A DNA stretch of 38,577 nt. It comes from Candidatus Dadabacteria bacterium (GTDB lineage Bacteria; Desulfobacterota_D; UBA1144; Nemesobacterales; Mycalebacteriaceae). The notes beneath the pieces are model-generated. The model was not told the DNA's origin, made no database searches, and was given only the letters and a program-made list of their open reading frames with translations. The translations under genes were made by a program, and so were the position numbers. Below are positions 1-38,577 of this stretch, in pieces. The stretch spans positions 1 to 38,577 of the forward strand of contig JAPOUR010000035.1 in assembly GCA_026708565.1 (NCBI GenBank). Direction: 5' to 3'. How positions within the stretch are numbered: position 1 is the first letter of the stretch; each line of letters starts with the position of its first letter.

Positions 1-98
1 AAGGCCGCCGCGACTGAAATGATAAAACCTTTGCGTATCACGGCTTCTATTTTACCGGTTGAAGGGGAAAGTCAATTGAGGGCGGAGTTTTCTCCGTC

Positions 99-120
99 AT
101 TCCTTGCTCCGACAAGGAAT
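99..120. repeat. REP-like palindrome, copy 1
   Basis: Perfect inverted repeat ATTCCTTG - CTCCGA - CAAGGAAT, followed by CCAGAGGGGG. The same core recurs at 4844-4865, 18617-18638, 18659-18680 and 22834-22855, always next to an adhesin gene. It is too short to encode anything and resembles the small palindromic intergenic repeats (REP or MITE-like) common in bacteria. An open frame runs from base 1 through this element to 222, but it has no recognisable protein similarity. Bases 1-98 hold nothing else that I can identify. Confidence 0.8.
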
Positions 121-190
121 CCAGAGGGGGCGGGGGTTTTATGCAGTTTCGGGGTCTGTCAGGGAGATGTGAAACTTTCTACTGTTGTGC

Positions 191-218
191 TTGACAGGTT
201 GGCGGGCGGACATATAGA
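191..218 (+). promoter_or_regulatory. Promoter of TAA1 (TTGACA-N16-TATAGA)
   Basis: A perfect -35 TTGACA (191-196) is followed after 16 bp by TATAGA (213-218). The same block, TTGACAGGTTGGCGGG, occurs upstream of TAA3 at 18922 with an N16 spacer and TAGAAT as the -10. Conservation of both hexamers and the spacer between two otherwise diverged upstream regions supports a real sigma-70-type promoter. Transcription from here would produce the structured leader that follows. Confidence 0.75.
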
Positions 219-221
219 GTA

Positions 222-376
222 GCCACCGTGAACATCAAACTTATACATAAGGTTGTCCCTGCTGGGTCTCTGTTACTCATAGAAGACCCACGAAAGCGGG
301 AAAAGGTGCAGACCTTCTAGACTTTATGTATAGGATGTTCACACGGCCCGGCGCCGAGAGTGTCAGGCCGAAGGAG
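222..376 (+). promoter_or_regulatory. Structured 5' leader RNA of TAA1
   Basis: The leader folds as a long closing stem with two inner hairpins, then a separate hairpin at the ribosome binding site. P1: GAACATC 230-236 with GATGTTC 334-340, continued by TATACATAA 242-250 with TTATGTATA 324-332. P2: TCCC 256-259 with GGGA 298-301, GC 261-262 with GC 296-297, and TGGGTCT 263-269 with AGACCCA 284-290. P3: AAGGT 303-307 with ACCTT 312-316. The last hairpin (GGCC 345-348 with GGCC 366-369, GGCGC 350-354 with GTGTC 360-364 using G-U pairs) ends 1 nt before the AAGGAG ribosome binding site at 371-376. TAA3 has the same fold built from different bases. I do not recognise it as a known riboswitch class. 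Its role (ligand sensing, temperature sensing or RNA stability) is unknown. Confidence 0.7.
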
Positions 377-385
377 AATTGACCA

Positions 386-3300
386 ATGAGAAAATCATTG
401 ACACAAACTTTTTTGACGGCGGCTTTTCTGGTTGTCGGAATGGTATCGCAAGCGGGGGCGCGGGGTTGGAGCGTTGGGCCGCACTCAAGCGCCTCCGGAA
501 CAAGAGCGACTGCGGTCGGGGATTGGACAATGGCCAATGGCTATGAGTCAACGGCGGTTGGGCATAAGGCGATGACGCCCGGACATAATTCAACAGCATT
601 GGGTAAGGGGGCATTGGCGGGGAGATTTATTTCCTATACTCGTTATCATGAGGAGGTTCGGCATGGTTATGATGGTTCTCCTGACTTCGAAGGAGTGGAG
701 ATTGTAGAATGCACAGTCTTCGGTTATCCGTTGACTGGTTTGAAGCGTTGCACTGTCCGCATTCCCGAGACTGCCTACTATCAAGCGAACTCAAACTCCA
801 GTGCAATCGGTCATAAGGCAAGGGCTACAGGTGACGACACGGTAGCATTGGGCCACATGGCAAATGCCAGTTATCACCACTCAACCGTTCTTGGCGCATT
901 GGCAAGCGCAACCGGCAACGGCGCAATCGCCATAGGGCGCGGAGTGTCCGCTGGAGAGAATCAAATCCGCATTGGCAACTCTTCTTATACCGATGTTTTC
1001 ATAGGCGCTTACAATCTTGCCGACCTTTCTGGCTCCGGCTCAAACTCCGCCGATGTCAGGAGGATAATCAGGGAAGAAACAGGGGAAGATAGAATTATAG
1101 ATGAGGCGATTGATACAGTAGTCAACAGAGATGTCATTAAAGACGCAACCGCCACCGGAATAAGTGCCACCGCATTCGGCGAAGACTCAAACGCGAGCGG
1201 AGACTATTCCGCCGCTTATGGCTATAACGCTTTTGCGGGAGGAATGAACGCCATAGCAATCGGAGCGGAGTCACGGGCAAACGGCGACAATGCCATAGCA
1301 ATCGGGCGCGGTATAGTCGCCAATGCCGGACAAATCCGTATCGGCGATTTGGCAATTACAGATGTAACAATCGGCAACTACTCTTTAGCCGCATTAGCGA
1401 GCGGTATATCCGCTAATAGTGGCGGTGGCGGCAGTCCGGCCCCCGCAAGAGATTGGAGCGAAGATATAAGAAGGGCGGTCGGCTACACAAGAGAACCGCG
1501 AGGCTACAACGCCGCCGCTTTCGGTAACGGGGCAAAGGCAAGAGGCGCGTATTCAACCGCGCTTGGGGTGAATGCCGTAGCGGGTGTTAACGCCTCGGCG
1601 GTTGGGCAAGCGGCACAAGCCACCGGCAGACAGTCAACGGCGGTTGGGCAGGATGCAAAAGCCGCCGGAGACGGGGCAACCGCCGTTGGGCAAAATGCAA
1701 ACGCAAGGGGAGAGGGTTACAGTTTGGGGTCTTTCCATCGCGGTTCAACGGCATTGGGTCAAGGCGCAAACGCAAGCGGACTTGCATCCACCGCCATAGG
1801 TTCAGATGTTCTGGCAAGCGGCATGAAGGCAACCGCCGTTGGAGCGGAATCACGGGCAAGAGGGGCGCTTTCAACCGCTTTCGGAGCGGAGGCAAAATCG
1901 TCCGGCAGAGCGTCTGTTTCCATAGGTCAGGAATCTTTTGCGAGAGGGGCTTTCTCAACTGCGGTTGGTCAAAATGCGCTTGCCACAAGAGACAACACAG
2001 TAGCGGTGGGCTATTCCGCAACCGCAAGCGAGAGAGACGCTATAGCCATTGGAGCGCAAGCGGTGGCGGAAGGAGAGCAAGCAACGGCGGTTGGTATGAG
2101 AGCATGGGCGCATATGAAAGCGTCAACTGCGCTTGGAGTTCACGCAAACGCCTTTGGAGATTCTTCAACCGCGCTTGGTCAGGGGGCGCGTTCAGAAGGC
2201 GATTCATCATCGGCATTGGGTCATGAGGCAAATGCCACAGGGCCTTCCTCAACCGCAATCGGACAGGCGGCACATGCGACCGGAAACCATTCATCTGCAT
2301 TCGGACAGGGGGCGGAAGCGAGCGGGCAAAGTTCAACCGCATTGGGACAGACGGCAATGGCTGCGGGTAATGATTCAACAGCGGCGGGCAGGGAAGCGTG
2401 GGCGCACATGAAAGCGTCAACTGCTCTTGGGGCGTATGCTAACGCCTCTAAAGATTCCTCAACCGCATTGGGGCAGGGAGCGGAGGCTTTTGGTGTCTCG
2501 TCATCTGCATTGGGACATGCGGCCCATGCAAACGCGGTTTCCTCAACCGCAATCGGAGAGGCGGCACAATCTACCGGAAACTATTCTGCGGCATTGGGGC
2601 AGGGAGCGGTCGCAAGCGGGCAGAGTTCAACCGCATTGGGACAGACGGCAATGGCGGCGGGTAATGATTCAACAGCGGCGGGCAGGGAAGCGTGGGCGCA
2701 CATGAAAGCGTCAACTGCTCTTGGGGCGTATGCTAACGCCTCCAAAGATTCATCAACCGCATTGGGGCAGGGGGCGGAGGCGTTAGGCGTGTCATCATCT
2801 GCATTGGGACATGCGGCCCATGCAAACGCGGTTTCTTCAACCGCAATCGGAGAAGCGGCACAGGCAACCGGAAACTATTCTGCGGCATTGGGGCAGGGAG
2901 CGGTCGCGAGCGGGCAGAGTTCAACCGCATTGGGGCAGACGGCAATGGCGGCGGGTAATGATTCAACAGCGGCGGGAAGGGAAGCATGGGCGCACATGAA
3001 AGCGTCAACCGCTCTTGGGGCGTATGCAAACGCATCCGCAGATTCATCAACTGCGCTTGGGCAAGGGGCTATGGCGTTTGGCGAAGCATCATCTGCATTG
3101 GGTAAGGCGGCCCTTGCAAACGGGCAATCCTCAACCGCAATCGGAGAGGCGGCACAGGCGACCGGAGACCTTTCTGCGGCATTCGGGCAGGGGGCGATTG
3201 CAAGCGGAAAGAACGCTACCGCATTAGGGCAAAGCGCACAGGCAACAGGCAATTTCTCATCTGCATTGGGTCAATCTGCGGAAGCCACACAAGAGTTTGC

Positions 3301-4765
3301 AACTGCTCTTGGAACTAAAGCGGTTGCCACCGGGGAACGCACGGTTGCGGTCGGTTCTTCAGCGGAAGCGACTGGTAACAGAGCAGTTGCGGTCGGTTTT
3401 ATGTCGGTTGCGGGAGGAGAGAATGCTTCCGCAGTCGGGCAGAATGCGGAGGCGGATGGCAATGACGCAACGGCGGTTGGGCAGTTTGCGCAGGCTACGG
3501 GGAACGGGTCAACCGTTGTTGGCAGGGGGACACTTGCCGACCAAGCAAACGCAACAGTAGTTGGTTACTTGGCAAAAGCGGAAGGCCGAAACGCAACGGT
3601 GTTAGGCAAAGGGGCATATTCTATTCAGCGTGATAATGTTGCCCTCGGTCACTTGGCAAATGTGGAAGCAAAAGACGCCGTTGCCGTTGGAGCGGAGGCG
3701 TATGTAGGCAGAGAGGGCGGAATTGCCATTGGCTACGGCACTATCGCAAACGGGCTTGACAGCATAGCAATCGGGCGTGATGTGTCCACTACCGAAGCCA
3801 GACAAATCCGCATAGGCAACAGTCAGACGGATGCTTGGGTTGGAATCTACAGTTTGAACGCCCTTGCCAATGCCGCCGGTTTTGACGCTCAAGCGGAATA
3901 TGAACGGAGACAGTTGGATGAAAAAGAGGATGAGGATGACGGCATGGGTAGTCCTCCCCGTCTTCCTGAACCGCGCCGTCCCGCAATTCAAAGCGGCATT
4001 GAAACCGCCTCATTGCCGACCGTTCGGGGAGCGGAAGCGGTAACGCCGGTTGCTCCGGCTGGCGGTGTGGGAATGAACGACCCTATTCGCGCTACTAATG
4101 CCGGGACAATGTCTTCGGCGCAGGGTGTGGATTCAACGGCTATCGGCCACATGGCGGGGGCGGGGGGCTCCGGAGCGACTGCTATCGGCTCAAACACAAA
4201 TGCCGGAACCTCAGGGGTGGCTATCGGTTATAACGCAGAGGCGGACGGCACTGGTAGCGTTGCAATAGGGATTAATTCATTGGCGCAAGGCGATGGTGGC
4301 GGCGTTGCAATCGGGTATGGCGTGAAATTGGGACGCAATGATGATATCGCCATCGGTCAAGCCTCTGATAGAAATGTGCGTATAGGCGCATACGACCTTG
4401 AGGATATAGACGACCGCATCGGTTCAAGAACCGACCGCGCAAGCGCCACCGGAAGCGCACACGCCCGTATCAACGACCACGAAGACCGACTTGGCTTCGT
4501 TGAAAGTGAACTCGGCAAATTTCAACGGAGCGATAAGCGTTACAACAAGGGTATCGCTATGGCAATGGCTCAGGGAGCCCTCTATGTTGAGCCGGGCAAG
4601 CGGGCAACCGTTGGTTTGTCTCATGCCGGTTACAGGGGCGAACACGGCATGGCCGCAAGTTTCGGGGTTCGCGTAAATGAGCAAATCCAAGTTCATTTCA
4701 GCGGGGCAACGGATACCGGCTTTGACGAAAAGGGAATTAAATCGGGGATTCAATTCTCATGGTGA
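386..4765 (+). CDS. Trimeric autotransporter adhesin TAA1 (YadA-like head repeats and anchor), 1459 aa
   Basis: Surface adhesin of the trimeric autotransporter (type Vc) family. It starts at ATG 386 behind AAGGAG (371-376). Residues 1-25 are a signal peptide (MRKSLTQTF..., ending SQAGA). Most of the protein is left-handed beta-roll head repeats of 14 residues, of the form STAIGxxAxAxGxx. Connector motifs QIRIG-x(4-5)-TDV-x-IG-x-Y-x-L recur near residues 193, 315 and 1136. Residues 79-133 form a non-repeat insert with two cysteines. Residues about 573-964 are four near-identical 98-residue units. An acidic and proline-rich linker (KEDEDDG...PPRLPEPRRP) precedes the last heads. A short coiled segment and about 90 residues (YNKGIAMAMAQGAL... 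to terminal FSW) match the YadA anchor, which supplies four strands per chain to a trimeric barrel. The binding target cannot be told from sequence. Confidence 0.9.
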   Translation: MRKSLTQTFLTAAFLVVGMVSQAGARGWSVGPHSSASGTRATAVGDWTMANGYESTAVGHKAMTPGHNSTALGKGALAGRFISYTRYHEEVRHGYDGSPDFEGVEIVECTVFGYPLTGLKRCTVRIPETAYYQANSNSSAIGHKARATGDDTVALGHMANASYHHSTVLGALASATGNGAIAIGRGVSAGENQIRIGNSSYTDVFIGAYNLADLSGSGSNSADVRRIIREETGEDRIIDEAIDTVVNRDVIKDATATGISATAFGEDSNASGDYSAAYGYNAFAGGMNAIAIGAESRANGDNAIAIGRGIVANAGQIRIGDLAITDVTIGNYSLAALASGISANSGGGGSPAPARDWSEDIRRAVGYTREPRGYNAAAFGNGAKARGAYSTALGVNAVAGVNASAVGQAAQATGRQSTAVGQDAKAAGDGATAVGQNANARGEGYSLGSFHRGSTALGQGANASGLASTAIGSDVLASGMKATAVGAESRARGALSTAFGAEAKSSGRASVSIGQESFARGAFSTAVGQNALATRDNTVAVGYSATASERDAIAIGAQAVAEGEQATAVGMRAWAHMKASTALGVHANAFGDSSTALGQGARSEGDSSSALGHEANATGPSSTAIGQAAHATGNHSSAFGQGAEASGQSSTALGQTAMAAGNDSTAAGREAWAHMKASTALGAYANASKDSSTALGQGAEAFGVSSSALGHAAHANAVSSTAIGEAAQSTGNYSAALGQGAVASGQSSTALGQTAMAAGNDSTAAGREAWAHMKASTALGAYANASKDSSTALGQGAEALGVSSSALGHAAHANAVSSTAIGEAAQATGNYSAALGQGAVASGQSSTALGQTAMAAGNDSTAAGREAWAHMKASTALGAYANASADSSTALGQGAMAFGEASSALGKAALANGQSSTAIGEAAQATGDLSAAFGQGAIASGKNATALGQSAQATGNFSSALGQSAEATQEFATALGTKAVATGERTVAVGSSAEATGNRAVAVGFMSVAGGENASAVGQNAEADGNDATAVGQFAQATGNGSTVVGRGTLADQANATVVGYLAKAEGRNATVLGKGAYSIQRDNVALGHLANVEAKDAVAVGAEAYVGREGGIAIGYGTIANGLDSIAIGRDVSTTEARQIRIGNSQTDAWVGIYSLNALANAAGFDAQAEYERRQLDEKEDEDDGMGSPPRLPEPRRPAIQSGIETASLPTVRGAEAVTPVAPAGGVGMNDPIRATNAGTMSSAQGVDSTAIGHMAGAGGSGATAIGSNTNAGTSGVAIGYNAEADGTGSVAIGINSLAQGDGGGVAIGYGVKLGRNDDIAIGQASDRNVRIGAYDLEDIDDRIGSRTDRASATGSAHARINDHEDRLGFVESELGKFQRSDKRYNKGIAMAMAQGALYVEPGKRATVGLSHAGYRGEHGMAASFGVRVNEQIQVHFSGATDTGFDEKGIKSGIQFSW
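2103..3278 (+). repeat. Four tandem 294-bp units inside TAA1
   Basis: Units begin at 2103, 2397, 2691 and 2985, each exactly 294 bp (98 codons, or seven 14-residue head repeats). Each opens with AWAHMKASTALG. The second and third units are almost identical, and the first and fourth have drifted. The repeat is in frame, so gain or loss of a unit changes adhesin length by 98 residues without breaking the gene. Assemblies of this region may have collapsed or expanded copies. Confidence 0.9.
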
Positions 4766-4775
4766 AACGCCACCT
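4475..4775 (+). repeat. 301-bp segment shared with the 3' end of TAA2
   Basis: Bases 4475-4775 match 5728-6028 with a single difference (C at 4498, T at 5751). The segment covers the last 96 codons, the stop and the first 10 bases after it. Farther upstream the two genes are similar but clearly diverged, which points to recent duplication or gene conversion limited to the anchor-coding end. Confidence 0.9.
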
Positions 4776-4791
4776 ATAGCGACACCTCACC

Positions 4792-4825
4792 AAAAAGGCG
4801 GCTCTTTCGGGGGCCGCCTTTTTTT
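4792..4825 (+). terminator. Intrinsic terminator after TAA1
   Basis: Stem GGCGGC (4797-4802) with GCCGCC (4813-4818), preceded by an A-run and followed by seven Ts. The stop codon lies 27 bp upstream. The loop contains CTTTCGG, as in the terminators of TAA2 and TAA3. Confidence 0.9.
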
Positions 4826-4834
4826 ATGCCCTGT

Positions 4835-4876
4835 CCCCTCTGGATTCCTTGTCGGAGCAAGGAATGGCGAGAGGGG
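4835..4876. repeat. REP-like palindrome, copy 2 (extended stem)
   Basis: Core ATTCCTTG 4844-4851 with CAAGGAAT 4858-4865, flanked by an outer pair CCCCTCT 4835-4841 with AGAGGGG 4870-4876. It lies between the TAA1 terminator and TAA2. It is in the opposite orientation to copy 1, as judged by the TGGATTCC flank. Confidence 0.8.
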
Positions 4877-4947
4877 GATTGGATAAACTTACAATCATTG
4901 AAACATCCGGTATCAAAGCCGAGAAACTCTCAAAGGAGGGAGAAAAA

Positions 4948-6018
4948 ATGAGAAAAGAACTGATAACATTTCTCGTGGCGGTGTTGCTGTTTGCCCCGCA
5001 AGCGGAGGCGACTAATGCCATAGGACGAAGCGCGTTCGCAAACGGACTTGACGCAATCGTAATTGGTCGTGATTTGTCAGCCGAAAGAGAGCAAATCCGC
5101 ATAGGTGACAGTCAGACGAATGTTTGGGTTGGAATCTACAGTTTGAACGCCCTTGCCAATGCCGCCGGTTTTGACGCTCAAGCGGAATATGAACGGAGAC
5201 AGTTGGAGGAAAAAGAGGATGAGGATGATGGAATGGGTAGTCCTCCCCGTCTTCCAGAACCGCGCCGTCCCGCAATTCAAAGCGGTATTGACACCGCCTC
5301 ACTGCCGACTGTCCGGGGAGCGGAAGCGGTAACGCCGATTGCTCCGGCTGGCGGTGTGGGGATAGGCACGGGAGTCCGCGCTACTAATGCCGGGATAATG
5401 TCTTCGGCGCAGGGTTCAGATTCAGTGGCTTTCGGCCACAGCGCATTGGCGGCAAGCGCTGCAACGGCTATCGGGTCAAACACAAATGCCGGAACCGACG
5501 GGGTGGCTATCGGTTATAACGCAGAGGCGGATGGTAGTGGCGGCGTTGCAATCGGGGTTAATTCATTGGCGCAAGGCGGTGGCGGCATTGCAATCGGGCA
5601 TGGTGTGAAATTGGGACGCAATGATGATATCGCCATCGGTGAAGCCTCTGATAGAAATGTGCGTATCGGCGCATACGACTTTCGGGCAATGAACGCCACC
5701 ATAGACACCAACACAAGAGACATAGCCGACCACGAAGACCGACTTGGCTTTGTTGAAAGTGAACTCGGCAAATTTCAACGGAGCGATAAGCGTTACAACA
5801 AGGGTATCGCTATGGCAATGGCTCAGGGAGCCCTCTATGTTGAGCCGGGCAAGCGGGCAACCGTTGGTTTGTCTCATGCCGGTTACAGGGGCGAACACGG
5901 CATGGCCGCAAGTTTCGGGGTTCGCGTAAATGAGCAAATCCAAGTTCATTTCAGCGGGGCAACGGATACCGGCTTTGACGAAAAGGGAATTAAATCGGGG
6001 ATTCAATTCTCATGGTGA
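4948..6018 (+). CDS. Short trimeric autotransporter adhesin TAA2, 356 aa
   Basis: A compact paralogue of the C-terminal part of TAA1. I chose ATG 4948 because AAAGGAGGG (4932-4940) sits just upstream and the first 21 residues (MRKELITFLVAVLLF..., ending PQAEA) form a signal peptide; the frame is open farther upstream but through the palindromic repeat. Two short head blocks flank the QIRIG...IYSLNAL connector and the same acidic, proline-rich linker as TAA1. The last 95 residues (the anchor) are identical to those of TAA1. It has almost no projecting head, so it may be a minimal surface protein, a partner of TAA1 in the membrane, or a truncated copy. No structured leader like those of TAA1 and TAA3 precedes it, and no convincing promoter was seen in 4826-4947. 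Confidence 0.85.
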   Translation: MRKELITFLVAVLLFAPQAEATNAIGRSAFANGLDAIVIGRDLSAEREQIRIGDSQTNVWVGIYSLNALANAAGFDAQAEYERRQLEEKEDEDDGMGSPPRLPEPRRPAIQSGIDTASLPTVRGAEAVTPIAPAGGVGIGTGVRATNAGIMSSAQGSDSVAFGHSALAASAATAIGSNTNAGTDGVAIGYNAEADGSGGVAIGVNSLAQGGGGIAIGHGVKLGRNDDIAIGEASDRNVRIGAYDFRAMNATIDTNTRDIADHEDRLGFVESELGKFQRSDKRYNKGIAMAMAQGALYVEPGKRATVGLSHAGYRGEHGMAASFGVRVNEQIQVHFSGATDTGFDEKGIKSGIQFSW

Positions 6019-6043
6019 AACGCCACCTGTAGCGACATCTCCT

Positions 6044-6078
6044 AAAAAAGGCGGTTCTTTCGGGGGCCGCTTTTTTTT
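6044..6078 (+). terminator. Intrinsic terminator after TAA2
   Basis: A-rich arm, then GGCGG with CCGCT (one G-U pair) and eight Ts at 6071-6078. The loop again carries TTCTTTCGG. Just after it, TGGATTCCTTGTCG (6092-6105) is the left half of the palindromic repeat, with the right half missing. Confidence 0.85.
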
Positions 6079-6132
6079 ATGCCCCACCCCCTATGGATTC
6101 CTTGTCGAGTTCAACGGCGGCGCGTTGCATGC

Positions 6133-6160
6133 TTGACACGGCAAAAGAATCTCTTACACT
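6133..6160 (+). promoter_or_regulatory. Likely promoter of the NYN-domain gene
   Basis: TTGACA (6133-6138), a 16-bp spacer, then TACACT (6155-6160). The N16 spacing matches the two adhesin promoters in this window. It would give a leader of about 105 nt before the ATG at 6275. Confidence 0.5.
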
Positions 6161-6178
6161 AATCCGCATGATGACCCA

Positions 6179-6253
6179 TCGGCGAACTCTGCGACTTGGT
6201 CGTAGCAAGGGAGCCGACACTGAAAGCCCCGAGGACGCCTTTGTGCGTCCTCG
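6179..6253 (+). promoter_or_regulatory. Hairpin-rich leader of the NYN-domain gene
   Basis: Two structures lie between the promoter and the ribosome binding site AGGAGG (6262-6267). The first pairs TCGGC 6179-6183 with GCCGA 6213-6217 around an inner stem TGCGAC 6190-6195 with GTCGTA 6199-6204. The second is a perfect 9-bp hairpin, CGAGGACGC 6230-6238 with GCGTCCTCG 6245-6253. No clear T-tract follows, so it need not be a terminator. I do not recognise an RNA family. Confidence 0.4.
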
Positions 6254-6274
6254 TTTCATTTAGGAGGGGAAAAC

Positions 6275-6891
6275 ATGAGCGCGGATACAGCCGAAGAAAA
6301 GAAACCGTTACGAGTGCGCGTGTTTATTGACTTTTGGAACTTTTCCTTATCCTTGAAAGATAAAAATCAAGACTTTAAAACAGACTGGCATCTGGTCGGG
6401 CGAGTTCTGGCAGATGAAGCAGGGCAGATAATAGATGCCGGTTTGCCTGTCTCTTTTGAGGCCATGCATGTGTATGGTTCCTATGACCCTGCTTCAAAAA
6501 AAAGAGCGCAATCTTAGAAATTGGTTTGAGAATACTCTGAACAGAATTTCAGGAACTCATGCCACTCTGAAACACAGGCAAAAGGTCAAATCGCCACCCA
6601 ACTGTCCCGTTTGCCAGAAAACAATCCCTACCTGTCCACACTGCAATGCGGACATGCGCGGGACACAGGAAAAAGGCATAGATACAGCGATGGTTACCGA
6701 TATGATCAAATTGGCATGGGCGAATGCCTATGATGTGGCAGTTGTTGTTTCTTCGGACCGAGACTTTATTCCTTCAATCCCGAGGAATCAAGGTGATTCA
6801 TGGCTCTTTTCCGCCTATGGGAATAGACCTTTCGCAAAAGTGTTGGGGCAACTTTGAAATCCCCAAACTGATGCCAAAGTTCAAGCGTTAA
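6275..6891 (+). pseudogene. NYN (PIN-like) domain protein with zinc-ribbon insert, broken by two frameshifts
   Basis: Three frames are needed to read the protein. The first (ATG 6275, behind AGGAGGGG) starts VRVFIDFWNFSLSL, the opening acidic motif of NYN/LabA-type ribonuclease domains. It fails at 6517 after an A8 run (6496-6503); with seven As it would continue as [15 protein letters not shown]. The second frame carries CPVC...CPHC, a probable zinc ribbon, then [11 protein letters not shown] and [13 protein letters not shown], the conserved D-x-x-M and SxDxDF motifs. A second shift near 6783, possibly with loss of a few residues, leads to [13 protein letters not shown] and the end [13 protein letters not shown] at stop 6889-6891. 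The catalytic acids survive in pieces. One shift at A8 could be slippage or a sequencing error, but two make a decayed gene more likely. Confidence 0.75.
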
Positions 6892-6921
6892 CAGGCATTC
6901 AAAGGAGTCCGGAGTTTCCGC

Positions 6922-6956
6922 ATCAAACCGCCCGCAATTCAGAAAGCATTCGCGCC
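6922..6956. repeat. 35-bp direct repeat, left copy (duplicate of the mfd 3' end)
   Basis: ATCAAACCGCCCGCAATTCA... is identical over 35 bp to 7885-7919, which holds the last codons and stop of mfd. On the minus strand this copy still encodes MLSELRAV and a stop. Together the two copies bracket the hypothetical gene at 7001-7828. The surrounding 6892-7000 contains no other feature I can support. Confidence 0.85.
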
Positions 6957-7000
6957 TCCTCCTCCCGCCGTTGCTGTTTCGTATGAATAACAAAAAGGGG

Positions 7001-7828
7001 TCAACCCCTCTGCGAAACCTCAATCCACCGCGCGACGGTTCGTTTCGCCCGTATCATCTCACCTTCAAACCGCGAGGCTTGGTCCGTAAAATGAAGGTCT
7101 TTATTAGGCTGGAGTTCCTCGTAAAGTGAAATAATTGAGAATCCCGATTTTCCGGTCATCTTTTCCACAACAAGCGGGATTATCTTCTCACCCATCTCAA
7201 CCAAATCCCAAAAGGTTTTGGTATCCTTCACGGAATCGGGGTCTGACATGAAGGAAATGGGGGGAGCATGACAGACGGTTTGCCACAAAGAATATCTTCT
7301 TTCAAACTCGCTTCTGGTCTCATCGTCAACCTGCTCAACAAAACGCCGGATGACATCTTTTTGACCGCGCCCTATGCTGACATCCCTGTCTTCCGTTACT
7401 CTTGCCACTTCATAGACCTCCGTGCTTTCGGCAAATCTTACTCTCTTATTATAAAAGGCAATGACCTTTCCGTAAATACCGCCCTCTAATTCATCAAGGC
7501 GGTGCTGAATGCGCAAATCTATTCCTATCTTTGATTCCCAGCCGGGGCCGTGGCCGGAAACGCAGGCATGGGTCATTTTGGTCTCATCTCTGCCCAAAGC
7601 CGCTATGGGGCCTTCAGACGCACGGACATACCCGCGCAACCCGTAGAAGTTGTCAAAATCTTCAATGTAAAAGCCGGGCCATTCTTTTCGCGTGGTAAAG
7701 CCAAGCGTCCAGGCGATGCAGTTGTAATCCGAATTTGCCTCGCCGGTTACAACGGCGGAGTTGACATCAAGATTTGGAAAAAACCGCGAATAGGCAGTTT
7801 TCTCTTCGGGTGTCATCTTGCGGGCCAT
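7001..7828 (-). CDS. Hypothetical protein with a YNCIAW motif (DUF7689-like), 275 aa
   Basis: The N-terminal part has FFPNLD, then SDYNCIAWTLG and EWPGFY. This pattern resembles the uncharacterised bacterial domain DUF7689, whose hallmark is YNCIAW; the assignment is from memory of the motif. A later segment has MTHACVSGHGPGWESKIG and IQHRLDELEGGIYG, suggesting a small enzyme-like fold with conserved Cys and His, but no reaction can be assigned. The remainder is charged and has no signal peptide or membrane segment. No good ribosome binding site precedes ATG 7828. The gene follows mfd on the same strand but lies between two copies of the mfd 3' end, so it may be an insertion and not an original operon member. 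Confidence 0.7.
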   Translation of the reverse strand: MARKMTPEEKTAYSRFFPNLDVNSAVVTGEANSDYNCIAWTLGFTTRKEWPGFYIEDFDNFYGLRGYVRASEGPIAALGRDETKMTHACVSGHGPGWESKIGIDLRIQHRLDELEGGIYGKVIAFYNKRVRFAESTEVYEVARVTEDRDVSIGRGQKDVIRRFVEQVDDETRSEFERRYSLWQTVCHAPPISFMSDPDSVKDTKTFWDLVEMGEKIIPLVVEKMTGKSGFSIISLYEELQPNKDLHFTDQASRFEGEMIRAKRTVARWIEVSQRG

Positions 7829-7843
7829 TTGAGGCGGTTAGTC

Positions 7844-7888
7844 TGATAAACGCCCCCGTATGTGTCAAGAGTAGCGGGGGAGTTATCA
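7844..7888 (-). promoter_or_regulatory. Inverted repeat overlapping the mfd stop codon
   Basis: TGATAA 7844-7849 and CCCCCG 7853-7858 pair with CGGGGG 7875-7880 and TTATCA 7883-7888, around a 16-bp loop. It forms as mfd is transcribed to its end, but no T-tract follows, so it would be an atypical terminator. The loop holds TTGACA on the minus strand (7868-7863) with only a poor -10 (CAGACT) 17 bp on, a weak promoter candidate for the hypothetical gene. Confidence 0.45.
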
Positions 7889-7919
7889 AACCGCCCGCAA
7901 TTCAGAAAGCATTCGCGCC
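7885..7919. repeat. 35-bp direct repeat, right copy (mfd 3' end)
   Basis: This copy holds the end of the intact mfd coding sequence. It is identical to 6922-6956. Beyond the 35 bp the two copies share only loose, GC-rich similarity. Confidence 0.85.
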
Positions 7920-10900
7920 GCCGCCTCCGCCGCCCCTTTCGGCATTCCCCGCACGGCAAACGGCTTCCACGCTTTGCCCTGCTTTCTGAACCGCGCCTTT
8001 GTTTCCGCCCGGTCTTTGGAACCGAACGCCTCCGCGCCGTCCTCCCTTATGTCCATAAATCCCACTGAGTGCTCCCTCATCACGGTCTTTAACGCCGCAA
8101 GCGCGAACAGGTTTTTCACTTGCGCGGGCGGAGGCCCGAAACGGTCTTCCACCTCCCCGGCGAGGGCGCGAACCTCATCCCCGGCGGACGATGACGAAAT
8201 CCTCTTGTAAAAAACCAGCCTCTCCCGCCCGCTCTCCACATAGTCATCCGGGATTCTCGCCTGAAGGTCGGTCCTTATTTCAGGCTCAATTTTTTCCGCC
8301 GTTTTTCCGGTCTTCAATCTCTCGGTCGCCTCGCGCAGCATCTCAAGATAAAACTCAACGCCCACACGCGCCACATGGCCGGACTGCTCCACCCCGAACA
8401 GATTGCCCACCCCCCTCATGCGCAAATCGGAAAACGCAAGCTCATACCCGCCGCCAAAGTCCCACAGTTCCGCAAACCGCCTTAAACGGCGCAGCGCATC
8501 TTCGCTCAGTTCCTTTCTCTCCGGCACAAGCAGGCACGCATACGCCTGAAGCGAGCCCCTTCCCACACGCCCCTTCAGTTGATACAGGTCCGCAATGCCG
8601 AAGTTGTGGGCGTCGTTTATAAAAATGGTGTTTGCCCCGGCAATGTCCAGACCGGACTCCACTATCGCGGTTGTTATCAGCATGTCAATCTTCCCGCCCG
8701 CGAACCTCCCGACCCTGTCCTCAAGGTCTTTTTTGCCCAGCCGCCCGTGGGTAACCTCCATTGAAACCTCCGGAATTATCTCCCGGAGGCGCTCCGCCAC
8801 CGCGCCTATGGTTTCAATCCTGTTGTGGATGAAAAACACCCCGCCGCCCCGTTTTTTCTCTTTGAGGACAATCTCGCGTATGAGCCCCGCGTTCCATTTG
8901 CTTATCCGTATCTTCACCGGAAGCCGCCCGCGCGGCGGCGAGTTGATGGAACTGATGTCTCTTATTCCCGCAAGCGAGAGTTGAAGCGTTCTCGGTATCG
9001 GCGTTGCGGACAGCGACAGCACGTCCAGATTTTCCCGCATGGTTTTCAGCCGCTCTTTCTGTCTGACGCCAAATTTGTGCTCCTCGTCTATGATGAGCAG
9101 CCCGAGATTTTTGAACCTGACCTTGCCCGAAAGGATTTTGTGCGTCCCGACCACTATGTCCGCATATCCGCGCTCTATCTCGCCTAAAATTCTTTTCTCC
9201 TCCCCCGGCGAATTAAACCGCGAAAGCGCGACCGTGTTCACGGGCAGGCTGGCGAGCCGCGCGCGGGCGGTCTGAAGATGCTGGGAGACAAGAAGCGTCG
9301 TGGGCACAAGAAAGGCGACCTGAAAGCCGTCCATTACCGCCTTGAGGGCGGCCCTGAGCGCGACCTCCGTTTTGCCGAAACCGGTGTCGCCGCATATCAG
9401 TCTGTCCATCGGGCGGGGGGCTTCCATGTCTCCCGTCACTTCGTCAATGGCTTTTTTCTGGTCGGGGGTCTCTTCAAACATAAACCCCGTTTCAAACTCC
9501 CTGAACTCGGCCCCCGGTTTGGAAAAACTGTGCCCCCCGCCCGATTTTCTGCTCGCATACAACTCAAGCAGTTCTCCGGCGACCGTTTCAGTCGCCCGCT
9601 TCGCCCCCCGGACGGTTTTGCGCCACGCCGGCCCCCCAAGCCGGTCTATCACCGGTTTGTCATCCTCGCTTCCGACATACCTGTGAAGCAGCCCGATCTT
9701 TGACGCGGGGACGTAAACGCTGTCTCCGCCGTGGTATTCGCACTCAACAAAGTCGCCCCTGCGCCCCCGGACGGAGATGTTTTTCAACCCCCTGAAAATG
9801 CCCACGCCGAACTCCCTGTGAACCACAAGGTCGCCGTTTTTAATCTCCCCGAATGCGGACTCAAACGCGGAAGGGGGAAACCGTCTGTCCGCCGCCGTTT
9901 CCTCTGCGGGGATTGTTTCCGCAAAGTCTCGCGCGTCTATGAAAGCCGTTCCGATTTCGGGAAACACAAACCCTCCCCCCGCAGTTCCCGCACAGATGTC
10001 CGCGCCGCGCACATTGTGCTCTTTGAAAATATGCCGGAGCCGCCCCTCTTCGCTCCCGTTTCCGGCAAAGACCTTCAGCCCGTACCCCCGCGATTGAAGC
10101 GTCCGCGCGGCTTCCGCTATCCCTCCCGACAGCGGGACGGGCGATGTGTTGAAGTCTATGTCGCCGGGGCTCAGGCTCAGCACGCGAACCGTTTTTGTTT
10201 GCGCGAGTTTCTGCGTTATTTCCTCCGCCGAAAGCCGCTGCGGCGAGGGCTCATGCGCCACGGCCGCGCCGCCGGTCTCAAGAAAAACTACACTTTCCCC
10301 CCGGCGGTCAAAGACGGATGAATTCCTTTCCTCATCGTCCATGCGCGCGGGGGGGATTTTTACGTTCCCCGCCCGCTCAACGGACATTTGCGTCCGGGGG
10401 TCAAACAGCCTGACAGACCTTATTTCACTGCCGGAGAACTCAACCCGCGCTGGGCTGTCCGCGCCCGCGCCGAACACGTCAACTATCGCCCCCCTGACGC
10501 TTATCTCACCGGCGAGGCGGACAAACTCCCTTGTTTTATAGCCCATGCGCCTGAGTTGCGCCACGGTTTCGTCCCTGTCCGCCCGGTCTCCGGTTTCAAT
10601 GCGCAGGGAGGCCGATTCAAGAAACGAGGGGGAGACGGTTTTTTGCGCCGCCTCGGCGAGGGTGAGGCACAGAGCGCGGGAGTCCGCCCCGAGCGAGCGG
10701 AATGCCCGCTTTGCCGCATCGCGTCTTTTTTCCGAGTTCGTTATGTAGAGGAGTTCCGCTTTCAGGTATCCGGCCACGGCGGACGCAACCAGAAACGCGC
10801 TTCCCCCCGCAAGCCCCGAAACGGTTGCGGAACCGCCGTTTTGCAATGCGGCGGCAAGCAGCCCGATCTTGTTTGCCGGGTCGCGGGCGAAAACTTCAAA

Positions 10901-10963
10901 GCCGCCTGACCGCTCTACGGGCGGCCCAGCATCCGCGCCACCGTTTCTCCCATCTCGCGGCAT
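7886..10963 (-). CDS. mfd: Transcription-repair coupling factor Mfd, 1025 aa
   Basis: ATP-driven translocase that removes RNA polymerase stalled at DNA lesions and recruits UvrA. Residues about 1-330 are the UvrB-like N-terminal region. The CarD-like RNA polymerase-interaction domain begins near 371 (GDLVVHREFGVGIFRG). The SF2 translocase shows Walker A GDTGFGKT near 523-530, the DEEH box (LLIIDEEHKFGVRQKERL) near 622, SATPIPRTLQ, TTAIVESGLDI and QLKGRVGRG near 794. The C-terminal TRCF domain closes the protein. At 1025 residues it is shorter than E. coli Mfd (1148), mainly in the N-terminal third. ATG 10963 has AGGAAGG just upstream and overlaps the end of leuB by 49 bp; no start codon was found that avoids the overlap. 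Confidence 0.96.
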   Translation of the reverse strand: MPRDGRNGGADAGPPVERSGGFEVFARDPANKIGLLAAALQNGGSATVSGLAGGSAFLVASAVAGYLKAELLYITNSEKRRDAAKRAFRSLGADSRALCLTLAEAAQKTVSPSFLESASLRIETGDRADRDETVAQLRRMGYKTREFVRLAGEISVRGAIVDVFGAGADSPARVEFSGSEIRSVRLFDPRTQMSVERAGNVKIPPARMDDEERNSSVFDRRGESVVFLETGGAAVAHEPSPQRLSAEEITQKLAQTKTVRVLSLSPGDIDFNTSPVPLSGGIAEAARTLQSRGYGLKVFAGNGSEEGRLRHIFKEHNVRGADICAGTAGGGFVFPEIGTAFIDARDFAETIPAEETAADRRFPPSAFESAFGEIKNGDLVVHREFGVGIFRGLKNISVRGRRGDFVECEYHGGDSVYVPASKIGLLHRYVGSEDDKPVIDRLGGPAWRKTVRGAKRATETVAGELLELYASRKSGGGHSFSKPGAEFREFETGFMFEETPDQKKAIDEVTGDMEAPRPMDRLICGDTGFGKTEVALRAALKAVMDGFQVAFLVPTTLLVSQHLQTARARLASLPVNTVALSRFNSPGEEKRILGEIERGYADIVVGTHKILSGKVRFKNLGLLIIDEEHKFGVRQKERLKTMRENLDVLSLSATPIPRTLQLSLAGIRDISSINSPPRGRLPVKIRISKWNAGLIREIVLKEKKRGGGVFFIHNRIETIGAVAERLREIIPEVSMEVTHGRLGKKDLEDRVGRFAGGKIDMLITTAIVESGLDIAGANTIFINDAHNFGIADLYQLKGRVGRGSLQAYACLLVPERKELSEDALRRLRRFAELWDFGGGYELAFSDLRMRGVGNLFGVEQSGHVARVGVEFYLEMLREATERLKTGKTAEKIEPEIRTDLQARIPDDYVESGRERLVFYKRISSSSAGDEVRALAGEVEDRFGPPPAQVKNLFALAALKTVMREHSVGFMDIREDGAEAFGSKDRAETKARFRKQGKAWKPFAVRGMPKGAAEAAARMLSELRAV

Positions 10964-11991
10964 CCGACCTTCCTGCTTCCTTCCTCGTATATGTCCGCCG
11001 TTCTGAAACCCTCATCCAGAGCGGCGCTCACGGCGCGGTCTATCATCTCCGCCTCGGCGTCCATGGCAAAAGAGTGTTTCAACATCATGGCCGCCGACAG
11101 AATGGCCGCCAGCGGATTTGCCGTGTCGCTTCCCGCTATGTCGGGAGCGCTTCCGTGAACCGGCTCGTATATTGCCGCGCCGTCTCCCACGCTTGCGGAC
11201 GGCAGCATTCCGAGAGAGCCCGTAAGCTGGGCCGCCTCGTCGCTTATGATGTCTCCGAAAAGGTTGCCCGCGAGCAGCACGTCAAAGGTTTTGGGCCTTC
11301 TTATGAGCTGCATCGCCGCATTGTCCACATACAGGTGCGTTAATTTTATGTCGGGAAATTCCTCCCGGCCTATTTGCGACACCGTCTCCCTCCACAAAAC
11401 CATTGACTCCAGCACGTTTGATTTGTCCACGGACACCAGTTCGCCCCTTCTCGCCCGCGCCGCAAGAAACGCCTTTCTCGCCACGCGCCCTATCTCCGCC
11501 GTTGAATAAACGAGGGTGTTAAAACCCCGCCGTCCGCCCGCGCAGTCTTCAATTCCCCTCGGCTCGCCGAAATATATGCCGCCCGTGAGTTCCCTCACCA
11601 CCAGTATGTCCGCCCCTGAAACCACCTCGCGTTTGAGAGTTGAGGCGTCCGCAAGGGCGGGGTAAACCCTTGCGGGACGCAGGTTCACATAGGTGTCAAG
11701 GGTCTTTCTGAGAGACAGCAGACCCGTTTCGGGCTTGAGGGAGTGGTCAAGGTTTTCCCACTTCTCCCCGCCCACGGCTCCCAGAAGCACGGCGTCCGCC
11801 GCGCCCGCCTTTGACAAAACCCCGTCCGTTACCGGAACGCCGCGCTCGTCTATTGAGCAGCCGCCGAACAGTTCGGTCTCTTTCTCAAACGAAACGTTCG
11901 CTATTCTCTCAATTTCCTCAAGCACTCCGAGGGCGGCCCCCGTTACTTCGGGGCCTATTCCGTCTCCGGGAAGTATAAGGATTTTCGGCAT
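10915..11991 (-). CDS. leuB: 3-isopropylmalate dehydrogenase LeuB, 358 aa
   Basis: Third step of leucine synthesis: oxidative decarboxylation of 3-isopropylmalate with NAD and a divalent metal. The protein opens ILILPGDGIGPEV, typical of the family, and keeps ELTGGIYFG, the lysine in VDKSNVL, the metal-binding Asp region FGDIISDEAAQL and the NAD-loop motif EPVHGSAPDIAG. Length is normal. It lies in a minus-strand cluster between truA and mfd, with no other leu genes in the window. An extended -10 (TGGTATAAT) 12 nt before the ATG suggests its own, nearly leaderless promoter. Confidence 0.96.
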   Translation of the reverse strand: MPKILILPGDGIGPEVTGAALGVLEEIERIANVSFEKETELFGGCSIDERGVPVTDGVLSKAGAADAVLLGAVGGEKWENLDHSLKPETGLLSLRKTLDTYVNLRPARVYPALADASTLKREVVSGADILVVRELTGGIYFGEPRGIEDCAGGRRGFNTLVYSTAEIGRVARKAFLAARARRGELVSVDKSNVLESMVLWRETVSQIGREEFPDIKLTHLYVDNAAMQLIRRPKTFDVLLAGNLFGDIISDEAAQLTGSLGMLPSASVGDGAAIYEPVHGSAPDIAGSDTANPLAAILSAAMMLKHSFAMDAEAEMIDRAVSAALDEGFRTADIYEEGSRKVGCREMGETVARMLGRP

Positions 11992-12003
11992 GGCAGGGCA
12001 CTT

Positions 12004-12012
12004 ATTATACCA
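12004..12012 (-). promoter_or_regulatory. Extended -10 promoter of leuB
   Basis: On the minus strand the gap between truA and leuB contains TGGTATAAT, a perfect TATAAT with the extended TGn. No good -35 is seen 16-18 bp upstream. Only 12 nt separate the -10 from the ATG, so the mRNA leader would be about 5 nt. No ribosome binding site is visible in that gap. Confidence 0.6.
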
Positions 12013-12016
12013 CTTT

Positions 12017-12754
12017 TCAATACAAGACCTTTTCCAGAAAAAGCCCGCGGGGCGGGGCGGGTATTACATCGCGGGTCTTCCTCCCGGTTTTGAGAATGCG
12101 CTCAAAGCCGTCCGGGCTGAGCCTTCCCCGCCCGACCCGCACAAGGGTTCCCGCAAGAAACCTGACCATCCTTTTAAGAAAGCCGTTCGCCTCAACGGAG
12201 AAAACAATAAACCCGCCCTTGCGCGCAAGTTTGGCGGAGAAAACCCTCCGCACGGTTGTCCTGACGGTGATGTTTGTGTTGCAGAACGCCTTGAAGTCAT
12301 GCTCGCCCGGTATGCGGCGGCATGCCTCTTTCATGGCTTCAAAATCCAGTTCCTCGGATATAAACCAGCAGGTTTTTCTCTCAACCGCGGGGCGGGAGGG
12401 GCGGTTCAGGATTCTGTAGAAATAGGTTTTCTTTTTCGCGGAAATGCGGGAATGAAAATCCTCCGCAACCTCTTGCGCCCGCCTGACCGTTATGTCTTCG
12501 GGCAGTTCGGAATTGAGCGCCTTGCGGATGGATTCGGTTTTCATGGCGGAGGGCGTAAGGAAGTTTGCCACCTGTCCGAGGGCGTGGACGCCCGCGTCCG
12601 TCCTGCCTGAGCCGTGAACGGTCGCCTCCCCGCCCGTAACCTTTTTTATCGCCCGTTCAATTTCCCGCTGAACGGTGTTTACGGAGTTTGCCTGTCTCTG
12701 CCAGCCGCTGTAGTTCGCGCCGTCGTATTCAATCGTTAATTTAATGTTTCTCAA
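12017..12754 (-). CDS. truA: tRNA pseudouridine(38-40) synthase TruA, 245 aa
   Basis: Forms pseudouridine at positions 38-40 of the tRNA anticodon arm. The protein opens IKLTIEYDGANYSGWQRQ and has the catalytic motif GSGRTDAGVHALGQ with Asp53. Length is typical. Its ATG overlaps the stop of the upstream S41 peptidase by 4 bp (ATGA), which suggests translational coupling. Confidence 0.95.
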   Translation of the reverse strand: MRNIKLTIEYDGANYSGWQRQANSVNTVQREIERAIKKVTGGEATVHGSGRTDAGVHALGQVANFLTPSAMKTESIRKALNSELPEDITVRRAQEVAEDFHSRISAKKKTYFYRILNRPSRPAVERKTCWFISEELDFEAMKEACRRIPGEHDFKAFCNTNITVRTTVRRVFSAKLARKGGFIVFSVEANGFLKRMVRFLAGTLVRVGRGRLSPDGFERILKTGRKTRDVIPAPPRGLFLEKVLY

Positions 12755-15693
12755 CTTGTTTTTCTGATGAAGAAGGTGCGGACGGTTTTAAGGTTGCCGG
12801 AGTCCTTGGCGGTTATCTCCAGCCTGTTGAGGCCGTCCTCAAGCGGAATGGTAAAGGTGAAGTTCTGCTCTTTCCGTCCGGAGTTGATGACGTGTATTTT
12901 GTCGTTGTTGTTGAAGAACGATACGTTGACCACGGGCTCGGCGTCTTTTGCGGAGCCGGTTATCTCTATCTCGTTGCTGTCCGTTACCGTGGGGACGGCT
13001 TCAAGGGTTATGAGCGGCGACCTTTCCAGAGCGTGGCGGAAGTCGGGGCTCGGCTTTTCGCCTTCAAACGCCACGGTGTCGGATGTTTTCACCCAGCCCG
13101 CCGCATCTTCGTCCAGTTTGATTTTCAGCCACTGTCCCGCCGCGCCTTCCGTGCGGTATGAAGAGCCCGCCCCGGCGGTAAAGACCGCCTGCGCCCCCTC
13201 AAAACTTCCGCCGAGTATCTCCGTGTCGCGGGGGAGGGTTACCGCGCCGGGCTCCGGCGAAAACTCCGCCGCCGCGACCACCGGTATCTCTATGCCGTAT
13301 TTTGACGAAAATCCGATTTGAAAATCGTTTGCCGTGAGGTCAAACTCGGCTTTTTCCGCCGCTTTGTCCTTGTCCTGTTTTTCAACCCTGAACCTCATTG
13401 CCACATCCTTCATTTCGCCCGGGCGCATTTCCCCCAGTTCCTCTATCGCTTTTTCCAGAAACACCCTCTTGCCCGACCGGTTTTTCAGGTAAAGCCCCAG
13501 CTCTTCGCCCGCGCCCGCGCCGGAGTTTTTTATGCGGAAAAGCAGCGAGACGGTCTCCCCCTCCGATATTCTGCCGTCTCCGTTGCCCTTTGAACCGAAC
13601 CTGCCGTCGTCAACTATCTCGTAGTTGTAACTTATGGCCGGGCGCTCATTGCCCTTGAATGAGACCGCGAAGGTTTGTGAAAACACCTCTTTGCGGGAGG
13701 AGTCAAAGAACTTGATAACGCACTCGTCGTTTCTGGTGCGGACGTTTTCAGGGGTTTTCAGCGGGGCTTCCCATTTCACTTTCTGTCCGGGGTTGATTTT
13801 GCCGAACACAAACTCCCTGCCGTCAAGAAGCCGGTTTTCCGAGGAGATGAGTGCGGTGAGTTTGTAAACCGGCTCGCTTCCCGCGTTAAACACCTCAACC
13901 TTTATCCGCCCCTCGTCCCCTGCCTTGAAAACCGGCTCCTCCGGAATGACTTTCACCCTGAGGTCCGCCCTGCCGCCCCCGTTTTCCCCCTCTGCCCAGT
14001 CCACCTTGAGCCCTGCCAGTTTTTCCCTTATGCGCAGGTCTTCCTCGCGCCCTATGGCTTCAAGTATTTCACCGGCGGTTTTGAGCATGTCGCTTCTGTA
14101 AATCCCGTTTGTGCCCGTGATGATTCTGCGCGCCGCCGCTATGAGGGGGTCTTTTTCCCTCCGTTTTTTCTTCTCTCCGTCGCTCGGCGGTTTTGACACC
14201 CCGTCCGGGGTCTCTTCCTCCTCGGTCAGCGATTCGTTCAGAATCTTGAAAGAATGCACGGGCGGGTCGGGGTCGCGGACGCCTTCCTCGTCCTCGCGCT
14301 CCTCGCGGTATTTTTCAAGCAGAAAGGCGAATTCCGGAGTTTTATACACCACCTTTTTTTTGGAGAAGCCCACTTCCTCTATGAATATGTCCGGTGTGAT
14401 TCCCACCCTGTGGATGGATTTCTCCCCCGGTATCAGATAGTTGCCTATGGTGAGTTTGAGCGCCGCGCCGTCTTCAAGTTCAAAGATGTTCTGAATTGAG
14501 CCCTTGCCGAAGGTTTTTGTTCCCATGGTAAGCGCCCTGTCGTTTTCCTTGAGCGCCCCCGTTACTATCTCGGACGCGCTTGCGGAACCCGAATTTATCA
14601 GCACCACGGTTTTTTCACGCAACTCAAAGCGGTCGCGCCCGGAGGCGGAGTAGGGGCTTACGTTTGTGCCGCTCTTCACGCTGAAAACAGTGCCGTATTT
14701 AAGGAACATGTCGGATATGCTGGCCGCCTGATTGAGCAGCCCTCCGGGGTTGTCCCTCACATCAAGGATTATCCCCTCAATCTCCGCCTTTTTGCGCCCG
14801 AGTTCTTTCTTTATTTCCTTTATCGCCTCAATCGCGCTGTCGGTGGTGTTTCTCTGGAAGTTTTTTATCTTCAGGTAGAGGATGCCGCCGGGAAAGAGGT
14901 GGTGCTCAACGCTCTCTATTTTAATTACGTCCCGCACTATGGTGAGCGGCGTGGGCTTGGTCATGGAGTCTCTGAGTATGCGTATGTTCACGGGCTCGCC
15001 CTTGGGCCCCCTGAGCCTGTGAACCGCCTCCACGATGGACATGTTGACCGTTGACTCGTTTTCTATCTGGACAATCCTGTCGCCTGATTTCATTCCCGCC
15101 CTGTAGGCGGGGGTGTCTTCAATGGGCGAGACGACCGTTATCCAGCCCTTGCTCGTGCTGATGACAATGCCGAGACCCGTAAAACTGCCCTCCGTCTCAA
15201 TGATGAACTCCTCGTAGTCGCGCGGGGGGATAATGCGCGAGTGCCTGTCCACGGTTGAGAGCATTCCGTTGACAAGGGCGTATTCAATATCGCTGTCGCT
15301 TCTCTCCTCCGGATTCGTGTTTTTGCGGATGAAGGAGAACGCGTCCGAGGAAATTTTTTTCAGGTCGTCCCACGATTCCGGCTCTTTGTAGCGGAACTCC
15401 CTTTCCTGCTGTCCGGCGACCAGTTTGAAGCCGCCCCCGTTTTTGTCCCATTCAACCAGAACCTCGTCTATGCGGGTTTCCAGATTGTCCAGCCCTTTTT
15501 TGAGCATCTTCGGGAAATCAATCTGAGACTTGTAGGGGAAGTTGTTTTGGACAATGTTAAAAACGGCGCCGGTAATTTTCGGGCGGCTGTTTTCCTCCGA
15601 CCCCGCAGGGTGCGCGGCGGCAACCGCCCACGCGAGCGCAACGGCCAGCGCAAACGCGGCGCCTTTCCCAAGTTTCCTGAAACCAAACCTCAT
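12751..15693 (-). CDS. Exported S41-family carboxy-terminal processing peptidase with C-terminal SH3-like and Ig-like regions, 980 aa
   Basis: Periplasmic serine protease of the CtpA/Prc type. Residues 1-29 are a signal peptide (MRFGFRKLGKGAAFALAV...). This favours ATG 15693 over an in-frame GTG at 15720, which would precede the likely transcription start. A PDZ domain lies near 166-245 (FTGLGIVISTSKGWITVVSP). The protease domain has ILDVRDNPGG, the nucleophile motif SGSASASEI and the lysine motif FGKGSIQ near 394. Ordinary CtpA ends near 450 residues. Here about 500 more follow: a charged linker, beta-rich regions, an SH3-like segment (TEGAAGQWLKIKLDEDAAGWV) and a final Ig-like domain. These may bind the cell wall or substrates. 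It heads the minus-strand cluster S41-truA-leuB-mfd. Confidence 0.88.
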   Translation of the reverse strand: MRFGFRKLGKGAAFALAVALAWAVAAAHPAGSEENSRPKITGAVFNIVQNNFPYKSQIDFPKMLKKGLDNLETRIDEVLVEWDKNGGGFKLVAGQQEREFRYKEPESWDDLKKISSDAFSFIRKNTNPEERSDSDIEYALVNGMLSTVDRHSRIIPPRDYEEFIIETEGSFTGLGIVISTSKGWITVVSPIEDTPAYRAGMKSGDRIVQIENESTVNMSIVEAVHRLRGPKGEPVNIRILRDSMTKPTPLTIVRDVIKIESVEHHLFPGGILYLKIKNFQRNTTDSAIEAIKEIKKELGRKKAEIEGIILDVRDNPGGLLNQAASISDMFLKYGTVFSVKSGTNVSPYSASGRDRFELREKTVVLINSGSASASEIVTGALKENDRALTMGTKTFGKGSIQNIFELEDGAALKLTIGNYLIPGEKSIHRVGITPDIFIEEVGFSKKKVVYKTPEFAFLLEKYREEREDEEGVRDPDPPVHSFKILNESLTEEEETPDGVSKPPSDGEKKKRREKDPLIAAARRIITGTNGIYRSDMLKTAGEILEAIGREEDLRIREKLAGLKVDWAEGENGGGRADLRVKVIPEEPVFKAGDEGRIKVEVFNAGSEPVYKLTALISSENRLLDGREFVFGKINPGQKVKWEAPLKTPENVRTRNDECVIKFFDSSRKEVFSQTFAVSFKGNERPAISYNYEIVDDGRFGSKGNGDGRISEGETVSLLFRIKNSGAGAGEELGLYLKNRSGKRVFLEKAIEELGEMRPGEMKDVAMRFRVEKQDKDKAAEKAEFDLTANDFQIGFSSKYGIEIPVVAAAEFSPEPGAVTLPRDTEILGGSFEGAQAVFTAGAGSSYRTEGAAGQWLKIKLDEDAAGWVKTSDTVAFEGEKPSPDFRHALERSPLITLEAVPTVTDSNEIEITGSAKDAEPVVNVSFFNNNDKIHVINSGRKEQNFTFTIPLEDGLNRLEITAKDSGNLKTVRTFFIRKTS

Positions 15694-15710
15694 AGCCGAG
15701 AAGTTAGTGT

Positions 15711-15719
15711 ATAGTATCA
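15711..15719 (-). promoter_or_regulatory. Extended -10 of the S41 peptidase promoter
   Basis: TGATACTAT on the minus strand is an extended -10 lying 17 nt before ATG 15693. On the plus strand the same bases include TATAGT (15710-15715), a possible -10 for thiI, so the two divergent promoters may overlap. No clear -35 was found for either. Confidence 0.4.
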
Positions 15720-15749
15720 CAGGCCGCCTCGGATAAAAGATTTTGCCAA

Positions 15750-16925
15750 ATGGGAGTACTTGTTCACTACGGGGATTTGGCGCTCAAGGGAAAAAACCGG
15801 GGCGCGTTTGTCAAACAACTTTCGGACAACATTGAGCGCGCGACCGGGGGCCGCTGCGAGGCGGGACGGGAGCGCATAATTGTGCGGGGCGGCAACCCCG
15901 GCAACCTTGGTCGCGTGTTCGGAATCTCGTGGTATGCGCCGTATTTCGGCTGCCCGAAAAACATGGATGACATTGCCGACATGTGCCTTTGCGAGGTCGG
16001 GCGGGAACTTGAGAGGTCGCCGGGGGCGGTCAGTTTCTGCGTCCGCGCCAAAAGGGCGGACAAATCGTTTGCCGTGAACTCGTCCGAAATAGAGAGGCGT
16101 CTCGGCGAGAAGATCCGTTTGCGCTTCGGTCTGAAGGTTGACATCAAATCCCCCGACCTGCCCGTTCACATCAGGGTGGACATGGACGAGGCGCGGCTTC
16201 ATTTCGGCAAAAGTCCGGGCGCGGGCGGGCTTCCGGTGGGCACGGGCGCGCCGCTTTTGTGCCTGCTTTCGGGCGGAATAGACTCTCCCGTGGCGGCGCT
16301 TTGCCTGATGAAGCGCGGTTGCGCGGTGGATTTTCTGCACTTTCACGTTTTCCCCCAAGCGTCTCCCGTGCGCGAAACCAAAATGGCCGGACTGCTCGGC
16401 GCGCTCGGCCTCTACCAGCCGTCTTCAAAAACGTTTCTCGCCCCCTACAGGTTTTTTCAGGAAAGGGTTCTCGCCGCTTTCCCTCAGGACGAAATTTTCA
16501 GGGGGTATGAGATGGTTCTGTTCAGAAGGTTCATGCTTGAGGCGGCGCGCGGCATTGCGGTCGCGCGCGGCTACGGCGGCATTATCACCGGCGACTGCAT
16601 AGGGCAGGTTGCCTCCCAGACGGTTGAGAACATATCGTGCGCCTACACCGGGCTTGATTTTCTGGTGCTCAGCCCGCTTCTCGGATGGGACAAGGACGAC
16701 ATAATCGGAAAGGCGCGCCGCGCGGGCACTTACGGGCACAGCATTGCCCCCTACAATGAGTGCTGTTCAGTGGTCTCGCCCGCTCCCAGAACGCGGTGCA
16801 GAGTTCCCGTTCTGCGGCGGCTGAGCGCCGAGGTCGGCATGGATGACATGGTGTCCCGGACGCTTGACGGCGTTGAGATTTTTGCCGCCCCGTATAAAAC
16901 GGAGGAAGAAAGTGCCGCGGGTTAG
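15750..16925 (+). CDS. thiI: tRNA 4-thiouridine synthase ThiI (no rhodanese domain), 391 aa
   Basis: Adenylates U8 of tRNA for sulfur insertion, and in some bacteria passes sulfur to thiazole synthesis. The N-terminal region (VHYGDLALKGKNRGAFVKQL) leads into a THUMP domain, residues 1-165. The PP-loop ATPase motif LLSGGIDSPVAALCLMKRG begins near 172. The conserved GDCIGQVASQT and DKDDII follow. The C-terminal rhodanese domain of the E. coli enzyme is absent, as in many bacteria and archaea. Its end overlaps the start of nadE by 14 bp. No clear ribosome binding site precedes the ATG. Confidence 0.93.
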   Translation: MGVLVHYGDLALKGKNRGAFVKQLSDNIERATGGRCEAGRERIIVRGGNPGNLGRVFGISWYAPYFGCPKNMDDIADMCLCEVGRELERSPGAVSFCVRAKRADKSFAVNSSEIERRLGEKIRLRFGLKVDIKSPDLPVHIRVDMDEARLHFGKSPGAGGLPVGTGAPLLCLLSGGIDSPVAALCLMKRGCAVDFLHFHVFPQASPVRETKMAGLLGALGLYQPSSKTFLAPYRFFQERVLAAFPQDEIFRGYEMVLFRRFMLEAARGIAVARGYGGIITGDCIGQVASQTVENISCAYTGLDFLVLSPLLGWDKDDIIGKARRAGTYGHSIAPYNECCSVVSPAPRTRCRVPVLRRLSAEVGMDDMVSRTLDGVEIFAAPYKTEEESAAG

Positions 16926-18588
16926 GGTGGCGCTGTGCCAGATAAACTGCCGTGTCGGGGATATCCGGCGCAACATTTCCGCCATACGCCGGGGGGCGGA
17001 AAAAGCCCTCAGGGCGGGGGCGGACGTGGCGTGCTTTCCGGAGCTTGCGGTGTGCGGCTACCCGCCCGAAGACCTGTTGCTCAAGCCCGGATTTACGGAC
17101 GCGAATGCGGAGGCGGTGCGCGAACTCAAGAGCGCCGCATACCCGCTGACCATGATAGTGGGTTTTGCGGAGCGCGCCCGGCGCGGGGGGCCGGCTTACA
17201 ACGCCGCGGCCGTCATATCGGGCGGCGGGGTCGCCGGGGTTTACAGAAAGAGCCTGCTTCCCAACTACGGGGTTTTTGATGAAAACCGCTACTTTGAGCC
17301 CGGCTCCGAAGCGCCGGTTTTCAAGGGCGGCGGCCTGAAAATGGGCGTTACAGTTTGCGAGGATATATGGTTTGAGGGCGGCCCCGCCGCGAGGCTGGCA
17401 AAAAAGGGGGCAAACCTGATGGTAAACATTTCCGCCTCGCCTTATTCGGCGGGCAAGCCCCGGCGGAGGGAGAGGATGCTCTCACAGCGGGCGGCGCAAG
17501 GCGGCGCGCCGCTTGTGTTCTGCAACCTTGTCGGCGGGCAGGACGAACTGGTTTTTGACGGGCACAGCGCAATTTTCAACTCCCGGGGCGAGACGGTTGC
17601 GCGGGCGCGCGGCTTTCGCGAGGATATCGTTGTGGCGGATGTTGAAATCCCCCCGGCAGGGGGCGGCGCGGCGGAGTATCGTATCCGCAGGCCGCAACCG
17701 GCAGAGAAGCCGCCCGTTTCCGCAAGTATCCGCCCGCTTGCCTCAAATGAGGAGGAGGTTTTTTCCGCCCTTGTTCTCGGAACGCGGGACTATGTTAGCA
17801 AAAACGGCTTCAAGACCGCCGTCATAGGGCTTTCCGGCGGGATAGATTCCGCCCTTGTGGCAGCAATCGGCGTTGAAGCCCTCGGCTCAGACAGGGTTGC
17901 GGCGTTCAACATGCCTTCGGTTTTCAGCTCCAAATCGGGCGTAAGGGACGCCGAAGCGGTTGCAAAAAACCTCGGCATCAGTCTCCGCTCCGTCTCCATT
18001 CGCGCCATATCGGACGCCTACGGGAGGGGCGCTCCGGAGATTTTCAAACAGCCCGGCCTTGCGTCTGAAAACATACAGGCGCGAATAAGGGGCAACATTC
18101 TGATGGGGTTTTCCAACAGGTTCGGCTCTCTTGTGCTCACCACCGGAAACAAGAGCGAGTCCGCGGTCGGCTACTCCACCCTTTACGGCGACACCGCAGG
18201 CGGGTTTGCCGTTATAAAGGACGTTAAGAAGACCCTTGTTTACAGGCTTGCCCGCCACTACAACGGGCGGCGGGGGTTTGACGCCATACCTGAGGCGGTT
18301 ATCGGGAAGCCGCCCACCGCCGAACTCAGAAGGGGGCAGAAAGACTCGGACGACCTTCCCCCCTATGAGGTTCTGGATGAGATAATCACCCACTATGTTG
18401 AGCGCGACAAAAGCGTCGCCGAGACGGTGAAGTTGTGCGGCGCAAGCAGAAAGACCGTTGTCAGGATAGCCCGCCTTATAGACGGAAACGAATACAAAAG
18501 AAGGCAGAGCCCCCCCGGAATCCGCCTGACGGACAAGGCGTTCGGCAAAGACCGCCGGATGCCTATAACCAATTTGTTCCGGGATTAG
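16912..18588 (+). CDS. nadE: Glutamine-dependent NAD+ synthetase, 558 aa
   Basis: Last step of NAD synthesis, amidation of nicotinate adenine dinucleotide with ammonia from glutamine. I chose GTG 16912 because GGAGG (16901-16905) lies 6 nt upstream and the product starts VPRVRVALCQINCRVGDI, where the nitrilase fold begins. The glutaminase triad is Glu in CFPELAVCGYPPEDLL, Lys in GVYRKSLLPNYG and Cys near 148 in MGVTVCEDIWFEGG. The synthetase domain has the P-loop GLSGGIDSALVAAIG near 305 and TTGNKSESAVGYSTLYGD. The full two-domain length is normal. It is translationally coupled to thiI. Confidence 0.95.
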   Translation: MPRVRVALCQINCRVGDIRRNISAIRRGAEKALRAGADVACFPELAVCGYPPEDLLLKPGFTDANAEAVRELKSAAYPLTMIVGFAERARRGGPAYNAAAVISGGGVAGVYRKSLLPNYGVFDENRYFEPGSEAPVFKGGGLKMGVTVCEDIWFEGGPAARLAKKGANLMVNISASPYSAGKPRRRERMLSQRAAQGGAPLVFCNLVGGQDELVFDGHSAIFNSRGETVARARGFREDIVVADVEIPPAGGGAAEYRIRRPQPAEKPPVSASIRPLASNEEEVFSALVLGTRDYVSKNGFKTAVIGLSGGIDSALVAAIGVEALGSDRVAAFNMPSVFSSKSGVRDAEAVAKNLGISLRSVSIRAISDAYGRGAPEIFKQPGLASENIQARIRGNILMGFSNRFGSLVLTTGNKSESAVGYSTLYGDTAGGFAVIKDVKKTLVYRLARHYNGRRGFDAIPEAVIGKPPTAELRRGQKDSDDLPPYEVLDEIITHYVERDKSVAETVKLCGASRKTVVRIARLIDGNEYKRRQSPPGIRLTDKAFGKDRRMPITNLFRD

Positions 18589-18616
18589 GGTGGAGTAATC
18601 CGGTTACTCTCTTGTC

Positions 18617-18638
18617 GTTCCTTGCTACGACAAGGAAT
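18617..18638. repeat. REP-like palindrome, copy 3
   Basis: TTCCTTG - CTACGA - CAAGGAA, 20 bp upstream of the next copy and in the same orientation. The two form a tandem pair right after nadE. Confidence 0.8.
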
Positions 18639-18658
18639 CCAGTCCCTTTCTCCCCGTC

Positions 18659-18680
18659 ATTCCTTGCTACGACAAGGAAT
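18659..18680. repeat. REP-like palindrome, copy 4
   Basis: ATTCCTTG - CTACGA - CAAGGAAT, followed by CCAGAGGGGGCGGGG exactly as at copy 1. The shared right flank shows that the repeat unit is longer than the palindrome. Confidence 0.85.
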
Positions 18681-18712
18681 CCAGAGGGGGCGGGGCATTG
18701 TCAAGGGATGAC

Positions 18713-18810
18713 AGCGTTGGAAATTGTGTTTCCAGCGTTGGAATCTGAGGTTTCAGCGTTAGAAATTGTGCTTCCAGCGTTGGAATCTGAGGTTTTAGCG
18801 TTAGAAATTC
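18713..18810. repeat. 21-bp minisatellite (4.7 units)
   Basis: Units start at 18713, 18734, 18755, 18776 and 18797, each beginning AGCGTT(G/A)GAA. Odd and even units differ (AAATTGTG against ATCTGAGG), so the higher-order period is 42 bp. One frame reads as heptads (ALEIVFP, ALESEVS and so on), but no gene start supports translation. Confidence 0.85.
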
Positions 18811-18831
18811 CCGATTTTACACTTTTTTTCA

Positions 18832-18882
18832 CCCCGAAAACGCATAAAGCCCTTTATTTACGGGCTTTTTGCGTTTGCGGGG
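18832..18882 (+). terminator. Intrinsic terminator in a long hairpin between nadE and TAA3
   Basis: Inner stem AGCCC 18848-18852 with GGGCT 18862-18866 followed by Ts. It is extended by AAACGCA 18838-18844 with TGCGTTT 18870-18876 and CCCCG 18832-18836 with CGGGG 18878-18882. It probably ends the thiI-nadE transcript about 260 bp after nadE and insulates the TAA3 promoter. Confidence 0.75.
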
Positions 18883-18921
18883 GCTGTCAGGGTCGGGATG
18901 TGAAAATTTTCCTGTCGGGTC

Positions 18922-18949
18922 TTGACAGGTTGGCGGGTAGCCGTAGAAT
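18922..18949 (+). promoter_or_regulatory. Promoter of TAA3 (TTGACA-N16-TAGAAT)
   Basis: TTGACA 18922-18927, a 16-bp spacer and TAGAAT 18944-18949. The -35 and first half of the spacer are identical to the TAA1 promoter. CCTGTC 18911-18916 and GACAGG 18924-18929 form an inverted repeat across the -35 that could be an operator. The TAA1 copy has only a distant CTGTCA in a similar place, so this is weak. Confidence 0.8.
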
Positions 18950-18951
18950 GG

Positions 18952-19094
18952 TCGCTGTTAGTCAGTCTTAATTTAGTGCAATCCCTGTCGGGTTTCTGTT
19001 TTAATGCAAGACCCACGGGAAATAGAGCAGACCTCTAATGCACTAGTTAGACGGCTAACAAGGCCCGATGTCAAAAGATGTCGGGTCAAAGGAG
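18952..19094 (+). promoter_or_regulatory. Structured 5' leader RNA of TAA3
   Basis: Same architecture as the TAA1 leader, built from different bases. P1: GTTAGTC 18957-18963 with GGCTAAC 19053-19059, GTCT 18965-18968 with AGAC 19049-19052, and TAGTGCA 18974-18980 with TGCACTA 19039-19045. P2: TCCC 18982-18985 with GGGA 19017-19020, GT 18987-18988 with AC 19015-19016, and GGGTTT 18990-18995 with AGACCC 19009-19014. P3: TAGAG 19023-19027 with CTCTA 19033-19037. Last hairpin: CCCGATGTC 19064-19072 with GATGTCGGG 19077-19085 around an AAAA loop, then AAAGGAG at 19088-19094. The fixed bases are in P2 and its loop (CTGTT) and around GCAGACC; the closing stem is wholly changed but still pairs. Confidence 0.7.
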
Positions 19095-19103
19095 AATTGA
19101 GCA

Positions 19104-22100
19104 ATGAAAAAATCATTGACACAAACTTTTTTAACGGCGGCTTTTCTGATTGTCGGAGTGGTATCGCAAGCGGGGGCGCAGGGGTCAACGGGCTATAACG
19201 CAGGAGCGGGGTCGGTTGCGGGTAACGGCGCAGTTGCCATAGGTGTAAATGCGGGCGCAAAGGCAGAGTTTGTTCATCCCCGTAGGCATTTCTTTGGGGG
19301 AGTTGCTATTGGTCAGGAGGCAAATGCTAGCCAGTGGTCTTCAGTGGCTATCGGCGTGTTGACAAGGGCAAATAGAGGGGCAACTGCTATCGGCGATAGT
19401 GCAACTGCTATCGGCGGGGGTTCAACTGCTATCGGCCCTTCGGCAATTAGCACAGGTGATGGTTCAACTGCTATCGGCTCTCATGCAAATAGTGTGGCTT
19501 TTACTTCAACTGCTATCGGTCATTTGGCAACTAGTATAGGTGATTCTTCAATTGCTATTGGCTGGCATGCACGTAGTATTGGCGGGAGTTCAACTGCTAT
19601 CGGTCATTCGACAACTAGCACAGGTAATTTTTCAACTGCTATGGGCTATCAGGCAAGGGCTACCAAACAGGGAGCAATAGCCATTGGTGGGGGTGGTGCG
19701 CCTTACAATTCTATTTTGAGGCGCAGAGTTCTCAGAGGCGCATTCGCGGAAGATGCCATAGCAATCGGTTATCTGTCATACGCTTCCGCAAACGGGGCTG
19801 TTGCTCTTGGCGGCGGAGCGAGTGCTACCGGCTTAAACTCCATAGCAATCGGGCATGAGACATCCGCCGAGTATGGACAAATCCGCATAGGGCATTCCAT
19901 TCATGACGATGTAACAATCGGCAACTACTCTTTAGCCGATTTTGCGGGGAAAGCGTCACTCAACGCCGCTCAGATTAAGCAACAGCGGGAATATGAGCAA
20001 TACATAGCACAAGTCCGCAATGCCGCCGAAACACAATGGGAAGAAGAAATTAAAAAGGCGGTCGGCTACACAAGAGAGCCACGCGGAGACAACGCCGCCG
20101 CATTCGGAAACGGGGCAAAAGCGCGGGGCGAGTTTTCAACCGCTTTGGGGGTTAGGTCAACGGCAAGCGACCATTCAACCGCAATCGGACAGGCGGCTAA
20201 CGCGAGCGGCTACAACTCAACCGCAATCGGCAAAGACGCTTACGCTTTCACTTACGCAACGGCGGTAGGCGCAAACGCAAACGCGAGCGGCTACAACTCA
20301 ACCGCTTTCGGGGCTGATATAACGGCGAGCGGGTCTAACTCAATCGCCATAGGGCATTTTTCGGAAGCGAGCGGACACAACTCAACAGTAGTAGGGTCGG
20401 GGGCGCATGCGGACGATTACTTTGCTACAAGTTTGGGCTGGCACTCAAACGCGGTAGCCAACTCCTCAAGCGCAATAGGCGCTTTTACATTCGCGGGTAA
20501 TCTGGCTTCAACGGCGGTAGGCGTAAGCGCACGCGCCCTCGCTCCTTTGTCAACCGCCGTAGGGTCGGGTTCAGCCGCACAAACCGAACAGTCAACGGCG
20601 GTCGGTGTAGCGGCAGTAGCGGGATTATCTCCGGCACGGGGAGTAAATCCGGGACGCAACACATCGGCTTTCGGTATGCGGGCTTATGCGTATGAGAATG
20701 ACGCAACGGCTATAGGTCATCAGTCAAGGGCTTACGGCGTAAAATCAACGGCGGTCGGTCAGGGAGCATTGACAGGCACAAGAAAAATAAACTCCACCGC
20801 CATCGGCGCAAGTTCACACGCATCAGGACACAGGACAACGGCATTAGGCGCGTATGCCAATGCGGTCGGGGATCGTTCCACCGCTTTGGGGGCTAACTCC
20901 TATGCCGAGGGGTATGATTCAACCGCCCTCGGCGCGTATGCCAATGCGGAAAGAGAAACCTCAACGGCAATCGGCTATTCGGCATTGGCAAATCATACGC
21001 GATCGGTGGCGATAGGTTTTGAGGCAAACGCTCTCAGGGGTTCAGCAACGGCAGTAGGCGCTAATGCACATGCAGCCAGCAGCGCAGTGGCTATAGGCAG
21101 ATTTGCACGGGCGCTTTCAGCTAACACTATTGCCATAGGTGACAGTTCATTGTCCACCTTTGGAATCAATTCAGTGGCGATAGGTCAGAGGGTATACGTG
21201 GAGGGACAGGACTCAACGGCAATCGGGTCAAATTCGGTGGCAAGAGGGCAGTTTTCAACGGCGGTAGGTCAGAGCGCGAAAGCCGATCATTGGCAAGCCA
21301 CCGCAATCGGTCAGAATGCGAAAGCGACACAGCAATGGTCAACCGCAGTAGGTCAGGAGTCAAACGCGATACAGCAATGGGCAACCGCAATAGGTCAGGC
21401 GGCGGAAGCAACGAAGGAACAGGCAACCGCAGTAGGGCAGTATGCGCGGGCATTGGGAACGGAAGCAACGGCGGTAGGTCAGCAGACTTACGCAAAGGGC
21501 GATGGTTCAACGGCGGTAGGTCAGGCGGCTAATGTGCAAAACGCAAGGTCAACTGTTATCGGACAGGGGGCTTATGCGAAACGGACAGATGCCGTTGCCG
21601 TAGGACAGTCGGCGAGAGCAAACGGCATACAATCATCGGTGGTCGGACAGGCGGCTTATGCAACCGGACCTCAAAGTGTCGCTCTTGGTTGGTCGGCAAG
21701 TGTGAACACAACAGACGCCATTGCCATTGGAGCGGGGGCAAAGGTTTATGGGGATAGAACATTGGGCATTGGCGAGGGTATCGGCGCAATCGCCATAGGG
21801 CGGAATGCCATAGCAACCGGAGATGACGCAATAGCCATAGGGCGTAATGTTCGTGCCGACGAAAATGAAACTCTGGGCGGTCAAATCCGTATAGGGCATG
21901 CAAACCAAACCGATGTGCGGATTGGTAACTACAGCCTCAATGTTTTGTTTAACAGAGTGTCAAGCCCCGCCCGTATTCCCCAACCGCCACGCCCCCCGAT
22001 TCAAAGCGGGGTTGATGGTGCTTCCGCAAGGGCAAAAAGTCCGGTTGCAACGGCTGGCGGTCTGCATGTAATAGACACATCTACTAACTCCGAGGGCGCA

Positions 22101-22733
22101 AATGCGGATTTTGATGATGATACTGCCATTGGTGTCCGTGCGCGGACTGTTGGAGTAGGCGGAGTGGCAATCGGATACAACACAGTAGCGGGTGAAGATT
22201 CAGTTGTCATTGGGCGTAACATTTCCAGTGGCGGTAATAGCATTGCCATTGCCGCAGAGGATGCCGCCGGTATCCGTCTTGGCAAATTCCGGCTTGATAA
22301 TGACCTCGGACAAATGGGCGACCCTGACAACCGCCCGACAACTGCCCATGCCCGTATCACTGATACACGGGAAAACATGATCGGCTCTATTGACGATGCC
22401 GCCGAAAACAATGATACAAGTAGCGTTCATGCCCGTATCAATCACACGCAACAGGACATTGGCAATCTCCGCTCTGAGATTGGCAATCTCCGCTCCGAAG
22501 TCGGCAGGGCTGACAAGGGGGCTGTTATGGCTATGGCTATGGAAGCCCCTTATGTTCCGACAGACAAACGGGCAACTGTCGGTATGTCTCATGCCGCATA
22601 CAGAGGGGAACACGGCATAGCCGCAAGTTTCGGTGTTCGCGTAAATGAGAAGGTGCAAGTCCATTTCAGCGGGGCAACAGACACCGGATTTGATGAGAAG
22701 GCAATCAAATCAGGATTCCAATTCACTTGGTAA
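19104..22733 (+). CDS. Trimeric autotransporter adhesin TAA3, 1209 aa
   Basis: Same family and secretion route as TAA1. The first 25 residues (MKKSLTQTFLTAAF..., ending SQAGA) differ from the TAA1 signal at few positions. ATG 19104 follows AAAGGAG. Two head regions of 14-residue repeats are separated by a charged helical stretch near 287-326 (QIKQQREYEQYIAQ) and the connector AVGYTREPRG, also present in TAA1. Short inserts break the first head (FVHPRRHFFGG and NSILRRRVLRG). A proline-rich linker (RIPQPPRPPIQSG) precedes the last heads. A stalk with the doublet GNLRSEIGNLRSEV leads into the anchor (DKGAVMAMAMEAP... ending FQFTW). The heads lack the 98-residue tandem units of TAA1. Confidence 0.9.
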   Translation: MKKSLTQTFLTAAFLIVGVVSQAGAQGSTGYNAGAGSVAGNGAVAIGVNAGAKAEFVHPRRHFFGGVAIGQEANASQWSSVAIGVLTRANRGATAIGDSATAIGGGSTAIGPSAISTGDGSTAIGSHANSVAFTSTAIGHLATSIGDSSIAIGWHARSIGGSSTAIGHSTTSTGNFSTAMGYQARATKQGAIAIGGGGAPYNSILRRRVLRGAFAEDAIAIGYLSYASANGAVALGGGASATGLNSIAIGHETSAEYGQIRIGHSIHDDVTIGNYSLADFAGKASLNAAQIKQQREYEQYIAQVRNAAETQWEEEIKKAVGYTREPRGDNAAAFGNGAKARGEFSTALGVRSTASDHSTAIGQAANASGYNSTAIGKDAYAFTYATAVGANANASGYNSTAFGADITASGSNSIAIGHFSEASGHNSTVVGSGAHADDYFATSLGWHSNAVANSSSAIGAFTFAGNLASTAVGVSARALAPLSTAVGSGSAAQTEQSTAVGVAAVAGLSPARGVNPGRNTSAFGMRAYAYENDATAIGHQSRAYGVKSTAVGQGALTGTRKINSTAIGASSHASGHRTTALGAYANAVGDRSTALGANSYAEGYDSTALGAYANAERETSTAIGYSALANHTRSVAIGFEANALRGSATAVGANAHAASSAVAIGRFARALSANTIAIGDSSLSTFGINSVAIGQRVYVEGQDSTAIGSNSVARGQFSTAVGQSAKADHWQATAIGQNAKATQQWSTAVGQESNAIQQWATAIGQAAEATKEQATAVGQYARALGTEATAVGQQTYAKGDGSTAVGQAANVQNARSTVIGQGAYAKRTDAVAVGQSARANGIQSSVVGQAAYATGPQSVALGWSASVNTTDAIAIGAGAKVYGDRTLGIGEGIGAIAIGRNAIATGDDAIAIGRNVRADENETLGGQIRIGHANQTDVRIGNYSLNVLFNRVSSPARIPQPPRPPIQSGVDGASARAKSPVATAGGLHVIDTSTNSEGANADFDDDTAIGVRARTVGVGGVAIGYNTVAGEDSVVIGRNISSGGNSIAIAAEDAAGIRLGKFRLDNDLGQMGDPDNRPTTAHARITDTRENMIGSIDDAAENNDTSSVHARINHTQQDIGNLRSEIGNLRSEVGRADKGAVMAMAMEAPYVPTDKRATVGMSHAAYRGEHGIAASFGVRVNEKVQVHFSGATDTGFDEKAIKSGFQFTW

Positions 22734-22751
22734 AGGTTCACTACCTCCCAT

Positions 22752-22785
22752 AAAAAAGCGGCTCTTTCGGAAGCCGCTTTTTTTT
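22752..22785 (+). terminator. Intrinsic terminator after TAA3
   Basis: A-run, GCGGCT with AGCCGC around CTTTCGGA, then eight Ts. It lies 18 bp after the TAA3 stop and resembles the TAA1 and TAA2 terminators in stem and loop. Confidence 0.9.
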
Positions 22786-22795
22786 GTTCTTCTGG

Positions 22796-22815
22796 TTTCC
22801 TGCCTTCGCAGGAAA
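22796..22815. repeat. Second type of small palindrome
   Basis: TTTCCTGC - CTTC - GCAGGAAA, a perfect 8-bp stem. It is related in style, but not in sequence, to the ATTCCTTG palindrome 18 bp on. It is close to the TTCCTGC...GCAGGAA repeats known from many bacterial genomes. Confidence 0.6.
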
Positions 22816-22833
22816 GACTGGAAAGAGGACTGG

Positions 22834-22855
22834 ATTCCTTGTCGTAGCAAGGAAT
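22834..22855. repeat. REP-like palindrome, copy 5
   Basis: ATTCCTTG - TCGTAG - CAAGGAAT, in the opposite orientation to copies 1, 3 and 4. It closes the TAA3 region on its right side, so TAA3 is bracketed by inverted copies of the repeat. Confidence 0.85.
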
Positions 22856-22879
22856 GACGGGGCGGTTCTTTGAAAAGGA

Positions 22880-22903
22880 GCGGTTTTCAGTTACCTTAAC
22901 CGC
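22880..22903. promoter_or_regulatory. Inverted repeat upstream of gltB
   Basis: GCGGTT 22880-22885 with AACCGC 22898-22903, 30 bp before the gltB ATG; another GGCGGTT lies at 22861-22867. ATTTTT follows, so it could be a weak terminator or an operator for gltB. No clear promoter or ribosome binding site was found for gltB. Confidence 0.35.
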
Positions 22904-22932
22904 CCTGATTTTTGCGGATTTGCCTGTGAATT

Positions 22933-25900
22933 ATGAGCGTTCCTTTTGAAAAACAAGGGCTTTACGACCCCGCTTTTGAACACGATTCGTGCGGAGTGGG
23001 CTTTGTTGTCAACATCAAGGGCGAAAAGTCCCACTCAATCGTTGCGGACTCGCTTACCGTGCTTGCAAACCTTGAACACAGAGGCGCGTGCGGCTGTGAG
23101 CCGGAAACCGGAGACGGCGCGGGCATACTGCTTCAAATCCCGCACGGCTTTCTCGCCCCCGAATGCGAAAAAGCGGGCGTCTCCCTTCCCCCCGAAGGCA
23201 ACTACGGCGTCTGCATGATGTTTCTTCCCAAAGACGAAAAAGAGCGCGGCGCGGTTCTGTCCGCGATTGAAAAAATCACGCTTGAGGAAGGGCAGGAGTT
23301 TCTCGGCGTCCGTCCCGTGCCGACGGACAACTCGTCTCTCGGCCTCACCTCGGCGGGCTGCGAGCCGTTTGTGTGTCAGGCGTTCATCGGGCGCGGCGGC
23401 GGCACGGAGGAGGGCCTCGCGTTTGAAAGGGCGCTGTTTGTCATAAGGAAAAGGGCGGAAAACACCGCCGCCCGCGAGGGCTTTTATATCTCAAGCCTCT
23501 CGTCAAAAACCGTGGTTTACAAAGGCATGCTGACCACCGCGCAAGTGCCCGCCTACTACCCAGACCTTGCGGACAAAAGAGTGAAAAGCGCCATCGCGCT
23601 TGTCCATTCGCGCTTCAGCACAAACACCTCTCCAAACTGGAGCAGGGCGCACCCCTACCGGTTTGTCATACACAACGGCGAGATAAACACGCTGCGGGGA
23701 AACATCAACTGGATGCGGTCGCGCGAGCCCCTGCTTGCCGAAGCCGGAAACCCGTTTGCCGGACGGGAGGAAAAAATCTTTCCCGTCATAGAGCCGGACG
23801 GGAGCGACAGCGCCGCGTTTGACAACTGCCTTGAGTTTCTCACCCTGTGCGGCTACTCCATTGAGCACGCGGTCATGATGATGGTTCCGGAGCCGTGGTT
23901 CAAACACGGGGACATGGACGCGGCAAAGAGGGCGTTTTACAAATACCACGGTTGCCTTATGGAGCCGTGGGACGGCCCCGCCTCGGTCTGTTTTACGGAC
24001 GGCGAAAAGGTGGGGGCGGTGCTTGACAGAAACGGCCTGCGCCCCAGCAGATACTACGTTACCTCGGACGATACGATAATTCTCTCCTCCGAGGTGGGCG
24101 TGCTTCCGGTCGCCCCCGGAAAGGTGCTTTACAAAGGGCGGCTTGAGCCGGGAAGGATGCTGCTTGTGGACACGCACGAGGGCAGGATAGTGGAGGACGG
24201 GGAAATCAAGTCCGGCCTGTCCGGGCGGTTTCCCTATGAGGAATGGACGGAAAAACATATGACGCCGCTTGCCGCCGTTGCCGCCCCCTCTTCGCCTTCC
24301 CCCCGCCTGACGCCCGAAGAGACAACGGTTCAGCAAAAGGTGTTCGGATACACGTTTGAGGAGATACGGCTTCTTCTCGCGCCGATGGCCGGGAGCGGGG
24401 TTGAGTCCGTGGGCTCAATGGGGCGCGACACGCCGCTTGCCGTCCTCTCCGTCAGGCCGAAACTGCTTTACAACTACTTCAACCAGTTGTTCGCCCAGGT
24501 GACCAACCCCCCCATAGACTCAATCCGGGAGGAGATAGTCACCGCGACCAATGTGAACCTCGGCGCGGGCGGCAACATATTCAGCCCCTCTCCCGAAAGC
24601 TGCAAAGTGATACAGGCATCCGGCCCCGTGCTGTCGGAGGAGGAAATGGAGAAACTAAAATCCCTTCCCGCCTCCGCCGTGATAGAGAGTTTCTTTGACC
24701 CCGGAGGCGGCGGGGAGGCGCTTGCCGCCGCCCTTGAGGAAATGTTCAAAAAGGCGGACAAAGCCGTGGCCGCGGGCTCAAACATACTGGTAATCTCCGA
24801 CCGGGGCGCGGACGCAAAACGCTGCCCCGTTCCCGCGCTTCTTGCCACCGCGGGCCTTCACCACCACCTGATACGCGCCGGGCGCAGGATGAAAGCGTCC
24901 ATAGTGGTTGATTCGGGCGAGCCGAGGGAGGTTCACCATTTCGCCCTTCTGGTCGGCTACGGCGCTTCCGCCGTGTGCCCGTATCTCGCGTTTGAGACCA
25001 TACGGGGGCTTGCCGCCGGGGGCGAGATCTCCGCAGACCCTGAAACCGCGTTTTCCAACTACATCACCGGCCTCACCAAGGGGGTTGTCAAAATTATGTC
25101 CAAAATGGGCATATCCACCGTTCAGAGTTATCACGGCGCGCAGATTTTTGAGGCGCTGGGGCTCTCGGACGATTTTGTTGAAAAGTATTTCACGCGCACC
25201 CAGTCGCGCATAGGCGGAATCGGAATAAACGTTGTCGCAACCGAGGCGGCGATGAGGCACTCCGATGCGTTTCCCGCGCGCCCCGGCGCGCCCGCCGCAC
25301 TTGACGAGGGAGGCGTCTATCAGTGGCGCTTTGAGGGCGAGAAGCACATGTACAACCCGCAGACGGTTCACGCGCTCCAGAAAGCCTGCCGCGAGGGCGA
25401 TTACGGCGTTTTTGAGCGTTTCAGCGAACTTGTCGGCAAGGAAGAGCGCGACCGCTTTACGCTTCGGGGAATGCTTGAGTTTGATTTCACGGACAAGCCC
25501 GTCCCGCTTGAAGAGGTGGAGAGCGAGGAAGAGATAATGAAGCGTTTCAAGACGGGCGCGATGTCCTACGGCTCGCTGAGCGCCGAGGCGCACGAGGGGC
25601 TTGCGATAGCGATGAACAGGGTGGGGGGCAAGAGCAACACCGGCGAGGGCGGCGAGGACACCCGCAGGTGGAAGCCGGACGAAAACGGCGACCTCAGAAG
25701 GAGCGCGATAAAACAGGTTGCCTCCGGCAGGTTCGGGGTAACGGGCGAGTATCTTGCCAACTCGGACGAGATACAGATAAAGATGGCGCAGGGCGCAAAG
25801 CCCGGCGAGGGCGGGCAGCTTCCGGGCAAGAAGGTGTATCCGTGGATAGCGCAGGTTCGCCTCTCCACTCCGGGCGTGGGACTCATATCGCCGCCGCCCC

Positions 25901-27501
25901 ACCATGACATATACTCCATTGAAGACCTTGCCGAGTTGATATACGACCTCAAAAATTCAAACCCGTCCGCGAGGATAAACGTCAAACTTGTATCCGAGGC
26001 GGGCGTCGGCACCATCGCCGCCGGCGTCGCCAAGGGGCACGCCGATGTGATACTGATAAGCGGCAATGACGGTGGCACGGGCGCGTCTCCCCAGAACAGC
26101 ATCCAGTATGCGGGGCTGCCGTGGGAACTCGGCATAAGCGAGACGCACCAGACCCTTTTGCTCAACAACCTCAGAAGCCGCGTTGTTCTTGAGACGGACG
26201 GGCAGATGAAAACCGGCAGGGACGTTGCGGTCGCGGCGCTTCTCGGCGCGGAGGAATACGGGTTTTCAACCGCGCCGCTCATGGCGCTCGGCTGCATAAT
26301 GATGAGGGTGTGCCACCTCAACACCTGCCCCGTCGGCGTGGCGACCCAGGACCCCGCGCTTCGCAAAAAGTTCACCGGAGACCCCGCCCATGTGGTCAAT
26401 TTCATGCGGTTTGTCGCCCGCCAGACGCGCGAAATAATGGCCGCGCTGGGCTTTCGCACCGTTAACGAGATGGTGGGACGCACGGACATGCTCAAGTCCG
26501 TCCGCCCCAAAGGGCACTGGAAGGCGGAAAACCTGACGCTTGCCGCCGTTCTTCACCGCCCGGACGTTCCGGCACACTACGGCACATACCGCCTTACGGA
26601 GCAGGACCACGGCATTGCGGAATCTCTGGACATGAGAAAACTGCTGAAAGTGTGCGCCCCCGCCATAGAGCGGCGCGAGAAGGTTGACGCAGAGTTTGAA
26701 ATACGCAACACAGACCGCACGGTCGGCACGATAGTCGGCAGCAGAATCTCTTCCGTTCACGGCTCTTCCGCCCTTGAGGATGACACCGTTACCTTGCGCT
26801 TCAGGGGCTCGGCGGGGCAGAGTTTCGGCGCGTTCGTTCCGCGCGGCATGACGATGCTGCTTGAGGGGGACTCCAACGACTACATCGGCAAGGGGCTTTC
26901 CGGCGGAAAAATAGCGGTTCTGCCGCCCGCCGAATCAACTTTTGTCGCGGAAGAAAATGTCATCACGGGCAATGTGGCGTTTTACGGCGCGACTGCGGGC
27001 GAGGCATACATACGCGGGATTGCGGGCGAGAGGTTTTGCGTCAGAAACAGCGGCGTTGACGCCGTGGTGGAGGGAGTGGGAGACCACGGCTGCGAATACA
27101 TGACCGGGGGCAGTGTGGCGATACTCGGGCGCACGGGAAGGAACTTTGCCGCCGGAATGTCCGGCGGTGTCGCGTATGTTTTTGACCCGGCGGGCGATTT
27201 TGAGGCGAAAAACTGCAACACTCAGAGCGTCTCGGTGGAAGCCCTGTCGCCGGAGGACGAAACCGCACTCAAAACCATGATAATGCGCCACCTTCAATAC
27301 ACCCGCAGCGCGGTTGCGGAAAGGCTTCTCAAGCGGTGGGAGGAGAGCGCGGCCCGGTTCGTAAAGGTCATGCCCAATGACTACAAGAGGATGCTTGAGT
27401 GCATAAGCAGGGTTGAGGAGAGGGGTCTCAGCGGCGATGAGGCGATGATGGCGGCGTTTGAGGAAAACGTAAAGGACGCCGCGCGGGTGGGCGGCAACTA
27501 A
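22933..27501 (+). CDS. gltB: Glutamate synthase (GOGAT) large subunit, 1522 aa
   Basis: Transfers the amide of glutamine to 2-oxoglutarate, giving two glutamates. It works with the small subunit encoded just downstream. ATG 22933 is the first start after an in-frame TGA. Residues 1-19 are a propeptide that is normally cleaved to expose Cys20 (HDSCGVGFV), the glutaminase nucleophile. The central and FMN-binding synthase domains include [19 protein letters not shown] and [11 protein letters not shown]. The 3Fe-4S cluster ligands are Cys1121, Cys1127 and Cys1132 ([13 protein letters not shown]). The C-terminal GXGXG beta-helix ends with [21 protein letters not shown]. Length is as expected for bacterial GltB. 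Confidence 0.97.
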
Positions 27502-27512
27502 AGGAAACGGCG

Positions 27513-28997
27513 ATGGGAGACCCTACGGGATTTATGCGTTACGGCAGGCGGCTCGGCAAAGACCGTGAGCCGTCCGAAAGGCTGTCGGACTGGAACGAGT
27601 TTCACGGCCACCTTTCAGAAAAAGACCTCGGCGAGCAGGGGGCGCGCTGCATGGACTGCGGCGTTCCGTTCTGCCAGACGGGAGACACGCTTGCCGGAAT
27701 GGCGACGGGATGCCCCGTCCGCAACCTGATACCCGAATGGAACGACCTTGTTTACAAGGGCGACTGGCGGCAGGCGCTTGAGCGGCTGCACAAAACCAAC
27801 AACTTTCCCGAATTCACCGGAAGGGTGTGCCCCGCCCCGTGCGAGGGCTCATGCGTTCTCGGCATAAGCGACCCGCCCGTAACCATCAAGGCGATAGAGT
27901 GCGCGATTGTTGACAGGGGCTTTGAGGAGGGCTGGATAACGCCCGCGCCGCCTGCGGAGCGCACCGGCAAAAAGGTTGCCGTGGTGGGCTCGGGCCCCGC
28001 CGGGCTTGCGTGCGCGGCGCAGCTCAACAAGGCGGGGCACTCCGTGGTTGTTTACGAGAGGGACGACCGCATCGGCGGGCTGCTGATGTACGGCATTCCC
28101 AACCCCCACCTTGACAAGAGGGTGGTGGAGAGAAGGGTTGACCTTCTTGCAAAGGAGGGGGTTGAGTTTGTGGCGGGCACGGAGATAGGCGCGGACGTGC
28201 CGCCGGGCGAGCTTGTAAGTTCCAATGACGCGGTTGTTATCTGCACCGGCGCGACAAAGCCGAGAGACCTTGACGTGCCGGGCAGGAAGTCAAAGGGCGT
28301 TTATTTTGCGATGGATTTTCTGAGGGAGAACACCGGAAAACTTCTGGACAGCGGCTTCAAAAGTTCCGGAGACATATCCGCCGCCGGCAGGGACGTTATC
28401 ATCCTCGGCGGCGGAGACACCGGGACCGATTGCGTTGCCACCGCGATGAGGCAGAAGTGCAAAAGTCTGCTTCAGTTTGAAATCCTTCCCCGTCCTCCCG
28501 CCGGGCGCGCGGCGGACAATCCGTGGCCGCAGTGGCCCCGCGTTTACAATCTGGACTACGGCCAGCAGGAGGCGATGGCGGTGTTCGGCGAAGACCCGCG
28601 CAAGTATCAGGTTCTCACAAAGAGCATTGAGGCCGATGAAAACGGCGCAGTCCGGGGGCTCAAAACCGTCCGCATCAACTGGAAGAAAGGGGCGGGCGGG
28701 CGCATGGAGATTGAAGAGCAGCCCGGAACGGAGCAGTTCTGGCCCGCGCAAATGGTGTTTCTTGCGCTGGGATTTCTGGGGCCTGAGCAGACCATCATAG
28801 AAAAACTGGGGCTTGAGACCGATGAGCGCTCAAACATCCGCGCCGGTTACGGCGAATACCGCACGAGTGTGGACAAGGTTTTCGCCGCCGGAGACGCGAG
28901 AAGGGGGCAGAGCCTTGTCGTGTGGGCGATAAACGAGGGGCGCGAAGCCGCAAGAGAGTGCGACCGCTACCTTATGGGCTCAACCCGCCTCCCCTGA
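27513..28997 (+). CDS. gltD: Glutamate synthase small subunit, 494 aa
   Basis: FAD- and Fe-S-containing subunit that oxidises NAD(P)H and feeds electrons to GltB. The N-terminal cysteines CMDCGVPFC, GCPVRNLIPEWN and VCPAPCEGSC hold two 4Fe-4S clusters. The FAD site is GSGPAGLACAAQL near 158. The pyridine nucleotide site is ILGGGDTGTDCV near 297. The C-terminal FAD-domain motif AAGDARRGQSLVVWAI is present. AAAGGAAA lies before the ATG, 11 bp after gltB. Confidence 0.97.
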   Translation: MGDPTGFMRYGRRLGKDREPSERLSDWNEFHGHLSEKDLGEQGARCMDCGVPFCQTGDTLAGMATGCPVRNLIPEWNDLVYKGDWRQALERLHKTNNFPEFTGRVCPAPCEGSCVLGISDPPVTIKAIECAIVDRGFEEGWITPAPPAERTGKKVAVVGSGPAGLACAAQLNKAGHSVVVYERDDRIGGLLMYGIPNPHLDKRVVERRVDLLAKEGVEFVAGTEIGADVPPGELVSSNDAVVICTGATKPRDLDVPGRKSKGVYFAMDFLRENTGKLLDSGFKSSGDISAAGRDVIILGGGDTGTDCVATAMRQKCKSLLQFEILPRPPAGRAADNPWPQWPRVYNLDYGQQEAMAVFGEDPRKYQVLTKSIEADENGAVRGLKTVRINWKKGAGGRMEIEEQPGTEQFWPAQMVFLALGFLGPEQTIIEKLGLETDERSNIRAGYGEYRTSVDKVFAAGDARRGQSLVVWAINEGREAARECDRYLMGSTRLP

Positions 28998-29002
28998 CGG
29001 CG

Positions 29003-30196
29003 ATGGAAAATTTAACCCCGAAACAGCAACTTGCCGCGGTCGCGCGGGGCTCTGAAAGGGTGGTGTCCGACACCGAACTGATTGAAAAACTGGGCGAGTC
29101 CCGCCCCCTTCGCGTAAAGGCGGGTTTTGACCCGACCGCGCCCGATCTGCATCTCGGCCACTGTGTTCTGCTCCGCAAACTGAGGGATTTTCAGGACATG
29201 GGGCACAAGGTTCTTTTCCTCATCGGCGACTGGACGGCGCAGATAGGTGACCCCAGCGGCAGGACGGACGAGAGGCCGGTTTTGTCGCCTGAGGAGATCA
29301 GGGAGAACGCAGAAACCTATGAAAAGCAGGTTTTCCGCATACTTGACAGGGAAAAGACCGAGGTGCGGTTTAATTCCGAATGGCATGAGGGGATGAATTC
29401 CCGCGACCTTATGGGGCTTGCGTCCATGGCGAATGTTGCGAGTCTGCTTGAAAGGGAGGATTTCCGCGCCCGTTACAGGGAGGGAAAGCCCATATCGGTG
29501 AAGGAGTTTTTCTATCCGCTGATTCAGGCGTATGACTCGGTTGCGCTTGAGGCGGATGTGGAGATAGGGGGAACAGACCAGACCTTCAACCTGCTGCTTG
29601 GCAGGGAGGTTCAGAAGCGGTTCGGCATGAAGCCGCAGGCGTGTGTGCTCCTTCCCATCCTTGAGGGGCTTGACGGGGTGAACAAGATGTCCAAATCGCT
29701 CGGCAACTACATAGCCGTGGAAGACGCGCCGGAGGATATGTTTGCCAAAGTCATGTCCGTTTCGGACGATTTGATGTGGAGATACTATGAACTGCTCAGT
29801 CAAAAAACGGCGGAGGAGATAAAGAAGTTAAAAACGGGGCATCCGATGGACGCAAAGAGGGATCTTGCGTTTGAGATAACCGCATGGCTTGCGGACGGAA
29901 AGAAGGCGGCGGCGGCGGCGGACGCCTTTGCAGGCAAGTTTTCAAAGAGGGAGTTTCCCGAAGACGCCCCGGAGAGGGTTTTTTCGCGGGGGAAGGTAAA
30001 GACCGTGCTTGATCTGGCGGTTGAGGTTTCCGGTTCGCTGAAAAGCCGGGCGGAGGCAAAGCGGCTGATAGGGCAGGGGGGGTTGACGATAAACGGGGAG
30101 AAGCATTCCGACCCCTCAGGGGCGATTCCCGAAGGGGAGGAGTTTGAGGTTAAAATCGGGAAGAAAGAGTTTGTCCGGGTTTTGGAAGGGAAATAG
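29003..30196 (+). CDS. tyrS: Tyrosyl-tRNA synthetase, 397 aa
   Basis: Class I aminoacyl-tRNA synthetase charging tRNA-Tyr. I chose ATG 29003, 5 bp after the gltD stop, because MENLTPKQQLAAVARG is a normal N-terminus; an upstream in-frame ATG at 28922 would lie inside gltD. The HIGH motif is HLGH at 50-53 and the KMSKS loop at 228-232. A C-terminal S4 RNA-binding domain follows (AEAKRLIGQGGLTINGEKHS). The form resembles the TyrZ-like subgroup. It probably shares a transcript with gltBD. Confidence 0.95.
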   Translation: MENLTPKQQLAAVARGSERVVSDTELIEKLGESRPLRVKAGFDPTAPDLHLGHCVLLRKLRDFQDMGHKVLFLIGDWTAQIGDPSGRTDERPVLSPEEIRENAETYEKQVFRILDREKTEVRFNSEWHEGMNSRDLMGLASMANVASLLEREDFRARYREGKPISVKEFFYPLIQAYDSVALEADVEIGGTDQTFNLLLGREVQKRFGMKPQACVLLPILEGLDGVNKMSKSLGNYIAVEDAPEDMFAKVMSVSDDLMWRYYELLSQKTAEEIKKLKTGHPMDAKRDLAFEITAWLADGKKAAAAADAFAGKFSKREFPEDAPERVFSRGKVKTVLDLAVEVSGSLKSRAEAKRLIGQGGLTINGEKHSDPSGAIPEGEEFEVKIGKKEFVRVLEGK

Positions 30197-30223
30197 TATG
30201 TCTTTTCAGGGGTTTGGGCGATT

Positions 30224-30304
30224 TATAGCAAGTTATAAGCGGTTTGGCGTATATGGCGTTATATGACCTTATATGATGTTATATTGACATATATTTTGTT
30301 ATAA
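30224..30304. repeat. Array of TATA motifs with 10-bp phase
   Basis: TATAT or TATAA begins at 30250, 30260, 30270, 30280, 30290 and 30300, exactly one helical turn apart. TATAG 30224 and TATAA 30234 form an earlier pair with the same spacing. The intervening five bases vary (GGCGT, GACCT, GATGT, TGACA, TTTGT). All motifs lie on one DNA face, as expected for curved DNA or a cooperatively bound operator. The array overlaps the promoter of the ATPase gene. Confidence 0.8.
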
Positions 30305-30312
30305 ATTACTAT
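30284..30312 (+). promoter_or_regulatory. Promoter of the accessory operon (TTGACA-N17-TACTAT)
   Basis: TTGACA 30284-30289, a 17-bp spacer and TACTAT 30307-30312. Only 10 bp separate the -10 from ATG 30323, so the transcript would be leaderless or nearly so; no ribosome binding site is present. The hexamers lie within the phased TATA array, so a protein bound there would block or bend the promoter. Confidence 0.7.
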
Positions 30313-30322
30313 CCGTTTCGTA

Positions 30323-31510
30323 ATGAAGCCTGTTAACAATCCGTTTTCGCCGGGGGCGGGTTCTCCTCCGCCCGCGCTTGTGGGTAGGGAGGATATTCTG
30401 GAGCGGTGTCGCATTCTTCTGGCGAGGGTAAGAGCCGGGCGTTCGGAGAGGAGCATGCTCCTTACGGGGTTGCGCGGTGTCGGCAAGACGGTGTTGCTGA
30501 ATGAGATGGAGATAGTGTCGCGCAATGAGGGGTGTTACCCGGTGCTTATTGAGGCGTCCGAGGAAAAGCCTTTCGCCTCCCTGCTTGCTCCCAGTTTAAG
30601 AAGGTTGCTTTTTGATTTGGACAGGATGGCCGCCGCAGGCGACAAAGCCCGCCGCGCTCTGGCGGTTTTGAAGGGGTTTGTCGGGGCCGTCAAACTGTCC
30701 GTGGGAGACATAACCGTCAACATAGACATAGACCCCGAAGTCGGGGTTGCCGACAGCGGGGATATGGAGGCCGATTTGCCAGAGTTGTTTGTCGCCATAG
30801 CGGAAGCCGCTCAGGAAAAGGGGACGGCGGTCATCATTCTTCTGGATGAGGTTCAGTATTTGAAGGATGCGGAACTCGGCGCTCTGATGATGACGATGCA
30901 CAAGATGCAGCAGCGTCAGTTGCCGCTTGCTCTCGTGGGGGCGGGGCTGCCCGTTCTTCCGGGTCTTGCCGGAAGGATCAAATCCTACGCCGAGCGGCTG
31001 TTTGATTTTCCGCACATAGGCGGTTTGTCCAAAGAGAACACTTATGAGGCTTTGCAAGAGCCGGTTTCGGAGAGAGGGGTTCGGTTTGAGGAGGATGCTC
31101 TCGGTGAGATATTCAGAATGTCCGAAGGGTATCCGTATTTTCTTCAGGTGTGGGGCTATCAGGCGTGGAATCATGCGGTGGAATCCCCCATAACAGTTGA
31201 ACTGGTAAGGCAAATTTCCCCGAAGGTTGTTGACCATCTTGATGAAAACTTTTTCCGTGTCCGCTTTGACAGGCTGACCCCGACGGAAAAAGAGTTTCTG
31301 CGCGCCATGGCTGACATAGAGGGGAATGAGAAGCGCACCAATGATATTGCCGCCGCGCTGGGGAAGGAGACAAGCAGCACAAGCCCGATTCGCAGAAATC
31401 TTATCAACAAGGGAATGATTTACAGCCCCTCTCACGGAAACTTGGCTTTTACCGTGCCGTTGTTTGATGAGTTTATGCGGAGGGCTATTGCCGTAAGCGG
31501 GGGTGTTTGA
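30323..31510 (+). CDS. AAA-type ATP-binding protein with C-terminal winged helix, 395 aa
   Basis: STAND/ORC-like ATPase of the family usually annotated only as ATP-binding protein. Walker A is GLRGVGKT (49-56), and Walker B is VIILLDEVQYL with Asp175-Glu176. A lid region (GGLSKENTYEALQEPV, RMSEGYPYFLQVWG) follows. The last 90 residues (LTPTEKEFLRAMADIEG, TNDIAAALG, RRNLINKGMIY) are a winged helix likely to bind DNA. No transmembrane segment is seen. It is the first gene after the phased TATA array and precedes two restriction-modification modules. It may be an energy-using part of the defence locus or its regulator; either is inference. It starts without a ribosome binding site, consistent with a leaderless mRNA. 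Confidence 0.85.
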   Translation: MKPVNNPFSPGAGSPPPALVGREDILERCRILLARVRAGRSERSMLLTGLRGVGKTVLLNEMEIVSRNEGCYPVLIEASEEKPFASLLAPSLRRLLFDLDRMAAAGDKARRALAVLKGFVGAVKLSVGDITVNIDIDPEVGVADSGDMEADLPELFVAIAEAAQEKGTAVIILLDEVQYLKDAELGALMMTMHKMQQRQLPLALVGAGLPVLPGLAGRIKSYAERLFDFPHIGGLSKENTYEALQEPVSERGVRFEEDALGEIFRMSEGYPYFLQVWGYQAWNHAVESPITVELVRQISPKVVDHLDENFFRVRFDRLTPTEKEFLRAMADIEGNEKRTNDIAAALGKETSSTSPIRRNLINKGMIYSPSHGNLAFTVPLFDEFMRRAIAVSGGV

Positions 31511-31512
31511 CA

Positions 31513-31626
31513 ATGTTCGCTTTGTCCATTCTACTTAAGAAAGCGCATATCTTGCAGATGGTCATGTTCGTAAAGCAACCTGAAATGAACGGAAGGCGGG
31601 GGTTTGAGGGGGAGTTGACGCCGTGA
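31513..31626 (+). CDS. Possible 37-residue protein
   Basis: An ATG 2 bp after the ATPase stop opens a frame that fills the whole gap and ends in TGA overlapping the GTG start of the methyltransferase (GTGA). The product starts MFALSILLKKAHILQMVMF and is hydrophobic in its first half. A G-rich stretch lies before the ATG. An open run of 37 codons is not rare by chance, so this rests on the exact fit between neighbours. It may instead be only a spacer that couples translation. Confidence 0.3.
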   Translation: MFALSILLKKAHILQMVMFVKQPEMNGRRGFEGELTP

Positions 31627-32417
31627 GCGGTGGAAGGGAAATGCGCGGTCTGTTTGTTGCCGACTGCGTTGATTTTATGCGGGAAATGCCCGAAGGTTGC
31701 GTTGACCTGACGGTTACCTCCCCGCCGTATGATTCCCTGAGGGACTACAAAGGTTACAAGTTTGATTTTGAATCCGTTGCCGAAGGGTTATACAGGGTAA
31801 CGGCGAAAGGCGGGGTTGTCGTGTGGGTGGTGGGCGACCGCATAAACGGCGGGCGCAGCCTTACAAGTTTCCGGCAGGGGATTTACTTTCAGGAAATCGG
31901 TTTCAATATGCACGATGTGATGATCTACCGGAAAAAGAACACGCCCTTTATGCGGAGCAATGCCTACACAAACTGCCATGAGTTTATGTTTGTCTTAAGC
32001 AAGGGGAAGCCCAAAACATTCAATCCGTTGAAAGAGGATACAGTCAGGCACGGTTTTGAGATGGTGGTGCACAACAAGGGCGCGGACGGGGTTAACAGGA
32101 AAAACCTGAAAGAGTTGAAAAAACAGAAGACAAAAACAAATATATGGGCGTATGCGGTCGGCATGGGCGGGACCACTTCCGACAAGGTGGCGTTCAAGCA
32201 TCCGGCGGTTTTTCCGGAGAAACTGGTTGAGGATCATATTCTCTCATGGACAAATCCTCATGACCTTGTGTTTGACCCGATGTGCGGCTCTGGAACGACC
32301 TGCAAGATGGCGACCATAAACCGGCGCAAGTATATCGGCGTGGATATTTCAGAGGAATATATTGAGATTGCAAAGAAGCGGCTGGGGCAATATAGGAGTT
32401 TAGAGGATGTCGCCTGA
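31623..32417 (+). CDS. Site-specific DNA methyltransferase (beta class, N4-cytosine or N6-adenine), 264 aa
   Basis: Uses S-adenosylmethionine to methylate DNA. The catalytic motif IV comes first: TVTSPPYDSL with SPPY at 33-36. The AdoMet motif I is near the C-terminus (FDPMCGSGTTCKMA, about 216-229) and is followed by YIGVDISEEYIEIAKKRL. This order defines the beta class. SPPY is common in N4-cytosine enzymes but does not settle the base. The start may be GTG 31623, behind GGGGGAG and overlapping the small frame, or ATG 31641 behind GGAAGGGAA. The gene overlaps the HNH nuclease gene by 11 bp, which suggests a type II restriction-modification pair. Confidence 0.9.
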   Translation: MSGGREMRGLFVADCVDFMREMPEGCVDLTVTSPPYDSLRDYKGYKFDFESVAEGLYRVTAKGGVVVWVVGDRINGGRSLTSFRQGIYFQEIGFNMHDVMIYRKKNTPFMRSNAYTNCHEFMFVLSKGKPKTFNPLKEDTVRHGFEMVVHNKGADGVNRKNLKELKKQKTKTNIWAYAVGMGGTTSDKVAFKHPAVFPEKLVEDHILSWTNPHDLVFDPMCGSGTTCKMATINRRKYIGVDISEEYIEIAKKRLGQYRSLEDVA

Positions 32418-33024
32418 GTGGGTTGTCTGCGTCAAAGGGAAAGGCAATCTGCATGAGGGAGGCAAACCGGAGAGAAGGGAGAGAACCTTTCCGATCAACT
32501 CGGTGGGTCTTGTCCAACAGCGCGATTCAAAATCCGTTGTTGTCTGGCTGATTGGCAGGAATGAAATATGGACTGTTCCGTCAGGCGCGGTCAAGGGTGT
32601 TGATGTTGTAAAGACGGGAGACAAACACGCCAAAAAGATTTGCAATGTCTGCCACTGTCTTTTGCCGGTGTCCCGGTTTGCGAGGAATCAGAATAACAAA
32701 CACGGAATTATACGCCGTCCGAGTTGTGTGAAGTGCCGAACCGATATTGACAAGAGAGCGCCAAAGAGCAGTCAGGCAAAAAGGATGGAGAAAGAGAGGC
32801 CGCCTGTCGGCAGTCCGTTCAAGTGTCCCATCTGTCAGAAGCGGTCAATAGTGGGGATAACCGCCAAGGTTGTTGCCGACCATGACCACCATACGGGGAA
32901 TATACGAGATTTTATTTGCGACAGTTGCAATACGGGGCTTGGGCGGTTTAAGAACGGGGAGAACTATTTGCATAATGCGATTGAGTATCTCAGGGAGAGG
33001 GATGAACTTAATGCGGGGGAGTGA
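32407..33024 (+). CDS. HNH (endonuclease VII-like) nuclease, probable restriction enzyme, 205 aa
   Basis: The C-terminal half has a beta-beta-alpha-metal nuclease site: CPIC 140-143, ADHDHHTGNIRDFICDSCN with Asp158, His159, Asp160, His161 and His162, and a second pair Cys171/Cys174, then Asn175. This is the pattern of the endonuclease VII group. A separate zinc-binding pair-of-pairs lies at Cys79/Cys82 and Cys107/Cys110. The first 70 residues are beta-rich and may recognise DNA. The gene overlaps the methyltransferase gene, the usual layout for a cognate restriction enzyme. A homing or nicking endonuclease is the alternative. Confidence 0.85.
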   Translation: MSPEWVVCVKGKGNLHEGGKPERRERTFPINSVGLVQQRDSKSVVVWLIGRNEIWTVPSGAVKGVDVVKTGDKHAKKICNVCHCLLPVSRFARNQNNKHGIIRRPSCVKCRTDIDKRAPKSSQAKRMEKERPPVGSPFKCPICQKRSIVGITAKVVADHDHHTGNIRDFICDSCNTGLGRFKNGENYLHNAIEYLRERDELNAGE

Positions 33025-33039
33025 TTAGGAGAGAGTTTA

Positions 33040-34308
33040 ATGAGTGAAGAGAAATTGACAGCGGAAGAGTATTTGAAGCGGGGGTATGACAAGTTTAATT
33101 CCAAGCAATACGAAGAGGCGATTGCGGATTATAGCAAAGCCATTGAAGTTAATCCTCAGTATGCGGAATCCTACAACAATCGGGGCATTGCCAAAGCAAG
33201 GCTTGGGCAGTATTTAGAAGCGATTGAAGATTTTAATAAAGCAATTGAACTTAGTCCTGAGTACGGTGATGCGTATATCAACCGGGGCAATGCCGAAATG
33301 GAAATTGGTCAGTATCAGGAAGCGATTGCGGATTATGGTAAAGCCATTGAACTCAATCCTCAGGATGCCTATGCCTACTACAACCGAGGCAATGCCGAAT
33401 CAAGACTTGGTCGGTATCGGGAAGCGATTGAGAATTACAGCAAATCTATTGAAATAGATTCTCAGGATGCCGAAGTCTACACAAACCGAGGCAATGCCAA
33501 ATCAGGACTTGGTTGGTATCAGGAGGCTATTGAGGATTATAATAAAGCCATTGAACTCAATCCTCGCCATGCCGAAGCCTATCTTAACCGAGGTGCTGCC
33601 AAGTCAATTCTTGGGCTGAATTCGGAAGTGATTGAAGATTGTAATAAAGCCATTGAACTCAATCCTCAGGATGCCTATGCCTACTACAACCGAGGTGAGG
33701 CTTACAGCAGATTAGGAGAAAAGGAGAACGCTCTTAAGGATTTTAAAAAAGTACAGGAACTTGATCCAACAGTTATGGGGAGAGTAGAAGCCAAAAAAGC
33801 CACTGACCCTCTGCAGAGGGAAATCAAAGAGACTGGAGAAAAAGTAAAAGAAACTAAGGAGTTTCAGAAAGTTTTCAAAGACTTGAGAAATACTTATGAA
33901 AAGACAAGTGCTATATGGTTTTTACTTTCTGTCTTTATGGTGATTTTAACTTCTATAGCATTCTTGTGTGCTCCAAAATTAGCAAATCAATATGAATCTC
34001 TTGAAAAAGTTCCTTTTTTGTTCTATGGCATATACATATTTTTAACTTCAGTAACTTTTATTGTGATTCGTCGGTTCACTAATGTAGAAGAGATTGATTT
34101 GGAGTCTGATAATCGTCTTGCTATGGCGAAATTGTTTGAGTTTATAGTTCAAACTCCGGATTTACGGGAGAAATATGGTGACCTTATCCCACAACTCGCT
34201 GATGCTATGATTTACAGCATGTATAAGAAATCAAGAACAGAGAAGAGCAGTAATTTTGTTTTACAGGAAATCAAAGACGGGATGAAAGACAGAGGTATCT
34301 CTAAATGA
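33040..34308 (+). CDS. TPR protein with two C-terminal transmembrane segments, 422 aa
   Basis: Seven tandem 34-residue TPR repeats (YNNRGIAKARLGQYLEAI and similar) cover residues about 5-243; the DNA shows the matching 102-bp period. A coiled, lysine- and glutamate-rich linker follows. Two hydrophobic helices, near 291-312 and 324-343, should anchor the protein in the inner membrane. A soluble tail of about 80 residues ends IKDGMKDRGISK. TPR domains bind partner proteins, but none can be named. AGGAGAG precedes the ATG, 15 bp after the nuclease gene, and the stop overlaps the next start by 4 bp. It is clearly AT-richer than the core genes. A membrane TPR protein is unusual between restriction-modification genes. 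Confidence 0.85.
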   Translation: MSEEKLTAEEYLKRGYDKFNSKQYEEAIADYSKAIEVNPQYAESYNNRGIAKARLGQYLEAIEDFNKAIELSPEYGDAYINRGNAEMEIGQYQEAIADYGKAIELNPQDAYAYYNRGNAESRLGRYREAIENYSKSIEIDSQDAEVYTNRGNAKSGLGWYQEAIEDYNKAIELNPRHAEAYLNRGAAKSILGLNSEVIEDCNKAIELNPQDAYAYYNRGEAYSRLGEKENALKDFKKVQELDPTVMGRVEAKKATDPLQREIKETGEKVKETKEFQKVFKDLRNTYEKTSAIWFLLSVFMVILTSIAFLCAPKLANQYESLEKVPFLFYGIYIFLTSVTFIVIRRFTNVEEIDLESDNRLAMAKLFEFIVQTPDLREKYGDLIPQLADAMIYSMYKKSRTEKSSNFVLQEIKDGMKDRGISK

Positions 34309-36497
34309 ATGACCTGATACAGCGCGGATTGAAAGAGCCGTTAATCAAATTTGATGACAACGACAACCCGACCCGCATAACATACATTCAGCACGACATA
34401 ACCCGTAGATGGGCAAACCCCGAAGAGAAGGTTCAGGCGGAAACATACATCAAACTGGTTTTAGATTACTACTACCCGCCTGAACTCATGGATTTGTTTG
34501 TGTCCGTTACTATGGGTTCTGAAAAGAAACAGGCGGACATCATTGTTTATAAGGATGAAAGCCACAAATCACCCTACATTGTTATTGAGTGCAAGAAACA
34601 GGAAGTCTCAGAGGCGGAGTTTGCTCAGGCGACTAACCAAGCATTCAGTTATGCGGTCGCGGAAGGGGCAAGATATGTATGGACAACTTCCGGGCTTAAA
34701 GATGAATACTATCAAGTAGAGGATAAGAGACCTAAAAGCAGAACCACTGTTTCAGACATTCCCCGGTTTGGTGTTGAGGGAGTTAGTGAATACAAATATG
34801 CCAAAGGCGGGATAGGGCCGGACGGTCAACCGCTTTCAGAGATTAAGGCTATTTCAGAAGGCGAACTTACGCGCCGCTTCAAACAAGCCCATGACGCTCT
34901 TTGGGGCGGAGGTGAACTTCATCCGTCCGCCGCTTTTGATGAACTGGACAAGTTGATCTTTTGCAAACTGTGGGATGAGAAGAAACCGCGTAAAAGAGGA
35001 GAGCCTTACGATTTCCAAATAATCACGACAACTAATGTAAAGACCGGCGAAGATGAAACCGATAAATCTTTGAAGGAAAGGGTTGATGCTCTCTATGAGC
35101 AGGGAAGACGGAAAGAGCCGGAAGTTTTCAGTGAAGGCATACGGCTTTCTCCGGCTAAACTCCGCACAATTGTATCTTACTTGCAGGAAGTAAATCTTTC
35201 CGAAACAGACCTTGACAGCAAAGGAAAGGCGTTTGAAACCTTTATGGGTTCATTCTTCCGGGGCGATTTCGGTCAATTCTTTACCCCGCGCCCGATTGTG
35301 AAGTTTATTGTTGATGTTCTGCCGATGAATAATGACTCAATGGTTCTGGACACCTCTTGCGGTAGCGGTGGCTTTCTTCTTCACGCATTGGACAAGGTAA
35401 GGAAACAGGCGAGCGAATACCATCCCGATGAAGCCCCCACAGAATCAAAGCAAGAGGGTAAGAACCACTACAAATACTGGCATGACTTTGCCGAGAAGAA
35501 TCTCTTCGGCATTGAAATTAACGAGCAAATTGCCCGTGTTTCCAAGATGAATATGATCATTCACGATGACGGGCATACAAACGTTGTTAATGCGGACGGA
35601 TTGCTTCCTTTTGAAGACATAAAGGATGAGAAAGATAATATAATCTTGGAAAGCATAGCAAACAAAACCGGAAACCGCCATTTCAAACCCAACAGTTTTG
35701 ATTTCATTATAACTAATCCGCCCTTCGGTTCAATCATTCGCCAAACAGAAAAGGCATATCTTCACCAATACAATTTTGCTTGGAAAGGAGTCCATTGGCT
35801 TGATTTGAAAGGATTGGTGAAATCTTTAAGAGAAAACCAAAGCACGGAAGTTTTGTTTATTGAACAGGCGCATAACTACCTGAAAGATGGCGGTTACTTG
35901 GCTATAGTCATTCCTGACGGGATACTGAACACTTCCAGTTTGCAGTATGTACGCGACAGCATTGAGGAGAAGTTTCGCATTGTGGCAGTTGTCTCAATGC
36001 CGCAGACCGCTTTTCAGGCAACGGGAGCCGGAGTTAAGAGTTCAGTGATGTTTTTGAAGAAACATACAAGAGGCGCTACCGAACAAATAACAAAACACAA
36101 AGAGGACTTGCAGGAAAAAATCAAAAAAGAGAATGACTACTCAAGCCAATACAATGCAAAAGAGGATGAAAAGAAAACGCATCTTCAAGAGTTGCGGGGG
36201 TTTGACAATTCGGGCGGATTGGAAGGCAAAGCATTGAGGCAGTCTGATGAATATAAGCAATGGAGAAAAGAGGTCAATGCACACTACAAAGGCAAAATTG
36301 ATGAACTCAAGGAAAGTTTAATTGAGCAGTATCTGGAACAGAAAGAAACAACTCTTAATGACTATCCTATCTTTATGGCAATCGCCGAAGATATTGGTTA
36401 CGACGCTACGGGTAGAGATACAGGTAATAATGAGTTGGAAGCAATAGGCAAAGAACTGAAAAGGTTTATTGAAAGTATTGAAAAGGGGAAAGTATGA
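34305..36497 (+). CDS. Fused nuclease-methyltransferase (RM) subunit of a type I-like or type IIB-like system, 730 aa
   Basis: Residues about 1-150 resemble the nuclease domain at the N-terminus of HsdR (PD-(D/E)xK fold): Glu46, Asp78 in QADIIVYK, and Glu95-x-Lys97 in YIVIECKKQ. The remainder is an HsdM-type N6-adenine methyltransferase, with FFTPRPIVKFIVDVL, motif I VLDTSCGSGGFLLHAL near 346-361 and motif IV FDFIITNPPFGS near 465-476. A long charged C-terminal helical region follows. Nuclease and methyltransferase in one chain with a separate specificity subunit is the arrangement of BcgI-type (type IIB) enzymes. An ordinary HsdM would lack the N-terminal domain. It overlaps the TPR gene and the specificity gene by 4 bp each (ATGA). 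Confidence 0.88.
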   Translation: MNDLIQRGLKEPLIKFDDNDNPTRITYIQHDITRRWANPEEKVQAETYIKLVLDYYYPPELMDLFVSVTMGSEKKQADIIVYKDESHKSPYIVIECKKQEVSEAEFAQATNQAFSYAVAEGARYVWTTSGLKDEYYQVEDKRPKSRTTVSDIPRFGVEGVSEYKYAKGGIGPDGQPLSEIKAISEGELTRRFKQAHDALWGGGELHPSAAFDELDKLIFCKLWDEKKPRKRGEPYDFQIITTTNVKTGEDETDKSLKERVDALYEQGRRKEPEVFSEGIRLSPAKLRTIVSYLQEVNLSETDLDSKGKAFETFMGSFFRGDFGQFFTPRPIVKFIVDVLPMNNDSMVLDTSCGSGGFLLHALDKVRKQASEYHPDEAPTESKQEGKNHYKYWHDFAEKNLFGIEINEQIARVSKMNMIIHDDGHTNVVNADGLLPFEDIKDEKDNIILESIANKTGNRHFKPNSFDFIITNPPFGSIIRQTEKAYLHQYNFAWKGVHWLDLKGLVKSLRENQSTEVLFIEQAHNYLKDGGYLAIVIPDGILNTSSLQYVRDSIEEKFRIVAVVSMPQTAFQATGAGVKSSVMFLKKHTRGATEQITKHKEDLQEKIKKENDYSSQYNAKEDEKKTHLQELRGFDNSGGLEGKALRQSDEYKQWRKEVNAHYKGKIDELKESLIEQYLEQKETTLNDYPIFMAIAEDIGYDATGRDTGNNELEAIGKELKRFIESIEKGKV

Positions 36498-37924
36498 GTC
36501 TTCAGATTTCATCAAAAGTAGACAAGAATAAAGTTTTTCTTGTTTGGCAGAGCGAATTAAGAGGAAGGCTTGATTCTGCGAGCTATAGTGTCAAAAATAT
36601 ATTTACAGGATCATTATTTCCTCTCCAAAGACTCAAGACACATTTCATTATAAATCCTCAACAAAAAGAAAAAACAGTGCCCTTTGACACTTATGCGTTT
36701 ATTCCAATGGAAAATGTTAGCGAAGAAGATGCTTCTATTGCAAAGATTGGTACTATACAAGGAAGTGATTCCAGAGGTTACACTACATTCCTTGAGAGAG
36801 ATTTAATTTGTGCAAAGATAACTCCTTGTATGGAGAATGGCAAAATGGCAATAGTAAAAGACTTGCCAAGCCAAATAGGGTTTGGGTCAACAGAGTTTCA
36901 TGTTTTTAGGGAGAAAACTCATAAGGTGTCTGTAGAGTTTTTGCGGAGTTTGTTCCTTTTACGCAGTTTTAGGGACTATGCAAAGTGTAATTTTACAGGT
37001 AGCGCTGGACAACAAAGAGTTCCTACAGAGTTTTTCGATAAACTCGAAATCCCTATACCTCCGCCGAAGATACAATCTAAGATTGTAACCCAAATAGATG
37101 CTGCCTATGAAGCCAAAAAGAAAAAAGAGTCAGAGGCCCAACAACTACTTGACAGCATTGAAAGTTACTTATTGAGCGAGTTGGGGATTAGGCCACCTAA
37201 GCAGGAAGAAAACAGCCTTGTCAATCGTATGTTCACAAGACACTTCCGCGAGATGTCAGGTGGACGGCTTGACCCTTTTTATTACAAAAACACCTTTGAA
37301 GAAGCAAAAAAATCTTTAGAGAAGGGTAGATATCCTTTGATGTTATTAAAAGACTTGGCTTCATTGATTGAAAGCGGCAGTCGTCCATCTGGTGGAGTAG
37401 CAACTTTAACTGATGGGGTATTGAGTTTCGGAGGAGAGCATATAAACAATCAGTGTGAAATTGAAGTGAAAACCCCTAAGTATATTCCTTATGATTTCCA
37501 TAAGGCAAATCTGTCTACTGAAACAAAGGAGAATGATGTATTACTTGTGAAAGATGGAGCAACAACAGGAAAGATTGGAATTGTAGAAAACCAAGAACAT
37601 GTGGGTCAAAATATCAATGAGCATGTTTTTTTACTTCGTTTTGCACATAGTATGAACCCATATTATTTTTTGAATCTGGCAACCACACATCTTTATCAAA
37701 TTCTCATTCAAAGAGTCATTGCCGGAGCAACGGTAATGGGATTGACAAAAGATATAGTCAAAGCATTTCAAATACCACTTCCACCCATAGACAAGCAAAA
37801 TGAAATCGCTGACAATATCTCAGGCATTCGTAATCAGGTGCGGACATTGCAAGAACAAGCGAAAGAGGAAGTAGAGCAAGCAAAGAAAGAAGTAGAAGTG
37901 ATGATATTGAGAGATAGTCAATGA
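36494..37924 (+). CDS. hsdS: Type I-like specificity subunit (two target-recognition domains), 476 aa
   Basis: Two target-recognition domains, each ended by the usual tail (FFDKLEIPIPPPKIQSKIV near 190 and AFQIPLPPIDKQNEIADNI near 425), are separated by a helical spacer with AAYEAKKKKESEAQQLLDSI. A second lysine- and glutamate-rich helix closes the protein. Such a subunit recognises a bipartite DNA sequence, one half per domain, and directs the RM subunit to it. The recognised bases cannot be read from sequence. The ATGA overlaps at both ends indicate tight coupling with its neighbours. Base composition is strongly AT-rich, unlike the core genes. Confidence 0.9.
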   Translation: MSLQISSKVDKNKVFLVWQSELRGRLDSASYSVKNIFTGSLFPLQRLKTHFIINPQQKEKTVPFDTYAFIPMENVSEEDASIAKIGTIQGSDSRGYTTFLERDLICAKITPCMENGKMAIVKDLPSQIGFGSTEFHVFREKTHKVSVEFLRSLFLLRSFRDYAKCNFTGSAGQQRVPTEFFDKLEIPIPPPKIQSKIVTQIDAAYEAKKKKESEAQQLLDSIESYLLSELGIRPPKQEENSLVNRMFTRHFREMSGGRLDPFYYKNTFEEAKKSLEKGRYPLMLLKDLASLIESGSRPSGGVATLTDGVLSFGGEHINNQCEIEVKTPKYIPYDFHKANLSTETKENDVLLVKDGATTGKIGIVENQEHVGQNINEHVFLLRFAHSMNPYYFLNLATTHLYQILIQRVIAGATVMGLTKDIVKAFQIPLPPIDKQNEIADNISGIRNQVRTLQEQAKEEVEQAKKEVEVMILRDSQ

Positions 37925-38577
37925 TTTTAAGAGGAATAATGGGCAGATCACTAGGTGGAACTGTATGTATTCGTGGCTTTGCGCCTTTGGGAGATTTAGC
38001 TTCTGTATCAAAAGCGGATATAGGTTATCAAAGAGATCTTATAAAAGATCAAGAAGAAACCATAAAGAAGTTTCTTCAAGATAAAGAATACTTGTTTTTC
38101 CCTGAGATTATTCTTTCATTTAATAACATTCGAAACCTTGAAGAACTTCAAAATATTGAATCAGGTAAGAAAATGTCCTATGCAATGTCTGACGAAGTTT
38201 CTTCTTCTGCTAAACATCTAACGCTATCAGGCGATCTGTTAACATTTGATGGAAGACCTCTGATGTTTTCTTCAAAGTATGGATATGAAGTGGGACCACA
38301 GCGTTTAATTATTAGTTCTAGAAAACAAAAATACAATGTAAGTACTGATACTGGACAATTGTCAGACATTCGCATAGCAACCATTGAATTGAAAGGCACT
38401 TATAAATTTTTCCATCGTATTGATGGAAATCATCGATTAAGTGCAGCGGAGGAATTTAAAGATGATCCCACCATTACTTCTCTTCAAACTCCTTTCTGTT
38501 TGATTCTCTTGCCACAAGGAGGAGGAAAATTTGAGAAAACAATTTTCCATAACATCAATTTCAAACATATACCTTTG
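37921..38577 (+). CDS. DGQHR/DndB-like protein, 3' end beyond the window
   Basis: ATG 37921 overlaps the hsdS stop by 4 bp, and the frame stays open for 219 codons to the window edge. The protein opens MILRGIMGRSLGGTVCIRGF. It contains FHRIDGNHRLSAAEE, with Asp168-Gly169-Asn170-His171-Arg172. That motif matches the DGQHR signature of DndB-like proteins and also resembles the nucleotide-site motif of ParB-like domains. DndB homologues regulate DNA phosphorothioation loci and are found near restriction genes. Here no dnd genes are visible, so a regulatory or accessory role for the restriction module is inference. The C-terminal part is missing. Confidence 0.6.
   Translation, partial: MILRGIMGRSLGGTVCIRGFAPLGDLASVSKADIGYQRDLIKDQEETIKKFLQDKEYLFFPEIILSFNNIRNLEELQNIESGKKMSYAMSDEVSSSAKHLTLSGDLLTFDGRPLMFSSKYGYEVGPQRLIISSRKQKYNVSTDTGQLSDIRIATIELKGTYKFFHRIDGNHRLSAAEEFKDDPTITSLQTPFCLILLPQGGGKFEKTIFHNINFKHIPL

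Follow-up and report, generated by a model that had tools for sequence, protein, structure and literature searches.

Two trimeric autotransporter adhesin genes with long structured leaders, TAA1 and TAA3, lie in the window, by which we mean the whole 38,577-nucleotide stretch of Candidatus Dadabacteria DNA that was analysed (Table 1). Both leaders have good sigma-70-like promoters. The TAA1 leader (222-385) folds with a z score of -5.33 relative to dinucleotide shuffles and the TAA3 leader (18944-19103) with a z score of -6.05, and in each case none of 200 shuffles folded as well. BLASTN against the source genome located a third leader upstream of another TAA gene (G000:C5:27644-27912). Folded independently, it keeps the overall shape with a closing stem that differs from those of TAA1 and TAA3, and compensation therefore spans three paralogues, not two. 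Two TAA genes of the same genome keep only the hairpin (P4) and Shine-Dalgarno part, and the genome contains both TAA paralogues that have the P1 domain and others that lack it.

A short adhesin ORF, TAA2 (4849-6018), has no covariance-model match and thus no copy of the leader RNA. Its C-terminal part is 81% identical to TAA1, and a 300-bp stretch that is 100% identical in the two genes (4474-4773 and 5727-6026) suggests recent gene conversion. A palindromic interspersed repeat, ATTCCTTGCTCCGACAAGGAATCCAG, flanks the adhesin genes in five copies (99-124, 4840-4865, 18617-18642, 18659-18684 and 22830-22855) and recurs upstream of the genome's remaining adhesin loci. A tandem 21/42-bp repeat (CAGCGTTGGAA...) occupies 18712-18809, directly upstream of the TAA3 promoter region. 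Elsewhere in the window, the ORF at 33040-34308 contains six 102-bp direct repeats (34 codons, TPR-like) at 33106-33717.

Table 1. Leader RNA features and adhesin genes in the window, with the third leader domain of the source genome.
Feature	Position	Strand	Evidence or relation
TAA1 promoter, TTGACA (191-196) and TAGAGT (215-220)	191..220	+	10/12 matches; 7 bases upstream of P1
TAA1 leader RNA domain (P1 and core)	228..342	+	z -5.33; covariance model R2 85 bits, E 2.3e-15
TAA1 P1 outer strand, 5' side	228..236	+	pairs with 334-342
TAA1 P2a 5' side, CCTGCT	258..263	+	pairs with AGCGGG 295-300; folds; compensation in three TAA leaders
TAA1 S1, GCTGGGTC	261..268	+	complementary to S2 345-352, partly to S4 ACCC 286-289
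TAA1 pseudoknot 5' half, TCTGT	269..273	+	pairs with 308-312
TAA1 pseudoknot 3' half, GCAGA	308..312	+	pairs with 269-273
TAA1 P1 outer strand, 3' side	334..342	+	P1 covariation; pairs with 228-236
TAA1 P4 hairpin; 5' side holds S2 GGCCCGGC (345-352)	344..370	+	folding
TAA1 Shine-Dalgarno, AAGGAG	371..376	+	sequence
TAA1, trimeric autotransporter adhesin with signal peptide	386..4765	+	Pfam YadA_head E 2e-145
TAA3 promoter, TTGACA-16-TAGAAT	18922..18949	+	11/12 matches
TAA3 leader RNA domain (P1 and core)	18957..19059	+	z -6.05; covariance model R2 84.6 bits
TAA3 S1, GTCGGGTT	18987..18994	+	pseudoknot/stem pairing analysis
TAA3 pseudoknot 5' half, TCTGT	18995..18999	+	pairing analysis
TAA3 pseudoknot 3' half, GCAGA	19027..19031	+	pairing analysis
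TAA3 P4 hairpin	19062..19087	+	fold
TAA3 Shine-Dalgarno, AAAGGAG	19088..19094	+	
TAA3, trimeric autotransporter adhesin with signal peptide	19104..22733	+	Pfam YadA_head E 2.5e-111
Third leader domain	G000:C5:27680-27794		same fold obtained independently

Read from its 5' end, the RNA begins with the 5' strand of P1 (16-23 nt), a two-base junction, CCC, and GC with a few further bases. S1 (GUCGGGUC), the pseudoknot half UCYGY, GAAUANAA, S4 (ACCC), GGG and AAAUAA follow, then the second pseudoknot half GCRGA, ACNUC, the 3' strand of P1 and AA. S2 (GGCCCGRC) lies inside P4 and is followed by the Shine-Dalgarno sequence and the start codon. The conserved core consists of CCCGC, GUCGGGUC, AAUANAA, ACCC, GGGAAAUAA and the pseudoknot UCYGY/GCRGA, with GAAUANAA and GGGAAAUAA as conserved single-stranded motifs. 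In TAA1, the outer pairs of P1 are continued by TTATACATAAGGTT, which pairs with GACTTTATGTATAG.

The closing helix is under clear covariation. Its outer seven pairs are 100% paired in 17 sequences, with two-sided changes at six of them, and its 19 pairs taken together are 96.2% paired, as compared to 83.7% in shuffles and less than 48% in any slid register. In a tree-based null test, in which alignments preserving the tree and its substitutions were used to rank about 2000 column pairs, P1 supplied seven of the top eight, six of them with E <= 0.053, and the eighth was pair 3 of the pseudoknot (E 0.6), the highest covarying pair outside P1. The pseudoknot is standard in 92 of 95 cells across 19 sequences, a level reached by none of 2000 strand shuffles. 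Two-sided changes occur at four of its five pairs (1, 2, 3 and 5), and its variants are UCUGU/GCAGA, UCCGU/GCGGA, UCCGC/GCGGA, UGCGU/ACGCA and CCCGC/GCGGG. P2 changes in a matched manner among the three TAA leaders (CCUGCU/AGCGGG, CCUGU/ACGGG and CCUGUC/GACGGG), and P4 is retained beside the Shine-Dalgarno sequence with changed bases, including in the two TAA genes without a P1 domain. No covariation was found for P2b (S1:S4). P3 was rejected as a general feature, being present only in the TAA copies, where GCAGA sits in its loop. The leader has a conserved structured core with covariation within a 5' UTR, as riboswitches do.

An earlier note on the window had proposed that TAA1 and TAA3 carry structured leaders with compensating changes in four stems, and most of that proposal is borne out. 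The structures are real and are shared by a third copy; the compensation holds for the closing stem, for P2 and for the hairpin that keeps its shape beside the ribosome binding site, and there is significant covariation, in P1, with support for the pseudoknot. P3 does not generalize. The leader placed at 222-376 has its first P1 base at 228 rather than 222. The patches CTGTT and GCAGACC are indeed conserved, and correspond for the most part to the two strands of a pseudoknot that the note had missed.

Homologues were sought with three covariance models of increasing size. R1, built from three sequences and run over 44 genomes of the order, returned two more copies in the source genome and copies in other genomes; its low-scoring matches in G005, G017, G024, G030:C58 and G037 lack the core and were dismissed as chance. 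With R2 (nine sequences, E <= 0.01), 29 places were found, spread over 14 of the 58 genomes searched in the phylum and confined to two genera. R3 (17 sequences), searched over 387 genomes of 317 genera, placed the element in 15 genomes of the same two Dadabacteria genera and, with three matches, in G290, a single unrelated genome; homologues of the kind that the note had asked to be searched for do exist. About 20 intact and 10 decayed copies occur in the 15 Dadabacteria genomes, which represent two of 22 genera. The G290 copies share the architecture, with a long P1, GUCGGGCU, a CCCGC/GCGGG pseudoknot and then AACGGCCCGG. At the G290 loci L075, L077 and L078, truncated copies of the element adjoin a gene fragment that is itself repeated, a pattern that segmental duplication in that genome could have produced. 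A sequence-pattern search of genome contigs gave four loci, all from Candidatus Dadabacteria, and scans of viral contigs gave no match.

No Rfam 15 family matched the window or eight homologue loci above its gathering threshold, in agreement with the note, which had recognised no common riboswitch pattern. Permissive thresholds yielded only chance matches, with best sub-threshold E values of 0.5-3. The best Rfam match in two copies was sRNA-Xcc1 (RF02221), at 19.5 and 25.4 bits against a gathering threshold of 53; with E of about 0.6 it was treated as chance. A literature search for Dadabacteria and riboswitches returned nothing relevant. With homologues, covariation and no Rfam family, none of the three outcomes that the note had listed as refuting its proposal came about. 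We conclude that the leader is almost certainly a new, uncatalogued class of RNA.

The position of the element relative to the promoter is nearly constant. Counted back from the first P1 base, the best -10 hexamer is at exactly 13 bases in 13 of 20 copies and at 12-14 bases in 17 of 20, among upstream sequences that are largely unrelated; in L033, L035 and L050 the best hexamer lies elsewhere, and the distant G290 copies have no evident -10 box. This constant spacing predicts that transcription starts within one base of P1, so that the first P1 pair would open the mRNA and almost no free 5' end would be left. In TAA1, the first base of the domain (228) approximately coincides with the predicted start. 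A helix therefore stands at or near a transcription start predicted from -10 boxes, as in 5'-terminal stabilisers. That the distance from P1 to the predicted start is constant while P1 varies freely in sequence and length suggests that selection acts to keep the 5' end paired.

The genes downstream share a destination. By a simple hydrophobicity rule, the downstream protein is exported (signal sequence or lipoprotein) in 20 of 21 readable cases, whereas none of 18 other window ORFs is so classed under the same rule, or one of 18 if TAA2 started at an internal ATG (MRKELITFLVAVLLFAPQAEA). The start codons of L035, L050 and L067 were picked by hand. The count includes L039, with a decayed 5' half, and omits the near-identical L051, broken downstream genes (L033, L037) and truncated elements (L040, L048, L053, L055 and others). 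The sole non-exported target is a DNA methyltransferase ORF, downstream of the intact copy L028. At least nine targets look like lipoproteins; the set includes one OMP_b-brl protein and the two window trimeric autotransporters. The description of the leader as standing in front of adhesin genes thus holds for the TAA genes and is too narrow for the class, in which most targets are lipoproteins or other exported proteins. In intact copies the start codon lies some 20-60 nt beyond the model end. Exported-protein mRNAs are predicted to open with this conserved RNA, which would take up their first 100-115 nt or so.

The leader also behaves as a unit that is present or absent before related genes, with near-identical units before unrelated genes. 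L031 (in G010) and L032 (in G014) share 98.6% identity along 138 bp. The match opens one base ahead of the predicted start and runs to 24-25 bases past the model end, whereas the flanks and genes of the two are unrelated. In L033 and L037, a signal-like frame after the leader stops at about 15 codons (MRRFIV-TSGAVL-stop); here the leader outlives its gene.

Sharply bounded, near-identical copies such as L031 and L032, as well as decayed and truncated ones, could also be produced by a MITE-like DNA repeat with terminal inverted repeats that has no role as RNA. We consider this the least likely of the explanations weighed here. The arms vary yet stay complementary, with G-U pairs, and the interior is conserved, which is the reverse of a transposon; the element stands in sense orientation before genes at a fixed distance from the promoter. 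Conserved terminal inverted repeats were not found, the arms covarying instead. Scarcely more probable is a processive antitermination RNA analogous to put or EAR, which would act on RNA polymerase from the transcript 5' end. The leader does lie at the predicted 5' end and some targets are long (adhesins of 3.6-4.4 kb), but most targets are short single genes of 68-492 codons and no Rfam family of this type was matched.

The functions suggested by the earlier note fared less well than its structures. It had considered it plausible that the leader switches adhesin output by masking the ribosome binding site. In folding models, mean Shine-Dalgarno accessibility over 16 leaders is 0.242 with the domain and 0.246 without it, and the P1 domain folds on its own. 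A transcription attenuator was rejected, as neither the TAA1 nor the TAA3 leader has an intrinsic terminator on the sense strand, and no U run longer than three follows P4 in 13 of 14 leaders. The note had also named c-di-GMP as a candidate ligand. c-di-GMP is the usual adhesion signal, and its riboswitches (GEMM and c-di-GMP-II) often govern surface and adhesion genes. Neither family has an Rfam match in the scanned leader copies, and all 16 element-bearing genomes, G290 included, lack any GGDEF protein, which makes c-di-GMP very unlikely as the ligand. By comparison, four Dadabacteria relatives of other genera without the element (G003, G005, G007 and G017) have one to six GGDEF proteins each. 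G042, which belongs to the same genus as element carriers, also lacks GGDEF proteins. It is possible that presence of the element is linked to lost c-di-GMP signalling, or that both merely accompany genome reduction. Taken together, the unchanged accessibility and the lack of terminators and GGDEF proteins leave hiding of the ribosome binding site, attenuation and c-di-GMP sensing unsupported.

A further feature is the complementarity of S1 and S2, which holds in every sequence (136 of 136 cells). Three of its eight pairs change on both sides, and none of 500 shuffles reached this level. It was not significant in the tree-based null test; with the two tests in disagreement, S1:S2 is a candidate pairing. 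S1 may pair with S4 or S2, and S2 with S1 or S3, as mutually exclusive options. In the minimum free energy fold of 18 of 18 leaders, S2 pairs downstream to form P4, and the nested S1:S2 fold costs 10-34 kcal/mol because P1 has to open. A plain alternative hairpin is ruled out on energy. For TAA1, a pseudoknot crossing P1 would leave about 6 nt to bridge more than 20 bp, which seems impossible on steric grounds. S1:S2 may act as a switch or as a contact between RNA molecules, or may be a by-product.

Known RNAs offer two lines of comparison. P1-closed pseudoknotted riboswitches such as SAM-II, preQ1 and c-di-GMP-II combine a variable closing helix with a conserved core in a 5' UTR. The leader resembles them in all of these respects and in its pseudoknot, but differs in lacking an Rfam match, an evident expression platform and a shared metabolic pathway, and in having P1 flush with the predicted transcription start. 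The second comparison is with 5' hairpins that hinder RppH and stabilise mRNA, for which the ompA, papA and aprE 5' elements, all from mRNAs of surface or secreted proteins, are cited as cases (PMC3997798). Like these, the leader has a paired 5' end at its (predicted) start and precedes genes for exported proteins, theirs encoding outer-membrane, pilus or secreted proteins. In contrast, their hairpins are simple, with neither a conserved pseudoknotted core nor a regulon that spans a family, and stabilisation has been shown for them.

By analogy with these elements, our preferred reading, to which we give somewhat less than an even chance, is that the leader acts as a 5'-terminal clamp, a factor-recognised protector of exported-protein mRNAs. 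Its blunt paired end would block 5'-end-dependent decay enzymes of the RppH/RNase E or RNase J type, and surface and secreted-protein mRNAs would live longer as a result. The pseudoknotted core would be recognised by a putative ligand or protein, other than c-di-GMP, that tunes protection; alternatively, such recognition would join the exported-protein mRNAs into one regulon. The lack of a terminator and the unchanged Shine-Dalgarno accessibility fit decay-type control, and in the TAA genes without P1, P4 lies within a few bases of the predicted start, which we count in favour. A protector alone needs neither the roughly 35 conserved core bases nor the pseudoknot, which leaves the factor half of the model unsupported; the core must do more, and from this we infer recognition by a ligand or protein. 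Counting against the clamp are the methyltransferase target of L028, the S1:S2 complementarity, a start that is only predicted, and the copies (L033, L035, L050 and those of G290) whose -10 hexamer is out of place or not evident.

The main rival of the clamp is a riboswitch for some metabolite, in which a P1-closed pseudoknotted aptamer would control a surface-protein regulon with P4 as expression platform. The compact core, variable P1, pseudoknot and 5' UTR location favour it, and S1:S2, complementary throughout while S2 also forms P4, is switch-like. We nevertheless judge it unlikely, given that there is no terminator, that the domain does not affect Shine-Dalgarno accessibility, that the nested S1:S2 state is costly, that the targets have export and not a pathway in common, and that c-di-GMP is excluded in all probability by the absence of GGDEF proteins. 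Slightly less likely again is a dedicated site for an RNA-binding protein, either a translational regulator or an mRNA-targeting factor, that would co-ordinate exported-protein mRNAs. The conserved single-stranded GAAUANAA and GGGAAAUAA, targets that share a destination and not a biochemistry, and several leader copies per genome all accord with such a site for a putative protein; against it, no genetic linkage was seen. An improbable but broader possibility is that the unit from the start to the end of P4 is an exchangeable 5' module, passed from gene to gene, that would mark exported-protein mRNAs in bacteria that have lost c-di-GMP signalling. Via a putative factor, and perhaps through S1:S2 contacts between different leaders, it would control the decay or membrane targeting of much of the surface proteome.

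The leader class is probably an RNA device that controls surface display in these bacteria. This structured RNA is uncatalogued, covaries strongly and stands before an unusually coherent set of exported and surface-protein targets; that one unrelated genome also carries it suggests horizontal transfer or a distribution broader than is seen so far. It offers a handle on surface-protein control in bacteria without c-di-GMP, and a case in which the possible influence of a conserved 5'-terminal RNA on mRNA lifetime can be tested.
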